Below, one piece after another: positions 1 to 64,000 of a stretch of 64,000 nt of DNA (position 1 is its first letter; each line of letters starts with the position of its first letter). The notes under the pieces are model-generated. The model ran no database searches. It saw only the letters and a program-made list of their open reading frames with translations, and was not told the origin of the DNA. The translations under genes and the position numbers were made by a program. The DNA is from Microbacterium forte (GTDB lineage: Bacteria; Actinomycetota; Actinomycetes; Actinomycetales; Microbacteriaceae): contig NZ_CP116871.1 of assembly GCF_031885415.1 (NCBI RefSeq), positions 2,914,001 through 2,978,000 of the forward strand, given 5' to 3'.

Positions 1-587
1 AGGTTCCACTTGCGGCGCGACGCGTCGGAGTCGAAGTCGGGGAACTCGGCGTAGTCCTCCGGGTTCATCACGTTCGAGAACCGCAGCGCCGTGATCGAGA
101 GGTCGGGATGCCAGCGCACGAGCTCCCTCGCCAGCTGCTCCTCGAGCGTCTTGACCAGCGAGTACACCGATTCGGGGCGGGCGGGGTAGTCCTCGTCGAC
201 GGGCACGTAGGGCGGAGGCACGTCGAACGGCAGGCCGAGCACGGTCTCGCTCGACGCGTAGACGACGCGCCGGATGCCGAGGCGCACCGCCGCCCAGAAC
301 ACGTTGAACGTGGCGGGCATGTTGTTGTGGAACGTGGCGACGTCGCTGCGGATGCCGGGGGCGGGGATCGCGCCGAGATGCACGACGGCATCGATGCCCT
401 CGTGTCGATCGCCGACGGCCGTGAAAGCGTCCACGACCTGGCCGTAATCCGTGAGGTCGACCTGCACGAAGTCCGGGCCGCGGACCCCGGCGACGTCCAT
501 TCCGATGACCTCGTATCCGTGGGCGCGGAGTTCCCGCGCGACGACGCTGCCGAGCTTGCCCGATGATCCCGTGAGTGCGATGCGCAT
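1..587 (-). CDS. NAD(P)-dependent epimerase/dehydratase (SDR), C-terminus cut by window edge
   Basis: The reverse strand reads an open frame from an ATG at 587 to the left edge, so about 195 N-terminal residues are present and the rest is missing. The N-terminus MRIALTGSSGKLGS carries the TGxxGxxG nucleotide-binding loop of extended short-chain dehydrogenases. A YxxxK catalytic pair is visible in SVYSLVKTLEEQ. The family interconverts nucleotide sugars or acts on sugar acids; the substrate cannot be told from this part. It is divergent from the LacI-type regulator with only 57 bp between starts, so the two may share control, and a sugar-related role would suit the adjacent arabinose operon, but that is inference. 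Confidence 0.85.
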   Translation of the reverse strand, partial: MRIALTGSSGKLGSVVARELRAHGYEVIGMDVAGVRGPDFVQVDLTDYGQVVDAFTAVGDRHEGIDAVVHLGAIPAPGIRSDVATFHNNMPATFNVFWAAVRLGIRRVVYASSETVLGLPFDVPPPYVPVDEDYPARPESVYSLVKTLEEQLARELVRWHPDLSITALRFSNVMNPEDYAEFPDFDSDASRRKWN

Positions 588-631
588 GTCACCAGAGTGG
601 CACGAAGAAGAGGCGCCGGGGCCGCTCGGCA

Positions 632-637
632 TACACT
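632..637 (+). promoter_or_regulatory. -10 box TACACT of a probable leaderless promoter for the LacI regulator
   Basis: TACACT ends 7 nt before the GTG at 645 and no Shine-Dalgarno sequence precedes that GTG. This spacing puts the transcription start at or beside the start codon, the arrangement of leaderless actinobacterial transcripts. No good -35 hexamer is seen. Confidence 0.5.
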
Positions 638-644
638 CGTCGGC

Positions 645-1658
645 GTGAGTGACACGAGCAGCGAGCCCCGTCGCACTGTCGGCGTGCGTGACGTCGCCGT
701 GCTCGCCGGGGTCTCTCGGCAGACGGTGTCACGGGTGCTGAACGACCACCCCGAGGTCGCCGCCGAGACCCGCGAACGGGTGCTCGCCGCGATGACCGAG
801 CTCGGCTACCGCATGAACAACGCCGCCAGGGCACTGGGCACGCGGCGCTCCCGCACGCTCGGTGTGCTGGCCACCGACGCCCTGCACTATGGGCCCTCGC
901 GCAGCATCGCCGCGCTCGAGGCCGCAGCCCGCGAGGTCGGCTACTGGCTGAGTGCGGCCTTCGCGGATGCCGGAGACGCCGACGCGGTCATCGCCGCGGT
1001 CGACCACCTCGTGATGCAGGGCGTCGAAGGCATCGTCGTCGTCGCCCCGCACGCCCACACCCTCGATGCGCTCGACGAGCTGCGCATCGGCGTGCCGGTC
1101 GTCACGCTGCACGCGGCCGACCGAGGAGCCCGCGGCCTCTCGGTCGACCAGGCCGCGGGAGCCAGGCTCGCCGTCGCGGCGCTCGCCGACGCGGGGCACA
1201 CGCGCATCGCGCACCTGGCCGGACCCGCCGACTGGCTCGAAGCAGAGTCCCGCACGCAGGGATTCGCAGACGAGCTCGCCGCGCGTGGGCTCGCCGCCGG
1301 CCCCGTGTTCGAGGGTGATTGGACAGCAGGCTCGGGCTACGCGGCCGTCGACGCCGTGCGGAAGTCGGGCGTGACGGCTGTGTTCGCGGCCAACGACCAG
1401 ATGGCGCTCGGGCTGCTCGGCGGGCTGCATGAGGTCGGGCTCTCGGTGCCGGGCGACATCAGCGTGGTGGGCTTCGACGACACCCCGGATGCCGCCTACT
1501 ACTGGCCCAAGCTGACGACCGTGCGACAGGACTTCTCCGAGCTGGCGCGCCGAGCGGTGGCGGCGGTGCTGGCGGACAGCGACGGAGCGCCGGCATCCGA
1601 TCTCCCGCCCGTGGCTCCCGTGCTCGTGACCCGTGATTCGGTCGCCCCGCCCCGCTGA
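645..1658 (+). CDS. LacI-family transcriptional regulator, probable L-arabinose repressor
   Basis: Protein of 337 aa, the usual LacI-family length. Residues about 10-65 form the LacI helix-turn-helix and hinge (VRDVAVLAGVSRQTVSRVLN, then a YRMNNAARALG hinge-helix region). The rest is a periplasmic-binding-like sugar sensor ending in the typical VVGFDDTPDAAYYWP and LTTVRQD segments. I chose the GTG at 645 over an upstream GTG at 597 because MSDTSSEPRRTVGV places the HTH at the expected distance and a -10 box sits just ahead. It lies directly upstream of araD-kinase-araA-mutarotase, and a perfect palindrome stands between, so it most likely represses that operon and responds to arabinose or a product of it. 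Confidence 0.9.
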   Translation: MSDTSSEPRRTVGVRDVAVLAGVSRQTVSRVLNDHPEVAAETRERVLAAMTELGYRMNNAARALGTRRSRTLGVLATDALHYGPSRSIAALEAAAREVGYWLSAAFADAGDADAVIAAVDHLVMQGVEGIVVVAPHAHTLDALDELRIGVPVVTLHAADRGARGLSVDQAAGARLAVAALADAGHTRIAHLAGPADWLEAESRTQGFADELAARGLAAGPVFEGDWTAGSGYAAVDAVRKSGVTAVFAANDQMALGLLGGLHEVGLSVPGDISVVGFDDTPDAAYYWPKLTTVRQDFSELARRAVAAVLADSDGAPASDLPPVAPVLVTRDSVAPPR

Positions 1659-1690
1659 GCCTCCGCACTGCCGCGGCGAGCATCCGCGTC

Positions 1691-1737
1691 TTGACGGTCG
1701 GCAGACCCCCGTGACACACTTCTGTGACCGGTCACAG
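1691..1737 (+). promoter_or_regulatory. Promoter and 16-bp LacI-type operator of the arabinose operon
   Basis: A -35-like TTGACG lies at 1691-1696 and a weak -10-like CACACT at 1715-1720. Immediately after it CTGTGACCGGTCACAG at 1722-1737 is a perfect 16-bp palindrome with the central CG typical of LacI-family operators. Its position over the expected transcription start would let a bound repressor block initiation. Confidence 0.7.
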
Positions 1738-1763
1738 TGACCACCGCCGACCCTGAGGTACCC

Positions 1764-2483
1764 GTGAGCAACGAAGCCCCCGTCTTCTCCGCCGAGATCG
1801 ACGCATCGATCCAGGCCGTCCGCGAAGATGTCGCCCGCCTGCACGCCGAACTGGTCCGCAACGGCCTCGTCGTCTGGACCGGCGGCAACGTCTCCGGCCG
1901 CGTGCCCGGCGCCGACCTGTTCGTCATCAAGCCGTCGGGCGTGAGCTACGACGACCTCGCCCCCGAGAACATGATCCTGTGCGACCTCGACGGTGCCGTG
2001 ATCGCCGGAACCGCCGGGAGTGAACGCGCGCCCTCGAGCGACACCGCGGCCCACGCCTACGTCTACCGCCACATGCCCACCGTCGGGGGCGTCGTGCACA
2101 CCCACTCGACGTTCGCCGTCGCCTGGGCGGCCCGCGGCGAGGAGATCCCGTGCGTGATCACCGCCATGGCAGACGAGTTCGGCGGTCCGATCCCGGTGGG
2201 CCCGTTCGCGATCATCGGCGACGACTCGATCGGTCACGGAATCGTGCAGACCCTCAGCGGCCACCGCAGCCGCGCGGTGCTCATGCAGAACCACGGCCCC
2301 TTCACGATCGGGGTCGACGCGAAGGATGCCGTGAAGGCCGCCGTCATGGTCGAGGACGTCGCCCGCACCGTGCACTACGCCCGTGAGGCGGGCCCCCTCA
2401 TCCCGATTCCGCAGGAGGCGATCGACAGCCTCTTCCACCGCTACCAGAACGTCTACGGACAGAACTCGGACGCCCGACGATGA
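1764..2483 (+). CDS. araD: L-ribulose-5-phosphate 4-epimerase
   Basis: Class II aldolase/epimerase fold, 239 aa, near the 231 aa of E. coli AraD. It converts L-ribulose 5-phosphate to D-xylulose 5-phosphate, the last arabinose-specific step before the pentose phosphate pathway. Visible motifs are the phosphate-binding TGGNVSGR and IKPSGVSYDDL, and the zinc-binding histidines in VVHTHSTFAVAW and in MQNHGPF further on. I chose the GTG at 1764 because GAGG lies 5 nt upstream; a GTG at 1737 in the same frame falls inside the operator. It overlaps the kinase start by 4 nt (ATGA), so translation is probably coupled. Confidence 0.93.
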   Translation: MSNEAPVFSAEIDASIQAVREDVARLHAELVRNGLVVWTGGNVSGRVPGADLFVIKPSGVSYDDLAPENMILCDLDGAVIAGTAGSERAPSSDTAAHAYVYRHMPTVGGVVHTHSTFAVAWAARGEEIPCVITAMADEFGGPIPVGPFAIIGDDSIGHGIVQTLSGHRSRAVLMQNHGPFTIGVDAKDAVKAAVMVEDVARTVHYAREAGPLIPIPQEAIDSLFHRYQNVYGQNSDARR

Positions 2484-4111
2484 GCGACACGACCACTACG
2501 CCCGACACGACCCGCACCGCAGCCCGCGACGACATCCTCGCCGCCCGCACGAGCCTCGGCATCGAGCTCGGCTCCACGCGCATCAAGGCGTGCCTGATCG
2601 GATCGGATGCCACGGAGGTGCTCGCCACCGGCTCGTTCGCATGGGAGAACCGGCTCGAAGACGGCCTCTGGACGTACGCGATCGACGAGGTCTGGGCCGG
2701 ACTCCAGGCGGCTTACGCCGCTCTCGTCGCCGACGCGGAGAGCCGCCACGGCGTGCGTCCCGAGACCTTCGGCGCGATCGGCATCTCGGCGATGATGCAC
2801 GGCTACCTCGCGTTCGACGCGCAGGGCGAGCTGCTCGTGCCGTTCCGCACCTGGCGCAACACCAACACGGGTGCCGCGGCGGCCGAGCTGACCGACCTGC
2901 TCGGCGTCAACATCCCGCTGCGCTGGTCGATCGCGCACCTGCACCAGGCGGTGCTCGACGGCGAGGCGCATGTGCCGCAGCTCGACTTCGTCACGACCCT
3001 CGCCGGGTACGTGCACGAACGGCTCACGGGCGAACGAGTGCTGGGCGTCGGCGACGCCTCCGGCATGTTCCCGATCGACTCGAGCGCCGGCGACTACGAC
3101 GAGCGGATGCTGCAGGCATACGACGCCCGCGCCGCCGACCGCCTTCCGGCGACCGCACGAGACCTCTTCCCGACAGTGCTCCCGGCCGGAGCGGCCGCAG
3201 GCTCCCTCACCGCCGAGGGCGCAGCGCTGCTCGACCCCAGCGGTGCGCTGAAGCCCGGCATCCCGCTCTGCCCGCCCGAGGGCGACGCCGGCACCGGCAT
3301 GGTGGCGACCAACTCGGTGTCTCCTCGCACGGGCAACGTCTCGGCGGGGACGAGCATCTTCGCCATGGTCGTGCTCGAGCGACCGCTCACCGAGGTGCAC
3401 CACGAGCTCGACCTCGTGACCACGCCGGCCGGCGACGCCGTCGCCATGGTGCACTGCAACAACGGTGCCAGCGAACTCGCCGCCTGGGCCGGTCTCTTCA
3501 CCCGCTTCTCCGCGGCAGCGGGTCAGCCGCTGAGCGACGACGCCGTCTTCGACGCGCTGTTCCGCGAGGCTCTCGACGGTGAGGCGGATGCCGGTGGGCT
3601 GCTGGCGTACAACCACCTCGCCGGCGAGCCGATCGCGGGTCTCACCGAGGGGCGTCCGCTGTTCGTGCGCACGCCCGGCAGCGCCTTCACGCTCGGCAAC
3701 TTCATGCGCTCGCAGCTCTACGGCGTCTTCGGAACGCTCGCGCTGGGGATGCAGGTGCTCACCGCCGAGGGCGTCGAACTCGACCGCATGTTCGCGCACG
3801 GGGGCATGTTCCGCACGGCCGGGGTCGCGCAGCGCTTCCTCGCCGGAGCGCTGGGTGCTCCGGTCGCTGTCGGGGAGCTCGCCTCCGAGGGCGGCGCGTG
3901 GGGCATCGCCGTGCTCGCGTCGTACCTCGCGCACGCCGAGTCCGCCTCGCTGGGCGAGTACCTCGACCGCGACGTGTTCGCGACGGCATCCCTCTCGGTC
4001 GCCGACCCCGACCCTGCCGACGTCGCCGGCTTCGCCGCCTACCTCGATCGCTACCGTGCCGGCCTCGCCATCGAGGCCGCCGCAACCACCGCTCTCCGTC
4101 CCGGTCGCTGA
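2480..4111 (+). CDS. FGGY-family carbohydrate kinase, probable L-ribulokinase (non-classical AraB)
   Basis: FGGY sugar kinase of 543 aa located between araD and araA, so it presumably phosphorylates L-ribulose. The N-terminal ATPase domain begins after about 30 variable residues with [16 protein letters not shown], the first phosphate loop; [24 protein letters not shown] and the C-terminal [12 protein letters not shown] follow. The sequence is clearly unlike enterobacterial AraB, lacking the latter's GVDSTGSTPAP and KDHTA stretches, and belongs to the divergent FGGY group found in arabinose operons of other phyla. Assignment to ribulose rests on operon context. Confidence 0.85.
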
Positions 4112-4182
4112 GCGCGAGGAGCGAGGCGAAGCGCACACTTCTTCGCGTTTCGTCTCGGTGCTTCGCTCCTCGCTCAACGACC
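4108..4182. repeat. REP-like inverted repeat pair between kinase gene and araA
   Basis: The left half (4108-4133) contains GAGCGCGAGGAGCGAGGCG; the right half (4145-4182) reads in reverse as GTTGAGCGAGGAGCGAAGC followed by ACCGAGACGAAACGC. The two halves can fold on each other. The same sequence family recurs at 21846-21884 and four times inside the gene at 28287. It may also attenuate readthrough into araA. Confidence 0.75.
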
Positions 4183-4200
4183 GAATATGAAAGGCCTCTC

Positions 4201-5724
4201 ATGACCCGCACCCCGCTCACCACCTCGCTCGACGGCTACGAGGTCTGGTTCCTCACCGGCAGCCAGCACCTCTACGGCCCCGAGACGCTCGCCCAGGTCG
4301 CCGACCAGTCGCAGCAGATCGCCCGCATCCTCGACGAGGCGGGCGAGGTTCCCGTGAAGATCGTCTGGAAGCCGGTGCTGACGGATGCCGCCGCCATCAA
4401 GCGCACCGCGCTCGAGGCGAACGCCGACGACCGGGTCATCGGCCTGATCGCGTGGATGCACACGTTCAGCCCCGCCAAGATGTGGATCGCCGGTCTCGAC
4501 GCGCTGCAGAAGCCGCTCGCGCACCTGCACACGCAGGCGAACGTCGAGCTGCCCTGGGCGGACATCGACTTCGACTTCATGAACCTGAATCAGGCCGCGC
4601 ACGGCGACCGCGAGTTCGGCTACATCCAGACGCGCCTCGGCGTGCCGCGCAAGACCGTCGTCGGTCACGCGAGCGACCCGCGGGTGCGTCAGGAGATCGC
4701 GACGTGGCAGCGTGCGGCCGCCGGCCTCGCGGCCTCCCGCTCGCTCAAGCTCGCCCGCTTCGGCGACAACATGCGTTACGTCGCCGTCACCGAGGGTGAC
4801 AAGACCGAGGCAGAGCTGCGCTTCGGCGTGCAGGTCAACACCTGGGGCGTGAACGATCTGGCGGATGCCGTCGCCGCGGCATCCGACTCCGAGATCGACG
4901 CCCTCGTGGCCGAGTACGAGGAGCTGTACGAGGTCGTGCCGGAGCTGCGCCGCGGTGGTGACCGCCACCAGTCTCTGCGTGACGGAGCCGCGATCGAGAT
5001 CGGTCTGCGGACGTTCCTCGAAGAGGGGGGCTTCGGCGCCTTCACCACGTCGTTCGAAGACCTCGGCGCGCTGACGCAGCTGCCCGGTCTCGCGGTGCAG
5101 CGCCTGATGGCCGAGGGATACGGCTTCGGTGCCGAGGGCGACTGGAAGACCGCGATCCTCGTGCGCGTCGCGAATGTGATGGGTGCGGGGCTGCCCGGTG
5201 GGGCGAGCCTCATGGAGGACTACACCTACGACATGACCCCCGGCGACGAGCTGATCCTCGGCGCGCACATGCTGGAGGTCTCGCCGTCGCTCACCACCGC
5301 GAAGCCGACGCTCGAGATCCACCCGCTCGGCATCGGCGGCAAGGACGACCCGGTGCGCCTGGTCTTCACCGCCGACCCCGGCCCCGCGATCGTCGTCGCG
5401 CTCAGCGACATGCGCGACCGGTTCCGCCTCACCGCGAACGTCGTCGAGAACGTGCCGCCGCGCCAGTCGCTGCCGAAGCTCCCGGTGGGCCGCGCTGTCT
5501 GGAAGCCGCAGCCCGACTTCACCACGAGCGCCGCCGCGTGGCTGACCGCCGGTGCCGCGCACCACACCGTCATGTCGACGGCCGTCGGGCTCGAGGCCTT
5601 CCGCGACTTCGCCGAGATGGCCGAGGTCGAGCTGCTCGTGATCGACGATGCGACCACCCTGCCCGAGTTCCAGAAGCAGGTGCGCTGGAACCAGGCGTAC
5701 TACCGACTGGCTCAGGGGCTGTGA
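4201..5724 (+). CDS. araA: L-arabinose isomerase
   Basis: Protein of 507 aa, matching the 500-aa family size. It isomerises L-arabinose to L-ribulose in the cytosol using Mn2+. The N-terminus [13 protein letters not shown] is the family signature, and [50 protein letters not shown] and [14 protein letters not shown] are all typical AraA blocks. The ATG at 4201 is chosen because the signature starts a few residues after it and AAAGG lies about 10 nt upstream; the frame is open further upstream but that part is the preceding gene and the REP-like repeat. Its stop codon overlaps the next start by 1 nt. Confidence 0.97.
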
Positions 5725-6683
5725 TGACCGACGTCTCCTCCGCCGCCGTCGATGTGGCGACCGCAGCGCGACCGCGCTCAGGACGGCAGCTGCGCATCGC
5801 AGGTCACGGCTACGAGGCCGTGATCGCGAGCGTCGGCGCATCGCTGCGTGTGCTCACGTTCGAGGGACGCGATCTGGTCGTGCCGTTCGACGCCGACGAG
5901 GTGCGGCCCGGATACCGCGGCACCACCCTCGCGCCGTGGCCCAACCGCATCGTCGACGGCCGTTACACGTTCGGCGGCGCCGAGCAGCAGCTGGCTCTCA
6001 CCGAACCCGCCCGCGGCCAGGCGCTGCACGGCCTCCTCGCGTGGGCGGAGTTCGAGGATCGCCTCGTGCTCGACGACCGCGTCGTGCTTGCGGCCGTGAT
6101 CGAGCCGCAGATGGGATACCCGTTCCGCGTCGAGGTCGAGACCGAATACCGCATCGACATCGACGGGCTGCGTCAGACGGTGACCGCGCGCAACCTCGGG
6201 GCGGATGCTGCGCCCTGGGGCACCGGACCGCATCCCTATCTCGTCGCCGGCCCCGAGGGCCGGGTGGACGACTGGACGCTCACGCTGCCGGCATCCGAGG
6301 TGCTCACCGTCACGCCCGACCGGTTGAACCCGGTTGCTCTCGAGGCCGTGGCGGAGCATCCGGAATGGGACTTCCGCGCAGCGCGCCGCATCGGCGACGT
6401 CTTCATCGACCACGCCTTCACCGGTCTCGCCCGTGACGGCGGAGTCGCCGAGGTGCGGCTCGTGACGGATGCCGGAACCGGCGTCGCGATGACGTTCGAC
6501 GAGCGCTGCCCGTGGGTGCAGGTGCACACGGCCGACAACCCGGGGATCGATGCGATCCACCGCATCGGTCTCGCGGTCGAGCCGATGACCTGCCCGCCCG
6601 ATGCCTTCAACTCGGCAACCGACCTCGTCGTGCTCGAACCCCGCGCGACGCACGCCGCATCCTGGCGGATCTCCGCCGTCTGA
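5724..6683 (+). CDS. Aldose 1-epimerase (mutarotase), GalM-like
   Basis: Protein of 319 aa from an ATG overlapping the araA stop (TGATG). The galactose-mutarotase-like fold is shown by PGYRGTTLAPWPNRI (substrate-binding N-R pair), QALHGLLAWAEF with the catalytic histidine, and the TGPHPYLV histidine region near the middle. The enzyme interconverts alpha and beta anomers; last in the arabinose operon, it would supply the anomer that AraA uses. The general family includes YihR and glucose-6-phosphate epimerases, so the sugar is inferred from context. Confidence 0.9.
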   Translation: MTDVSSAAVDVATAARPRSGRQLRIAGHGYEAVIASVGASLRVLTFEGRDLVVPFDADEVRPGYRGTTLAPWPNRIVDGRYTFGGAEQQLALTEPARGQALHGLLAWAEFEDRLVLDDRVVLAAVIEPQMGYPFRVEVETEYRIDIDGLRQTVTARNLGADAAPWGTGPHPYLVAGPEGRVDDWTLTLPASEVLTVTPDRLNPVALEAVAEHPEWDFRAARRIGDVFIDHAFTGLARDGGVAEVRLVTDAGTGVAMTFDERCPWVQVHTADNPGIDAIHRIGLAVEPMTCPPDAFNSATDLVVLEPRATHAASWRISAV

Positions 6684-6720
6684 GTCGCTCGGCGGCCGCC
6701 GGCGGGCTCCCGCGGCGTGA

Positions 6721-6770
6721 GTGGTCAAAAGAGCATCCGGACGAGCCGTCTCAGGTGCGTTTCTGACCAC
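6721..6770. repeat. Intergenic 50-bp hairpin, copy 1 (degenerate), between convergent genes
   Basis: The segment begins GTGGTCAAAAGAGCATCCGG and ends GTGCGTTTCTGACCAC, two imperfectly complementary arms. It is a diverged copy of the elements at 8501-8550 and 36136-36185. It lies between the stop codons of the convergent mutarotase and DJ-1-type genes, where it could act as a bidirectional terminator. Confidence 0.7.
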
Positions 6771-6795
6771 CCACGCGCGCGCGGACGGTGACGCG

Positions 6796-7461
6796 TCAGG
6801 CGAGAGCCGCGATCAGGGCCTGGGCGGCGGATGCCGATGACTGCGGGTTCTGTCCGGTGATGAGCTGGCCGTCGACGATCGTGTGATCGCTCCAGGGATC
6901 GGTGACCTCGACGTCGGCGCCGAGACCGCGCAGCGAGGTCTCGAGAAGGAACGGTGCGCGATCGGCGAGTCCGCCGATGCGCTCCTCCTCATCGGAGAAG
7001 CCGGTGATTCGGCGCCCGGCGACCAGGGGCTCGCCGGCGGAATCGCGCGCGGGCAGCAGAGCCGCGAGACCGTGGCATACGGCGGCCAGCGGGCGGCCGG
7101 CGGCGACGGTCGCCGAGATGAGCGCCGCCGAGTCGGCATCCACTGCGAGGTCCTGCATCGGGCCGTGGCCGCCCGGATAGTAGACGGCCGCGTAGTCGGC
7201 GGCGTCGACGTCGGCGAGCACCAGGGGAGTGGTGAGCCCCGGGATCTGCGCGAGGGCCGCGGCATCGCCTTCGCCGAGGCTCGACGAGTCGGCCACCGGC
7301 TCGACACCGCCGGGAGTCGCGAAGACGACGTCATGACCTGCTGCGGTGAGCAGTCGATACGGGGCGAGCAGTTCTTCGGCCCAGTAGCCGGTGGGGTGCT
7401 CGGTGCCGTCGGACAGGGTCCAGGTGCGGGCGCCGGTGACGACGAAGAGGACGGATGACAT
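6796..7461 (-). CDS. DJ-1/PfpI (class I glutamine amidotransferase-like) protein, Hsp31-type
   Basis: Protein of 221 aa from ATG at 7461, with GGGAG ahead of it. The fold is visible from MSSVLFVVTGA, AEELLAPYRLLTAAGHDVVF, YYPGGHGPMQDLA and the nucleophile elbow LAAVCHGLAALL carrying the reactive cysteine. The Hsp31/YDR533C group has glyoxalase III or deglycase-like activity and stress roles; the exact reaction here is not determined by sequence. It is divergent from a LysR regulator with 94 bp between, so that regulator probably controls it. Confidence 0.85.
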   Translation of the reverse strand: MSSVLFVVTGARTWTLSDGTEHPTGYWAEELLAPYRLLTAAGHDVVFATPGGVEPVADSSSLGEGDAAALAQIPGLTTPLVLADVDAADYAAVYYPGGHGPMQDLAVDADSAALISATVAAGRPLAAVCHGLAALLPARDSAGEPLVAGRRITGFSDEEERIGGLADRAPFLLETSLRGLGADVEVTDPWSDHTIVDGQLITGQNPQSSASAAQALIAALA

Positions 7462-7536
7462 GGATGCTCCCAAGGGGTCGGACGACGGATGCCGTGCGGA
7501 TGCGATATCCGGCACAACCGCGGGGATCGAGAGGCG

Positions 7537-7570
7537 ATTCCGATAGATTGCCGATATGAGCAATCGGAAT
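7537..7570. promoter_or_regulatory. Inverted repeat over the LysR start; -10 box TAGATT
   Basis: ATTCCGAT at 7537-7544 and ATCGGAAT at 7563-7570 are exact inverted 8-mers flanking the ATG at 7556. A TAGATT hexamer at 7544-7549 lies 6 nt before that ATG, consistent with a leaderless transcript. The dyad could be an autoregulatory site for the LysR protein. Confidence 0.4.
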
Positions 7571-8455
7571 TCCGATGGACTGCAGGACCTCGGGCTGTGG
7601 CGCACCTTCCTCGCCGCGCACCGGTCGGGGTCGGTGTCAGCGGCGGCGCGCACACTCGGCCTCGCGCAGTCATCCGTGACGACGCAGCTTCAAGCGCTGG
7701 ACGTGAGCGTCGGTGAGCCGCTGTTCGTGCGTCATGCCCGCGGCATCCGCCCGACGCCGCGCGCCGACGAGCTCGCAGCCCGGCTCTCCGGTCCACTCGA
7801 CGCGCTGGCGGATGCTCTCGGCACCCGCCCCGCCGCCGAACCGCCGATCGTGCGACTGGGCGGCGCCGCCGAGTTCCTGGCCAGCGTCGCCGCACCCGCT
7901 CTCGCCCCCGCTGTCGCAGACGGGATGCGGCTCGCGGTGACCACCGGCCTGGCCGACGATCTGCTCGAGCAGCTCAGGGTCGGCAGCCTCGACCTCGTGA
8001 TCTCGGCGGTGCGTCCGCGCGGGCGGGGGCTGCCGTCCGTGCCGTTCTTCGACGAGGAGTTCGCACTCGTCGCGGCACCGGCGCTCGGCATCGCGCATTC
8101 CCCCGTCCTCACGCGGGACGCCCTCACCGACGCGCCCCTGCTGGCCTACGACCGCGACGTGCCGATCCTGCGCCGGTACTGGCGGCATGTCTTCGGCATC
8201 CGTCTCGACCGCGAACCCGCTCTGGTCTTCCCGGATCTGCGTGCGCTCGCCGCCGCCGCCGTCGCCGGAGCGGGCGTCACCGTGCTGCCGACCTACCTGA
8301 TCGCCGACGAGCTCGCCGACGGGAGGCTCGTCGACCTGCGTCCGACCGACGACCCGCCGATCAACACCCTGCACCTCGTGCGACGACCGGGGCCGCTGGC
8401 CGAGGGGGTCGCGGTGGTCGAGCAGGCGCTGCGCGCCGCCGTCGCCGACCTCTGA
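7556..8455 (+). CDS. LysR-family transcriptional regulator
   Basis: Protein of 299 aa. The N-terminal winged helix-turn-helix is seen in LWRTFLAAHRSGSVSAAART, then AQSSVTTQLQALD and FVRHARGIRPTPRADELA, the conserved LysR DNA-binding stretch. The C-terminal half is the substrate-binding domain (LVISAVRPRG, VAGAGVTVLPTYLI). It is divergent from the DJ-1/PfpI gene, the usual arrangement for a LysR regulator and its target. The co-inducer is unknown. Confidence 0.92.
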   Translation: MSNRNSDGLQDLGLWRTFLAAHRSGSVSAAARTLGLAQSSVTTQLQALDVSVGEPLFVRHARGIRPTPRADELAARLSGPLDALADALGTRPAAEPPIVRLGGAAEFLASVAAPALAPAVADGMRLAVTTGLADDLLEQLRVGSLDLVISAVRPRGRGLPSVPFFDEEFALVAAPALGIAHSPVLTRDALTDAPLLAYDRDVPILRRYWRHVFGIRLDREPALVFPDLRALAAAAVAGAGVTVLPTYLIADELADGRLVDLRPTDDPPINTLHLVRRPGPLAEGVAVVEQALRAAVADL

Positions 8456-8500
8456 CCTGCCGCCCTCAGCCTGCCGCCCTCAGCTCGCGCGACGGCGTGC

Positions 8501-8550
8501 GTGGTCGAAAGCGCATCCGAAACGGCGGTTTCCGGTGCTTTTTCGACCCC
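8501..8550. repeat. Intergenic 50-bp hairpin, copy 2, between convergent genes
   Basis: It starts GTGGTCGAAAGCGCATCCGA and ends GGTGCTTTTTCGACCCC; arms pair with a few mismatches. It is closely related to the perfect copy at 36136-36185. Like copy 1 it lies between convergent stop codons (8455 and 8585), and TTTTT gives the plus-strand side a terminator-like tail. Confidence 0.75.
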
Positions 8551-8584
8551 GCAGCCCGCCGGGACCGCCGCCGAGCCGGCCGCC

Positions 8585-9172
8585 TCAGCGGTTGAGCCAG
8601 CGGCGCAGCGTGCGCGTGACCCAGGGCAGCACCCAGTAGGTCATGATCGGGGTCAGCACGACCGTCGTCGCGAGCACCCGCAACCAGATCGGCAGCTCGT
8701 TCCAGCCGGGGATCGGGCTCATCGCATAGGTGAAGACGAGGTTGAGCGGGAAGAACCCGAGCCAGATCGACACGGCCTGCTTCCAGCGCGGGGGAGTGCT
8801 GACCATCGCGACCGTGGTCGTCGAGCCGTCGGCCCGAGGGAGGGTGATGGTGTCGGTGGTCGGCTCGTCGAACCATCCCTCGATGCCGCTGCGGCGGCGC
8901 ACGCGCTCGCTGCGCACGAACTGCTCGCCGGTCGACTTCCACCACTCGCGCTCGCCGGACTGCTCCCAGGCGAGGAGCGACTTCTCGTCGGAGAAGCGGT
9001 AGAGCATGTGCCAGACGTGCGAGTCCTCGCCGTCGCGCACCCATCCGGATCCGAGGAAGCCGGGGTACCGGTGCGCGAGGTTCACGCCGGTCTGCACCCA
9101 GGCAGTGGCCTCGGCGACATGCTCCGGGTCGAGCTCGCGGCGGATGGAGACGGTGATGGGTTCGCTGGACAT
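8585..9172 (-). CDS. Antibiotic biosynthesis monooxygenase (ABM)-type domain fused to membrane anchor
   Basis: Protein of 195 aa. Residues about 5-105 resemble the ABM/dimeric ferredoxin-like domain (ITVSIRRELDPEHVAEATAW, HMLYRFSDEKSLLAWEQS). The C-terminal third has two hydrophobic segments, WLGFFPLNLVFTYAMS and WLRVLATTVVLTPIMTYWVL, followed by a basic tail, so it should sit in the cytoplasmic membrane with the ABM domain in the cytosol. Proteins of this layout are usually annotated only by domain; no catalytic role is established for them. It is alone on the reverse strand. Confidence 0.8.
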   Translation of the reverse strand: MSSEPITVSIRRELDPEHVAEATAWVQTGVNLAHRYPGFLGSGWVRDGEDSHVWHMLYRFSDEKSLLAWEQSGEREWWKSTGEQFVRSERVRRRSGIEGWFDEPTTDTITLPRADGSTTTVAMVSTPPRWKQAVSIWLGFFPLNLVFTYAMSPIPGWNELPIWLRVLATTVVLTPIMTYWVLPWVTRTLRRWLNR

Positions 9173-9372
9173 GGTGGGTCCTCGGAGAGTGCGGTCGCCC
9201 GGATCACGGGCGCCTCGACGGTGGGGGATGCGCCAGGGTGCGGGCGCACCAACGATTGTATTTCGGATGCCGGGGGCCGCCGTCCGTTTTCGCGGCGCGC
9301 GAAGACGTCATCTCACCCATCCGATGCCGCCGTCCGGCGACTCGGCCCCGCGACAGGGTGAGAATAGGAGGC

Positions 9373-10557
9373 ATGAGCACGCGCAGCGAAGCCGTCCTGG
9401 TCGATGTCGTCCGCACCCCCGTCGGGCGGGGCAAGCCGGGCGGCGCCCTGTCGGGTGTGCATCCCGTCGATCTGGCGGCGGGCGCGTTGGGCGCGATCCT
9501 CGAACGCAACGGTCTGGAATCGCGGCAGATCGACGACGTGCTGCTCGGCTGCGTGAGCCAGGTGGGCGATCAGTCGTCGAACATCGCCCGTCAGGCCGTG
9601 CTCGCCGCGGGCTTCGACGAGACGATCCCCGCCACGACGATCGACCGTCAGTGCGGGTCGAGTCAGCAGGCGGTGCACTTCGCCGCGCAGGGGATCATGG
9701 CCGGGGCTTACGACGCGGTCATCGTCGGAGGTGTCGAGTCGATGAGCCGCGTGCCGCTCGGCTCGTCCGCAGCCGGCGGAAGCCCGATGTCGCCCCGCCT
9801 GCGTGAGCGCTACCCCGAAGGCCTCGTGAACCAGGGCGTCTCGGCCGAGCTCATCGCCCAGCGCTGGGGCCTCGATCGTGCTGCACTCGATGACTATGCG
9901 GCAGAGTCGCATCGCCGCGCGGCGGATGCCTGGGGGAGCGGCTTCTTCGACCGCACGATCATCCCGGTCACCGAGGCGCCGGATGCCGCGGTCGACGAGA
10001 CCGTGCGCGCCGGCACGACGGCCGAAGGGCTCGCGGGGCTGAACCCGGCGTTCCGCACCGACGCGCTCGCCGCGCGGTTCCCCGAGGTCGGTTGGAGGAT
10101 CACGCCCGGCAACTCGTCACCGCTCACCGACGGGGCATCCGCCGCACTGTTGATGAGCGCAGAGCGCGCCGACGCGCTGGGGCTCACGCCGCGTGCGAGG
10201 TTCCACGCGTTCACGGTGGTCGGAGACGACCCGCTGATGATGCTCACCGGGCCGATCCCCGCCACGCGGCGCATCCTCGAGCGCACCGGACTCACGATCG
10301 ACGACCTCGACGCCTACGAGGTCAACGAGGCGTTCGCGTCGGTGCCGCTCGCCTGGGCCGCCGAGCTCGGGGCGGACGCCGCGAGACTCAACCCACGCGG
10401 AGGAGCGATCGCCCTCGGGCACGCTCTCGGCTCGTCGGGCACCCGCCTGCTCGGAACCCTCATCGACCAGCTCGACGCGGTCGGCGGACGATTCGGCCTG
10501 CAGACCATGTGCGAGGGCGGCGGCATGGCGAACGCCACGATCATCGAGCGCCTCTAG
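9373..10557 (+). CDS. Thiolase family protein (acetyl-CoA C-acyltransferase)
   Basis: Protein of 394 aa, normal thiolase length. It should cleave 3-ketoacyl-CoA with CoA to acetyl-CoA plus a shortened acyl-CoA, or run in reverse. The nucleophilic cysteine is in TIDRQCGSSQQAVHFA; NEAFASVPLAWA, NPRGGAIALGHALGSSGTR and the C-terminal MCEGGGMANA supply the other active-site residues. The ATG at 9373 is preceded by TAGGAGG only 1 nt away, an unusually short spacing, while GAGAAT at 9359-9364 could be the -10 of a near-leaderless transcript. No beta-oxidation genes adjoin it, so the chain specificity is unknown. Confidence 0.93.
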   Translation: MSTRSEAVLVDVVRTPVGRGKPGGALSGVHPVDLAAGALGAILERNGLESRQIDDVLLGCVSQVGDQSSNIARQAVLAAGFDETIPATTIDRQCGSSQQAVHFAAQGIMAGAYDAVIVGGVESMSRVPLGSSAAGGSPMSPRLRERYPEGLVNQGVSAELIAQRWGLDRAALDDYAAESHRRAADAWGSGFFDRTIIPVTEAPDAAVDETVRAGTTAEGLAGLNPAFRTDALAARFPEVGWRITPGNSSPLTDGASAALLMSAERADALGLTPRARFHAFTVVGDDPLMMLTGPIPATRRILERTGLTIDDLDAYEVNEAFASVPLAWAAELGADAARLNPRGGAIALGHALGSSGTRLLGTLIDQLDAVGGRFGLQTMCEGGGMANATIIERL

Positions 10558-10701
10558 CCCCGGCATCCGGGACTCTCCCCGGCATCCGGCATACCCGTGC
10601 CGAGTCGATGCGCGCCAGCCGAGTCCAGATCCGGTGAATTCGGACGCGCGGAGGGCACGCGAACGTGCGGAGCGCCCGCACGCAGACGGACAAGACAGAG
10701 A

Positions 10702-10733
10702 AGACCCCCGCCGACCCGATTCGACGGGGGTCT
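10702..10733 (+). terminator. Hairpin after the thiolase gene
   Basis: AGACCCCCG (10702-10710) and CGGGGGTCT (10725-10733) form a 9-bp perfect GC-rich stem with a 14-nt loop. There is no T tract. It lies 145 nt after the thiolase stop in the 486-bp gap before the amylase gene; the rest of that gap holds the operators and promoter noted next. Confidence 0.5.
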
Positions 10734-10883
10734 CTTCGGGAGCAGACGCTCACCGTAGGCGCGGATGACGTGACTACCCGATCCGGTCTGAGTCTGTGTC
10801 CGCGCATGTGCAGTTGTAGTCGGCGAAGGTGTCCGGACGGTGAACGCGGCGAGAAATCCTCATCATCCGAGATCCGCCACTCT

Positions 10884-10896
10884 GGAAGCGTTTGCG
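10884..10896. promoter_or_regulatory. Imperfect LacI-type operator upstream of the amylopullulanase
   Basis: GGAAGCGTTTGCG has the AAGCG/GTTT core of LacI/MalR-type sites and lies 64 bp upstream of the perfect site at 10948. Two spaced sites would allow looping. This call is by resemblance only. Confidence 0.4.
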
Positions 10897-10947
10897 ACTT
10901 TCGACCAGCACCGCCCCGCGCACCCCTGACTTTTCGCCACAGCACTC

Positions 10948-10987
10948 CTGCAAGCGCTTGCAGTCCGGAGCGACGCCCTGCTAGCTT
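10948..10987 (+). promoter_or_regulatory. Perfect LacI-type operator overlapping the amylopullulanase promoter
   Basis: CTGCAAGCGCTTGCAG at 10948-10963 is a perfect 16-bp palindrome with the central CG and AAGCGCTT core of LacI-family (MalR-like) operators. Its right half supplies TTGCAG (10958-10963) as a -35, followed after 18 nt by TAGCTT (10982-10987) as -10. Binding would therefore block polymerase. No LacI gene lies next to it; the regulator would act in trans. Confidence 0.7.
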
Positions 10988-11043
10988 CACTCGCAAGCCT
11001 TCGGACACGTCGTCGTGTCCGCCCGCCATCCAGGGAGCATCAC

Positions 11044-14000
11044 TTGTTCAAGCCGGCTCGGTCGAAGACGACCGCCTCACGTCCGCTCGCCCTTCTCGCC
11101 GCCGCCGCGCTCGTCGTCTCGGGGTTCGGCGCCGCCGGCACCCTGGGCCCACCGCCCGCTTCCGCCGCCGATCGAACCGTGGCCCTCGTGGGATCGCTGC
11201 AGTCCGAACTCGGCTGCGCTGCCGACTGGGCGCCCGACTGCGCCGAGACCGAGCTCGAGCCCACGGGCGCCGAGGGCGTCTACTCCGCCGAGTTCGAGGT
11301 GCCGGCGGGCACCTGGCAGTACAAGGTCGCGGTTAACGACGGCTGGGACGAGGCGTACGGCCTCGACGGCGGCGCCGACGACATCCCCCTCACGGTCGCG
11401 GGCCCGACGACCCTGCGCTTCACGTTCGACGACACCCTCAAGCGGGTGGGTCTCGAGGCGACCGAGGTGCGCGGCGGCTACACGGCAGACGACGACGCGC
11501 TGGTCGAGAGCCCGGCACGTCAGGCAGGAGCCGGCGAGCAGTTCTACTTCGTGATGACGGATCGCTTCGCGAACGGCGACACCTCCAACGACGCCGGCGG
11601 CCTCGAGGGCGATCGGCTCACCACCGGGTTCGACCCCACCGACAAGGGCTTCTACCAGGGCGGCGACATCGCCGGCATCCGCGACAACCTCGACTACATC
11701 GAAGGACTCGGCACCTCGGCGATCTGGCTGACGCCCAGCTTCGCCAACAAGCCGGTACAGGGCGAGGGCGCGAACGCCTCGGCCGGGTACCACGGCTATT
11801 GGATCACCGACTTCACGCGCATCGACCCCCACCTCGGCACGAACGAAGAGCTGCAGGCGCTGATCGCCGACGCGCACGCCCGCGGCATCAAGGTGTACTT
11901 CGACATCATCACCAACCACACCGCCGACGTGATCGACTACGCCGAGGGCCAGTACTCCTACATCGACCAGGCGACGCGTCCCTACACGGATGCCGCGGGC
12001 ACCGCGTTCGACCCGGCCGACCACGCGGGCACCGGTGGCTTCCCCGAGCTCGACCCGGCGACGAGCTTCCCCTATACGCCGGTGGTCGCCGACAGCGAGA
12101 CCGACGTCAAGGTCCCCGCCTGGCTGAACGACCCCTCGCTCTATCACAACCGCGGCAACTCGACCTGGTCGGGCGAGTCGGTCACCTACGGCGACTTCGA
12201 CGGACTCGACGACCTGATGACCGAGCACCCGACCGTCGTCAACGGCTTCGTCGAGGTGTACGACAAGTGGATCGACCTGGGCATCGACGGCTTCCGCATC
12301 GACACCGTCAAGCACGTGAACTTCGAGTTCTGGGAGAAGTGGACAGCTGACGTCCTGGACTACGCGCATGAGCAGGGCAACGACGACTTCTTCATGTTCG
12401 GCGAGGTCTACGACGCCGATCCGGTGAAGCTCGCACCCTACGTGCGCGACACCGACATGAACTCGATCCTCGACTTCACCTTCCAGTCCTCCGCCGTCAG
12501 CTATGCGTCCGGCAACTCGGCCAAGGGCCTGCAGTCCCTCTTCGCGGGCGACGACCGCTACACGACACCCGATTCGTCGTCGACCGCCCTGCCCACGTTC
12601 CTCGGCAACCACGACATGGGGCGGGTCGGATCCTTCCTGCAGTCGACGGATGCTCCGCTGCAGCGCGACGAGCTGGCGCACGAGCTCATGTTCCTCACCC
12701 GCGGCCAGCCCGTCGTCTACTACGGCGACGAGCAGGGCTTCACGGGCGCCGGCGGCGACAAGAACGCCAGGCAGTCGCTGTTCGCCACCCAGGTGGCCGA
12801 GTACGCGGACCAGAACCTCATCACCGGCGAGCAGGCGGGCTCCGTCGACCGCTACGCGACGGATGCCGCGCTCTACGAGCACATCGCCGCGCTGTCAGAG
12901 CTCCGCGAGTCGAACCCGGCTCTCGGCGAGGGCGCGCAGATCGAGCGCTACGCGGCGTCCGGCGCAGGCGTCTACGCCTTCTCGCGGGTGGATGCCGACG
13001 ACAAGGTCGAGTACCTGGTCGCGGTGAACAACGCCGCGACCGCGCAGACGGTCGACCTCGCGACGCTGACCGCCGACGCCTCCTACGAGGTGCTCTACGG
13101 TGACGCCGCACCCCTCACCACGGATGCCGGCGCCGCTGCCTCGATCACGGTGCCGGCCCTGTCGGCCGTGGTCTGGAAGGCCGACTCCACCGTCACGGCG
13201 CCGACCGAGGCGGCATCCGTCTCGGTGTCCGCGCCGGCCGCCGGCGCCGGTGTCTCAGGTCAGTCCGCCGTGCAGGCCGACATCGCCGACCAGTGGGCGC
13301 AGACCAGCTTCGCCTGGCGCGTCGTCGGCTCTGACGAGTGGCAGGCCCTGGGCTCGGCGGAGGACACCGATCCGCGTGTCTTCCACGACATCCGCGATCT
13401 CGCGAACGGCACGCTCCTCGAGTATCGGGCGGTGACGACCGACGCCGCCGGCAATCACGCCGCCGCCTCGACCTATGCCTCGGTCGGCAACGCGGTGACG
13501 CTCGAAGTGGGCGAGGAGCCCGAGTCGCCGATCGACATGGTGACGGTGCCAGGCAGCCTCAACTCCGAGATGGGCTGCGCGGGCGACTGGGATCCGGCGT
13601 GTGAGAAGGCGAAGCTGACCCTTCGTGCCGACGGCGTGTGGGAGGGGACCTTCGACCTGCCGGCGGGCGACTACGAGTACAAGGCCGCGGTCAACGGCAG
13701 CTGGGCGATCAACTACGGAGCGAACGGTGTGCCGGACGGCGCGAACGTCACTCTCGCCCATGCGGGCGGGCCGATCACCTTCTACTTCGACCCGCGCACG
13801 AACATCGTGCAGTCCACGGCAGACGGCCCCATCGTGACGCTGCCCGGCTCTCTGCAGGACGAGCTCGGGTGTGCGGCCGACTGGTCGCCCGACTGCCTCG
13901 GCACCCTGATGGCCGACGGCGACCGCGACGGCGTCTACGAGTTCTCGACCGCGGATCTGCCGACCGGCGCCTACGAGCTCAAGGTCGCGCACGGCCTGAG

Positions 14001-17000
14001 CTGGGCCGAGAACTACGGAGCCGACGGAGTGCCCGGCGGCGCGAACATCTCGTTCAGCGCCACCGAGGGCACGGTGACGTCGTTCCGCTACACGCTGGCG
14101 ACGCACGTGCTCGAGGTCGGCGGGGACACCCCGCAGCTCCCCGGCGTCGGCGAGCAGCGCGCGCACTGGGTCGATGCCGAGACGATCGCATGGCCGGCCA
14201 CGCTCGGGTCCGTCGAGAGGGCGGCCTTCCAGCTCTATTCCTCGGCAGACGCGTCACTCGCCGTGGTCGACGGCGCGGTCGCGGGAGCAGAGCCGATCGC
14301 GCTCGACGTGATCGACGGGGGTCTGACCGATGAACAGCTCACCCGATTCCCGGCGCTCGACGGCTACCTCGCCCTACGGGTGACGGACGCGGATGCCGCG
14401 GCGCTGCTGCGCACGCAGCTCGCGGTCGCCCAGCGTGACGAGGCAGGAGCGCTCACCGCGTTCACCGGCGTGCAGATCGCGGGTGTGCTCGACGACGTCT
14501 ACGCGGCTGCACTCGACGACGTCGATCTCGGTGTGACGTTCTCGGGCAAGAACCCGACGTTCCGGCTGTGGGCGCCGACCGCGCAGAGCGCGACGCTGCT
14601 CACCTGGAACGAGGGTGCCGAGGGCGACCCCGTGCGCCACGAGGCCACATGGGATGCCGCGTCGGGTGTGTGGTCGGTGAAGGGCAAGAAGGATCTCAAG
14701 GGCGACGAATACCTCTGGGAGGTCGTCGTCTACGCTCCGACCACCGGGGCCATCGAGACGAACCAGGTCACCGATCCATACTCGATCGCCCTCACGCGGA
14801 ACTCGCAGCGTTCGGTCGCCATCGATCTCGACGACAAGGCCTGGCAGCCGAAGCAGTGGCAGAAGACGCCGTCGCCGATCGTGGAGCGGGCGGTCGACCG
14901 CGCGATCTACGAGCTGCACATCAGGGACTTCTCGATCAGCGACGAGATGGTTCCGGCTGCGGAGCGAGGCACCTACCTCGCCTTCACCCGTGACAGCGCA
15001 GGCACCGATCAGCTCACGCAGCTCGCGGATGCCGGCATCAACACCGTGCACCTGCTGCCGTCGTTCGACATCGCGTCGATCGAGGAGGACAGAGCGGTGC
15101 AGGCGATGCCTGACTGCGACCTCGCCTCGTTCGGCCCCGCCGATTCGGCGCAGCAGGCGTGCATCCAGGCGGTCGCCGATGCCGACGGATTCAACTGGGG
15201 CTACGACCCGTACCACTACTCGACGCCCGAGGGCTCGTACGCGGTCGATGCCGACGGCGGGGCGAGGGTCAGCGAGTTCCGGTCGATGGTCGGCGCGCTG
15301 CACGACATGGACCTCCAGGTCGTCCTCGACCAGGTGTTCAACCACACCGCGGCATCCGGTCAGGCCGAGAAGTCGGTGCTCGACCAGGTGGTTCCCGGCT
15401 ACTACCACCGGCTCAACGCGGCGGGCGGCGTCGAGACCTCGACGTGCTGCCAGAACGTCGCGACCGAGCACCTCGCCGCAGAGAAGCTCATGGTCGACTC
15501 GATCGTGACCTGGGCGCGCGACTACAAGGTCGACGGCTTCCGGTTCGACCTCATGGGGCACCACTCGACGACGAACATGCAGGCCATCCGTGACGCGCTC
15601 GACGCGCTGACGTTCAAGAAGGACGGCGTCGACGGATCGGCGATCCACCTGTACGGCGAGGGCTGGAACTTCGGCGAGGTCGCCGACAACGCCCTGTTCG
15701 AGCAGGCCACACAGGGCCAGCTCGGAGGCACGGGCATCGGGACGTTCAACGACCGGCTGCGCGATGCCGTGCACGGTGGCAGCCCGGTCGATGCCTCGTC
15801 GACGTTCCGCCAGGGGTTCGGCACGGGTCTCGGAACCGATCCGAACGGCGATCCGATCAACGGCACCGTCGAGCGGGCGCTCGCCGACCTCGGGCACGAG
15901 ACCGATCTGGTCAAGCTCGGGCTCGCAGGCAATCTGCGCGACTTCACGTTCACGACGAGCGACGGCGCAGTGACGGCCGGAGAGGCCATCGACTACCGCG
16001 GCTCGGCGGCGGGCTATGCCGACCAGCCGGACGAGACGATCAACTACGTCGACGCGCACGACAACGAGACGCTCTACGACCTCTCGGTGCTCAAGCTGCC
16101 GGTGGACACCCCGATGGCCGACCGCGTGCGCATGAACACGCTGGAGCTCGCGACCGTGACGCTCTCGCAGTCTCCGTCGTTCTGGCACGCGGGCACCGAG
16201 CTGCTGCGGTCGAAGTCCCTCGACCGCAACAGCTACAACTCGGGCGACTGGTTCAACCGCATCGATTGGACGGGTCAGGAGTCGACCTTCGGCTCCGGGC
16301 TCCCGACAGCCGCCGACAATGAGGAGAAGTGGCCGATCATGGCGCCGCTGCTCGCCGACCCCGCGCTCACGCCCGCCCCCGCCGACATGGCGGCAGCCGA
16401 GGCATCCGCTCTCGACCTGCTGCGCATACGCGACGAGGTCGACCTGCTGCGTCTCGGCTCGGCCGAGCTGATCCAGCAGAAGGTCACGTTCCCGAACGGC
16501 GGAGCGGGCGCAGCGCCCGGCGTGATCCTCATGCAGATCGACGATCTGGCGGGTCCCGATGCCGACGCAGAGCTCGACGGAGCACTCGTCGCGTTCAACT
16601 CCTCGCCCTCGCCGGTCACGCAGACGGTGACCGGCTTGGCCGGGCGCTCGTTCGCACTGACGCCGGCTCAGGCGAACGGAGCGGATGCCGTGGTCAAGAC
16701 CACCACCTGGGACGCCGCGACCGGCACCGTGACGATCCCCGCCCGCTCGGTCGCCGTGCTCGTCGACGACCAGGTGCAGCCGATCGACACCCGCGTGCGT
16801 GCCACGTCGGACACTCTCGTGAAGGCGGGCAGGAGCGCGACCGTGAAGGTGACCGTCACCGCAGACGACGGCAGCGCCCCGGTGGGAACTGTGACGGTGC
16901 ACGACCGCGGCAAGGTCGTCGCCACCATCGAGCTGACGCCGGCCGACAAGGGCAGGGCCACGGTCTCGGTGCCGAAGCTCGGTCGGGGGATCCACCTGCT

Positions 17001-17076
17001 CACGGTGCGATTCGACGGCACGGAACCGTGGCAGGACTCGCGCGGCTCGCGCAGTCTGCCCGTGATCGTCTACTAG
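11044..17076 (+). CDS. Secreted modular alpha-amylase/pullulanase fusion (two GH13 domains)
   Basis: A 2010-aa exported enzyme for starch, glycogen and pullulan. A signal peptide (about 1-41, ending PASA before ADR) is followed by an X25-like starch-associated module (45-135), a GH13 alpha-amylase domain (165 to about 590; nucleophile D420 in GFRIDTVKHV, acid E454 in FGEVYD, D524 in GNHDMGR) with its C-domain, an FnIII-like segment (about 720-820), two more X25-like modules (from about 833 and 932), a pullulanase N-terminal and CBM48 region (1040-1260; FRLWAPTAQS), a second GH13 pullulanase domain (D1502 in VDGFRFDLMG, E1539 in YGEGWNFGEV, D1673 in DAHDNETLYD, and YDPYHYSTPEGSYA), and an Ig-like C-terminal domain (1925-2010). 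Start is TTG at 11044, with AGGGAG 6 nt upstream. Both active sites look intact, so the chain should cut alpha-1,4 and alpha-1,6 bonds. Confidence 0.95.
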   Translation: MFKPARSKTTASRPLALLAAAALVVSGFGAAGTLGPPPASAADRTVALVGSLQSELGCAADWAPDCAETELEPTGAEGVYSAEFEVPAGTWQYKVAVNDGWDEAYGLDGGADDIPLTVAGPTTLRFTFDDTLKRVGLEATEVRGGYTADDDALVESPARQAGAGEQFYFVMTDRFANGDTSNDAGGLEGDRLTTGFDPTDKGFYQGGDIAGIRDNLDYIEGLGTSAIWLTPSFANKPVQGEGANASAGYHGYWITDFTRIDPHLGTNEELQALIADAHARGIKVYFDIITNHTADVIDYAEGQYSYIDQATRPYTDAAGTAFDPADHAGTGGFPELDPATSFPYTPVVADSETDVKVPAWLNDPSLYHNRGNSTWSGESVTYGDFDGLDDLMTEHPTVVNGFVEVYDKWIDLGIDGFRIDTVKHVNFEFWEKWTADVLDYAHEQGNDDFFMFGEVYDADPVKLAPYVRDTDMNSILDFTFQSSAVSYASGNSAKGLQSLFAGDDRYTTPDSSSTALPTFLGNHDMGRVGSFLQSTDAPLQRDELAHELMFLTRGQPVVYYGDEQGFTGAGGDKNARQSLFATQVAEYADQNLITGEQAGSVDRYATDAALYEHIAALSELRESNPALGEGAQIERYAASGAGVYAFSRVDADDKVEYLVAVNNAATAQTVDLATLTADASYEVLYGDAAPLTTDAGAAASITVPALSAVVWKADSTVTAPTEAASVSVSAPAAGAGVSGQSAVQADIADQWAQTSFAWRVVGSDEWQALGSAEDTDPRVFHDIRDLANGTLLEYRAVTTDAAGNHAAASTYASVGNAVTLEVGEEPESPIDMVTVPGSLNSEMGCAGDWDPACEKAKLTLRADGVWEGTFDLPAGDYEYKAAVNGSWAINYGANGVPDGANVTLAHAGGPITFYFDPRTNIVQSTADGPIVTLPGSLQDELGCAADWSPDCLGTLMADGDRDGVYEFSTADLPTGAYELKVAHGLSWAENYGADGVPGGANISFSATEGTVTSFRYTLATHVLEVGGDTPQLPGVGEQRAHWVDAETIAWPATLGSVERAAFQLYSSADASLAVVDGAVAGAEPIALDVIDGGLTDEQLTRFPALDGYLALRVTDADAAALLRTQLAVAQRDEAGALTAFTGVQIAGVLDDVYAAALDDVDLGVTFSGKNPTFRLWAPTAQSATLLTWNEGAEGDPVRHEATWDAASGVWSVKGKKDLKGDEYLWEVVVYAPTTGAIETNQVTDPYSIALTRNSQRSVAIDLDDKAWQPKQWQKTPSPIVERAVDRAIYELHIRDFSISDEMVPAAERGTYLAFTRDSAGTDQLTQLADAGINTVHLLPSFDIASIEEDRAVQAMPDCDLASFGPADSAQQACIQAVADADGFNWGYDPYHYSTPEGSYAVDADGGARVSEFRSMVGALHDMDLQVVLDQVFNHTAASGQAEKSVLDQVVPGYYHRLNAAGGVETSTCCQNVATEHLAAEKLMVDSIVTWARDYKVDGFRFDLMGHHSTTNMQAIRDALDALTFKKDGVDGSAIHLYGEGWNFGEVADNALFEQATQGQLGGTGIGTFNDRLRDAVHGGSPVDASSTFRQGFGTGLGTDPNGDPINGTVERALADLGHETDLVKLGLAGNLRDFTFTTSDGAVTAGEAIDYRGSAAGYADQPDETINYVDAHDNETLYDLSVLKLPVDTPMADRVRMNTLELATVTLSQSPSFWHAGTELLRSKSLDRNSYNSGDWFNRIDWTGQESTFGSGLPTAADNEEKWPIMAPLLADPALTPAPADMAAAEASALDLLRIRDEVDLLRLGSAELIQQKVTFPNGGAGAAPGVILMQIDDLAGPDADAELDGALVAFNSSPSPVTQTVTGLAGRSFALTPAQANGADAVVKTTTWDAATGTVTIPARSVAVLVDDQVQPIDTRVRATSDTLVKAGRSATVKVTVTADDGSAPVGTVTVHDRGKVVATIELTPADKGRATVSVPKLGRGIHLLTVRFDGTEPWQDSRGSRSLPVIVY

Positions 17077-17083
17077 AACGAGG

Positions 17084-17122
17084 AGACCGGATGCCGGGGC
17101 GCATGTCCCCGGCATCCGGTCT
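17084..17122 (+). terminator. Perfect 16-bp hairpin after the amylopullulanase gene
   Basis: The 16-bp arm at 17084-17099 (AGACCGGATGCCGGGG) is exactly complementary to 17107-17122 with a 7-nt loop, 7 nt after the stop codon. There is no T tract, so termination would rely on the very stable stem; it may also serve the convergent gene that ends at 17136. Confidence 0.75.
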
Positions 17123-17135
17123 TCGTGCGGGCTCG

Positions 17136-18101
17136 CTACCAGGCGTAGGTCTCGGGAGCGGTACCGCCGGGACCCGGCCAGATGCGGTCGAGCTCGGCGA
17201 GCGTCTCGGCATCCAGCGTCACGTCGAGCGCCTCGACGGCCGAGTCGAGCTGGTCGATCGTCCGCGGGCCGATCACGGGAGCCGTCACCGCCGGCTGGTG
17301 CAGCAGCCAGGCGATCGCGACGACACCGGGGCGGATGCCGAGCTCGGCACAGAACGCCTCGTAGCGCTCGATCGCAGAACGACGGTCGCCGAGCGCGTCG
17401 AGACTCGACCGGGAGCGATCGGTCTTCTGGAGCACCCCGCCGAGCTGTCCGCTGGCCAGCGGCGACCAGGGCAGCAGCCCCATGCCGTACTGCTCCGCGG
17501 CGGGCACCACCTCGAGCTCGACGGTGCGCTCGGTGAGGTTGTACAGCGACTGCTCGGTGACCGGCGCCGGATAGCCCGCGGCCGACGCGATCTCGTGCAC
17601 GCGCGCGAGGTGCCAGCCGGCGAAGTTCGAGCTGCCGAGATAGGTGATCTTGCCCTGCTCGCGCAGCGTCGCGAAGGCGCTGAGCGTCTCGTCGAGCGGC
17701 ACCTCGCGGTCGATGTGGTGCATCTGGTACAGGTCGATGCGGTCGGTGCCGAGTCGCCGCAGCGATGCGTCGACCGAGGCGCGGATGTGCACAGCCGACA
17801 GACCCCGATCGTTCGATCGCGGGCCCATCACACCGAACACCTTGGTGGCGACGATCAGGTCGTCGCGGGTGCCGCGGTCCTTCATCCAGCGTCCGAGGAT
17901 CTCCTCCGACTGCCCGGGGTGGTCGCCCCACCGGCCTCCGCCGTAGACGTCGGCGGTGTCGATGAAGTCGATGCCGGCCTCGACCGCGCGATCCAGGATG
18001 GCGCGCGAGGCCTCTTCGTCGATCACGGGACCGAAGTTCATGGTGCCGAGGGCCAGGCGGCTCACTCGAGCGCCGGCTCGTCCGAGACGGGTGTACTGCA
18101 T
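17136..18101 (-). CDS. Aldo/keto reductase
   Basis: Protein of 321 aa with the AKR (TIM-barrel) fold. It reduces aldehydes or ketones with NADPH. Visible catalytic tetrad parts are D and Y in FIDTADVYGGG, the lysine in LIVATKVFG and the histidine region YQMHHIDR; GSSNFAGWHLA and SPLASGQLGG are cofactor-side motifs. Its ATG overlaps the stop codon of the upstream GH42 beta-galactosidase by 1 nt, so the two are translated from one message. That suggests a role on a sugar released by the glycosidase, but this is inference. Confidence 0.92.
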   Translation of the reverse strand: MQYTRLGRAGARVSRLALGTMNFGPVIDEEASRAILDRAVEAGIDFIDTADVYGGGRWGDHPGQSEEILGRWMKDRGTRDDLIVATKVFGVMGPRSNDRGLSAVHIRASVDASLRRLGTDRIDLYQMHHIDREVPLDETLSAFATLREQGKITYLGSSNFAGWHLARVHEIASAAGYPAPVTEQSLYNLTERTVELEVVPAAEQYGMGLLPWSPLASGQLGGVLQKTDRSRSSLDALGDRRSAIERYEAFCAELGIRPGVVAIAWLLHQPAVTAPVIGPRTIDQLDSAVEALDVTLDAETLAELDRIWPGPGGTAPETYAW

Positions 18102-20161
18102 CAGCTGTTCTCCTTCTGCGAGTGGTGCGGTGGTGGCGAGTCGCTCGTGTCGATGAACGCCCATCCGAACGCGCCGAGCTCGCGGCGTGCAACGGTCGAG
18201 CCCGTGAGCACATCGGCGCCGATCACGTCGACGGCGATCGGCTCGGCGCTGTGGTTGATGACGGTGAGGATACTGCCGCGGCGCGCGATCTCGACGTGCT
18301 CGGGGAGCCCGGGGATCTCGGCGGCGACCCCGGCCTCGGAGGCCAGCCAGCCCAGCACCGCGGTCATGCCCGCGTCGTCGGGGATCGTCGCGAGGTAGAA
18401 GCCGTTCCCGGCACCTGCCCGCTTGCGAGTGAAGGCCGCGCGCCCCGCGGTGCGACCGTCGGTGAAGCGGCCGAGCACCTCGGCATCCTGCACGATCAGC
18501 TCTTCCGCGAAGTACTGCCCGACGATCCCGCCCGCTGGTCCGTCGAGCGGTGCCTCCGACTGGCCGGGCCCGTCGGGCACAGCGTGGCTCGCGACCTCTC
18601 CGGCCGAATCCGCCGAGCGCACGGACTCGGGCGGCACGAGCGCACCGAAGTCCTCGAGCGCGACTCCGAGAACATCCCGCAGCGAGACGATGAACCCGCC
18701 CTCGCGGAACGCGTCGTCCTGGTCGACCACGTCGCTGAACGCCGAGATGAAGAGGTTCCCACCCTGCTCGACATAGGCGGACAGATTGGCCGCGCCCTCG
18801 TCGCCGAGCAGGTACTGCTGCGGTGCGACGACGAGCGAGTACGCGCTGAGGTCGCTCGTGGTGTTCACGATGTCGACCGCGAGGTTCTGTCTGTGCAGTG
18901 CCGCATGCCAGCGGTGCGCGAGCGTGAGGTAGTCGAGCGCGATCGGGTGGTCGCGGCCGTCGATGGCCCACCAGTTCTCCCAGTCGAAGACGAGCGCGAT
19001 CCTCGCCCCCGACGAGACGTCCGGAAGGTCGGGCAGCTGGGCGAGCTGACCACCGAGCTCTGTGACCTCTCGCCAGGTGCGGGTGTCGAGCCCCGCCTGC
19101 GGCACCATCGCCGAGTGGAACTTCTCGCTGCCCCGGCGCGACTGCCGCCACTGGAAGAACATGATGCCGTCGGCGCCGCGCCCGACCGCCTGGGCACTGA
19201 TCGCCGCCATCTGGCCGGGTGCCTTCGGGGCGTTCGTCGGTCGCCAGTTCAGGGCGTTCGTCGACTGCTCGGTGAGGATCCACGGCACGCCGGGCTTCAG
19301 GCCCCGCATCAGCTCGCGCGCGAACGCCGCCCCGCGGAACGACTCGGGGTCGTTGGGGTCGGGGTAGTTGTCGTCGCTGATCACGTCGACCTCGGCGGCC
19401 CACTTCCAGTAGTCGGCCGGCGGGAACGCGCCCATGAAGTTCGTGGTGATCGGCTGGGTGGCGCCCGAGGCGCGGATGATGTCGCGCTCCATGACGTACA
19501 GCTCGAGCAGGGTGTCGGAGGTGAAGCGCTTGAAGTCGAGCACGCTCGTCGGATTGATGCTGTACGGCGCCTTGCGCGGCGGCAGGATCTGCTCGAACGC
19601 CGTGTAGCGCTGCGACCAGAAGTCGGTGCCCCACGCATGGTTGAGGGCGTCGATCGTCGAGTACCTGCGCTGCAGCCACAGCCGGAAGGCGTCGCGCGCC
19701 GAGTCGGAGTAGTCGTAGTGCAGGTGGCAGCCGTACTCGTTGTTGACGTGCCACAGCACGACGGCCGGATGATGCGCATAGCGCTCTGCGAGCGCCGTGA
19801 CCAGCTCGGCGGCGAGGCGGCGGTACACCGGTGACGAGGGGGCGAAGGCCTGTCGGCTGCCCGGCCAGAAGGTCGAGCCGTCGGCATCCTGGGGCAGCAT
19901 CTCGGGGTAGGCGGTCGTGGCCCACGGGGGAGGGGATGCGGTGGCGGTGGCGAGGTCGACCCGGATGCCGCCCTCGTGCAGCAGCCCGATGATCTCGTCG
20001 AGCCACTCCCAGTCGAACTCACCCTCGGCGGGCTGGATGCGCGACCACGAGAAGATGCCGAGGCTCACCATCGTCACGCCCGCTTCGCGCATGAGCCGCA
20101 CGTCTTCGGGCCACACCTCTCGTGGCCACTGCTCGGGGTTGTAGTCGGCGCCGTAGTGCAT
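18101..20161 (-). CDS. GH42 beta-galactosidase
   Basis: Protein of 686 aa, usual for GH42. It hydrolyses terminal beta-galactosides and has no signal peptide, so it acts in the cytosol. MHYGADYNPEQWP and SWSRIQPAEGEFDWEWLD open the TIM barrel. The acid/base glutamate is in HVNNEYGCH and the nucleophile in PWILTEQSTNALNW. The trimerisation domain (VVAPQQYLL) and small C-terminal beta domain follow. The ATG at 20161 has GGAGA upstream; a longer frame reaches 20332 but begins inside the divergent promoter region and overlaps mmsA. A LacI-type palindrome stands 47 bp upstream. Confidence 0.95.
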   Translation of the reverse strand: MHYGADYNPEQWPREVWPEDVRLMREAGVTMVSLGIFSWSRIQPAEGEFDWEWLDEIIGLLHEGGIRVDLATATASPPPWATTAYPEMLPQDADGSTFWPGSRQAFAPSSPVYRRLAAELVTALAERYAHHPAVVLWHVNNEYGCHLHYDYSDSARDAFRLWLQRRYSTIDALNHAWGTDFWSQRYTAFEQILPPRKAPYSINPTSVLDFKRFTSDTLLELYVMERDIIRASGATQPITTNFMGAFPPADYWKWAAEVDVISDDNYPDPNDPESFRGAAFARELMRGLKPGVPWILTEQSTNALNWRPTNAPKAPGQMAAISAQAVGRGADGIMFFQWRQSRRGSEKFHSAMVPQAGLDTRTWREVTELGGQLAQLPDLPDVSSGARIALVFDWENWWAIDGRDHPIALDYLTLAHRWHAALHRQNLAVDIVNTTSDLSAYSLVVAPQQYLLGDEGAANLSAYVEQGGNLFISAFSDVVDQDDAFREGGFIVSLRDVLGVALEDFGALVPPESVRSADSAGEVASHAVPDGPGQSEAPLDGPAGGIVGQYFAEELIVQDAEVLGRFTDGRTAGRAAFTRKRAGAGNGFYLATIPDDAGMTAVLGWLASEAGVAAEIPGLPEHVEIARRGSILTVINHSAEPIAVDVIGADVLTGSTVARRELGAFGWAFIDTSDSPPPHHSQKENS

Positions 20162-20207
20162 GGGTCTCCAGGGTCGAGGTCGATGACCGGTCCTGACGAC
20201 CCTACTC

Positions 20208-20221
20208 GGGAAGCGCTTTCC
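20208..20221. promoter_or_regulatory. LacI-type operator upstream of the beta-galactosidase gene
   Basis: GGGAAGCGCTTTCC is a 14-bp near-perfect palindrome (6 of 7 pairs) with central AAGCGCTT, the same core as the site at 10948. On the reverse strand a TAGGGT follows it and could be a -10 box with the palindrome filling the spacer. The rest of the 170-bp divergent region to mmsA shows no clear second site. Confidence 0.6.
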
Positions 20222-20331
20222 TAGAAAGAGCATGCCTTGGGGTCTCGTGATACAAGGACGCCCTAGTAAATCGACGGATACCGAAGTACCATCGTCATAG
20301 TGCCAACGACGGCGCGAAGGGACATCGCACA

Positions 20332-21834
<1,503 letters not shown>

Positions 21835-21845
21835 CGATTCTTGTT

Positions 21846-21884
21846 CGTTGAGCGAGGCCGGCGAAGCCGACCGAGACGAAACGC
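21846..21884. repeat. REP-like element between mmsA and the acyl-CoA dehydrogenase gene
   Basis: The 39-nt segment begins CGTTGAGCGAGGCCGGCG and ends CCGAGACGAAACGC. It shares its ends with the element at 4145-4182 and with the four copies embedded in the gene at 28287. The inner GGCCGGCGAAGCC part can fold. It occupies most of the 68-bp gap inside this operon. Confidence 0.75.
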
Positions 21885-21902
21885 ACGACCCCAGGAGATG
21901 AC

Positions 21903-23108
21903 ATGACCATGACAACAGTCACCACCACCGCCGAAGAGCGCGAGGCCATTCTCGACGCCGTCCGGGATTTCGCCGACACCGAGCTCGCCCCGTTCGCGGC
22001 CGAGCGCGACGAGAAGCACATCTTCCCGCGGGAGTCGCTCGGCAAGGCCGGCGAACTCGGTCTCGGCGGCATCTACGTGCGCGAGGACTTCGGCGGCACC
22101 GGCCTCAGCCGCTCCGACACGGTCGCGATCTTCGAGGAGCTCGCCAAGGGCGACCCCGCAGTCGCCGCCTACATCTCCATCCACAACATGGTCGTCTGGA
22201 TGATCGACACCTACGGCGATGACGCGCAGCGCGGCCGGTGGCTGCCCGCGCTCACCGCGATGCAGGAGTTCGGCGGGTACTGCCTGACGGAGCCGGGCGT
22301 CGGATCGGATGCCGCGAACGTCGCCACGAGTGCGGTGCGCGACGGAGACGACTACCTGCTCACGGGCGTGAAGCAGTTCATCTCGGGCGCCGGCGAGGCC
22401 GCGGTCTACGTCGTCATGGCGCGCACCGGCGAGCCGGGCGCCCGCGGCATCAGCGCCTTCCTGGTTCCCGGAGACGCCGAGGGCCTCAGCTTCGGCGCGC
22501 CCGAGAAGAAGATGGGCTGGCACGCGCAGCCGACCCGCCAGGTGATCCTCGACGGCGTGCGCATCCCCGCATCCGGAATGCTCGGCGACGAGGGACGCGG
22601 TTTCGCGATCGCGATGTCGGCGCTCAACGGCGGCCGTCTCAACATCGCGGCGTGCTCGCTCGGCGGTGCGCAGTGGGCCCTCGACCGTGCGGTGCAGTAC
22701 GTGCACGAGCGCGTCGCGTTCGGCGAGCCGTTGGCCGAGAAGCAGTCGATCATGTTCGCGATCGCCGATATGCGCACCGACCTGCAGGCCGCTCGCCTCA
22801 TGGTCAGGGACGGCGCTTCGGCGGTGGATGAGCAGGCGCCGGACGCGACGATGCGCTGCGCCATGGCCAAGCGCTTCGCGACGGATGCCGGATTCGACGT
22901 CGCCAACCGCGCGCTGCAGCTGCACGGCGGCTACGGCTATCTGCAGGACTACGGCATCGAGAGGGTCGTGCGCGACCTGCGGGTGCATCAGATCCTCGAG
23001 GGCACCAACGAGATCATGCGTCTGATCGTCGGACGCGAGATGCTCCGACCCGCGGGGTCGGCGTCGCTCCAGCGGAGCGGCGAAGACCGGATGCGGAGCG
23101 CATCATGA
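21903..23108 (+). CDS. Acyl-CoA dehydrogenase, probable isobutyryl-CoA dehydrogenase
   Basis: Flavoprotein of 401 aa. It would oxidise isobutyryl-CoA to methacrylyl-CoA and pass electrons to ETF. YCLTEPGVGSDAANV and KQFISGAGEAAVYVVMART are the family FAD/substrate signatures, AACSLGGAQWALDRAV starts the C-terminal helical domain, and LQLHGGYGYLQDYGIERVVRDLRVHQILEGTNEIMR is the classical C-terminal block. Position between mmsA and mmsB points to branched-chain substrate. GGAGATGAC precedes the ATG; a second ATG lies two codons downstream. Overlaps mmsB by 4 nt. Confidence 0.92.
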   Translation: MTMTTVTTTAEEREAILDAVRDFADTELAPFAAERDEKHIFPRESLGKAGELGLGGIYVREDFGGTGLSRSDTVAIFEELAKGDPAVAAYISIHNMVVWMIDTYGDDAQRGRWLPALTAMQEFGGYCLTEPGVGSDAANVATSAVRDGDDYLLTGVKQFISGAGEAAVYVVMARTGEPGARGISAFLVPGDAEGLSFGAPEKKMGWHAQPTRQVILDGVRIPASGMLGDEGRGFAIAMSALNGGRLNIAACSLGGAQWALDRAVQYVHERVAFGEPLAEKQSIMFAIADMRTDLQAARLMVRDGASAVDEQAPDATMRCAMAKRFATDAGFDVANRALQLHGGYGYLQDYGIERVVRDLRVHQILEGTNEIMRLIVGREMLRPAGSASLQRSGEDRMRSAS

Positions 23109-23992
23109 CTCGCATCGCCTTCCTCGGGCTCGGCCACATGGGCCTGCCGATGGCGAAGAACCTGGTCGCGGCGGGGCACGAGGTGCACGGGTTCGACCTG
23201 GTGCCGGCTGCGGTCGAGGCGGCGCAGACCGTCGGCATCCCGGTCGCAGCGAGCGGAGCGGATGCCGTGCGCGACGCCGACGTGGTGATCACGATGTTCC
23301 CCGCCGGAAGGCATGTGATCGACGCCTACCGCACCGAGCTGCTGGCCGCCGCCCGCCCGAACACCCTCTTCATCGAGTCGTCGACGATCGCGGTCGATGA
23401 GGCCCGTGCGGCGCATGCGCTGGCGCTCGCCGCGGGGCATCGCAACGTCGACGCCCCCGTGTCGGGCGGAGTCGTGGGCGCCGAGAACGGCACACTCGCC
23501 TTCATGGTCGGCGGCTCCGACGACGACTTCTCGGCCGCGCTGCCGCTGCTCGAGGCCATGGGAAAGCGCATCGTGCACTGCGGTGGCCCCGGACTCGGGC
23601 AGGCGGCGAAGGTCTGCAACAACATGATCCTCGCGGTGTCGCAGATCGCGGTCGCCGAGGCGTTCGTGCTCGGCGAGCGGCTGGGGCTCGAGCATCAGGC
23701 GCTGTTCGACGTGGTCTCGCAGGCATCCGGTCAGTGCTGGTCGATCACGACCAACTGCCCCGTGCCCGGGCCGGTGCCGACGAGCCCGGCGAACCGCGAC
23801 TACCAGCCCGGATTCGCCGGTGCCCTCATGGCGAAGGACCTCGGGCTCGCGCTGCAGGCGATCGAGCAGACGTCGACCGATGCGCAGATGGGACGTCTCG
23901 CACAGCAGCTCTACGCGGCATTCGCCTCAGGAGACGGCGCGACCCGCGACTTCTCGGGCATCATCACCGACATCCGCGACGGCTCTGTGTGA
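23105..23992 (+). CDS. mmsB: 3-hydroxyisobutyrate dehydrogenase
   Basis: Protein of 295 aa. It oxidises 3-hydroxyisobutyrate to methylmalonate semialdehyde, the substrate of MmsA. The N-terminal Rossmann motif is FLGLGHMGLPMAKNL. DAPVSGGVVGAENGTLAFM is the substrate-binding signature, and the catalytic lysine is in GLGQAAKVCNNMILA. The CPVPGPVPTSPANRDYQPGF segment is characteristic of HIBADH rather than tartronate semialdehyde reductase. Its start overlaps the preceding stop (ATGA). Confidence 0.95.
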   Translation: MTRIAFLGLGHMGLPMAKNLVAAGHEVHGFDLVPAAVEAAQTVGIPVAASGADAVRDADVVITMFPAGRHVIDAYRTELLAAARPNTLFIESSTIAVDEARAAHALALAAGHRNVDAPVSGGVVGAENGTLAFMVGGSDDDFSAALPLLEAMGKRIVHCGGPGLGQAAKVCNNMILAVSQIAVAEAFVLGERLGLEHQALFDVVSQASGQCWSITTNCPVPGPVPTSPANRDYQPGFAGALMAKDLGLALQAIEQTSTDAQMGRLAQQLYAAFASGDGATRDFSGIITDIRDGSV

Positions 23993-24038
23993 CGCACTCG
24001 CGACATACTGAGATGACCACGACGGAGAGGGTTTCACG

Positions 24039-24815
24039 ATGACCGAGTACGAGACGATCCTGGTCGAGCAGCGCGGACGAGTCGGGTGGATCACCCTCAA
24101 CCGTCCCGAGGCCCTCAATGCGCTGAACAGCCGCCTCGCCGAGGAGGTCACGGCTGCGGCTGTGGCGTTCGACGGCGACGACGGCGTGGGCGCGATCGTC
24201 GTCACGGGGTCGGAGAAGGCGTTCGCCGCGGGTGCTGACATCAAGGAGATGGAGTCGATGTCGGCCGCCGAGATGCTCGAGACCGACCACTTCGGCGTCT
24301 GGCACGAGTTCGCCGCGGTGCGCACCCCGGTGATCGCCGCCGTCTCGGGTTTCGCGCTCGGGGGAGGATGCGAGCTCGCGATGATGTGCGACATCATCCT
24401 CGCCGCCGATACCGCCAAGTTCGGCCAGCCCGAGATCAATCTCGGCGTCATCCCCGGCATGGGCGGCACGCAGCGCCTGATCCGCGCCGTCGGCTATTAC
24501 AAGGCGGCCGAGCTGGTGCTGTCCGGCCGGTTCATGGGCGCCGAAGAGGCGGAGCGCTCCGGGCTCGTCTCGCGGGTGGTGCCGGCATCCGAGCTGCTCG
24601 CGGAGGCGACGACGCTGGCCGAGACGATCGCGTCGAAGTCGCTGCCGTCGGTGTTCGCCGCCAAAGCCGCCCTCGACGCCGCGATGGAGACGACGCTCGC
24701 CGACGGTCTGGCCCATGAGAAGAAGGCGTTCGCCGCGCTCTTCGACACCGAGGACCAGAAGGAAGGCATGTCGGCCTTCCGGGAGAAGCGTGCGCCCGAC
24801 TTCCGCAACCGCTGA
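24039..24815 (+). CDS. Enoyl-CoA hydratase
   Basis: Crotonase-fold protein of 258 aa. It hydrates enoyl-CoA such as methacrylyl-Co[10 protein letters not shown] forms the oxyanion-hole and CoA-binding segment; the two catalytic glutamates are in [14 protein letters not shown] and [20 protein letters not shown]. Having both glutamates argues for a hydratase rather than a 3-hydroxyisobutyryl-CoA hydrolase. GAGAGG lies about 12 nt before the ATG. Last of the valine-type cluster; no hydrolase gene for 3-hydroxyisobutyryl-CoA accompanies it. Confidence 0.93.
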
Positions 24816-24842
24816 CCTCCACGGAGGCGGCGGCGCCCGGCG

Positions 24843-24928
24843 GTTCACAATTCAGCATGCATGGCGCCATAGAGTCCCGTCGGCGCCGATCTGGCACGCC
24901 GGTCAGCGGTTGATGCTGAGCTGTGAAC
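24843..24928. repeat. Imperfect inverted repeat between convergent genes
   Basis: GTTCACAATTCAGCAT (24843-24858) and ATGCTGAGCTGTGAAC (24913-24928) pair at 14 of 16 positions around a 54-nt loop that itself contains paired GGCGCC blocks. It fills the gap between the hydratase stop and the stop of the reverse-strand gene at 24943, a place suited to a bidirectional terminator. Confidence 0.55.
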
Positions 24929-24942
24929 GAGCGGCGGGCGGC

Positions 24943-25386
24943 TCAGCCGCGCAGTGCGGCGACGATCTTCTCGACGCGGCGGTCGCGGGTCGCGTCCTGC
25001 TTCGCGTCAGCCACGGTGCGGGCATGCTCCTTGCGCACGGAGTACGAGAGGGCGTCGAAGGCCCCGCGCAGCGCAGGGTCGGCATCGAGGGCCGCAGCCA
25101 GGGCGGGTGGGATGTAGACCTGGCGCTCGGCGGCATCCAGACGGATGACGGCCTCGACCTCCTGGTCGATCTCCACACCGAGGTCGGCCCGCACGGCTTT
25201 GCTGAAGCCGATCATGTTCTGCCCGCCCATGCGGGCCACGCGCAGACGTGCGGTGCGTCCTCCGATCGTGACGGCGACCGGAAAGGTCTTGCCCGCCCCG
25301 AACGACGCGATCTGCTCGTCGGAGAGGATGATCGCGGCGGCCGGGCCACGGCCTTCGAGAGTCGTGTGCACGCGCAGCTCGCTCAT
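24943..25386 (-). CDS. YdeI/OmpD-associated, DUF1905-type protein
   Basis: Protein of 147 aa. The first half (VHTTLEGRGPAAAIILSDEQ to GQNMIGFSKAVRADLGV) matches the DUF1905 beta-barrel-like domain; the C-terminal half (VYIPPALAAALDADPALRGA then FDALSYSVRKEHARTVADAK and RRVEKIVAAL) matches the YdeI helical 'bacteriocin protection' region. No biochemical role is established for the family. Its start overlaps the stop of the SRPBCC gene (ATGA), making it the last gene of a MarR-SRPBCC-YdeI operon. Confidence 0.85.
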   Translation of the reverse strand: MSELRVHTTLEGRGPAAAIILSDEQIASFGAGKTFPVAVTIGGRTARLRVARMGGQNMIGFSKAVRADLGVEIDQEVEAVIRLDAAERQVYIPPALAAALDADPALRGAFDALSYSVRKEHARTVADAKQDATRDRRVEKIVAALRG

Positions 25387-25865
25387 GCGGGCAGTGTACG
25401 CCCGTGCCCGTCTGCTTCGGCCTCCGCCTCTGCGGCCAGCTGGTCGTTGCGCGCTTCGATCAGACGACGCATGTACTCGCGGAGCACGAGCCGGTCGACC
25501 AGTCGTCCGATCGGGCCGAACGGCGAATGGAACCTGATCGTGTCGCGCATCAGCGTGCCCCGCGGGTGCTCCTGGAACACGTGCTCGTGCCAGAACGCGC
25601 CGAAGGGTCCCGAGATCTGCCGGTCGCGGAACCCGCGCGGCGGATCGACGTCGTACACGATCGACCGCAGACGGAACGGGATGCCGAAGTGCCGTGCCCG
25701 CCAGGTGACGGTCGACCCTTCGCTGAACACGCCGCCCGCCGGACCTTCGACCATCGTCTCGCCGTACCGTGCCATCGACCGCAGATGCAGCCCGGGGTCG
25801 AGGGCGATCGCGAAGACGTGGGCGGGAGCAGCCGAGATCACGCGTTCGAGCACGAACTCGGCCAT
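25383..25865 (-). CDS. SRPBCC-family protein
   Basis: Protein of 160 aa from ATG at 25865. MAEFVLERVISAAPAHVFA begins a START/Bet v1-like helix-grip fold and IGRLVDRLVLREYMRRLIEARN forms the long C-terminal helix. Such proteins bind hydrophobic ligands; related sequences are often called cyclase/dehydrase or cell-division inhibitor SulA-like without proof. An in-frame extension to 25988 lies inside the MarR gene and is rejected. One nucleotide separates it from the MarR stop. Confidence 0.85.
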   Translation of the reverse strand: MAEFVLERVISAAPAHVFAIALDPGLHLRSMARYGETMVEGPAGGVFSEGSTVTWRARHFGIPFRLRSIVYDVDPPRGFRDRQISGPFGAFWHEHVFQEHPRGTLMRDTIRFHSPFGPIGRLVDRLVLREYMRRLIEARNDQLAAEAEAEADGHGRTLPA

Positions 25866-25866
25866 G

Positions 25867-26421
25867 TCAGAGGGCGTCCGGCTGCGGCTTCGGGTCGCTG
25901 AAGTCGCCGGCGGCCTTGCGCATGCGGGCCACGATCGCGACGAGCTCGGTCGCGTCCGCCTTGCTGACCCCGGGGTCGGCGAAGACATCGGCGTTGAGGG
26001 CGGAGGTGGCGCGTTCGACGAGTTCGCGGCCGGAGTCGGTCAGGGCGAGCAGTGCAGCGCGGCCGTCGTGCGGGTGGGGCTCGCGGACGATCAGCCCATC
26101 ACGCACCAAACGCTCGGCCGTGCTCGTGACGGTCGTCGCATGCACCTGGAGTCGGGCGACCACGCTCGACAGCGGCAGGCGGCCCGAGCGGCTGAACGCC
26201 AGCAGGCGCAGCATCTCGTAGCGGGCGAAGCTCAGGGCGAACGGCTTGAGAGCGGCATCCACCCTGGCGAGCAGCAGCTGCTGGGCCCGCATCACCGAGG
26301 TGACCACGGTCATGCCGTCGGCGGCATCCGACCAACCGTGCGCGAGCCATTGCCGCTTCGCCTCAGCGAGCGGATCGACAGGCAGAGGACGGGGTCGGAC
26401 CACGGTTCTACGGTAGGGCAT
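25867..26421 (-). CDS. MarR-family transcriptional regulator
   Basis: Protein of 184 aa, longer than most MarR proteins because of about 30 N-terminal residues. The winged helix is visible in LSFARYEMLRLLAFSRSG, LPLSSVVARLQVHATTVTS and the wing VREPHPHDGRAALLALTDSG. It should act as a dimeric repressor released by a small molecule. It heads the operon with the SRPBCC and YdeI-type genes and probably autoregulates. A shorter start is possible at the ATG in the ADGMTVV segment. Confidence 0.9.
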   Translation of the reverse strand: MPYRRTVVRPRPLPVDPLAEAKRQWLAHGWSDAADGMTVVTSVMRAQQLLLARVDAALKPFALSFARYEMLRLLAFSRSGRLPLSSVVARLQVHATTVTSTAERLVRDGLIVREPHPHDGRAALLALTDSGRELVERATSALNADVFADPGVSKADATELVAIVARMRKAAGDFSDPKPQPDAL

Positions 26422-26534
26422 CGGGCCGGGACTCCGGGGATGCGCCCGCCGGAACGGCGAGTGGTCCTCAGTCGCTCGTCGGGTGGAACTCAGTATCAGG
26501 GGACTAGAATCGACGCAGTCGTGAGGAGCAATCG

Positions 26535-27311
26535 ATGAAGATCTTCGTCCTGGTCAAAGAGGTGCCGGACACCTACGGCGACCGCAAGCTGAATCTCGAG
26601 ACAGGACTCGCCGAGCGAGGTGCCGGCGACGTCGTTCTCGATGAGATCACCGAGCGCGCGCTCGAGGTCGCGCTGAGCCATGCCGACAAGAACGAGGGCA
26701 CCGAGGTCGTCGCCGTGGCGATGGCTCCCGGCGGCTCGACGGCGTCGGTGCGGCGGGCGCTCGCGATCGGCGCAGGCTCGGCCGTGCACATCGCCGACGA
26801 GCAGCTCGCCGGAGCCGATCTCGGGCTCACGGCGGAGACCCTGGCGGCGGCGATCCGCCGCGGCGCACCCGACCTGGTGATCACAGGCAACCTGTCGACC
26901 GACGGTTCGGGCGGAGTGATGGCCGCGATGCTGGCCGAGCACCTCGGCTGGGCGCACGCGACCGCGCTCACGAGCGTCGAGATCACGGCTGAGGGCATCA
27001 CGGGCACGCGAGGGGCGGATGCCGGAGCGCAGCCGATCTCGGCATCCCTTCCCGCCGTCATCTCGATCACCGAAGCGCTGCCCGACGCGCGCTTCCCGAA
27101 TTTCAAGGGCATCATGGCGGCGAAGAAGAAGCCGCTCGAGGTCCTGACCCTCGACGACCTCGGCGTCTCGGCCGACCCGGGCGCGGCTCCCCGCACGATC
27201 ATGACGTCGGTCGCCGAGAAGCCGCCTCGTGCGGCCGGCGTGAAGATCGTCGATGAGGGCGATGCCGCCGAGAAGCTCGTCGACTACCTCGTGCAGAACA
27301 GGCTGGTGTGA
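26535..27311 (+). CDS. etfB: Electron transfer flavoprotein subunit beta
   Basis: Protein of 258 aa. It forms the ETF heterodimer with EtfA, taking electrons from acyl-CoA dehydrogenases. [20 protein letters not shown], the AMP-binding [20 protein letters not shown] and [20 protein letters not shown] are the family blocks, and [20 protein letters not shown] is the C-terminal signature. GAGGAG lies 8 nt before the ATG, and a TAGAAT at 26505-26510 is a likely -10 box. One-base gap to etfA. Confidence 0.96.
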
Positions 27312-27312
27312 C

Positions 27313-28284
27313 ATGACCTACCCCGAGAACCCGATCCTCGTCGTCGTCGACCTCGACCCGGCAGGCAACCCCGCCAGCAGCACGGCGGCCCTGATCGGCG
27401 CCGCCTCGACCGTCGGCGCACCGGTCGCGCTCGTCGTCGGCGGATCCGCGGATGCCGCATCGAAGGTCGCCGAGGCTGGAGCATCCGTGGTGCTGACGGC
27501 CGACGCCGACGAGACGATCCTCACCGTGCCGATCGTCGATGCGCTGCATGCCGCCTTCGAGCAGGTGCGACCGGATGCCGTGCTCATCTCGAACTCGATC
27601 GCGGGGCGCGACGTCGCGGGCCGCTTCGCGGTGCGCGCGAAGCTGGCTCTGTCGGTCGATGCCGTGGGCGTCTCGCGAGATGACGAGGGCATCGTGGCGA
27701 ACCACTCCGTGTACGGCGGCGCCTACCTCACCGACTCGGCCCCCACATTTGGGGCTCCGGTGATCACCGTGCGCCAGGGCGCTGTCGACGCTCGGGCAGA
27801 GGCGGTCGCGTCGCCGACCGTCGAAGCCCTGACCGTCGCGGCATCCGGCTCCCCTGCCGCCACCGTCGGCGCTGTCGAAGCGGTCGAGGCCACGTCGTCC
27901 CGGCCCGAGCTGCGCGGGGCGACCCGGGTCGTCTCGGGCGGCCGCGGACTCGCGTCGAAAGAGAAGTTCGTGCTCGTCGAAGAGCTCGCCGATGCGCTCG
28001 GTGCGGCCGTCGGCGCATCGCGGGCCGCCGTGGATGCCGGATACATCCCGCAGTCTCATCAGGTCGGTCAGACCGGTGTCTCGGTGTCGCCGCAGCTGTA
28101 CGTCGCTCTCGGCATCTCCGGTGCGATCCAGCACCGTGCGGGCATGCAGACAGCCAAGAACATCGTCGCGATCAACAAAGACGGCGAGGCGCCGATCTTC
28201 GACGTCGCCGACTTCGGCATCGTCGGCGACCTGTTCACGATCGTCCCGCAGGTGATCGCGGGCCTCGAGGCGCGGAAGAAGTAG
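27313..28284 (+). CDS. etfA: Electron transfer flavoprotein subunit alpha
   Basis: Protein of 323 aa. The C-terminal FAD domain is complete: [60 protein letters not shown] and [20 protein letters not shown]. The N-terminal half is less conserved, as is normal. One base separates it from etfB, and only two bases separate its stop from the next gene, so all three genes form one operon. The likely electron donors include the acyl-CoA dehydrogenase at 21903. Confidence 0.96.
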
Positions 28285-28286
28285 CC

Positions 28287-30065
28287 ATGGCGACGCGAAC
28301 GCTCAGGCGCGGACTCCCGCGCGTGCCCGGCGGCGAGCCGTGGCCTCCCGGGCTCGCGGTCGACGTCGGCGAAGGCGACGTGTCGGCGTCGCCGTCTTCG
28401 CTCGGCGAGCAGGAGAGCGCGTCCCCGGTCGTCGCCGAGCGGGAGAGCGCTTCGCCGGTCGTCGAGTCGGCGGTCGCCTCGCCGGTCGTCGACCCGGTGG
28501 AGGCTGCCTCCCCGGTCGTCGAGCGAGGAGCGGAGCGACGAGACGACACGCGCCACGCTGCGAGCGCTCCCACCGCATCCGTGCGTCGCGGTCTTCCGCG
28601 CACGCCGGGTGGAGAGCCCTGGCCGCCCGCGGGTGTGGTGCCTATCGGTGCGGAGGGCGTTTCGTCTCGGTCGGCGTCGCCGTCATCGCTCGACGAGCAG
28701 GAGAGTGCGCCCCCGGCCGTCGCTGCGGCTGTCGCCTCTCCGGTCGTCGAGAGCGCCGCTCCCTCCCCGGTCGTCGAGAGCGCCGCTCCCTCCCCGGTCG
28801 TCGAGAGCGCCGCTCCCTCCCCGGTCGTCGAGCGAGGAGCGCAGCGACGAGACGAGACGCGCCACGCTGCGAGCGAGGCCGCCACCGCGTCATCCGTGCG
28901 TCGCGGTCTTCCGCGCACACCGGGAGGCGAGCCCTGGCCGCCCGCCGGCACCGAAGCCGTGGTCATCGAGCGCGTTTCGTCTCCGTCTGCTTCGCCGTCC
29001 TCGCCCGACGACCGGGAGGATACTTCGGTCGCCGGTCCGTCCACGGCCGTGGCCCCGGCAGCCGCATCCTTCGCCCTCGGCGATCCCTCGATGCCGCTGC
29101 CCACCCCGCAGACGGTCTGGAACGGCAGCGCGCCGCGTCACATCACGGCGACCGCTCCGACATCCGCTCGTCCTCGACCCTCCTGGACCCAGGCGATCGC
29201 CGGTCTGCTCGGGGCCGCGGCCCTCGGCATCCTGGCCGCGGCAGCCGTGGCCTTCGTGCGGGCGCTGCTGAGCTTCCCCGTCATGCAGGACTTCCTCGCG
29301 GCCTTTCCCGGCGAATACGAGCCGGCCGTCGCCGTCGAGCCCGGGTTCGCGCCGTGGACCAACTGGGCGCACTTCTTCAACGTGTTCCTGATGGTGCTGA
29401 TCATCCGGTCGGGTCTGCGGATCCGCAACGAGAAGCGGCCGACCGCCTTCTGGACCCCGCGAGGCGACCCCAAGGGCAAGATCAGCCTGACGATCTGGTT
29501 CCACCAGGCGCTCGACATCCTGTGGCTCGTCAACGGCGTGATCTTCGTCGTGCTGCTGTTCGTCACCGGACACTGGGCGCGCATCGTGCCGACCAGCTGG
29601 GAGGTCATCCCCAACGCGCTGTCGGCGGCGCTGCAGTACGTGTCGTTCGACTGGCCGACCGAGCGCGGCTGGGTGAACTACAACAGCCTGCAGCAGCTGG
29701 CCTATTTCGTGACCGTGTTCATCGCCGCGCCGCTCGCTGCGGCCACCGGATTCCGCATGTCGGGCATGTGGCCCAAGAAGGCCGAGCGGCTGTCGAGGGC
29801 GTATCCGATCGAGTGGGCCCGTGCGTTGCACTTCCCGGTCATGATCTACTTCGTGGTGTTCATCATCGGACACGTCGCGCTGGTGTTCCTCACCGGTTTC
29901 CTGCGCAACCTCAACCACATGTACGCGTCGTCGGATACCGTCGGCTGGACGGGCTTCTGGGTCTTCGTGGCCTCCCTGGCGGTGATCGCCCTCGGCTGGG
30001 TCGCCGCCCGCCCGCTGGTCATCGCCCCGATCGCGAAGCTCTTCGGCACCGTGTCGGGCCGCTGA
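28287..30065 (+). CDS. Cytochrome b/b6-type membrane protein with repetitive proline-rich N-terminus
   Basis: Protein of 592 aa in two parts. Residues 1 to about 285 are low-complexity and cytosolic-looking, with three copies of [15 protein letters not shown] (from about 7, 100 and 205), three tandem VVESAAPSP units and translated REP-like DNA. Residues about 290-592 hold four to five hydrophobic helices with histidines in [32 protein letters not shown] and [10 protein letters not shown], a pattern fitting a di-heme cytochrome b561-like domain. It lies two bases after etfA, so an attractive role is the membrane acceptor of ETF electrons, delivering them to quinone. That function is inferred from position, not shown. 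No ETF-quinone oxidoreductase gene is present nearby. Confidence 0.8.
28516..29012. repeat. Four REP-like elements translated inside the cytochrome b gene
   Basis: Forward copies lie at 28516-28552 and 28824-28860 (GAGCGAGGAGCG core) and encode [17 protein letters not shown] and [17 protein letters not shown]. Reverse copies lie at 28657-28697 and 28972-29012 (GCGTTTCGTCTC core) and encode [13 protein letters not shown] and [13 protein letters not shown]. They match the intergenic elements at 4108-4182 and 21846-21884. The reading frame is kept through every copy. Confidence 0.75.
28743..28823 (+). repeat. Three exact 27-bp tandem repeats in the cytochrome b gene
   Basis: Identical 27-bp units at 28743-28769, 28770-28796 and 28797-28823 each encode VVESAAPSP. 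The unit length is a multiple of three, so changes in copy number would keep the frame. Confidence 0.95.
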
Positions 30066-30108
30066 CACGATCCTGTCTTCCGCACAGAGTGCAACCGGGC
30101 ACACAGAG

Positions 30109-30136
30109 ACGGCCCCCGCCGATGGGCGGGGGCCGT
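30109..30136. terminator. Bidirectional terminator hairpin
   Basis: ACGGCCCCCGCC (30109-30120) and GGCGGGGGCCGT (30125-30136) form a 12-bp perfect stem with a 4-nt GATG loop. It lies between the convergent cytochrome b and GNAT genes and can serve both. Confidence 0.8.
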
Positions 30137-30178
30137 GTCGTGCTGCATCGTGAACGCGGTGGTCACGAGACGCAGAGA

Positions 30179-30685
30179 TCAGCGCACGAAGCGCACCTCG
30201 GTCAGCGTCTCGCCGAGGAACGGCTCGGTGTGGCTGGCGCCGTCGAGCGCGAAGCCGTTGCGCGTATAGAAGCGATGTGCGCGGGGGTTGTCCTCCGCGA
30301 CCCACAGATAGAGGGGCTCGTCCTTCTCGACGGCCGCATCGAAGAGCTTCTGGCCGATGCCGGTCGAGTGGTACGCGTCGAGCAGGTAGATGAAGTACAG
30401 CTCGCGAAACGCGGGGGCGTCCTTGTCGCGGGCAGGGCCGGAGCCGACGAAGCCGACGATCTCGCCGTCGACGAGGGCGGCGCGCATCGTGAACTCGGGG
30501 CCCTGAGCGGCCCAGTGCGTCCACAGCTCGGCCATGCGACGGGGCGAGACCTTCTCGAGGGCTGCCTTGCTGATCAGGTGGTCGTAGGTCTCGTGCCAGC
30601 ACTGCGCGTGCACGCGACCAAGGGCTTCCGCATCCACATCACGGACCGGACGGACGATGACTTCAGGCTGGGCTTCGGCGCTCAT
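30179..30685 (-). CDS. GNAT-family N-acetyltransferase
   Basis: Protein of 168 aa. VIVRPVRDVDAEALGRVH and RELYFIYLLDAYHSTGIGQKL carry the acetyl-CoA-binding loop (the QxxGxG/A position reads YHSTGIGQ), and ERNP-like VAEDNPRAHRFYTRNGF closes the fold. It transfers an acetyl group to an amine; the substrate is unknown. It stands alone, divergent from the thioesterase gene across 130 bp in which I see only that gene's promoter. Confidence 0.88.
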   Translation of the reverse strand: MSAEAQPEVIVRPVRDVDAEALGRVHAQCWHETYDHLISKAALEKVSPRRMAELWTHWAAQGPEFTMRAALVDGEIVGFVGSGPARDKDAPAFRELYFIYLLDAYHSTGIGQKLFDAAVEKDEPLYLWVAEDNPRAHRFYTRNGFALDGASHTEPFLGETLTEVRFVR

Positions 30686-30815
30686 AGCGCGACTCTACGC
30701 GCGGCCTCCGCGAACCGGAAATCGAGCGGGAGCGTTCCCAGGCCGCGGATGAGCGGCTGGAGGGATCGCACAACGATGTTCGTGATTCGTTCGCCGATGG
30801 CTACGATCAGTCCTC

Positions 30816-31376
30816 GTGAACGTGATCTGGCGCACTCTCCTCGTGATCCTCTCCGCCCGTCGCCGCGTGCGGCGAGGCAAGACCCTCGACGCAGCATCGG
30901 TCAGCAGCATCCGGCTGACGACCCTGCCGACCGACATCGACATCCTCCGTCACATGAACAACGGCCGATACCTGTCGCTCTTCGACCTCGGCCGGTGGGA
31001 TCTGCTGATCCGCACAGGGCTGTTCGACGCCATGAACGAACGCGGCTGGTATGCCGTCGTCTCGAGCGAGACCGTGACCTTCCGCAAGTCGCTGCAGCTG
31101 TGGCAGCGGTTCGAGGTGCAGTCGCGCTTCATCGGTCATGACGACAAGGCGGTGTTCCTCGAGCACAGGGCGGTCGTCGGCGGCGAGATCTACGCCCGCG
31201 TCATCGTGCGATCGAGGATGCTGCGTCGCACCGGCGGCACGGTCAGCAACGAAGAGCTGTTCGCCGCCGTCGGCAAGCCCGAGGGTGTGCCCGAGATCGA
31301 CTCCTGGGTGCACGACTGGGCCGCAGCATCCGCTCTGCCTCCCGTGCGCACCCCGGCGCCGAGCGTGTGGAGCTGA
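30816..31376 (+). CDS. Hotdog-fold acyl-CoA thioesterase family protein
   Basis: Protein of 186 aa. IDILRHMNNGRYLSLFDLGR is the 4-hydroxybenzoyl-CoA-thioesterase-type motif, with the catalytic acid expected near it; FRKSLQLWQRFEVQSRFIGH and FLEHRAVVGGEIYARVIV are the following hotdog strands. The closest familiar type is the THEM6/MesA-like group whose substrates are poorly known. The start is a GTG with no Shine-Dalgarno but TACGAT at 30802-30807, so a leaderless message is likely. Confidence 0.82.
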   Translation: MNVIWRTLLVILSARRRVRRGKTLDAASVSSIRLTTLPTDIDILRHMNNGRYLSLFDLGRWDLLIRTGLFDAMNERGWYAVVSSETVTFRKSLQLWQRFEVQSRFIGHDDKAVFLEHRAVVGGEIYARVIVRSRMLRRTGGTVSNEELFAAVGKPEGVPEIDSWVHDWAAASALPPVRTPAPSVWS

Positions 31377-31380
31377 CGCC

Positions 31381-32205
31381 GTGACCGATCCGTGGGGTCT
31401 CGAGACGCGCACGCCGGGCTCGGTGCTGCTGGTCGGATGCGGCAAGCTCGGCATCCGCCTCGGCGAACGGCTCGTCGCACAGGGCTCAGAGGTCACGGCC
31501 ATGCGGCGCAGCGCGGGCGACATGCCGTTCCCGACCATCGAGGCGGATCTGCGGCATCCGCTCGACCGTGAGCTGCCGGAGTTCGACTCGGTCGTGATCA
31601 CTCTGCCGCCGAGCACCGAGGGCGACTCGATCTATCCACCGGCGTTGCGGGGGCTCGCGAAGGCCCTGCCGACGATGCCCGAGAGGGTCGTGTTCGTCTC
31701 GTCGACGCGCGTCTTCGAGGGACGCCCCGGCGAGACACCGCTGACCGAGCGCGATGCGCCGAAGGTGTCGAGCGAGCGGGGCGGCGATCTGGTCGAGGGC
31801 GAGCACCTGGCGATGGAGCTCTTCGGCGCGCGCATCGTGCGCCCGGCCGGCATCTACGGACCCGGTCGCGACTTCCTCATCCGGCGGGTGCGCGAGGGCG
31901 CAGCGGTCGACCACACCCGCCGCACCAACCGCATCCACGAGACCGATCTCGTGCGGCTGCTCGAGGCGATGCTGCGGGCCGACTCCGCGCCCCCGCTGAT
32001 CCATGCCGTCGACCGCGAGCCCGTGCTGCTCGGAGACGTCGTCGCGCACATCGCCTCTCGCCTCGGAGTCGAGCCGCCCCCGCACCTCGATCCGGAGGTC
32101 GGCGGCGGGACGGTGCTGGAGGGGCGCCTGCTGCAGGAGTTCCTCGGCGATCTCGAGTATCCGACCTTCCGCGCGGGCTACGACGAGATGATCGCCGCGC
32201 TCTGA
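31381..32205 (+). CDS. NAD(P)-dependent SDR/epimerase-like protein
   Basis: Protein of 274 aa from GTG at 31381, 4 nt after the thioesterase stop. VLLVGCGKLGIRLGERLV is a Rossmann motif of the YeeZ/TyrA-like 'atypical' extended SDR group; VVFVSSTRVFEG and RIVRPAGIYGPGRDFL are typical extended SDR blocks. The usual YxxxK is not seen where expected (the GEHLAMELFG stretch has no Tyr-Lys pair), so catalysis is uncertain. Probably co-transcribed with the thioesterase. Confidence 0.82.
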   Translation: MTDPWGLETRTPGSVLLVGCGKLGIRLGERLVAQGSEVTAMRRSAGDMPFPTIEADLRHPLDRELPEFDSVVITLPPSTEGDSIYPPALRGLAKALPTMPERVVFVSSTRVFEGRPGETPLTERDAPKVSSERGGDLVEGEHLAMELFGARIVRPAGIYGPGRDFLIRRVREGAAVDHTRRTNRIHETDLVRLLEAMLRADSAPPLIHAVDREPVLLGDVVAHIASRLGVEPPPHLDPEVGGGTVLEGRLLQEFLGDLEYPTFRAGYDEMIAAL

Positions 32206-32218
32206 GCGCTTCCGCCCC

Positions 32219-32281
32219 GGTTCCGGTCGCACTCCGTGGCGTGCCTTCGCTCGATAGACGGCATGAACTGCGACCGGAACC
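32219..32281. repeat. Inverted repeat with perfect 13-bp arms downstream of the SDR gene
   Basis: GGTTCCGGTCGCA (32219-32231) and TGCGACCGGAACC (32269-32281) are exact complements around a 37-nt loop. It sits between the SDR stop and the putA promoter and could terminate the upstream operon. It is unrelated in sequence to the 50-bp hairpin family. Confidence 0.65.
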
Positions 32282-32337
32282 ACCCGACGCGACCGTCGCT
32301 CAACGGCAGGCGGGCACTGCAGTCCTAGGCTGAGCTC

Positions 32338-35300
32338 ATGGCCGACCCGATGCCCACCGCGGATCCCGAATCCGTCTCGCTCGCGGACCGTGCCGTCGAG
32401 CTCGCCCGCCGTTGGGTGATCGAGGCAGCGGCCGCCGATGTCGATCCGGCGGCAGAACGGCTCGCCGGTGTGCTGCAGGATGCCAACGGGCTGCCGTTCA
32501 CGCTCGGATTCGTCGACGGCGTCATGCGCCCCGAGAGCCTGAGCGCCGCGGCATCCCAGCTGCACCGCATCGCTCCGATCGTGCCCGACTTCCTGCCCTG
32601 GTACCTGCGGTCTGCCGTGCGGCTCGGCGGCGGCGTCGCCCAGATGCTGCCGACCCCCGTGGTGCCCATCGCGCGTCGGGTGCTGCGTGACATGGTCGGC
32701 CACCTGGTGGTCGACGCCCGCCCCGCGAAGCTCGGACCGGCGATCGCGAAGATCCGTGAATCGGGTGCTCGGCTCAACCTCAATCTGCTCGGTGAGGCGG
32801 TGCTGGGTGAGGACGAGGCGCGGCGGCGGCTCGACGGCATCCACGAGCTGATCCGTCGCCCCGATGTCGACTACGTGTCGGTCAAGGTGTCGGCGATCGT
32901 CAGCCACATCTCGATGTGGGCGTTCGACGAGGTCGTCGAGTCGGTCGTCGAGCGACTGCTTCCGCTGTATCTGACGGCCGCCTCGGATCGCACCTTCATC
33001 AACCTCGACATGGAGGAGTACCGCGACCTCGACCTGACGATCGCGGTGTTCACCCGCATCCTCGAGGATCCCCGCCTCGACGGTCTCGAGGCGGGCATCG
33101 TGCTTCAGGCGTATCTGCCTGACGCCCTGCCGGCACTGCAGCAGCTCACCGCCTGGGCGCGCGAGCGGGTCGACCATGGCGGAGCCCCCATCAAGGTGCG
33201 GCTCGTCAAGGGAGCCAACCTCGCGATGGAGCGGGTCGAGGCGCGCATGCACGGATGGGCTCAGGCAACCTACGACACCAAGCTCGACACCGACGCCAAC
33301 TATCTGCGCTGCCTCGACTGGGCGCTGCGGCCTGAGAACGTCGACGCGGTGCGCCTGGGCATCGCGGGCCACAACCTGTTCGGCATCGCCTATGCCTGGT
33401 TGCTGGCGGGGGAGCGCGGGGTTCGAGCGGGCGGAGTCGACGCCGCTGCCGCGACCACGGCCTCGAACTCCCAGCGGTCGGTCGAGTTCGAGATGCTGCT
33501 CGGCATGGCGCAGGGGCAGGTGCAGGCCGTGTCGCGCGAGGTCGGCGAGGTGCTGCTCTACGTGCCGGTCGTGAATCCGGGCGAGTTCGATGTCGCCATC
33601 AGCTATCTCGTCCGCCGGCTCGAAGAGAACGCGTCGAGTGACAACTTCCTCTCCGCCGCGTTCCGGCTGGGCGACGACGAGACGCTCTTCGTGCGCGAGC
33701 GGGACAGGTTCCTCGACGCCCTCGATCGTTCGACGTCGTCGACGCTGCGGGTGGGCGCGCTGCGCGGCCAGGACCGACTGGCGCCGGTGCACGAGTCGAT
33801 GCGCCCGGTGCCCGTGGCGCCCGCGCCCGAAGAGGGTCTGACCCAGGCGGTGCTCGGCATCTCCCGCGGTGCGGATGACACGGGCGGGCCGTTCCTCGAG
33901 ACGGCGGTCTATGCCCCGCGCGAGCTCGACGAGGCGACCGGCGGTGCCCCCGGCTTCGCGAACACTCCTGACAGCGATCCGTCGCTTCCGGCCAACCGTG
34001 ACTGGGCGCGCGAGATCCATGAGCGCATCGCCGACTCGACGCTCGGTGTCTCGACGATCGACGCGGCCCGCGTCGACGACGCCGACACGCTCGAGAGCAC
34101 GATCGCCGGGGTGCGGGAGGCCGCTGCCCTGTGGGGCGCGCGGCCGGCCACCGAACGCGCCGAGGTGCTGCTGCGCGCGGCGGCCGCACTCGAGGGGCGC
34201 CGCGGAGACCTCATCGAGGTCGCCGCCTCCGAGACCGGCAAGGTGTTCGCCGAGGCCGACGTCGAAGTCAGCGAGGCCGTCGACTTCGCCCGCTACTACG
34301 CAGCCAAGGCCAGAGAGCTGGATGCCGTCGCCGGCGCCGCATTCGAACCCGCGCGCGTCACCGTCGTCACCCCACCGTGGAACTTCCCGCTCGCCATCCC
34401 GGCCGGGGGAGTGCTCGCCGCGCTCGCCGCAGGCTCGGGAGTCGTCTTCAAGCCCGCCCCGCAATCGCGCCGCTGCGCCGCCGTCATCGCCGAGATCCTG
34501 TGGGAGGTCGGTGTTCCGCGCGATGTGCTCGCGCTCGTGGACATCGAGGAGGGCGACCTCGGCCGTGAGCTGATCTCGCACGAGTCGGTGGACCGCGTCA
34601 TCCTCACCGGGTCATGGGAGACCGCTGCCCTGTTCCGCTCGTGGCGGCCCGACCTGCCGCTGCTCGCCGAGACGAGCGGCAAGAACGCGATGATCATCAC
34701 CCCGTCGGCCGATCTCGATCTCGCGGTCGCCGATCTGGTGCGCAGCGCCTTCGGGCATGCGGGGCAGAAGTGCTCGGCGGCGTCGCTCGCGATCCTCGTC
34801 GGACCGGTCGGGCGGTCGAAGAGATTCGCCCGTCAGCTGGCCGATGCGACTCGGTCGCTGCACGTCGGCTGGCCGACCGATCCGCTGGCCGAGGTCGGGC
34901 CCGTGATCGAGCGTCCCGAGGGCAAGCTCGCCTGGGCGCTCACCGAACTCGACGGCGACGAGAAGTGGCTCATCGAGCCCGCCCTCTCGGACGATGACCC
35001 CACCGGTCGGCTCTGGCGGCCGGGCATCCGCGTCGGGGTGCAGCCGGGGTCGCGCTTCCACACCGAGGAGTTCTTCGGGCCGGTGCTGGGCATCATGCAC
35101 GCCCCGACGCTCGAGCGGGCGATCGAGCTGCAGAACGCGGTCGAGTACGGCCTGACGGCGGGGCTGCACACGCAGGACCCGGCCGAGCTCGCCCTGTGGC
35201 TCGACCGGGTGCAGGCCGGAAACCTCTATGTGAACCGCGGCATCACTGGCGCGATCGTGCAGCGTCAGCCGTTCGGCGGGTGGAAGCGCTCGTCGGTCGG

Positions 35301-36048
35301 CCCCGGGGCCAAGGCGGGCGGGCCGAACTACCTGATCGGGCTTGGGTCCTGGCGCTCGAGCGGATCCGGCACGGTGTCGAGCACGCTGCATCTGCGTGGG
35401 CTCGACTCGCGCATCACCGACCTGATCGAGGCGGCGCAGCCCTCGCTCGGGTTCGAGGCGTTCGAATGGCTGCGTCGTTCGGCGCTGTCGGACGCCCTCG
35501 CGTGGGATCGCGAGTTCGGCCAGGTGCGCGATGTGTCTCACCTGGGTGTCGAGCGCAACCTGTTCCGCTATCGCCCGGTGCCGGTCGCGATCAGGGCCAC
35601 TGCGGACGCCGGCTGGCAGGAGCTGCTGCGCGTCGTCATCGCCGCGGTGCGCGCCGGGGCCGGATTCGTGCTGTCGACCCCCGTCGGGCTGCCCCCGGCG
35701 GTGCGTCACGCGCTCGCCGAACTCGGCGCGGTCGTCTACATGGAGACCGACGACGAATGGATCGAGCGGATGCGGCGTCGCGGCGACTCGAGCGGGGTGC
35801 GCGAGTCTCTCGGCGACGACGAGCTGCGCCCGAGCCGGGCACGACTGGTCGGCCCGCGCGAATCCGTGTCCGCGCTGCACCGTGCGCTCGCCGCGGCTGT
35901 GGGCGGCGACCCCGACCTCGCGGTGTACGGCGGTGAGGTCACCTCTGCCGGGCGCATCGAGCTGCTGCCCTTCGTGCACGAGCAGGCGATCGCGATCACC
36001 GCGCACCGTTACGGCAACCCCGACGACTGGAGCGCAGCGGTCATCTGA
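32338..36048 (+). CDS. putA: Bifunctional proline dehydrogenase/L-glutamate gamma-semialdehyde dehydrogenase
   Basis: Protein of 1236 aa oxidising proline to P5C (FAD) and P5C to glutamate (NAD+). The PRODH TIM barrel spans about 90-430 (NLLGEAVLGEDEA, DYVSVKVSAIVSHISMWAFD, NLDMEEYRDLDLTI, RLVKGANLAMERV). The ALDH domain spans about 560-1010, with E778 in LLAETSGKNAMI and catalytic C812 in GHAGQKCSAASL; YVNRGITGAIVQRQPFGGWK closes it. A C-terminal extension of about 200 residues follows, and no N-terminal ribbon-helix-helix domain is present, so it does not self-regulate as E. coli PutA does. TAGGCT at 32326-32331 lies 6 nt before the ATG with no Shine-Dalgarno, suggesting a leaderless message. 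Confidence 0.96.
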   Translation: MADPMPTADPESVSLADRAVELARRWVIEAAAADVDPAAERLAGVLQDANGLPFTLGFVDGVMRPESLSAAASQLHRIAPIVPDFLPWYLRSAVRLGGGVAQMLPTPVVPIARRVLRDMVGHLVVDARPAKLGPAIAKIRESGARLNLNLLGEAVLGEDEARRRLDGIHELIRRPDVDYVSVKVSAIVSHISMWAFDEVVESVVERLLPLYLTAASDRTFINLDMEEYRDLDLTIAVFTRILEDPRLDGLEAGIVLQAYLPDALPALQQLTAWARERVDHGGAPIKVRLVKGANLAMERVEARMHGWAQATYDTKLDTDANYLRCLDWALRPENVDAVRLGIAGHNLFGIAYAWLLAGERGVRAGGVDAAAATTASNSQRSVEFEMLLGMAQGQVQAVSREVGEVLLYVPVVNPGEFDVAISYLVRRLEENASSDNFLSAAFRLGDDETLFVRERDRFLDALDRSTSSTLRVGALRGQDRLAPVHESMRPVPVAPAPEEGLTQAVLGISRGADDTGGPFLETAVYAPRELDEATGGAPGFANTPDSDPSLPANRDWAREIHERIADSTLGVSTIDAARVDDADTLESTIAGVREAAALWGARPATERAEVLLRAAAALEGRRGDLIEVAASETGKVFAEADVEVSEAVDFARYYAAKARELDAVAGAAFEPARVTVVTPPWNFPLAIPAGGVLAALAAGSGVVFKPAPQSRRCAAVIAEILWEVGVPRDVLALVDIEEGDLGRELISHESVDRVILTGSWETAALFRSWRPDLPLLAETSGKNAMIITPSADLDLAVADLVRSAFGHAGQKCSAASLAILVGPVGRSKRFARQLADATRSLHVGWPTDPLAEVGPVIERPEGKLAWALTELDGDEKWLIEPALSDDDPTGRLWRPGIRVGVQPGSRFHTEEFFGPVLGIMHAPTLERAIELQNAVEYGLTAGLHTQDPAELALWLDRVQAGNLYVNRGITGAIVQRQPFGGWKRSSVGPGAKAGGPNYLIGLGSWRSSGSGTVSSTLHLRGLDSRITDLIEAAQPSLGFEAFEWLRRSALSDALAWDREFGQVRDVSHLGVERNLFRYRPVPVAIRATADAGWQELLRVVIAAVRAGAGFVLSTPVGLPPAVRHALAELGAVVYMETDDEWIERMRRRGDSSGVRESLGDDELRPSRARLVGPRESVSALHRALAAAVGGDPDLAVYGGEVTSAGRIELLPFVHEQAIAITAHRYGNPDDWSAAVI

Positions 36049-36135
36049 GGCGGTCGCGCTTCGGCATCCGTTCCTCCCTCGCCATCTCCGGCATCCCCTC
36101 ACCTGCGGTCGAAAACACATCCACCGCCGCTGTGC

Positions 36136-36185
36136 GTGGTCGAAAGAGCATCCGAAACGGGCGATTCGGATGCTCTTTCGACCAC
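36136..36185. repeat. Intergenic 50-bp hairpin, copy 3 (perfect), plus a solo arm at 36105-36122
   Basis: Positions 36136-36156 and 36165-36185 are exact 21-bp inverted arms starting GTGGTCGAAAGAGCATCC, with an 8-nt loop. Copies 1 and 2 are at 6721 and 8501. A single-arm relative reading GCGGTCGAAAACACATCC lies at 36105-36122. The element sits in the 244-bp gap after putA. Confidence 0.9.
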
Positions 36186-36218
36186 CCCTGTCGATGCGAC
36201 CCGACCGACAGACCGCGC

Positions 36219-36282
36219 ATGTAAAGAATTCTTGACACAGCGGATGCCGCAGGCGTACTGTCGTGTCAAGAATCTTTTACAT
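36219..36282 (+). promoter_or_regulatory. Promoter flanked by a 20-bp inverted repeat; probable XRE autoregulatory operator
   Basis: The 20-mers at 36219-36238 and 36263-36282 are inverted copies with 18 of 20 matches, and the left one contains the perfect palindrome AAGAATTCTT. TTGACA at 36232-36237 is a consensus -35, and TACTGT at 36256-36261 a -10 after 18 nt, so the repeats bracket the core promoter. The second gene of the operon encodes a small XRE DNA-binding protein, the likely ligand. Confidence 0.75.
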
Positions 36283-36292
36283 GGGAGGCATC

Positions 36293-36727
36293 ATGGTCTA
36301 CGAAGAGCGCAACGCCTGGGCCGGTCTCATCGTCGGCGCGGTGGTGATCGGGGCGTATGTCGTCATCGTGCTGCAGCAGGCCGCCGGCGGACCGGTGACC
36401 GATGTCGACTGGTTCCCGCTCATGATGTGGACGATCGGTCTCGGCATCGTGGCCACGATCGTGCTCAGCATCGTCTGGGGGATGATCGCCGGTGCGAAGG
36501 ATCCCGACGGGGTCGGCAAGTCCGATGTCCGCGACCGCGACATCAGCCGCATGGGCAGTCGGGTCGAACAGTCCTTCGTCGTGATCGCCGGTCTCGGCGT
36601 GATCACCCTCTGCGCGGTGGGCGCCGACCTCTTCTGGATCGCCAACACCATGTTCGCGGGGTTCGCCGTCTCGGCCATGGTCGGCAGCGTCGCGCGAGTC
36701 GTCGCCTACCGTCGGGGACTCGTCTGA
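36293..36727 (+). CDS. Small integral membrane protein, four predicted helices
   Basis: Protein of 144 aa from ATG at 36293, with GGGAGG 5 nt upstream. Hydrophobic segments are [58 protein letters not shown] and [19 protein letters not shown], with a charged cytosolic or external loop ([20 protein letters not shown]) between the second and third. I do not recognise an enzymatic motif. It overlaps the XRE gene by 1 nt; pairs of this kind are common in actinobacteria and uncharacterised. Confidence 0.82.
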
Positions 36728-36957
36728 TGGTCAAGCCCACGCTCGTCTCCAACCGCATCCGCGCTCACCGCGAAGCGGCCGGACTCACCCAGGCCGAACT
36801 CGCCCGCAGCATCGGCGTGACCAGGCAGACGCTCATCGCGATCGAGCAGGAGAAGTACTCCCCGTCGCTCGAGCTCGCGTTCCAGATCGCCCGCGCTTTC
36901 GGCGTGGGGCTCGACGACCTGTTCCAGTACCCGCAACCCACGAGCACGGAGGTGTGA
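36727..36957 (+). CDS. XRE-family helix-turn-helix regulator
   Basis: Protein of 76 aa, essentially one HTH domain: [20 protein letters not shown], then [20 protein letters not shown] and a closing helix [17 protein letters not shown]. This is the compact repressor type of which the Xre/YozG group is an example. Its ATG overlaps the stop of the membrane protein gene (TGATG). The inverted repeat at the operon promoter is the natural candidate site. Confidence 0.92.
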
Positions 36958-36958
36958 C

Positions 36959-38005
36959 GTGACCGAGACCGACAAGACCCCGACGAACGAGACCGAGATG
37001 ATGCCGGCGTGGCGTCGCGAGACCTACGGCTCGGCCGATGGCTTCCGCCTCGAGCAGATCCCCGTTCCCACCCCGCGGTCGGGCGAGGTGGTGCTGCGAG
37101 TCGAGGCGACCGCGCTCCACGCCGGCGACGTGCGTCTCATGCTCGGCGATCCGCTGCTCGTGCGCCCCATCTTCGGGCTGACGCGCCCCAAGTACCCGGT
37201 GCGCGGGATGGAGGTCGCCGGAACCGTCGTGGCAGTGGGCCCGAACGCGATCGGCGCCGAGCTCGGAGAGCGTGTCGTCGGCGAGCTCACCGGGGGCGGG
37301 GGACTCGCGTCGCATGTCGCTGCGTCCGCTGCGCGTCTCGTGCCGATCCCGCCCGACGTCACCTCCGAGACCGCCGCGTGCCTGACGATCTCGGCGGGCA
37401 CGGCCTGGCAGGCACTCGACCGTGCGGGGATCGGCTTCCGTGCCGCCAAGGGCACTGCGGCCGGACACATCCCGCGCGTTCTCGTGATCGGTGCGTCCGG
37501 GGGAGTCGGCACATTCGCCGTGCAGCTCGCAGCGCTGCGCGGGGCCGAGGTCTGGGCCACGTGCGGAGAACGCAACTTCCGGCTCGTCGAGCACCTCGGC
37601 GCCGTGCGCACCCTCGACCACCGCACCTCACCGCTGGCCGACCTGCCGGCCGCGCATTTCGACGCGGTGATCGACATCGCCGGCGGCCTGGGCCTTCGCG
37701 AACTGCAGCGCCTCGTCGTGCCCGGCGGCTCGGTGGTGCTCGTGGCAGGCGACGGAGGGCACGTCCTCGGGCCGATACCTCGCATCCTCAAGGCGGTGTT
37801 CCTGTCGATCGGGTCGCGTCGCCGCATCCGCCCGCTGGCGGCGACACCGCGCCCCGAGATCCTCGCCAAGCTGCTCGAGCTCACCGCTGAGGGGCGCATC
37901 ACGCCGGTCGTCGAGCGGGAGTACCCCTTCGACGAGGCATCCGCCGCCCTGGCCCACCTCGAAGCGGGCCACACGGTGGGCAAGGTGGTCGTGCACGGAC
38001 CCTGA
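36959..38005 (+). CDS. NAD(P)-dependent alcohol dehydrogenase, quinone-oxidoreductase-like (MDR)
   Basis: Protein of 348 aa with the zinc-free medium-chain dehydrogenase layout: a GroES-like N-domain (GEVVLRVEATALHAGDVRLM, YPVRGMEVAGTVVAVG) and a Rossmann domain with VLVIGASGGVGTFAVQLA. No structural or catalytic zinc cysteines are visible. GHTVGKVVVHGP at the end is typical. It starts at a GTG one base after the XRE stop with GGAGG upstream, so it is part of that operon. Substrate unknown. Confidence 0.88.
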   Translation: MTETDKTPTNETEMMPAWRRETYGSADGFRLEQIPVPTPRSGEVVLRVEATALHAGDVRLMLGDPLLVRPIFGLTRPKYPVRGMEVAGTVVAVGPNAIGAELGERVVGELTGGGGLASHVAASAARLVPIPPDVTSETAACLTISAGTAWQALDRAGIGFRAAKGTAAGHIPRVLVIGASGGVGTFAVQLAALRGAEVWATCGERNFRLVEHLGAVRTLDHRTSPLADLPAAHFDAVIDIAGGLGLRELQRLVVPGGSVVLVAGDGGHVLGPIPRILKAVFLSIGSRRRIRPLAATPRPEILAKLLELTAEGRITPVVEREYPFDEASAALAHLEAGHTVGKVVVHGP

Positions 38006-38169
38006 CCGCGACGGGCCGCGCTCTGGCGGCGTTCAGGGGCGGATGACAGAATGGATGCTGGCGTGCCCGAGTCGCATCTTCCCCCTGGCGTCGGCTCTCA
38101 CCGAGCGACGCGGGTCGAAGGACCGCCGGGCCCCTGGACAGCGTCCGCCGCATCCGTTCGAGGAGCCCC

Positions 38170-39057
38170 ATGTCTGTCGAAACCACCGCGCCGGCATCCG
38201 AGACCGCAACCCCGGTCCGCACCGCACACCACCGCCACTATCTGATGTGCAAGCCGTCGCACTTCACGGTGAACTACTCGATCAACCCGTGGATGGAGCC
38301 GGCGAAGCCGACCGACACCGCACGGGCCGTCGAGCAGTGGCAGAAGCTGCACGACCTCTACCTCGAGCTCGGCCACGAGGTCGAGCTGATCGAGCCCCTC
38401 GCCGGGTATCCCGACATGGTCTACACCGCGAACGGCGGGTTCCTGATCGACGGCCGCGCCTATGTGCCGAAGTTCCGCTTCGTCGAGCGTCAGGGAGAGG
38501 CCCCCGCGTTCGCGGACTGGTTCCGCGGTGCCGGCTACGACACCGTGCTCCCCGAAGAGGTCAACGAGGGCGAGGGTGACTTCCTGCTCGTCGGCGATGT
38601 GATCCTCGCGGGCACCGGGTTCCGCTCGACCGGCGACAGCCACCGCGAGGTCGGGGAGGTGTTCGGCCGCGAGGTCGTGTCTCTCAACCTCGTCGACCCG
38701 CGCTTCTATCACCTCGACACCGCGATCGCGGTGCTCGACCCCGTGCAGGGTGTCGAGAACGGCGGCCCCGAGCGCGCGAACATCGCGTATCTGCCCGGCG
38801 CCTTCGACGACGAGAGCCGCGCCGTCCTCGAGGAGCGCTTCCCGGATGCGATCCTCGTCTCGGACGAAGACGGGTCGGTGTTCGGTCTCAACTCGGCGAG
38901 CGACGGCTACAACGTGGTCATCTCGCCGCGCGCCCTCGGTTTCGAGAAGCAGCTGCGCGAGCGCGGCTACAACCCGATCATGATCGACCTCTCCGAGCTG
39001 CTGCTCGGCGGCGGCGGCGTCAAGTGCTGCACCCTCGAACTGCGCGGTGAGGCGTGA
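38170..39057 (+). CDS. Guanidine-modifying enzyme: arginine dihydrolase/DDAH-like amidinohydrolase
   Basis: Protein of 295 aa of the amidinotransferase/DDAH superfamily. The catalytic set is visible: E133 in NEGEGD, H181 in RFYHLDTA and C286 in GGVKCCTLEL. From memory the blocks SINPWME (N39), YPDMVYTANGGF (N88), FRFVERQGEAP, FYHLDTA and LPGAFD resemble the N-terminal domain of cyanobacterial ArgZ/AgrE, which turns arginine into ornithine, more than mammalian-type DDAH, which makes citrulline. The downstream rocD, overlapping by 4 nt, uses ornithine, which favours the arginine dihydrolase reading. AGGAG precedes the ATG. The 164-bp gap upstream holds a possible CAGAAT -10 box at 38047 and nothing else clear. 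Confidence 0.85.
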   Translation: MSVETTAPASETATPVRTAHHRHYLMCKPSHFTVNYSINPWMEPAKPTDTARAVEQWQKLHDLYLELGHEVELIEPLAGYPDMVYTANGGFLIDGRAYVPKFRFVERQGEAPAFADWFRGAGYDTVLPEEVNEGEGDFLLVGDVILAGTGFRSTGDSHREVGEVFGREVVSLNLVDPRFYHLDTAIAVLDPVQGVENGGPERANIAYLPGAFDDESRAVLEERFPDAILVSDEDGSVFGLNSASDGYNVVISPRALGFEKQLRERGYNPIMIDLSELLLGGGGVKCCTLELRGEA

Positions 39058-40253
39058 CCGCGGTCGACGCCGAGGTGTCGGCTGAGCCGCACGTCGCCCA
39101 CAACTATCACCCCCTCCCGGTCAACATCGCCCGCGGTGACGGAGCCTGGGTGACGGATGTCGAGGGCAAGCGCTACCTCGACCTGCTCGCCGCCTATTCG
39201 GCCGTGAACTTCGGCCACCGGCATCCTGCGCTCGTCGCTGCTCTCACCGAGCAGCTCGGTCGGGTCACGCTCGTCAGCCGGGCGTTCCAGAGCGATCGGC
39301 TCGAGCCGTTCGCGGCGGCGCTCGCGAAGCTGGCAGGCAAAGACATGGTGCTGCCGATGAACACGGGCGCCGAAGCGGTCGAGACGGGCATCAAGGTCGC
39401 CCGAGCCTGGGGGTATCGCGTCAAGGGCACCGCGGACGGCCGGGCGCGGATCATCGTCGCCGCCGGGAACTTCCACGGCCGCACCACCACGATCGTCAGC
39501 TTCAGCGACGACGAGCAGGCGCGGGCGGACTTCGGTCCCTACACGCCGGGCTTCGACGTGGTCCCCTACGGGGATGCGGATGCCGTCGCCGCCGCGATCA
39601 CCGACGACACCGCCGCCGTGCTGATCGAGCCGATCCAGGGTGAGGGCGGGGTGGTGATCCCGCCGGAGGGATACCTGCGCCGCATCCGCGAGATCTGCGA
39701 CGAGAAGAACGTGCTGTTCATCGCAGATGAGATCCAGTCCGGACTCGGACGCGTCGGCGAGACCTTCGCGTGCGACCGCGAGGGTGTCGTGCCCGACCTG
39801 TACCTGCTGGGCAAGGCGCTGGGCGGCGGCATCCTGCCGGTGTCCGCTGTGGTGGGCGATGCCGACGTGCTCGGAGTCATCCGTCCGGGCGAGCACGGCT
39901 CGACCTTCGGAGGAAACCCGCTCGCCGCGGCCGTCGGGCTGCGGGTCGTCGAGATGCTCGAATCGGGGGAGTTCCAGGAGCGCGCTCGCGCACTCGGCGC
40001 TCACCTCGGAGCCGCTCTCGAACCGCTGAAGGGTCATGGCGTCACCGAGGTGCGCATCGCCGGCCTGTGGGCAGGCGTCGACATCGACCCCGCCAAGGGC
40101 ACCGGGCGTGAGATCGCCGAGAAGCTGCTCGACCGTGGGGTGCTGGTGAAAGACACGCATGGGCAGAGCATCCGCATCGCGCCGCCGCTCGTCATCCGGG
40201 CGACCGAGCTCGACTGGGCGGTCGAGCAGCTGAAGCTGGTCCTCGGAGCCTGA
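39054..40253 (+). CDS. rocD: Ornithine aminotransferase
   Basis: Class III PLP aminotransferase of 399 aa. It transfers the delta-amino group of ornithine to 2-oxoglutarate, giving glutamate semialdehyde/P5C. AHNYHPLPVNIARGDGAWV, LAAYSAVNFGHRHPAL, AAGNFHGRTTTIVSFS, LIEPIQGEGGVVIP, the aspartate in FIADEIQSGLGR and the PLP lysine in LLGKALGGGILPVSAV are all OAT signatures. It is translationally coupled to the arginine-modifying enzyme (GTGA). PutA, encoded 5 kb upstream, can carry the product on to glutamate. Confidence 0.95.
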   Translation: MTAVDAEVSAEPHVAHNYHPLPVNIARGDGAWVTDVEGKRYLDLLAAYSAVNFGHRHPALVAALTEQLGRVTLVSRAFQSDRLEPFAAALAKLAGKDMVLPMNTGAEAVETGIKVARAWGYRVKGTADGRARIIVAAGNFHGRTTTIVSFSDDEQARADFGPYTPGFDVVPYGDADAVAAAITDDTAAVLIEPIQGEGGVVIPPEGYLRRIREICDEKNVLFIADEIQSGLGRVGETFACDREGVVPDLYLLGKALGGGILPVSAVVGDADVLGVIRPGEHGSTFGGNPLAAAVGLRVVEMLESGEFQERARALGAHLGAALEPLKGHGVTEVRIAGLWAGVDIDPAKGTGREIAEKLLDRGVLVKDTHGQSIRIAPPLVIRATELDWAVEQLKLVLGA

Positions 40254-40259
40254 TTCCCC

Positions 40260-40288
40260 TGTCCGCCGGGCGACACGCCCGGCGGACA
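40260..40288 (+). terminator. Hairpin terminator after rocD
   Basis: TGTCCGCCGGGC (40260-40271) and GCCCGGCGGACA (40277-40288) make a 12-bp perfect stem with a 5-nt loop, 6 nt after the rocD stop. No T tract follows. Confidence 0.75.
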
Positions 40289-40474
40289 ACCCGGATTTGC
40301 CGGAACCCCGGAACCCACGTAACTTATTACTTGTTCGCCCCACAGGGAAGCGGAGAGGCCGAGAGCTTCACCCCCCTCAAGCGGAGAACCACCTCCACTC
40401 GATCAGCTCCTCGGAGCAGATCGCAGACACACTTCTGTCTGACCTGGAGCTTCCACTACGGACAAGCGGTCGAT

Positions 40475-40502
40475 TTGACAGCGAGTCCGGAACGGATAAG
40501 CT
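40475..40502 (+). promoter_or_regulatory. rrn promoter P1
   Basis: TTGACA at 40475-40480 and TAAGCT at 40497-40502 with a 16-nt spacer. GAAGTTGCC follows shortly after, as it does at P2. Confidence 0.75.
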
Positions 40503-40571
40503 AGTGAAGTTGCCTCGGCGGCCTTGAGCCCCGAGCTGCAGATCTGGTTCTGAACATCACGGCGTGTCGAT

Positions 40572-40599
40572 TTGACAGCCGGAAATGCGAAGATAAGAT
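40572..40599 (+). promoter_or_regulatory. rrn promoter P2
   Basis: TTGACA at 40572-40577 and TAAGAT at 40594-40599 with a 16-nt spacer, preceded by the same CGATT and followed by the same GAAGTTGCC as P1. The two are tandem copies 97 bp apart. Confidence 0.8.
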
Positions 40600-40655
40600 A
40601 GAGAAGTTGCCCTTCGGGCCTGGTTGTGATGACTGGGTCGTGGGAGCATCCGATC

Positions 40656-40688
40656 CTTGAGAACTCAACAGCGTGCACTTGTCAAATG
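40656..40688 (+). promoter_or_regulatory. rRNA leader antitermination (boxA-like) element and 16S processing arm
   Basis: CTTGAGAACTCAACAGCGTG at 40656-40675 is the boxA-type leader sequence common in actinobacterial rrn operons; a relative recurs in the spacer at 42655-42673. TGTCAAATG at 40680-40688 is exactly complementary to CATTTGACA at 42456-42464, flanking the 16S gene as an RNase III-type processing stem. Confidence 0.65.
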
Positions 40689-40852
40689 CCAAATTATCCT
40701 CGTCTAGCTTCGGCTGGGTGAGAATTCCTTTGGATCAAAGACCAACCTCCTTGTGGGGTTGGCATTCGGATGAAGTCAGCAATGAATTTGTCTCTTTGGT
40801 CAGCATCAAACTCGCTGCGTCACCGTTTTCCCGGTGTCGTATGCATTTCTTT

Positions 40853-45893
<5,041 letters not shown>

Positions 45894-45999
45894 ACACACC
45901 GTTTGTTGGTGCTACGCGTCCACTGAGTGGTTCTCGATGTACGGTCGAGAACCGCATGACAATGACTTTGTTATGTGTTTTGATTGAAACATCTATAGT

Positions 46000-46117
46000 G
46001 TTTCGGCGGCCATAGCGTGAGGGAAACGCCCGGTTACATTCCGAACCCGGAAGCTAAGCCTCACAGCGCCGATGGTACTGCAGGGGGGACCCTGTGGGAG
46101 AGTAGGACACCGCCGGA
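46000..46117 (+). rRNA. rrf: 5S ribosomal RNA
   Basis: About 118 nt from GTTTCGGCGGCCATAGCGTG to CACCGCCGGA. The terminal GGCGG/CCGCC stem, CCGAACCCGGAAGCTAAGCC and GGGAGAGTAGGACACCGCC are typical of bacterial 5S. A spacer of about 105 bp without features separates it from 23S. Confidence 0.97.
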
Positions 46118-46128
46118 CTTCTTTTATA

Positions 46129-46162
46129 CAGAAAAGCCACCCAATGCTGGGTGGCTTTTCTG
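46129..46162 (+). terminator. rrn operon intrinsic terminator
   Basis: CAGAAAAGCCACCCA (46129-46143) and TGGGTGGCTTTTCTG (46148-46162) form a 15-bp perfect stem with a 4-nt loop; the distal arm includes CTTTTC. It lies 12 nt after the 5S gene. Some 65 bp without clear features separate it from the convergent IclR gene. Confidence 0.92.
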
Positions 46163-46227
46163 CGTTAACGTGCATTCGCGATGCGAGTGCCTCGACTGGC
46201 GCGGCAATCGCGGCCTTGCGAGATCCG

Positions 46228-46998
46228 CTATCGCTTGAGCCGTGACTCGAGCACGGATGCAGTCTCGCGGACAGCGGCTGCGAGCATGGTCTCGTCGAGA
46301 TCCGTCCCGGCCCAGGTCACCGCGACAGCGGCTACGGGCCAGCCCGCGTGATCGCAGACGACCGCGCCGACGCTGCGCAGGCCCTCTGCCACCTCGCTGT
46401 CTTCGGTGGCATAACCTCGTGCACGCACCGTGCGCAGCAGCTCGCGCAGTTCGCTCGGCTTCCGAGGCCCGAGTCCGGTGCGGTCGGGAAACGCTGACGC
46501 ACTCGGGTAGAGAGCTCGCACCTGCTCTCGGGGGAGCGCTGCCAGCATCGCGCGCCCCGACGCGGTCAGGTGGGCAGGGAGCCTCACTCCCACATCCGTG
46601 ATGAGGGCCTGGCGTCGTGGGGCCCGCTCCTCGACGATGTACAGCACGTCGCCGCCGCTCATCACCGCGAGGTGCGCACTCTCGCCGAGGCGGTCGGAGA
46701 GGGCGGCGACGAGTGGGCGCCCCAGACGCGCGAGCGGCTGCTGTCGGGCATACCCGCCGGCGAGCTCGAACGCAGAGGTGCCGAGACCCCATCGTCGGTC
46801 CTCGCGGAGGTGAAGGACGAATCCGTGCTCGGCGAGGGTGGCCAGCAGGTGATAGACGGTCGAGCGCGGCAGCTCGAGCTCGCGAGCGATGGCTGATGCG
46901 GCGACCGGGGCCGGCCGTCCGGCGAGGTATCGCAGGATCCGCAGCGTGTTGTCGGCCGCCGGGACCTGTGGTGCGGCATCCGCTCTGTCTGGAATCAC
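46228..46998 (-). CDS. IclR-family transcriptional regulator, probable hut regulator
   Basis: Protein of 256 aa. The N-terminal winged HTH is LRILRYLAGRPAPVAASAIA with LELPRSTVYHLLATLAEHGF; the effector domain includes LTASGRAMLAALPREQV and the C-terminal YATEDSEVAEGLRSVGAVV and AAVAVTWAGTD. The GTG at 46998 gives the normal length. An ATG at 47058 in the same frame would overlap the start codon of divergent hutH and is less likely. The inverted repeat TGTCTG-n6-CAGACA at 46986-47003 covers this start. Divergence from hutHUIG, with about 58 bp between, points to regulation of histidine use. Confidence 0.9.
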   Translation of the reverse strand: MIPDRADAAPQVPAADNTLRILRYLAGRPAPVAASAIARELELPRSTVYHLLATLAEHGFVLHLREDRRWGLGTSAFELAGGYARQQPLARLGRPLVAALSDRLGESAHLAVMSGGDVLYIVEERAPRRQALITDVGVRLPAHLTASGRAMLAALPREQVRALYPSASAFPDRTGLGPRKPSELRELLRTVRARGYATEDSEVAEGLRSVGAVVCDHAGWPVAAVAVTWAGTDLDETMLAAAVRETASVLESRLKR

Positions 46999-47056
46999 AG
47001 ACAAAGGATGCCACGAACCGCTGTCGCCCGCGACCCTGCGGGTGTGGAATCGAGAC

Positions 47057-48598
47057 ATGACCGAACTGTCCTCCGTCCTCGTCGGCGATGCCCCACTGAG
47101 CCATGCCGATGTCGTCGCGGTCGCCCGCCACGGTGCGCCGGTGGCGATCAGCCCCGCAGCCCTCGCCCGAGTGGCGGACACACGGCGGGTGATCGACGGA
47201 CTGGCCGCCGATCCGCACCCGCACTACGGCGTCTCCACCGGATTCGGCGCGCTCGCTACGACGTTCATCGCTCCGGATCGCCGGCTGCAGCTGCAGGCCA
47301 GTCTGATCCGCTCGCACGCGGCCGGCACCGGCGCGGAGGTCGAGCGCGAGGTCGTGCGCGGTCTGCAGCTGCTGCGCCTGCAGACCTTGACCTCTGGGCG
47401 GACGGGCGTTCGCCCGGTCGTCGTCGAAACCTACGCGGGGCTGTTGAACGCGGGCATCACACCCGTCGTTCGCGAGTACGGCTCACTCGGCTGCTCGGGC
47501 GACCTTGCTCCCCTCGCGCATATCGCCCTCGCTGCAATGGGCGAGGGCGACGTCCGCGTGGCGGATGGCGAACTCGTTGCGGCATCCGAGGCGCTCTCGG
47601 CTGTCGGCATCGAACCGCTCACCCTCGTCGAGAAGGAGGGGCTCGCGCTCATCAACGGCACCGACGGCATGCTCGGGATGCTCGTGCTGGCGCTGCACGA
47701 CCTCGAGATCCTGCTGCTCACCGCCGACATGGCTGCGGCGATGTCGGTCGAATCGCAGATGGGCACGGATGCCGTGTTCGCGGCCGACCTCATGGCTCTT
47801 CGTCCGCAGTCGGGGCAGGCGGAATCGGCCTCGAATCTGCGGTCGTTCCTGCGGGACTCGCCGATCGTGCACAGCCACAAGGGGCCGGAGGACGGCCGCG
47901 TGCAGGACGCGTATTCGCTGCGCTGCTCGCCCCAGGTGCACGGGACCGCGCGCGACACGATGGGCTATGCCTCGATGATCGCCGAGCGAGAGCTCGCCAG
48001 CGTGATCGACAACCCGGTCATCACTGTCGACGGCCGCATCGAGTCGAACGGCAACTTCCACGGCGCACCCGTCGCTGCCGTCCTGGACTTCCTCGCGATC
48101 TCCGTGGCTGACGTCGCGTCGATCTCGGAGCGCCGTACAGACCGGGCGCTCGATCCGGCACGCAACCACGGCCTGCCCCCGTTCCTGGCCGACGAGGTCG
48201 GCGTCGACTCGGGACTGATGATCGCTCAGTACGCCTCCGCGGGCATCGTCTCGGAGCTCAAGCGCATCGCCGTGCCGGCATCCGTCGATTCGATCCCTTC
48301 GTCGGCGATGCAGGAGGATCACGTGTCGATGGGATGGGCCGCGGCCCGCAAGCTTCGTCGGGCGATCGACGGACTCGGCCGTGTCATCGCCATCGAGATC
48401 CTCACCGGCGCCCGCGCGCTCGACCTGCGCGCCCCGCTGCAGGCAGGCCCTGCGACCGGTGCCGTGCGCGATCTGGTGCGCACCGTCGCCGCAGGGCCAG
48501 GACCCGACCGATTCCTCTCCCCAGACATGGAAGCCGTGACCGCACTCGTGCAGTCCGGCGCAATCGCCCGCATCGCAAAGGAGCACGCGCATGACTGA
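47057..48598 (+). CDS. hutH: Histidine ammonia-lyase
   Basis: Protein of 513 aa. It deaminates histidine to urocanate. The MIO cofactor precursor is C146-S147-G148 in [15 protein letters not shown], with Cys where most HALs have Ala; serine and glycine are kept, so the ring should form. [11 protein letters not shown] with the catalytic tyrosine, [10 protein letters not shown] and [15 protein letters not shown] are other family blocks. The ATG at 47057 has GGAATCGAGA rather than a strong Shine-Dalgarno upstream. It overlaps hutU by 8 nt. Confidence 0.95.
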
Positions 48599-50279
48599 CG
48601 CCACGGCCCCCGACTCGACGACGACGACCGCGACGGGACCGCGCGTCGTTCGCGCCGCCCGCGGCAACCAGCGCACGGCCAAGAGCTGGGGCGCCGAAGC
48701 CGCCAAGCGCATGCTGATGAACAACCTCGACGCCGAGGTGGCCGAGCATCCCGAAGACCTCGTCGTCTACGGCGGCACCGGCAAGGCGGCGCGCAGCTGG
48801 GAGGCGTACGACGCGATCGTCCGCACCCTCGACGAGCTCGAGCCGGACGAGACGCTGCTCGTGCAGTCGGGCAAGCCGGTCGGCGTCTTCCGCACGCACG
48901 AGTGGGCGCCGCGAGTGCTGATCGCGAACTCGAACCTCGTGGGCGACTGGGCGAACTGGCCCGAGTTCCGCCGGCTCGAGGAGCTGGGGCTGATCATGTA
49001 CGGGCAGATGACCGCGGGGTCGTGGATCTACATCGGAACCCAGGGCATTCTGCAGGGGACCTACGAGACGTTCTCGGCCGTCGCCCGGTCGCTCGGCAGA
49101 GACTCGCTGAAGGGCACGCTGACTCTGACCGGCGGTGCCGGCGGAATGGGTGGCGCGCAGCCGCTGGCGGTCACCCTCAACGACGGTGCCGTGCTCATCG
49201 TCGACGTCGACGAATCGCGCCTCGCCCGTCGTGTCGAGCACGGCTACCTCGACGAGTACACGACCGACCTCGACGCGGCGATCGCCCGGGTCGTCGCGGC
49301 GAAGGACGCCGGCGAGGCCCTGTCGGTCGGCGTCGTCGGGAACGCGGCGGAGGTCTTCCCCGAGCTGCTGCGCCGCGGTGTGCCGATCGACATCGTCACC
49401 GACCAGACCAGTGCGCACGACCCGCTCGCCTACCTGCCCGTCGGCATCGCAGTCGCAGAGTGGAAGGCAGAGGCCGAGCGGGACGCCGAGGAGTTCACCC
49501 GCCGCTCGCGCGAATCGATGGCGCAGCACGTCGCCGCGATGGTGGCCTTCCAGGATGCGGGGGCCGCGGTCTTCGACTACGGCAATTCGATCCGGGCCGA
49601 GGCCCAGCTCGGTGGCTTCGACCGCGCCTTCGAGTTCCCCGGTTTCGTGCCGGCGTACATCCGCCCGCAGTTCGAAGAGGGCCGTGGGCCCTTCCGCTGG
49701 GCCGCTCTCTCGGGAGATCCCGAGGACATCTACAAGACCGATCGTGCGATCGCCGAGCTGTTCCCCGAAGACAAGGCTCTGCATCGCTGGCTCGAGAAGG
49801 CCGGCGAGAAGGTGCACTTCGAGGGCCTGCCCGCCCGCATCTGCTGGCTCGGCTACAAGGAGCGTCACCTGGCGGGCCTCAAGTTCAACGAGATGGTGGC
49901 CTCCGGCGAGCTCGCCGCCCCGATCGTGATCGGCCGCGACCACCTCGACTCGGGTTCGGTCGCCTCGCCCTATCGCGAGACCGAGGCCATGAAGGACGGG
50001 TCGGATGCCATCGCCGACTGGCCGCTGCTGAACGCGCTGCTCAACACGGCATCCGGCGCATCGTGGGTGTCGCTGCACCATGGCGGCGGCGTCGGGATCG
50101 GCCGCTCGATCCACGCCGGCCAGGTCACCGTGGCCGACGGCTCGGCGCTCGCCGCCGAGAAGCTCGAGCGCGTGCTCACCAACGACCCCGGCACGGGCGT
50201 CATGCGACACGTCGACGCGGGGTACGAGCACGCTCGCGACATCGCCCGCGAGCGCGGCCTGAAGGTGCCGATGCTGTGA
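48591..50279 (+). CDS. hutU: Urocanate hydratase
   Basis: Protein of 562 aa, family length about 555. It converts urocanate to imidazolonepropionate with bound NAD+. Signatures are [40 protein letters not shown], the NAD loop [19 protein letters not shown], the catalytic cysteine in [15 protein letters not shown], and [19 protein letters not shown] near the end. Overlaps hutI by 4 nt (GTGA). Confidence 0.97.
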
Positions 50280-51481
50280 GCACCTCGCTGATCACGAACA
50301 TCGCTGAGCTGACGACCAACGTCGGCTCCGACGGCGACCGCTTCGGCACCCTCGTCGATGCGGCCGTTCTCCTCGACGGCGAGCGGATCGCCTGGGTCGG
50401 CTCGGCCGACGACGCACCGGATGCCGACGAGATCGTGGACGCGGGCGGACGTGCCGTCATCCCCGGGTTCGTCGACAGCCACAGCCACCTGGTTTTCGGG
50501 GGCGATCGTGCCGCCGAGTTCGAGGCGCGGATGGCTGGGCAGAAGTACGCGGCCGGCGGCATCCGCTCGACCGTCGCGGAGACCCGAGCGTCGAGCGACG
50601 ATCAGCTGCGCGCGCGGCTGCGGGGATTCGTCGACGAACTGCTCGCTCAGGGCACGACGACGATCGAGATCAAGAGCGGCTACGGGCTGAGTGTCGCGGA
50701 CGAAGAACGTCTCGTGCGCCTCGCTGCCGAGGTCACGCCGGAGGTGACGTTCCTCGGTGCCCATGTGGTTCCCGCGGACTACGCCGACCGTGCCGACGAG
50801 TACGTCGACCTGGTGACCGGGCCGATGCTCGACGCTTGTGCACCGCACTCGAAGTGGATCGACGTGTTCTGCGAGACCGGGGCGTTCTCGGTCGAGCAGT
50901 CGCGGCGGGTGCTCGACGCCGGCATCGCGAAGGGACTGATGCCGCGCGTGCACGCGAGCCAGCTCGGCCCGGGTGACGGAGTCCGTCTCGCAGTCGAGCT
51001 CGGCGCGGCATCCGTCGACCACGGCACCTACCTGACGGACGCCGACACCGCAGCGCTTGCCGGATCCGACACCGTGCTCACCCTGTTGCCCGGGGTGGAG
51101 TTCTCGACCAGGCAGCCGTATCCCGACGCCCGCCGACTCATCGACGCGGGAGTCACCGTGGCGATCGCCTGCGACACGAACCCGGGGTCGAGCTTCACCT
51201 CCTCCATGCCGTTCTGCATCGCGATCGCCGTGCGCGACATGGGGATGACACCCGCCGAGGCCGTGTGGGCGGCGACCGCCGGGGGAGCGCTGGCACTGCG
51301 GCGCGACGACGTCGGCGTCATCGCACCTGGGGCGCGGGCCGACCTCGTGCTGCTGAAGGCTCCCACCCGCATCCACCTGGCCTACCGCCCGGGGGTGCCG
51401 CTCGTCGAGCAGGTCTGGAAAGACGGTGTCGCGGTCTTCGACGCTCGCGGAACGGAGGATCATGGCCCTGTCGCACGATGA
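50276..51481 (+). CDS. hutI: Imidazolonepropionase
   Basis: Amidohydrolase of 401 aa. It opens imidazolonepropionate to N-formimidoylglutamate. The metal-binding HxH is in [53 protein letters not shown], the histidine in [25 protein letters not shown] and the aspartate in [18 protein letters not shown] complete the set. The GTG at 50276 starts inside the hutU stop. The hutG start lies 20 nt before its end. Confidence 0.96.
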
Positions 51482-52367
51482 CCTCTGGCCGCGTGCCGGG
51501 TCGTGGCCCGCGTTCGCCGAAGGGGATGATGCGGAGGCCGTGCTGCTCGGTGTTCCTACGTGGCGCACCTCGCTGTCGCCGACCGGCGCGCACGCGACAC
51601 CCGCCGCGATCCGGGAGGCGCTCACCCGCTACAGCGCCACCCTGATGGGTCCGCCGGTCGTCGACCTCACCGAGGCGCTGCGCGTGCTCGACGCGGGCGA
51701 CGTGGTCGAACCAGACGGAGAGGACGGCATCGCTCCGACGGTCGCGCGGGTGCGCGAGCTCGCCGATGCCACGCGCCTCGTCATCGCGCTCGGCGGCGAC
51801 AACGCGCTGACCTACCCGGTCGCTCGGGGCGCTCGGGCCACCGGACTGATCACGATCGACGCCCACTTCGACCTGCGCGACGGGATCTCGAACGGCTCAC
51901 CCGTGCGGCGGCTCGTCGAGGATGCGCCGGAGGGCGAACGGATCGATCCGACGCGGATCGTCCAGATCGGCATCGCGGACTTCGCGAACTCCGCTGCGTA
52001 CGCCGCGCGCGCCGCCGACTGGGGCATCCGCGTGATCACCCTCGACGAGGTGCGCCGAAGGGGCATCGCCGAGGTCATCGCCGAAGCCACGCGCATCGCG
52101 GGAGCGGGCGCCGGTGCCCGCATCCACCTCGATGTCGACGTCGACGCCGCCGACCGCGCCGCAGCGCCCGGTTGCCCGGCATCCGTCCCCGGCGGCTTCG
52201 CCGCGTGGGAGCTGCGCGCGCTCGTCCGCTCGATCGTCGCGGATCCGCGGGTCGTCAGTGCGGACATCGCCGAGGTCGACGCGACGGCCGACGCCGATGA
52301 CATGCGCACGGTGCGCCTCGCCGCGCTGTGCGTGCTCGAGATGCTCGCCGCCCTCGCCACCCGATGA
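51462..52367 (+). CDS. hutG: Formimidoylglutamase (arginase/ureohydrolase family)
   Basis: Protein of 301 aa. It hydrolyses N-formimidoylglutamate to glutamate and formamide with two Mn2+. Metal ligands are visible in [21 protein letters not shown] and [11 protein letters not shown]. The canonical first-metal histidine position in GGDH-type motifs reads GGDN, as in many formiminoglutamases. GGAGG lies just upstream of the ATG at 51462; an earlier in-frame start at 51426 is unlikely. It completes a four-enzyme route from histidine to glutamate. Confidence 0.93.
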
Positions 52368-52427
52368 CTGCGAGTTCTCTCCGCGCAGCGTCGATGATGC
52401 TCGTTCGCGCGGGCGGCGTGCCGGACC

Positions 52428-52961
52428 TCAGAGGCCGGCAGCCTTCTCCAGCTGCGCGAGCCTCTCCTGCGGGTTCCCGATGAGCGTCACGATCGGCGGC
52501 GCACCACCGGCGCGTTCGAGGTCGTCGAGCGCATCCAGAAGAGCGCTCTCCATCGCCTCTCGGAGGGCCGGATCCTCGTCGTCGGGAACGTCGATCGGGT
52601 GCCGTAGGTCCAGCGGCACGACGGCGATCAGATCGATGTGGGCCATGGAGGTCTCGACCAGCTCCTGGGCTCGAGAGAGCAGGGCGCCGTCGCCGCGTCC
52701 CAGCATCTCCAGCGCGGTGAGGTAGGCGAGGAAGTCGACGGGACCACGTTCCGAGATGACGGAACTCTCGCGCGCCGACTCTCGCAGCCGAGAGACCGTC
52801 ACGCGGAGCTGCGCCACGAAGCTGGCCGCGCCAGTCGGCGCCTCCGACTCGACGTCGTCGAACGGATCGCCGAGCACCGTGTACTCGGGATGTGCCGCGT
52901 GGAAGTCTGAGATCAGGGTGCTCTTGCCGCTCGCGTGCGTGCCCGACACGACGATCCGCAC
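52428..52961 (-). CDS. P-loop ATP/GTP-binding (AAA_28-like) protein
   Basis: Protein of 177 aa from GTG. MRIVVSGTHASGKSTLISDF is a perfect Walker A at the N-terminus, like nucleotide or small-molecule kinases; SSVISERGPVDFLAYLTALE resembles the lid/acceptor region and IDLIAVVPLD the following strand. Members of this group are annotated ATP-binding or kinase-like without known substrate. It starts 3 nt after the DUF445 stop, so the two form an operon. Confidence 0.82.
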   Translation of the reverse strand: MRIVVSGTHASGKSTLISDFHAAHPEYTVLGDPFDDVESEAPTGAASFVAQLRVTVSRLRESARESSVISERGPVDFLAYLTALEMLGRGDGALLSRAQELVETSMAHIDLIAVVPLDLRHPIDVPDDEDPALREAMESALLDALDDLERAGGAPPIVTLIGNPQERLAQLEKAAGL

Positions 52962-52964
52962 GCC

Positions 52965-54242
52965 TCAGACCCCGGGAATGACCAGGTGCGCGATCGTGAA
53001 GATCGCGAGGCCCGCGAGCGCGCCGACGAAGGTGCCGTTCAGACGGATGTACTGCAGGTCGCGGCCGACCATGAGCTCGATCTTCTCGGTGGTCTCGACC
53101 GGGTCCCAGCGCTCGACGGTGTCGGTGATGATCGACGCGATGTCGTGGCGGTAGCGGTCGACGAGGAACACCGCGGCATCCGACACCCACGTGTCGACGC
53201 GGTGCTGCAGTGCGGCATCCGTCGTCAGCCTGTCGCCGACCTCCTGCAGAGCCTGAGCCGCACGCACGCGCAGCCCGCTCTCGGGGTCGGCGAGGGCGGT
53301 GAGTAGTCCGTTCTTGGCCGTGTTCCACGCCTCGGCGGCGAGGGCGCCCACGCGGGGACTGTCGAAGAGCGACGACTTCGCGTTCTCGAGCTTGGCGCGC
53401 GTCTCCGGGTCGTTCTGCAGGCTGTCGGCGAGGCGGGCGAGGTACCCGTCGACCGCGAGACGGGCCGGATGCTGCGGATCGGCCTGCACGGCGCGGACGA
53501 ACTTCACGGCCTCGTTGTAGGCCGTGTCGTCGACGAACCGGTGCGCGAGCTTCGGCACCCATCCGGGCAGCCTGCGTGAGATGAGACCCGAGAACGACTC
53601 GGCGTTCGCGTCCAGCCAGCGGCCGATGCTGTCGGCCGCGAGGTCGACGGCGCCGTGATGCGCGCCGGCCTCGACGATCTTCTCGAGCCAGGCGCCGGCG
53701 GGCGGGCCCCACTCGGGGGAGACGAGGTGCTCACGGGCCAGGTCTGTGATGAGGTCTCGCACGTCGTCGTCGCTGAGTGCGTTGAGCACGGCGGTCGCGA
53801 TCGTCGCTCCCTCGGCGCCCACGCGCTCGGCGTGGGCCGGCTCTCGCAGCCACTCGCCCGCGCGCTTCGCGATCGCGGTGCTGGCGAGCTTGGTGCGCAC
53901 GACGCTCGCCTCGAGGAAGTTCGTCTCGACGAACTCGCCCAGCGTGCGGCCGATCTCGTCCTTGCGGTTCGGGATGATCGCGGTGTGCGGGATCGGCAGG
54001 CCGAGTGGACGACGGAACAGCGCGGTCACGGCGAACCAGTCGGCGAGGGCACCCACCATGCCGCCTTCGGCGGCGGCGCGCACATAGCCGAGCCACGGCT
54101 GCCGTTCCTGGAACGCGAACGCGAAGACGAAGACGACGGCCATGAAGATCAGCGCGCCGAGCGCCACGGCCTTCATTCGTCGGAGCGCGCGAAGTCGCGC
54201 CTGGTCTGCGGGCGACAGGAGCGCCATCGGGGTTCGCGGCAT
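52965..54242 (-). CDS. DUF445 membrane protein (YjiN-like)
   Basis: Protein of 425 aa. Hydrophobic segments flank a long helical soluble region: MKAVALGALIFMAVVFVFAF near the start and FVGALAGLAIFTIAHLVI at the end. GYVRAAAEGGMVGALADWFA with VTALFRRPLGLPIPHTAIIP is the DUF445 signature, and NRKDEIGRTLGEFVETNFL follows. The family is conserved and uncharacterised. It heads the reverse-strand operon with the P-loop protein. Confidence 0.9.
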   Translation of the reverse strand: MPRTPMALLSPADQARLRALRRMKAVALGALIFMAVVFVFAFAFQERQPWLGYVRAAAEGGMVGALADWFAVTALFRRPLGLPIPHTAIIPNRKDEIGRTLGEFVETNFLEASVVRTKLASTAIAKRAGEWLREPAHAERVGAEGATIATAVLNALSDDDVRDLITDLAREHLVSPEWGPPAGAWLEKIVEAGAHHGAVDLAADSIGRWLDANAESFSGLISRRLPGWVPKLAHRFVDDTAYNEAVKFVRAVQADPQHPARLAVDGYLARLADSLQNDPETRAKLENAKSSLFDSPRVGALAAEAWNTAKNGLLTALADPESGLRVRAAQALQEVGDRLTTDAALQHRVDTWVSDAAVFLVDRYRHDIASIITDTVERWDPVETTEKIELMVGRDLQYIRLNGTFVGALAGLAIFTIAHLVIPGV

Positions 54243-54323
54243 GACGTCATCCTTTCACGGGGAGTTCGAGCCGAGTACGGCGTACCGCATCGAGTCCTGT
54301 CGTCCGTCGAGAGATCTGGGCTG

Positions 54324-54341
54324 TGTAGTACCATCACTACA
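54324..54341 (+). promoter_or_regulatory. Dyad operator/promoter of the vapBC pair
   Basis: TGTAGT (54324-54329) and ACTACA (54336-54341) are perfect inverted hexamers spaced by 6 nt, 20 bp before the antitoxin start. Short dyads at this place are usual binding sites for the antitoxin's own repressor complex. Confidence 0.6.
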
Positions 54342-54360
54342 TTCGGAATCGAGGTACAAC

Positions 54361-54645
54361 GTGTTCACCATGACCGCTCGAGAATTCAACCAGTCCGTCG
54401 CGCGCGCTCAGCGCGTCGCCGACGACCAGCCCGTGATGATCACGAAGCGCGGCGAGCCCGCGTACGTGCTCTTGAGCATCGACGAGTACGAACGGCTAGC
54501 CCCGGCCCGGCCCGGGTCGATTCTCGAGTTCCTCGCGATGCCGGAGAAGGACCTCATGGACGACGACGGCGAGTTCGATCGCATCATCGACGAGATCGTC
54601 GCCGACCGGAAGACGGACTTCGGTCGTCCTCCGATCGAGTTCTGA
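54361..54645 (+). CDS. vapB: Phd/YefM-type antitoxin (VapB-like)
   Basis: Protein of 94 aa from GTG at 54361. The MTAREFNQSVARAQRVADDQ and PVMITKRGEPAYVLLSIDEY blocks are the Phd/YefM DNA-binding domain; the acidic C-terminal segment (DDDGEFDRIIDEIV) should wrap the toxin. An ATG three codons later could be used. It is followed after 3 nt by the PIN toxin gene. Confidence 0.92.
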   Translation: MFTMTAREFNQSVARAQRVADDQPVMITKRGEPAYVLLSIDEYERLAPARPGSILEFLAMPEKDLMDDDGEFDRIIDEIVADRKTDFGRPPIEF

Positions 54646-54648
54646 CCG

Positions 54649-55059
54649 ATGTATCTGCTCGACACGAACACGTTCTCCGACGCGAGGCGCGGAATCGGAG
54701 CCGGCATCGCCGCTCGCACCTGGATGGAGAGCGGGGAGCCCGAGGCTCTTCACATGAGCGCCATCACCGACTACGAGCTGGAACTCGGTGTCCTCGGACT
54801 CCAGCGGCGCGACCCGCGTCAGGCGAGAGCACTCCGACGCTGGCTGGACGCGCTCCGACTCGGGCTCGGCTCCCGCATCCTCCCCGTCTCTCCGCAGATC
54901 GCGCGGACGTGCGCCGCTCTCAACGTGCCGGATCGTCGTCCGTGGGCTGACGCGCTGATCGCGGCCACAGCGTTGCATCACGGCCTGACTCTCGTGACGC
55001 GCAACACGAAGGACTTCGAGATCCCCGGCCTGTCGGTGCTGAACCCGTTCGAGGACTGA
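54649..55059 (+). CDS. vapC: PIN-domain toxin VapC
   Basis: Protein of 136 aa. The acidic Mg2+ site of PIN ribonucleases is seen in MYLLDTNTFSD (D5), ITDYELELGV (glutamates), PWADALIAATALHHG and LVTRNTKDFEI. It should cleave RNA when freed of VapB. The close spacing to the Phd-type antitoxin and the dyad upstream make a complete type II system. Confidence 0.93.
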   Translation: MYLLDTNTFSDARRGIGAGIAARTWMESGEPEALHMSAITDYELELGVLGLQRRDPRQARALRRWLDALRLGLGSRILPVSPQIARTCAALNVPDRRPWADALIAATALHHGLTLVTRNTKDFEIPGLSVLNPFED

Positions 55060-55088
55060 CAGCGGCAGAGGCCGAGTACCCTCGAAAC

Positions 55089-55361
55089 GTGATCGAAGAC
55101 ATCAAGAAGCGTGCACTGCACCGCACCAGCATCCTCGAAGGTCAGATGCGCGGAGTCGCGCGGATGATCGAGAACGAGGAGTACTGCATGGACATCATCA
55201 CGCAGTCCCGCGCGATCCAGCGCTCTCTGGAGTCTCTCAACCGCCTGCTGCTCGAGAACCACCTGCGCACGCACGTGACGCATATGTTCGACGAGGGCGG
55301 GGAGGAGCGCGACAAGGCCGTCGACGAGCTGCTGAAGGCGTTCGACTTCGACCGCAAGTAG
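55089..55361 (+). CDS. CsoR/RcnR-family metal-sensing repressor
   Basis: Protein of 90 aa, the DUF156 all-helical fold (RALHRTSILEGQMRGVARMI, then YCMDIITQSRAIQRSLESLN). Putative ligands are C33, H58 and H62, a Cys-His-His set, rather than the Cys-His-Cys of copper CsoR. That fits the RcnR-like arrangement except that the N-terminal histidine of RcnR is absent. No efflux pump lies beside it. TACCCT at 55077-55082 is 6 nt before the GTG, suggesting a leaderless message. Confidence 0.88.
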   Translation: MIEDIKKRALHRTSILEGQMRGVARMIENEEYCMDIITQSRAIQRSLESLNRLLLENHLRTHVTHMFDEGGEERDKAVDELLKAFDFDRK

Positions 55362-55381
55362 AGCCGCGCTCCTCCTCTCGA

Positions 55382-56929
55382 TCAGCGTCCGCCGCCGAAC
55401 ACCTCGCCCTCCATGGCGTCGTAGCCCTCGGCCTGCGGGTCTCCGTGCGAACCGCCCGACAGCGCGTACTCCTCTTCGGGGGAGAGCACGAGACGGTGCC
55501 GGAAGAACAGGCCGAAGCCGAGCAGGATGATCACGTAGACGATCGCGATCGCGATGATCGCCGGGCCGAACGTGGGGTTCAGCAGGAAGCCCACGAAGAT
55601 CAGGGCGGCGATCACGAGGGCGATGACCGCACCCGGGATGCCCCACGGGCTCACGTACGGGCGGTCGACGTTCGGGAACTTCTTGCGCAGGATGATGAAC
55701 GACACGAGCTGCAGTCCGTAGGCGACGACTGCTCCCCAGACGGCGATGTTCAGGACGATCGCACCGGCGACCGTACCCGCGCCCTCGGAGTCGACCGCGG
55801 TGAGCACGTCGAGCACGATCAGCGCGACGAAGCCGATCGCAGCACCCACGGTGAGGGCGACCCACGGCGTCTGGCGCTTTCCGGTGAGCGAGAGGAAGCG
55901 CGGGTAGTACCCGGCGCGCGACAGCGAGTACATGTTGCGTCCGTAGGCGAACATGATGCCCTGCAGCGAGGCGAGCAGGCCGATGAGTGCGAACAGCGCG
56001 AGCACGGCGGCGAGCTGGTCGCCCACGATCGCGCGGAAGCCGTCGAGCAGCGGTTCGCCGGCGGTGCCTGTCGCTTCGGCTCCGAGCACGCCGGTGTTGA
56101 GGAACAGCACCAGGAGGCCCGTGATGATGAGGGTGCCGCGAGCCCAGAACCCTGCCTTGGGGATGTCGCGCGTCGGGTTGTGCGATTCCTCCGCCGCGAG
56201 CGGCAGCTCCTCGATGCCGAGGAAGAACCACATCGCGAAGGGCAGTGCGAACAGGATCGGCAGTACGCCGTGGGGGAGGAACGCCGTCTGGCCCTCGTCG
56301 GGCACGATGTCCCACAGGGCATCCCACGAGAACGCGCCCGAGAAGAGCGCCATGGCGGAGAAGACCAGGATGATCCCGATCGAGATCACCGACACGATGA
56401 TCGCGAAGCGGAACGAGATCGCCGCGCCCGCGGAGTTCAGGGCGATGAAGACGATGTAGAGGATGAGGTACCAGACCCATCCGGGCAGCTCGAGGCCCAG
56501 CAGCTCACTCGTGATGCCGTTCGCATACGACGCCGAGAAGTAGACGATCACCGCCGTGGTCGCGACGTACTCGATGGTCTCGGCCGCGCCGGTGACGAGG
56601 CCGCCCCACGGGCCCATGGCCGAACGGGCGAACGAGTAGGCTCCGCCGGTGTGGGGCATGGCCGCCGCCATCTCTCCGATGGCGAAGATCATGCCGTAGT
56701 ACATCGCGACGAGGATCGCGAAGGCGATGAGCATCCCGCCGAAGCCCGCGAAGTCGATGCCGAAGTTCCACCCGGAGAAGTCACCCGAGATCACGGCGGC
56801 GACCGCGAGGCCCCACAGGCCCCAGACTCCGGCGGACCTCTTCAGTGTGCGTTTCTCGAAATACTCACTCCCGGCGCGTGTATAGGTCGCTCCGGCGACC
56901 TTGCGGGATTCATTGCTCTGCTGGGACAT
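55382..56929 (-). CDS. Amino acid/amine permease, ethanolamine permease type
   Basis: APC-superfamily transporter of 515 aa with about 12 hydrophobic segments. GVWGLWGLAVAAVISGDFSG, FAIGEMAAAMPHTGGAYSFA and RSAMGPWGGLVTGAAETIEY are the ethanolamine-permease blocks; FFLGIEELPLAAEESHNPTR is the conserved APC segment. It imports a small amine into the cell. The ATG at 56929 has GGAGAG upstream. It is divergent from the gamma-glutamylamine synthetase gene across 156 bp, so the pair probably shares induction. Confidence 0.9.
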   Translation of the reverse strand: MSQQSNESRKVAGATYTRAGSEYFEKRTLKRSAGVWGLWGLAVAAVISGDFSGWNFGIDFAGFGGMLIAFAILVAMYYGMIFAIGEMAAAMPHTGGAYSFARSAMGPWGGLVTGAAETIEYVATTAVIVYFSASYANGITSELLGLELPGWVWYLILYIVFIALNSAGAAISFRFAIIVSVISIGIILVFSAMALFSGAFSWDALWDIVPDEGQTAFLPHGVLPILFALPFAMWFFLGIEELPLAAEESHNPTRDIPKAGFWARGTLIITGLLVLFLNTGVLGAEATGTAGEPLLDGFRAIVGDQLAAVLALFALIGLLASLQGIMFAYGRNMYSLSRAGYYPRFLSLTGKRQTPWVALTVGAAIGFVALIVLDVLTAVDSEGAGTVAGAIVLNIAVWGAVVAYGLQLVSFIILRKKFPNVDRPYVSPWGIPGAVIALVIAALIFVGFLLNPTFGPAIIAIAIVYVIILLGFGLFFRHRLVLSPEEEYALSGGSHGDPQAEGYDAMEGEVFGGGR

Positions 56930-57085
56930 CCGCTCTCCGTTCGCATGCGTGCAGGCGCCGGGTGCACCTTGCGGACGATTGTGACAGTCAATGGTGGTTT
57001 CGTCTACCTTTAAACGGCAAGGTGATCTACTCTGAGGGCGAAGCCGGTCGGCCGATCGCTTCACAGCACGAGAACGGAGCGTCAG
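56930..57085. promoter_or_regulatory. Divergent promoter region of the amine catabolic island
   Basis: A possible plus-strand promoter has GTGACA at 56981-56986 and TACCTT at 57005-57010 with 18 nt between. The TTTAAA after it is one of few AT-rich spots here. I see no strong palindrome, so the GntR site is not defined. Confidence 0.35.
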
Positions 57086-58441
57086 ATGGCGGGCAACCTG
57101 AGCATCGAACAGCTGGATGCCGGCATCGCCGCCGGCGAGATCGACACGGTGATCGTGGCCTTCGCCGACGCGCAGGGCCGGCTGGTCGGCAAACGTGTGT
57201 CGGCGCGGCTGTTCCAGGAGGACATCCTGGCCCACGGTGCCGAGGCGTGCGACTATCTGCTCTCGGTCGACGTCGACATGAACACCGTCGACGGCTACGC
57301 GATGTCGGGCTGGGATCGCGGCTACGGCGACATGGTGCTCAAGCCCGACGTCGAGACTCTGCGCAACATCCCCTGGCTCGACGGCACTGCTCTCGTCATG
57401 GCCGACCTCGTCTGGCAGAACGGCGAGCCGGTCGGGCCCTCGCCCCGGGCCATCCTCGACCGGCAGCGCGACCGCCTCGCCGAGCGGGGATGGACCGCGT
57501 ACTCCGGAACTGAGCTCGAGTTCATCGTCTTCGACAACACGTATCGCGATGCGTGGGCGCGCAAGTACGAAGGTCTGACGCCCGCGACCGACTACAACGT
57601 CGACTACAACCTGCTCGCCTCGACCCGCATGGAGCCGCTGCTGCGCGACATCCGCAACAGCATGGACGGGGCAGGGCTCTACTGCGAGGGCGTGAAGGGC
57701 GAGTGCAACTTCGGTCAGCAGGAGATCGCGTTCCGCTATGCGGAGGTGCGAGAGACCGCCGACCAGCACGCGATCTACAAGAACGGTGCGAAGGAGATCG
57801 CCGAGCAGCACGGGCAGGCGCTCACGTTCATGGCCAAGTTCAACGAGCGCGAGGGCAACAGCTGTCACATCCACCTGTCGCTGCGCGACGAGTCGGGCGC
57901 TCCGGTCATGGCGGGCGACGGCGAGCACGGCTTCAGCCCCGTGATGGAGCACTGGATCGCCGGCATCCTCGCCACGCTCCGCGAGTTCACCCTGCTGCTC
58001 GCGCCGAACATCAACTCGTACAAGCGCTTCGCGAAGGGCAGCTTCGCGCCGACGGGAGTCGCGTGGGGAATCGACAACCGCACGTGTGCCCTGCGCGTGG
58101 TCGGTTCAGGCTCGGGGCTCCGGGTGGAGAACCGAGTGCCCGGGGGCGACGTGAACCCGTACCTCGCGATCTCGGCGATCATCGCGGGCGGGCTGCACGG
58201 CATCGACAACGAGCTGCCGTTGCCCGAGCGGTTCACCGGCAACGCCTATGAGGCCGGGGTCGATCATCTGCCGACGACCCTGCGCGAGGCCGCGAAGCTG
58301 TTCAGCGAGTCGACCATCGCGCGCGCGGCGTTCGGCGACGACGTGGTCGAGCACTACCTGAACCAGGCCCGCATCGAGGTGGAAGCCTATGACGCGGCCG
58401 TCACCGACTGGGAGCGCATCCGTGGCTTCGAGCGCCTCTGA
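57086..58441 (+). CDS. Glutamine synthetase-like gamma-glutamylamine synthetase (PuuA/GlnA4 type)
   Basis: Protein of 451 aa of the GS superfamily. It should join glutamate to an amine with ATP. AFADAQGRLVGKRVSARLF replaces the GS N-terminal loop; SGTELEFIVFDN, CEGVKGECNFGQQEIAFRYA, REGNSCHIHLSL, NINSYKRFAKGSFAPTGVAW and DNRTCALRVVG carry metal, glutamate and ATP sites. The NLY-type adenylylation motif of true GlnA is absent. Neighbours (permease, gamma-glutamyl hydrolase, aldehyde dehydrogenase) place it in amine catabolism. Candidates are ethanolamine, another amino alcohol, or a polyamine. Confidence 0.9.
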   Translation: MAGNLSIEQLDAGIAAGEIDTVIVAFADAQGRLVGKRVSARLFQEDILAHGAEACDYLLSVDVDMNTVDGYAMSGWDRGYGDMVLKPDVETLRNIPWLDGTALVMADLVWQNGEPVGPSPRAILDRQRDRLAERGWTAYSGTELEFIVFDNTYRDAWARKYEGLTPATDYNVDYNLLASTRMEPLLRDIRNSMDGAGLYCEGVKGECNFGQQEIAFRYAEVRETADQHAIYKNGAKEIAEQHGQALTFMAKFNEREGNSCHIHLSLRDESGAPVMAGDGEHGFSPVMEHWIAGILATLREFTLLLAPNINSYKRFAKGSFAPTGVAWGIDNRTCALRVVGSGSGLRVENRVPGGDVNPYLAISAIIAGGLHGIDNELPLPERFTGNAYEAGVDHLPTTLREAAKLFSESTIARAAFGDDVVEHYLNQARIEVEAYDAAVTDWERIRGFERL

Positions 58442-59174
58442 CCCCAGGCCGCTGATCGGCGTCACGACGTACCTGGAGCGCGCGCAGCAGGGGGTGTGGG
58501 ATGTGCGGGCGGCGTTCCTGCCTGAGCAGTACCTCACGAGCGTGACCTCCGTCGGCGGCATCGCGCTGCTCCTGCCTCCGCAGGATCCGGATGCCGCGGA
58601 TGCGGCCATCTCGGGCATGGACGGCCTCGTGCTCTCGGGCGGTGCTGATGTGGCCCCCGAGCTGTACGGCGAGGACCGGCATCCGCTCACCGACCCCGCC
58701 CGCGTCGACCGTGATGCATGGGAGCTCGCCCTGTTCCGGGCGGCGGAGCGCCGTGGCATCCCGGTGCTCGCGATCTGCCGCGGTCTGCAGCTCGTGAACG
58801 TCGCCCGCGGCGGCACCCTGCAGCAGCATCTGCCCGAATCGCTCGGCACCGAGAAGTACCGCATCGGCGGCGGCGTCTTCGCCGAGAACGACGTCGAGGT
58901 GTCGACCGACACTCCGCTCGCCGAGATCATCGGCGAGACCGAGATGCGCGTGCACAGCTACCACCACCAGGGCGTCGGTCGACTCGGCGACGGTCTCGTG
59001 GCGGCTGCGCACTCCGACGACGGACTCGTGCAGGCCTTCGTCGACACCTCGGCCGGCCACATCGTCGGCGTCCAATGGCACCCCGAGGAGAACGCCGAGG
59101 ATCGGCGGCTCTTCACCGATCTCGTCGCACAGGCCCGCGCGTTCGCCGCGCGGCGGAAGGAGGACGCCCGATGA
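58422..59174 (+). CDS. Class I glutamine amidotransferase, gamma-glutamyl-amide hydrolase (PuuD type)
   Basis: Protein of 250 aa from GTG at 58422, with GGGAG 7 nt before it; an earlier in-frame ATG at 58389 is deeper inside the synthetase gene. PLIGVTTYLERAQQGVWDVR, GLVLSGGADVAPELYGED, the nucleophile elbow VLAICRGLQLVNVARGG and the His-Glu pair in GVQWHPEENAEDRRLF are the PuuD set. It would release glutamate from a gamma-glutamylated acid. It overlaps both neighbours. Confidence 0.92.
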   Translation: MASSASDPRPLIGVTTYLERAQQGVWDVRAAFLPEQYLTSVTSVGGIALLLPPQDPDAADAAISGMDGLVLSGGADVAPELYGEDRHPLTDPARVDRDAWELALFRAAERRGIPVLAICRGLQLVNVARGGTLQQHLPESLGTEKYRIGGGVFAENDVEVSTDTPLAEIIGETEMRVHSYHHQGVGRLGDGLVAAAHSDDGLVQAFVDTSAGHIVGVQWHPEENAEDRRLFTDLVAQARAFAARRKEDAR

Positions 59175-60532
59175 GCGCGTTCACAGTCATCAACCCGTCG
59201 ACCGGAGCGGCGATCCGCGAGATCGCGCGCGCCGACATCGGAGAGACGGATGCCGCGATCGCGCGCGCCGTCGTGGCGCAGCGTCGATGGGCCGCGCTGG
59301 CCCCGGTCGCTCGGGCCGATGCCCTCCGGGCGTTCGCTCGCACGGTCGAGGCCGCGGCCGAAGAGCTCGCCCAGCTCGAGGTGCTGAACTCCGGGCATCC
59401 GATCGGTTCCGCCCGATGGGAGGCCGGTCACGTCGCGCAGGTCCTCAACTACTACTCCGCCGACCCTGAACGGCTGTCCGGCCGGCAGATCCCGGTGGCA
59501 GGCGGACTCGATGTCACCTTCCACGACCCCTACGGCGTGGTCGGTGTCATCGTGCCGTGGAACTTCCCGATGACGATCGCCGCCTGGGCGTTCGCGCCGG
59601 CGCTCGCCGCAGGGAACGCCGTGGTGCTGAAGCCCGCCGAGCTCACCCCTCTCACGGCCATCCGCCTCGGCGAACTCGCTCTCGAAGCGGGTCTTCCCGA
59701 AGGGCTGTTCGAGGTCGTCACCGGGTCGGGTTCGGTCGTCGGACAGCGGCTCGTCGAGCATCCGGATGTCCGCAAGGTCGTGTTCACCGGGTCGACCGAG
59801 GTCGGCATCGAGGTCGCGGCCGGATGCGCTCGAGCGCTCAAGCCCGTCACGCTGGAGCTCGGCGGCAAGAGCGCCAACATCGTCTTCGCCGACGCGGACC
59901 TCGAGAAGGCCGTCGCGGCGGTTCCGGGTTCGGTGTTCGACAACGCGGGTCAGGATTGCTGCGCCCGCAGCCGGCTGCTCGTGCAGCGATCGGTGTACGA
60001 CCGATTCCTCGAACTGCTCGAGCCCGCTGTCGCTGCGTGGCGAGTAGGAGACCCGTCGAGGACCGACACCGACATGGGACCGCTCATCTCGGCCGCACAC
60101 CGCGACACGGTCTCGGGGTTCCTCGACGACGCGAACATCGCCTTCCGCGGCAGCGCACCCGAGGGCGACGGCTTTTGGTTCGCCCCGGCCGTGGTGCTCG
60201 CCGATCCGTCCGACAGGATCGCGCAGCAGGAGGTGTTCGGCCCGGTCGTCGCGGTCATGCCGTTCGATGACGAAGCCGATGCGATCCGGCTCGCGAACGA
60301 CACCGCCTACGGACTCGCCGGCTCGATCTGGACCGAGAACCTCGGCCGCGCCGTGCGCGTCTCACGGGGTGTGCAGAGCGGCGTGCTGTCGGTCAACTCG
60401 CACTCGTCGGTGCGATACGCGACGCCGTTCGGCGGCATGAAGGCCTCGGGTCTCGGGCGTGAGCTCGGGCCCGACGCCGCCGAGCACTTCACCGAGACCA
60501 AGAACGTCTTCTTCGCGACCGACGAATCCTGA
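59171..60532 (+). CDS. Aldehyde dehydrogenase (PuuC-like)
   Basis: NAD(P)+-dependent ALDH of 453 aa, slightly short at the N-terminus for the family. VIVPWNFPMTIAAWAFAPAL and KPAELTPLTAIRLGELALEA bind the cofactor; the general base is in VTLELGGKSANIVF and the nucleophile C263 in NAGQDCCARSR. In this operon it probably oxidises a gamma-glutamylamino-aldehyde to the acid that the PuuD-type enzyme then hydrolyses. Its ATG overlaps the hydrolase stop by 4 nt. Confidence 0.93.
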   Translation: MSAFTVINPSTGAAIREIARADIGETDAAIARAVVAQRRWAALAPVARADALRAFARTVEAAAEELAQLEVLNSGHPIGSARWEAGHVAQVLNYYSADPERLSGRQIPVAGGLDVTFHDPYGVVGVIVPWNFPMTIAAWAFAPALAAGNAVVLKPAELTPLTAIRLGELALEAGLPEGLFEVVTGSGSVVGQRLVEHPDVRKVVFTGSTEVGIEVAAGCARALKPVTLELGGKSANIVFADADLEKAVAAVPGSVFDNAGQDCCARSRLLVQRSVYDRFLELLEPAVAAWRVGDPSRTDTDMGPLISAAHRDTVSGFLDDANIAFRGSAPEGDGFWFAPAVVLADPSDRIAQQEVFGPVVAVMPFDDEADAIRLANDTAYGLAGSIWTENLGRAVRVSRGVQSGVLSVNSHSSVRYATPFGGMKASGLGRELGPDAAEHFTETKNVFFATDES

Positions 60533-60577
60533 CAGCGACACCCGGCCCGACCTTTTCACTGCAACGGAGAAACACAC

Positions 60578-61357
60578 ATGAGCATCGATCTGACCCAGCG
60601 CCTCAAGGACCGCGTCGCCATCATCACGGGTGGCGCGAGCGGAATCGGCTTCGCCACCGCCCAGCGCTTCGCCGCCGAGGGCGCGTTCGTCGTCATCGCC
60701 GACGTCGACCCCGCCACGGGCGAAGCGGCAGCGGCCGAGGTGGGCGGAGCGTTCCGCATCGTCGACGTGGCCGACGAGGCCATGGTCAACACGCTCTTCG
60801 ACGGGGTCGCCGCCGAGTTCGGGCGCATCGACATCGCGTTCAACAACGCCGGCATATCGCCCGCGGACGACGACTCGATCGAGACGACCGAACTGCCGGC
60901 CTGGGATCGGGTGCAGGACGTGAACCTCAAGAGCGTGTACCTGTGCAGCCGCGCGGCGCTTCGCCACATGGTTCCGGCAGGTCGAGGCTCGATCATCAAC
61001 ACGGCCTCCTTCGTGGCGCTGCTGGGATCGGCCACCTCGCAGATCAGCTACACCGCATCGAAGGGCGGCGTGCTCGCGATGTCGCGCGAGCTCGGCGTGC
61101 AGTTCGCCCGGCAGGGAGTGCGCGTGAACGCCCTGTGCCCGGGACCGGTCAACACCCCGCTGCTGCAGGAGCTCTTCGCAAAAGACCCCGAGCGCGCTCA
61201 GCGCCGACTCGTGCATGTGCCGATGGGACGCTTCGCAGAGCCGTCCGAGCTCGCCGCCGCTGTTGCCTTCCTCGCCTCGGACGATTCGTCGTTCATCACC
61301 GCGAGCGCCTTCGTCGTCGACGGCGGCATCACCAACGCCTACGTCACCCCGCTGTGA
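60578..61357 (+). CDS. Short-chain dehydrogenase/reductase
   Basis: Classical SDR of 259 aa: cofactor loop TGGASGIGFATAQRF, NNAGIS, catalytic serine in NTASFVALLGS and YTASKGG, and C-terminal FVVDGGITNAYVTPL. The D in VIADVDP favours NAD(H). In the operon it could oxidise the alcohol group of a gamma-glutamylated amino alcohol to the aldehyde taken by the ALDH. It follows the ALDH gene after 45 bp. Confidence 0.9.
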   Translation: MSIDLTQRLKDRVAIITGGASGIGFATAQRFAAEGAFVVIADVDPATGEAAAAEVGGAFRIVDVADEAMVNTLFDGVAAEFGRIDIAFNNAGISPADDDSIETTELPAWDRVQDVNLKSVYLCSRAALRHMVPAGRGSIINTASFVALLGSATSQISYTASKGGVLAMSRELGVQFARQGVRVNALCPGPVNTPLLQELFAKDPERAQRRLVHVPMGRFAEPSELAAAVAFLASDDSSFITASAFVVDGGITNAYVTPL

Positions 61358-61391
61358 AGCGGGATCATGTCGCTGTGACAGGCTGAGAAGC

Positions 61392-62120
61392 ATGAGCGAG
61401 AACCCCTCCGACGGCGATCTCGTCGAGGTGCGCCGGGCGGTCTACCGGCCGCTGCGCCGAGGCAACGCCCTCGAGGATGCGGTCGCTCGCCTCGTGCAGA
61501 CCATCCGTCTCGGCGTGGTCGCGCCGGGGGAGTCACTGCCGCCCGAGCGTGAGCTCGCGGCATCCTTCGGAGTGAGCCGCGACACCGTGCGCGACGCGAT
61601 CCGCGAACTCGCGGACACGGGGTACCTGGTGCCGAAGCGCGGTCGATACGGCGGCACGTTCGTCGCGGATCCGCTGCCCCAGCCGTCGGATGCCGGGGCC
61701 GTGACCGCCGCCGAGCTCGACGACGTGCTGGGCCTGAGGCGGGTGCTCGAGACCGGGGCGGTGCGCGCGGCCGCGAGTCGTTCGCTGGATGCCGCGACGC
61801 GCGCCGACCTGTGGGCGCGGCATGAGGCGGCTCTCCCCGCCGGGCCCGAGGAGTATCGTCGGCTCGACACTTTGCTGCACCTCGCGATCGCCGAGGCCGC
61901 CGGCATCCCCTCGCTCGTCGCTCTGCTCGCCGAGAACAGGGCCGATGTCAACGCATGGCTCGACACGTTCCCGTTGATGCCGCGCAACATCCAGCACTCG
62001 GGCGAGCAGCACGAACGCATCGTCACCGCGATCCTGGCCGGGCGGCCGGATGTCGCTGAAGCCGCGATGCGCGATCACCTCGCGGGCTCTGAAGCGCTGC
62101 TGCGCGGCTTCCTGATCTGA
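61392..62120 (+). CDS. GntR-family (FadR-type) transcriptional regulator
   Basis: Protein of 242 aa. The winged HTH is VARLVQTIRLGVVAPGESLP, PERELAASFGVSRDTVRDAI and LVPKRGRYGGTFV. The C-terminal FCD domain has the expected metal-binding acidic and histidine residues (LDTLLHLAIAEAAG, HSGEQHERIVTAI, AMRDHLAGSE). It lies 34 bp after the SDR and is probably the local regulator of both flanking catabolic units. CAGGCT at 61380-61385, 6 nt before the ATG, resembles the putA -10 box. Confidence 0.9.
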   Translation: MSENPSDGDLVEVRRAVYRPLRRGNALEDAVARLVQTIRLGVVAPGESLPPERELAASFGVSRDTVRDAIRELADTGYLVPKRGRYGGTFVADPLPQPSDAGAVTAAELDDVLGLRRVLETGAVRAAASRSLDAATRADLWARHEAALPAGPEEYRRLDTLLHLAIAEAAGIPSLVALLAENRADVNAWLDTFPLMPRNIQHSGEQHERIVTAILAGRPDVAEAAMRDHLAGSEALLRGFLI

Positions 62121-62170
62121 ACCCGCGCAGCAGCGGCTGCACCTCACGGCACTGTCAGCTCACGGCGCTG

Positions 62171-63559
62171 TCAGCTCGTGGCTGCTTCGTCGGCGACGGC
62201 GAGAGCCTCGTCGAGCACGGTCAGACCGCGCACCAGGTCTTCTTCGCTGATCACGAGCGGCGGGGCCACGTGCATGCGGTTGAAGTGCGTGAACGGCCAG
62301 ACGCCGGCTTTCTTGGCGGCGGCGGCGAAGGCGGCGACCGGCGCAGCATCCGCTCCGCTGGCGTTGAACGGCACGAGTGGCTCGCGCGTCTCTTTGTCGC
62401 GCACCAGTTCGACGGCCCAGAACAGGCCGCGGCCGCGCACCTCTCCGACGCTCGGGTGGGTGTCGACCCAGCGGCGCAGGGTCGGCTCGACGATGCGCTC
62501 GCCGAGATCGCGCACGCGCTCGAGGATGCCGTCGCGACGGAACACCTCGAACGTCGCGACGCCCGCGGCACAGGCGAGCGGGTGGCCCGAGTAGGTGAGT
62601 CCGCCGGCGAAGGGCGTGGTGTCGAAGGCGCGCGCGATGCGCTCGGAGATGACGACGCCGCCGAGCGGCACGTAGCCCGAGTTCACACCCTTGGCGAAGG
62701 TGATCAGGTCGGGGCGGCCGTCGTACGCATCGATGCCGAACCACTCGCCGAGCCGTCCGAAGCCGACCATGACCTCATCGGCGATGTAGACGATGCCGTA
62801 GCGATCGCACAGCTCGCGCACGCCCTGCAGGTACCCGGGCGGCGGCACGAGCACGCCGTTGGTGCCGACGACGGTCTCGATGATGATCGCGGCGATGGTC
62901 TGCGGTCCCTCGAGCTGGATCGTCTGCTCGAGGTGGGCGAGTGCGCGCTCGGACTCCTGCTCCGGCGTCTCGGCGTGGAACGGCGAGCGATAGAGGTAGG
63001 GCCCGAAGAAGCGCACGGCGCCGGAGTCGGGAGTGCCGTTCGCCCACCGGCGAGGGTCGCCGGTCAGCGAGATCGCGGTCGACGTGGAGCCGTGATAGCT
63101 GCGGTACATCGAGAGGACCTTGTGGCGACCGGTCGACTGACGAGCCATGCGCACCGCGTACTCGTTGGCCTCGGCGCCGCCGTTCGTGAAGAACACCTTC
63201 TCGAAGCCCTCGGGTGCGACCTCGACGATGAGCCGGGCGAGCTCGCCCCGCACGTCGTTGGCCATCGCCGGCTGGATCGTCGAGAGACGCCCCGCCTGCT
63301 GCTGGATCGCCGCGACGAGGTCGGGATGCTGGTGCCCGAGGTTCAGGTTCACCAGCTGGCTCGAGAAGTCGAGGTAGACGTTGCCGGCGTAGTCCCAGAA
63401 CGTCGAGCCCTCACCCGCAGCGACGGGGAGCGGGTCGATCAGGCCCTGCGCGCTCCACGAGTGGAACACGTGGCCGCGGTCATCCGCGCGCACCTGCGCC
63501 TCGGCCTCGGGGTCAGGCAGCGGGTGGGATGCACCATGGCGGTCGGTGAAGTTCGTCAT
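62171..63559 (-). CDS. Class III aminotransferase (beta-alanine/taurine-pyruvate type)
   Basis: PLP enzyme of 462 aa. EANEYAVRMARQSTGRHKVL, YRSYHGSTSTAISLTGD, IIIETVVGTNGVLVPPPGYL, the aspartate in YIADEVMVGFGRLGEWFGID and the PLP lysine in FAKGVNSGYVPLGGVV are visible. The HFNRMHVAPPLVISEEDL ending fits omega-amino acid:pyruvate transaminases. It follows an MMSDH-type gene by 33 bp on the same strand, so an amino acid such as beta-alanine giving malonate semialdehyde is a sensible substrate. Confidence 0.92.
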   Translation of the reverse strand: MTNFTDRHGASHPLPDPEAEAQVRADDRGHVFHSWSAQGLIDPLPVAAGEGSTFWDYAGNVYLDFSSQLVNLNLGHQHPDLVAAIQQQAGRLSTIQPAMANDVRGELARLIVEVAPEGFEKVFFTNGGAEANEYAVRMARQSTGRHKVLSMYRSYHGSTSTAISLTGDPRRWANGTPDSGAVRFFGPYLYRSPFHAETPEQESERALAHLEQTIQLEGPQTIAAIIIETVVGTNGVLVPPPGYLQGVRELCDRYGIVYIADEVMVGFGRLGEWFGIDAYDGRPDLITFAKGVNSGYVPLGGVVISERIARAFDTTPFAGGLTYSGHPLACAAGVATFEVFRRDGILERVRDLGERIVEPTLRRWVDTHPSVGEVRGRGLFWAVELVRDKETREPLVPFNASGADAAPVAAFAAAAKKAGVWPFTHFNRMHVAPPLVISEEDLVRGLTVLDEALAVADEAATS

Positions 63560-63592
63560 GTCTCGTGTCTCAGTTCTCTGTCTGCTCGGAGC

Positions 63593-64000
63593 TCAGTGGT
63601 TGCTCGGGAAGCCCAGGTCGATCTGCGAGGGCGTGTGGTCGGGCCAGCGGGTGGTGACCACCTTCGACCGAGTGTAGAAGTGCACCGACTCGGGGCCGTA
63701 GATGTGCGAGTCGCCGAACAGCGAGTCCTTCCAACCGCCGAACGAGTAGGCGCCGATCGGCACGGGGATCGGCACGTTCACGCCGACCATGCCGACCTCG
63801 ATGTCGAACTCGTACTGGCGGGCGGTGCCGCCGTCGCGCGTGAAGATCGCCGTACCGTTGCCGTAGGCGTTCGCGTTGACGAGCTCGACGGCCTCGGCGT
63901 AGGTCTCGACGCGAACCACCGAGAGCACCGGGCCGAAGATCTCGTCGTCGTACACCTTCATGCCGGGGGCGACCTGATCGATCAGGCTGACGCCGATGAA
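63593..64000 (-). CDS. mmsA: CoA-acylating methylmalonate-semialdehyde dehydrogenase, C-terminal part
   Basis: The reverse frame is open to the right edge; about 135 C-terminal residues are in the window. FGPVLSVVRVETYAEAVELV, NAYGNGTAIFTRDGG and GMVGVNVPIPVPIGAYSFGG with the WK that follows are the MMSDH signature shared with the gene at 20332. The active-site cysteine lies outside. This second copy is paired with the class III aminotransferase, suggesting malonate semialdehyde (from beta-alanine) or a related acid as substrate. Confidence 0.93.
   Translation of the reverse strand, partial: FIGVSLIDQVAPGMKVYDDEIFGPVLSVVRVETYAEAVELVNANAYGNGTAIFTRDGGTARQYEFDIEVGMVGVNVPIPVPIGAYSFGGWKDSLFGDSHIYGPESVHFYTRSKVVTTRWPDHTPSQIDLGFPSNH

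Follow-up and report, generated by a model that had tools for sequence, protein, structure and literature searches.

A stretch of 64,000 nucleotides from Microbacterium forte (the window; contig NZ_CP116871.1) carries two adjoining sets of catabolic genes. On sequence grounds the first, module A (55.38-62.12 kb), is very probably a GlnA4-type ethanolamine cluster and the second, module B, a separate omega-amino acid unit. The genes named in the first-pass annotation, from the permease through the MMSDH, are all present in intact frames, each with a family match. The features, in coordinates of the window, are:

55382..56929, minus strand: permease of the APC family, probably for ethanolamine (module A; best NCBIfam match TIGR00908)
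56990..57011, no strand: inverted repeat AATGGT-N10-ACCTTT, a putative operator for the GntR regulator (match to the stricter form of the repeat)
57086..58441, plus strand: GS-like ligase of GlnA4 type, predicted gamma-glutamylethanolamide synthetase (PF00120, 322.6 bits)
58389..59174, plus strand: Peptidase_C26 / PuuD-type gamma-glutamyl hydrolase (PF07722, 211.8 bits)
59171..60532, plus strand: aldehyde dehydrogenase, ALDH (PF00171, Aldedh, 517.5 bits)
60578..61357, plus strand: SDR, predicted gamma-glutamylethanolamide dehydrogenase (NF004713, 475.3 bits, above the cut-off of 404)
61392..62120, plus strand: GntR/FCD regulator, EpuRI homolog (PF00392 and PF07729)
62171..63559, minus strand: class III aminotransferase, module B (NF004718, 720.3 bits, above the cut-off of 472)
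63593..64000, minus strand: CoA-acylating MMSDH, C-terminal part, module B (rest of the gene outside the window)

In the NCBIfam profile search the permease scored 318.7 bits with the ethanolamine permease model TIGR00908, under the cut-off of 381.75; permease and ligase genes were divergent in 16 of 17 fetched ligase loci. The start of the hydrolase gene is uncertain, the longest frame overlapping the ligase gene. Motifs were found in the hydrolase (CRG and WHPE), ALDH (GQDC and LELGG), SDR (YTASK), aminotransferase (FAKG) and MMSDH (GERC), all of which we take to be the expected catalytic motifs of their enzymes. The name attached to NF004713, '3-oxoacyl-ACP reductase', is a poor fit to the setting of the SDR. 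Two features that had not been listed previously are a gene resembling CsoR (PF02583, roughly 55089-55361) and a Phd/YefM-PIN pair (54370-55059).

The ligase is 64% identical to Streptomyces GlnA4, versus 32% and 26% for the two further GS genes found elsewhere in the genome, and 43% identical to PDB 5dm3, presumably a Chromohalobacter enzyme. Regarding the metal-, glutamate- and ATP-binding residues of GlnA4 together with the flap Phe, all 13 of 13 positions match, allowing for a two-residue length difference after ligase residue 276; 12 binding residues are thus kept, and Phe replaces the flap Glu of GS. This Phe320 lies at the position of Glu327 in Salmonella GS, where, according to the literature, GlnA4 has Phe, GlnA2 Glu and GlnA3 Thr; in our alignment Phe occupies it in 82 of 82 GlnA4-like rows. 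Reading the enzyme as a ligase for polyamines (of PuuA, GlnA2 or GlnA3 type) or as a genuine glutamine synthetase would agree with the shared fold and with matches to PuuA-, PuuC- and PuuD-type families. This reading is nevertheless extremely improbable and was set aside on the basis of family scores and flap residue: the ligase reached 191 bits with the gamma-glutamylputrescine synthetase model NF045547 (cut-off 650) and 229.4 bits with the GlnA model (cut-off 429.15), its flap residue is neither Glu nor Thr, the genome already has its two other GS genes, and a flavin amine oxidase is not among the module A genes. In the tree, the ligases of the Microbacterium clade group tightly (6 rows, 100/100); the clade of the window's ligase is not sister to the Streptomyces clade, and the deeper branching order is unresolved or poorly supported.

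For a GlnA4-type cluster the following route is proposed. The permease would import ethanolamine, which the ligase would join to glutamate with ATP to give gamma-glutamylethanolamide; the SDR would convert this to the aldehyde and the ALDH the aldehyde to gamma-glutamylglycine, from which the PuuD-type hydrolase would release glycine and glutamate. Ethanolamine as the substrate in M. forte, and the steps assigned to SDR, ALDH and hydrolase, are predictions from homology. The product of module A is likely glycine, not beta-alanine; glycine decarboxylase is present in the genome. A gamma-glutamylation route in which SDR and ALDH stand in for PuuB, and which therefore acts on an amino alcohol, had been proposed at first pass and was right in kind.

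The accompanying statement that no described pathway has exactly this set was wrong, because both the Streptomyces set and the Streptomyces loci match module A. The same gene set is given for Streptomyces by Krysenko et al. 2019 (PMC6529630, Fig. 2 legend), where the route leads from ethanolamine to glycine; the activity of Streptomyces GlnA4 on ethanolamine, for which it is reported to be specific, the need for glnA4 and the effect of EpuRI were shown by others. S. coelicolor SCO1610-SCO1615 (glnA4/epuRI; PMC6529630) likewise comprises SDR, ALDH, ligase, regulator and amidotransferase, with a transporter in other Streptomyces. The M. forte cluster holds the whole set of ligase, SDR, ALDH, C26 hydrolase, EpuRI-like regulator and permease, and five of these six genes match Streptomyces loci found with the published glnA4 primers. 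Identities to one such locus (L148) were 64% for the ligase, 64% for the ALDH, 69% for the SDR and 47% each for the GntR regulator and the hydrolase. All five compared genes occurred at seven of the 11 Streptomyces anchor loci, the other four loci being cut off by the locus end. The arrangement differs, although the content does not: at the Streptomyces loci it is the regulator gene that diverges from the ligase gene, whereas here this position is taken by the permease gene, the hydrolase gene comes second in the operon and the regulator gene last.

The same order of steps (ligase, dehydrogenase, aldehyde dehydrogenase and gamma-glutamylglycine amidohydrolase) has been proposed for ethanolamine gamma-glutamylase clusters in Phaeobacter and Chromohalobacter, which, according to PMC10132767, have a TRAP transporter and an RpiR regulator. 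The E. coli Puu putrescine pathway draws its ligase, aldehyde dehydrogenase and hydrolase steps from related families; module A differs from it in having no PuuB-type oxidase and in a ligase far below the putrescine-ligase cut-off. EutB (ethanolamine ammonia-lyase, PF06751) of the canonical Eut pathway had no match in the genome. The Mycobacterium tuberculosis glnA4 region (Rv2860c-Rv2857c) presumably contains the genes for GlnA4, amidotransferase, AldC and SDR; the literature matched by its locus tags was a single paper about a toxin-antitoxin locus.

An SDR paired with an ALDH could handle any primary amino alcohol, so that module A alone might act on another one, e.g. converting alaninol to the matching amino acid. 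This is improbable, however, given a ligase whose Streptomyces homolog is reportedly ethanolamine-specific and a transporter resembling the ethanolamine permease. The words 'aminopropanol', 'propanolamine' and 'alaninol' are absent from the main text of the published GlnA4 study.

Module B, comprising the aminotransferase, the CoA-acylating MMSDH and a PucR-type gene, would degrade an omega-amino acid, with beta-alanine or 3-aminoisobutyrate as the likeliest candidate substrates. Of the MMSDH, the window contains just the C-terminal 135 aa; the whole protein (locus L004) matches TIGR01722 with 679.6 bits (cut-off 448.5) and is thereby a CoA-acylating MMSDH. The PucR-type gene, which lies just beyond the window in divergent orientation to that of the MMSDH, is an addition to the first-pass annotation. 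The best solved relative of the aminotransferase is 6jix, a taurine:2-oxoglutarate aminotransferase (374.6 bits); taurine may be a substrate on account of this relative, but the enzyme encoded alongside is an MMSDH. The neighbours of module B in relatives pointed to no clear substrate.

The two modules had been read as halves of a single pathway, in which 3-aminopropanol would be converted to beta-alanine by module A, and beta-alanine to acetyl-CoA by module B. Beta-alanine does suit the MMSDH and aminotransferase types, and the modules are direct neighbours here, while in four close relatives the distance between them is 3.7-11.2 kb. The neighbourhood comparison that had been suggested nevertheless found them side by side only in a few close relatives. 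Among 117 aminotransferase rows, 22 were on the contig of the ligase, the nearest at 3.7 kb (M. forte) and the next at 27.2 kb; the genus has 14 genomes carrying the two modules, and in nine of them the modules were on different contigs or separated by 149-304 kb. The ligase was found in none of 20 fetched aminotransferase loci, and module B genes in none of 20 ligase loci sampled phylum-wide. Close relatives carry either module without the other, with separate loss at the same site. Both modules occurred together in 9 of 150 family genomes (8.7 expected, i.e. chance level); at genus level, on the other hand, 14 of 59 genomes had both, against 10.5 expected (p 0.11). Streptomyces GlnA4, moreover, is reported ethanolamine-specific. 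The 3-aminopropanol pathway is thus highly improbable, and the joint pathway was rejected on synteny, separate loss, family-wide co-occurrence and the regulatory repeat. Among the literature matches listed for a 3-aminopropanol gamma-glutamyl route, the compound was named in one paper, on liver metabolomics. Modules A and B are regarded as separate because they are apart in most relatives, are gained and lost separately, have their own regulator genes and do not share the repeat. There is a very slight chance that in the one Microbacterium clade with the modules adjoining at the same site, that of the tight ligase group, the ligase changed its substrate to a C3 amino alcohol, with recruitment of the neighbouring aminotransferase-MMSDH unit to finish the route, which, if true, would be a pathway forming from two cassettes.

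In the ethanolamine cluster the inverted repeat is a new detail; the rest of module A is ordinary. A whole-genome pattern search with AWWGGTN{10,11}ACCWTT gave 56990..57011 as the sole site, and the conserved repeat is absent from module B. Of 80 distinct regions preceding the ligase gene, 57 contain the form WWWGGT-N10/11-ACCWWW and 23 do not; in a control with 59 permuted half-sites, one gave 9 and the others 0. The GntR regulator, an EpuRI homolog, would repress the divergent promoters, probably via this repeat. According to PMC8998196, EpuRI of S. coelicolor bound the glnA4 promoter in EMSA and eight promoters in all, some of polyamine genes, and the EpuRI regulon may therefore exceed module A.

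With a threshold of E <= 1e-100, the ligase was recovered from 69 of the 150 family genomes and from 76 genomes in a phylum sample of 296. In 67 of the 150 family genomes, which hold 69 ligases and 70 SDRs, ligase and SDR share contig and strand and are separated by 1.4-2.4 kb. The source names of the 120 proteins listed out of 8000 were glutamine synthetase or glutamine synthetase family protein, with one row glutamate--ammonia ligase. Among the matches listed for Microbacterium and ethanolamine in the literature, Microbacterium was not named. The comparison thus extends the probable ethanolamine route of GlnA4 type to Microbacterium and the family around it, where the listed source names are those of glutamine synthetases, and the repeat offers a specific candidate operator for an EpuRI-type repressor. 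Modules A and B also illustrate that adjoining catabolic units can be mistaken for a single pathway.

The gene set named in the first-pass annotation, module A from permease to regulator together with the module B aminotransferase and MMSDH, was present as follows (the genome is a single contig of 3.75 Mb, and L004 is the stretch directly beyond the window end):

55382-56929, minus strand: module A permease, divergent from the ligase
57086-62120, plus strand: module A run of GS-like ligase, C26 hydrolase, ALDH, SDR and GntR/FCD regulator
62171-63559, minus strand: module B class III aminotransferase
truncated by the window end, remainder in L004: module B MMSDH
L004:4744-6602: second class III aminotransferase (NF005102, over cut-off), adjoining module B, with an Lrp/AsnC-type gene

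Besides the MMSDH remainder, L004 holds a divergent PucR-type gene (PF07905), the second aminotransferase and the Lrp/AsnC-type regulator; the last two possibly form a third small catabolic unit. At 54265-55073 a Phd/YefM-PIN toxin-antitoxin-like pair was seen, which looks like a small separate insertion because window positions 54264 and 55074 abut in the relatives L079 and L081. A CsoR-like metal-sensing repressor gene (PF02583, 55089-55361) adjoins the module A junction and is retained in relatives both with and without module A.

Judged by homology, module A is a GlnA4 cluster. With the glnA4 primers of PMC6529630 as search pattern (primer spacing taken from two genomes of Streptomyces size), 11 records were matched, ten from Streptomyces and one from Actinobacteria bacterium OV320. 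Homologs of ligase, ALDH, SDR, GntR regulator and hydrolase were all found in seven of these anchor loci (one gene being cut by the locus end in two of them); the other four, which end inside the ALDH or ligase gene, were without one or two homologs. No homolog of the module A permease was found in the 11 loci (8 kb each). The S. coelicoflavus locus (L148) is matched by four SCO1612 and SCO1614 primers at 0-1 mismatches. Its identity to the window was 64% for the ligase, 64% for the ALDH, 69% for the SDR, 47% for the GntR regulator and 47% for the hydrolase, whereas its GlnA4 enzyme showed 32% and 26% identity to the other two GS of this genome.

At the position of Salmonella GS Glu327, all 82 GlnA4-like rows have Phe, as do both PDB relatives; the other two GS of this genome have Glu. 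In literature models this flap position is Phe in GlnA4, while GlnA2 has Glu and GlnA3 has Thr (PMC8998196). The window ligase shows the residue expected at each of the 13 positions listed for GlnA4, with a two-residue length difference allowed after residue 276. Its nearest relative in the PDB is 11zs (432 bits, 46.5% identity), labelled only 'Glutamine synthetase, catalytic domain'; since this structure has the flap Phe as well, it could be an amine ligase under a wrong label.

Of 150 family genomes (host included), 69 have the ligase and 70 the SDR. Ligase-SDR pairs share contig and strand in 67 cases, 1425-2357 bp apart, and are split over contigs in two; G090 had the SDR only. No ligase in G090 reached the cut-off applied; its SDR homolog (G090:C39:34434-35204, 81%) is perhaps a remnant, or else the assembly may have a gap. 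The ligase was held by 17 of 20 ligase-survey stretches, 16 of which have the six genes complete and ordered as in the window; in the remaining one, L089 (57% ligase), the permease is missing and the gene order differs. L089, from genome G190, contains regulator, ligase, ALDH, SDR and hydrolase, without the WWWGGT repeat, and ligases at 56-60% were also seen in G187, G016, G069, G124, G075 and G064. Together these form a second, more distant ligase group, which may serve another amino alcohol. Among 20 stretches chosen from 76 phylum matches, all 20 had the hydrolase, 19 the ALDH, 19 the SDR, 12 the regulator and 10 the permease (several permeases at 39-41%), and none had the aminotransferase, MMSDH or PucR of module B. 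In an 86-row ligase tree (long rows: the two PDB relatives and L089), the window grouped with its own genus (13 rows, 100/100), nested in a clade of the host family plus four same-class rows (47 rows, 100/99), and the Streptomyces anchor ligases clustered with other rows of their own family (98/99); the tree gave no resolved joining of the host-family and Streptomyces clades.

The gene set had been taken as undescribed, which was wrong: the Fig. 2 legend of Krysenko et al. 2019 (PMC6529630) prints one Streptomyces cluster of short-chain dehydrogenase, aldehyde dehydrogenase, glnA4, regulator, putative ethanolamine transporter and glutamine amidotransferase. According to the same paper, Streptomyces GlnA4 glutamylates ethanolamine, a glnA4 mutant is unable to use ethanolamine, and glnA4 is repressed by EpuRI. 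A figure legend there states that 'GlnA4 is specific for ethanolamine', and 'aminopropanol' is absent from its main text. The steps after glutamylation, ending in glycine and glutamate, are proposed only (PMC6529630; restated in the review PMC9397018), so the later steps are predictions in published work as well. Proteins related to the ligase, dehydrogenase and hydrolase increase in Phaeobacter on phosphorylethanolamine (PMC10132767). The present genome has glycine decarboxylase and no match to EutB. The proposal of an amino-alcohol substrate was right in kind, but its extension into module B, via 3-aminopropanol and beta-alanine to acetyl-CoA, was unsupported.

Module B is a separate unit. 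Aminotransferase, MMSDH and PucR occurred together in 17 of 20 aminotransferase stretches (other genomes or places) and the aminotransferase alone in three; the ligase was in none of the 20. The aminotransferase was found at at least 67% identity in 19 of 150 family genomes; aminotransferase and ligase occurred together in nine, versus 8.7 expected (Fisher p 1.0). Within the genus, both were found in 14 of 59 genomes versus 10.5 expected (p 0.11; aminotransferase at at least 78% identity, two 56-57% ligases left out); they lie 3.7-11.2 kb apart in five of these (host included), and in the other nine they are separated by 149-304 kb or sit on different contigs. Either module can be absent at the same site: without module A, window positions 55371 and 62197 fall six positions apart in G171, and matches to 55413 and 62159 overlap in G172; G150 has 750 bp there without any match in window 50001-64000, and G154 has module A without module B. 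By this pattern module A resembles a cassette, and chance-level family co-occurrence, separate loci and separate absence argue against a joint route. Near module B, 10 of 20 stretches (including L095:2464-3909 and L113:12543-13940) encode a protein family of about 465-590 aa, two tested members of which were FAD-dependent DAO-type oxidases, which hints at a possible role of module B in amine breakdown in those stretches.

The repeat AWWGGT-N10/11-ACCWWT was common to permease-ligase intergenic regions. AWWGGTN{10,11}ACCWTT has one site in the genome (56990-57011), and a reversed control pattern has none. The closely similar form with ACCWWT end occurred in 15 of 17 ligase stretches and in none of the 20 around module B; among 11 Streptomyces stretches one had it, not lying before the ligase; ten aligned Streptomyces regions carry AAWGGT-N10-ACCTTA upstream of glnA4. 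Allowing two mismatches to AAWGGTN10ACCTTW, no site was found in L004, and a second window site (56882-56903) may be a chance match. WWWGGT-N10/11-ACCWWW was present in 57 of 80 distinct ligase upstream regions; among 59 permuted half-site controls one gave 9 matches and the others 0, and in a scan of spacers 4-19 more than one match was obtained only at 10 and 11 (as the rows are related, these counts are not probabilities). Among the 23 regions without the repeat are the stretches L118 and L089, about five family rows, and almost every row from f18 and f20, two further families in the phylum. EpuRI, of which the window regulator is a homolog, binds the glnA4 promoter (EMSA) and seven others, some of polyamine genes (PMC8998196), so that an EpuRI-type regulon may be wider than module A. 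A published EpuRI motif was not found in the main text of PMC6529630 or in excerpts of PMC8998196. The repeat, as a predicted operator, is the one fresh detail of an otherwise known type of cluster.
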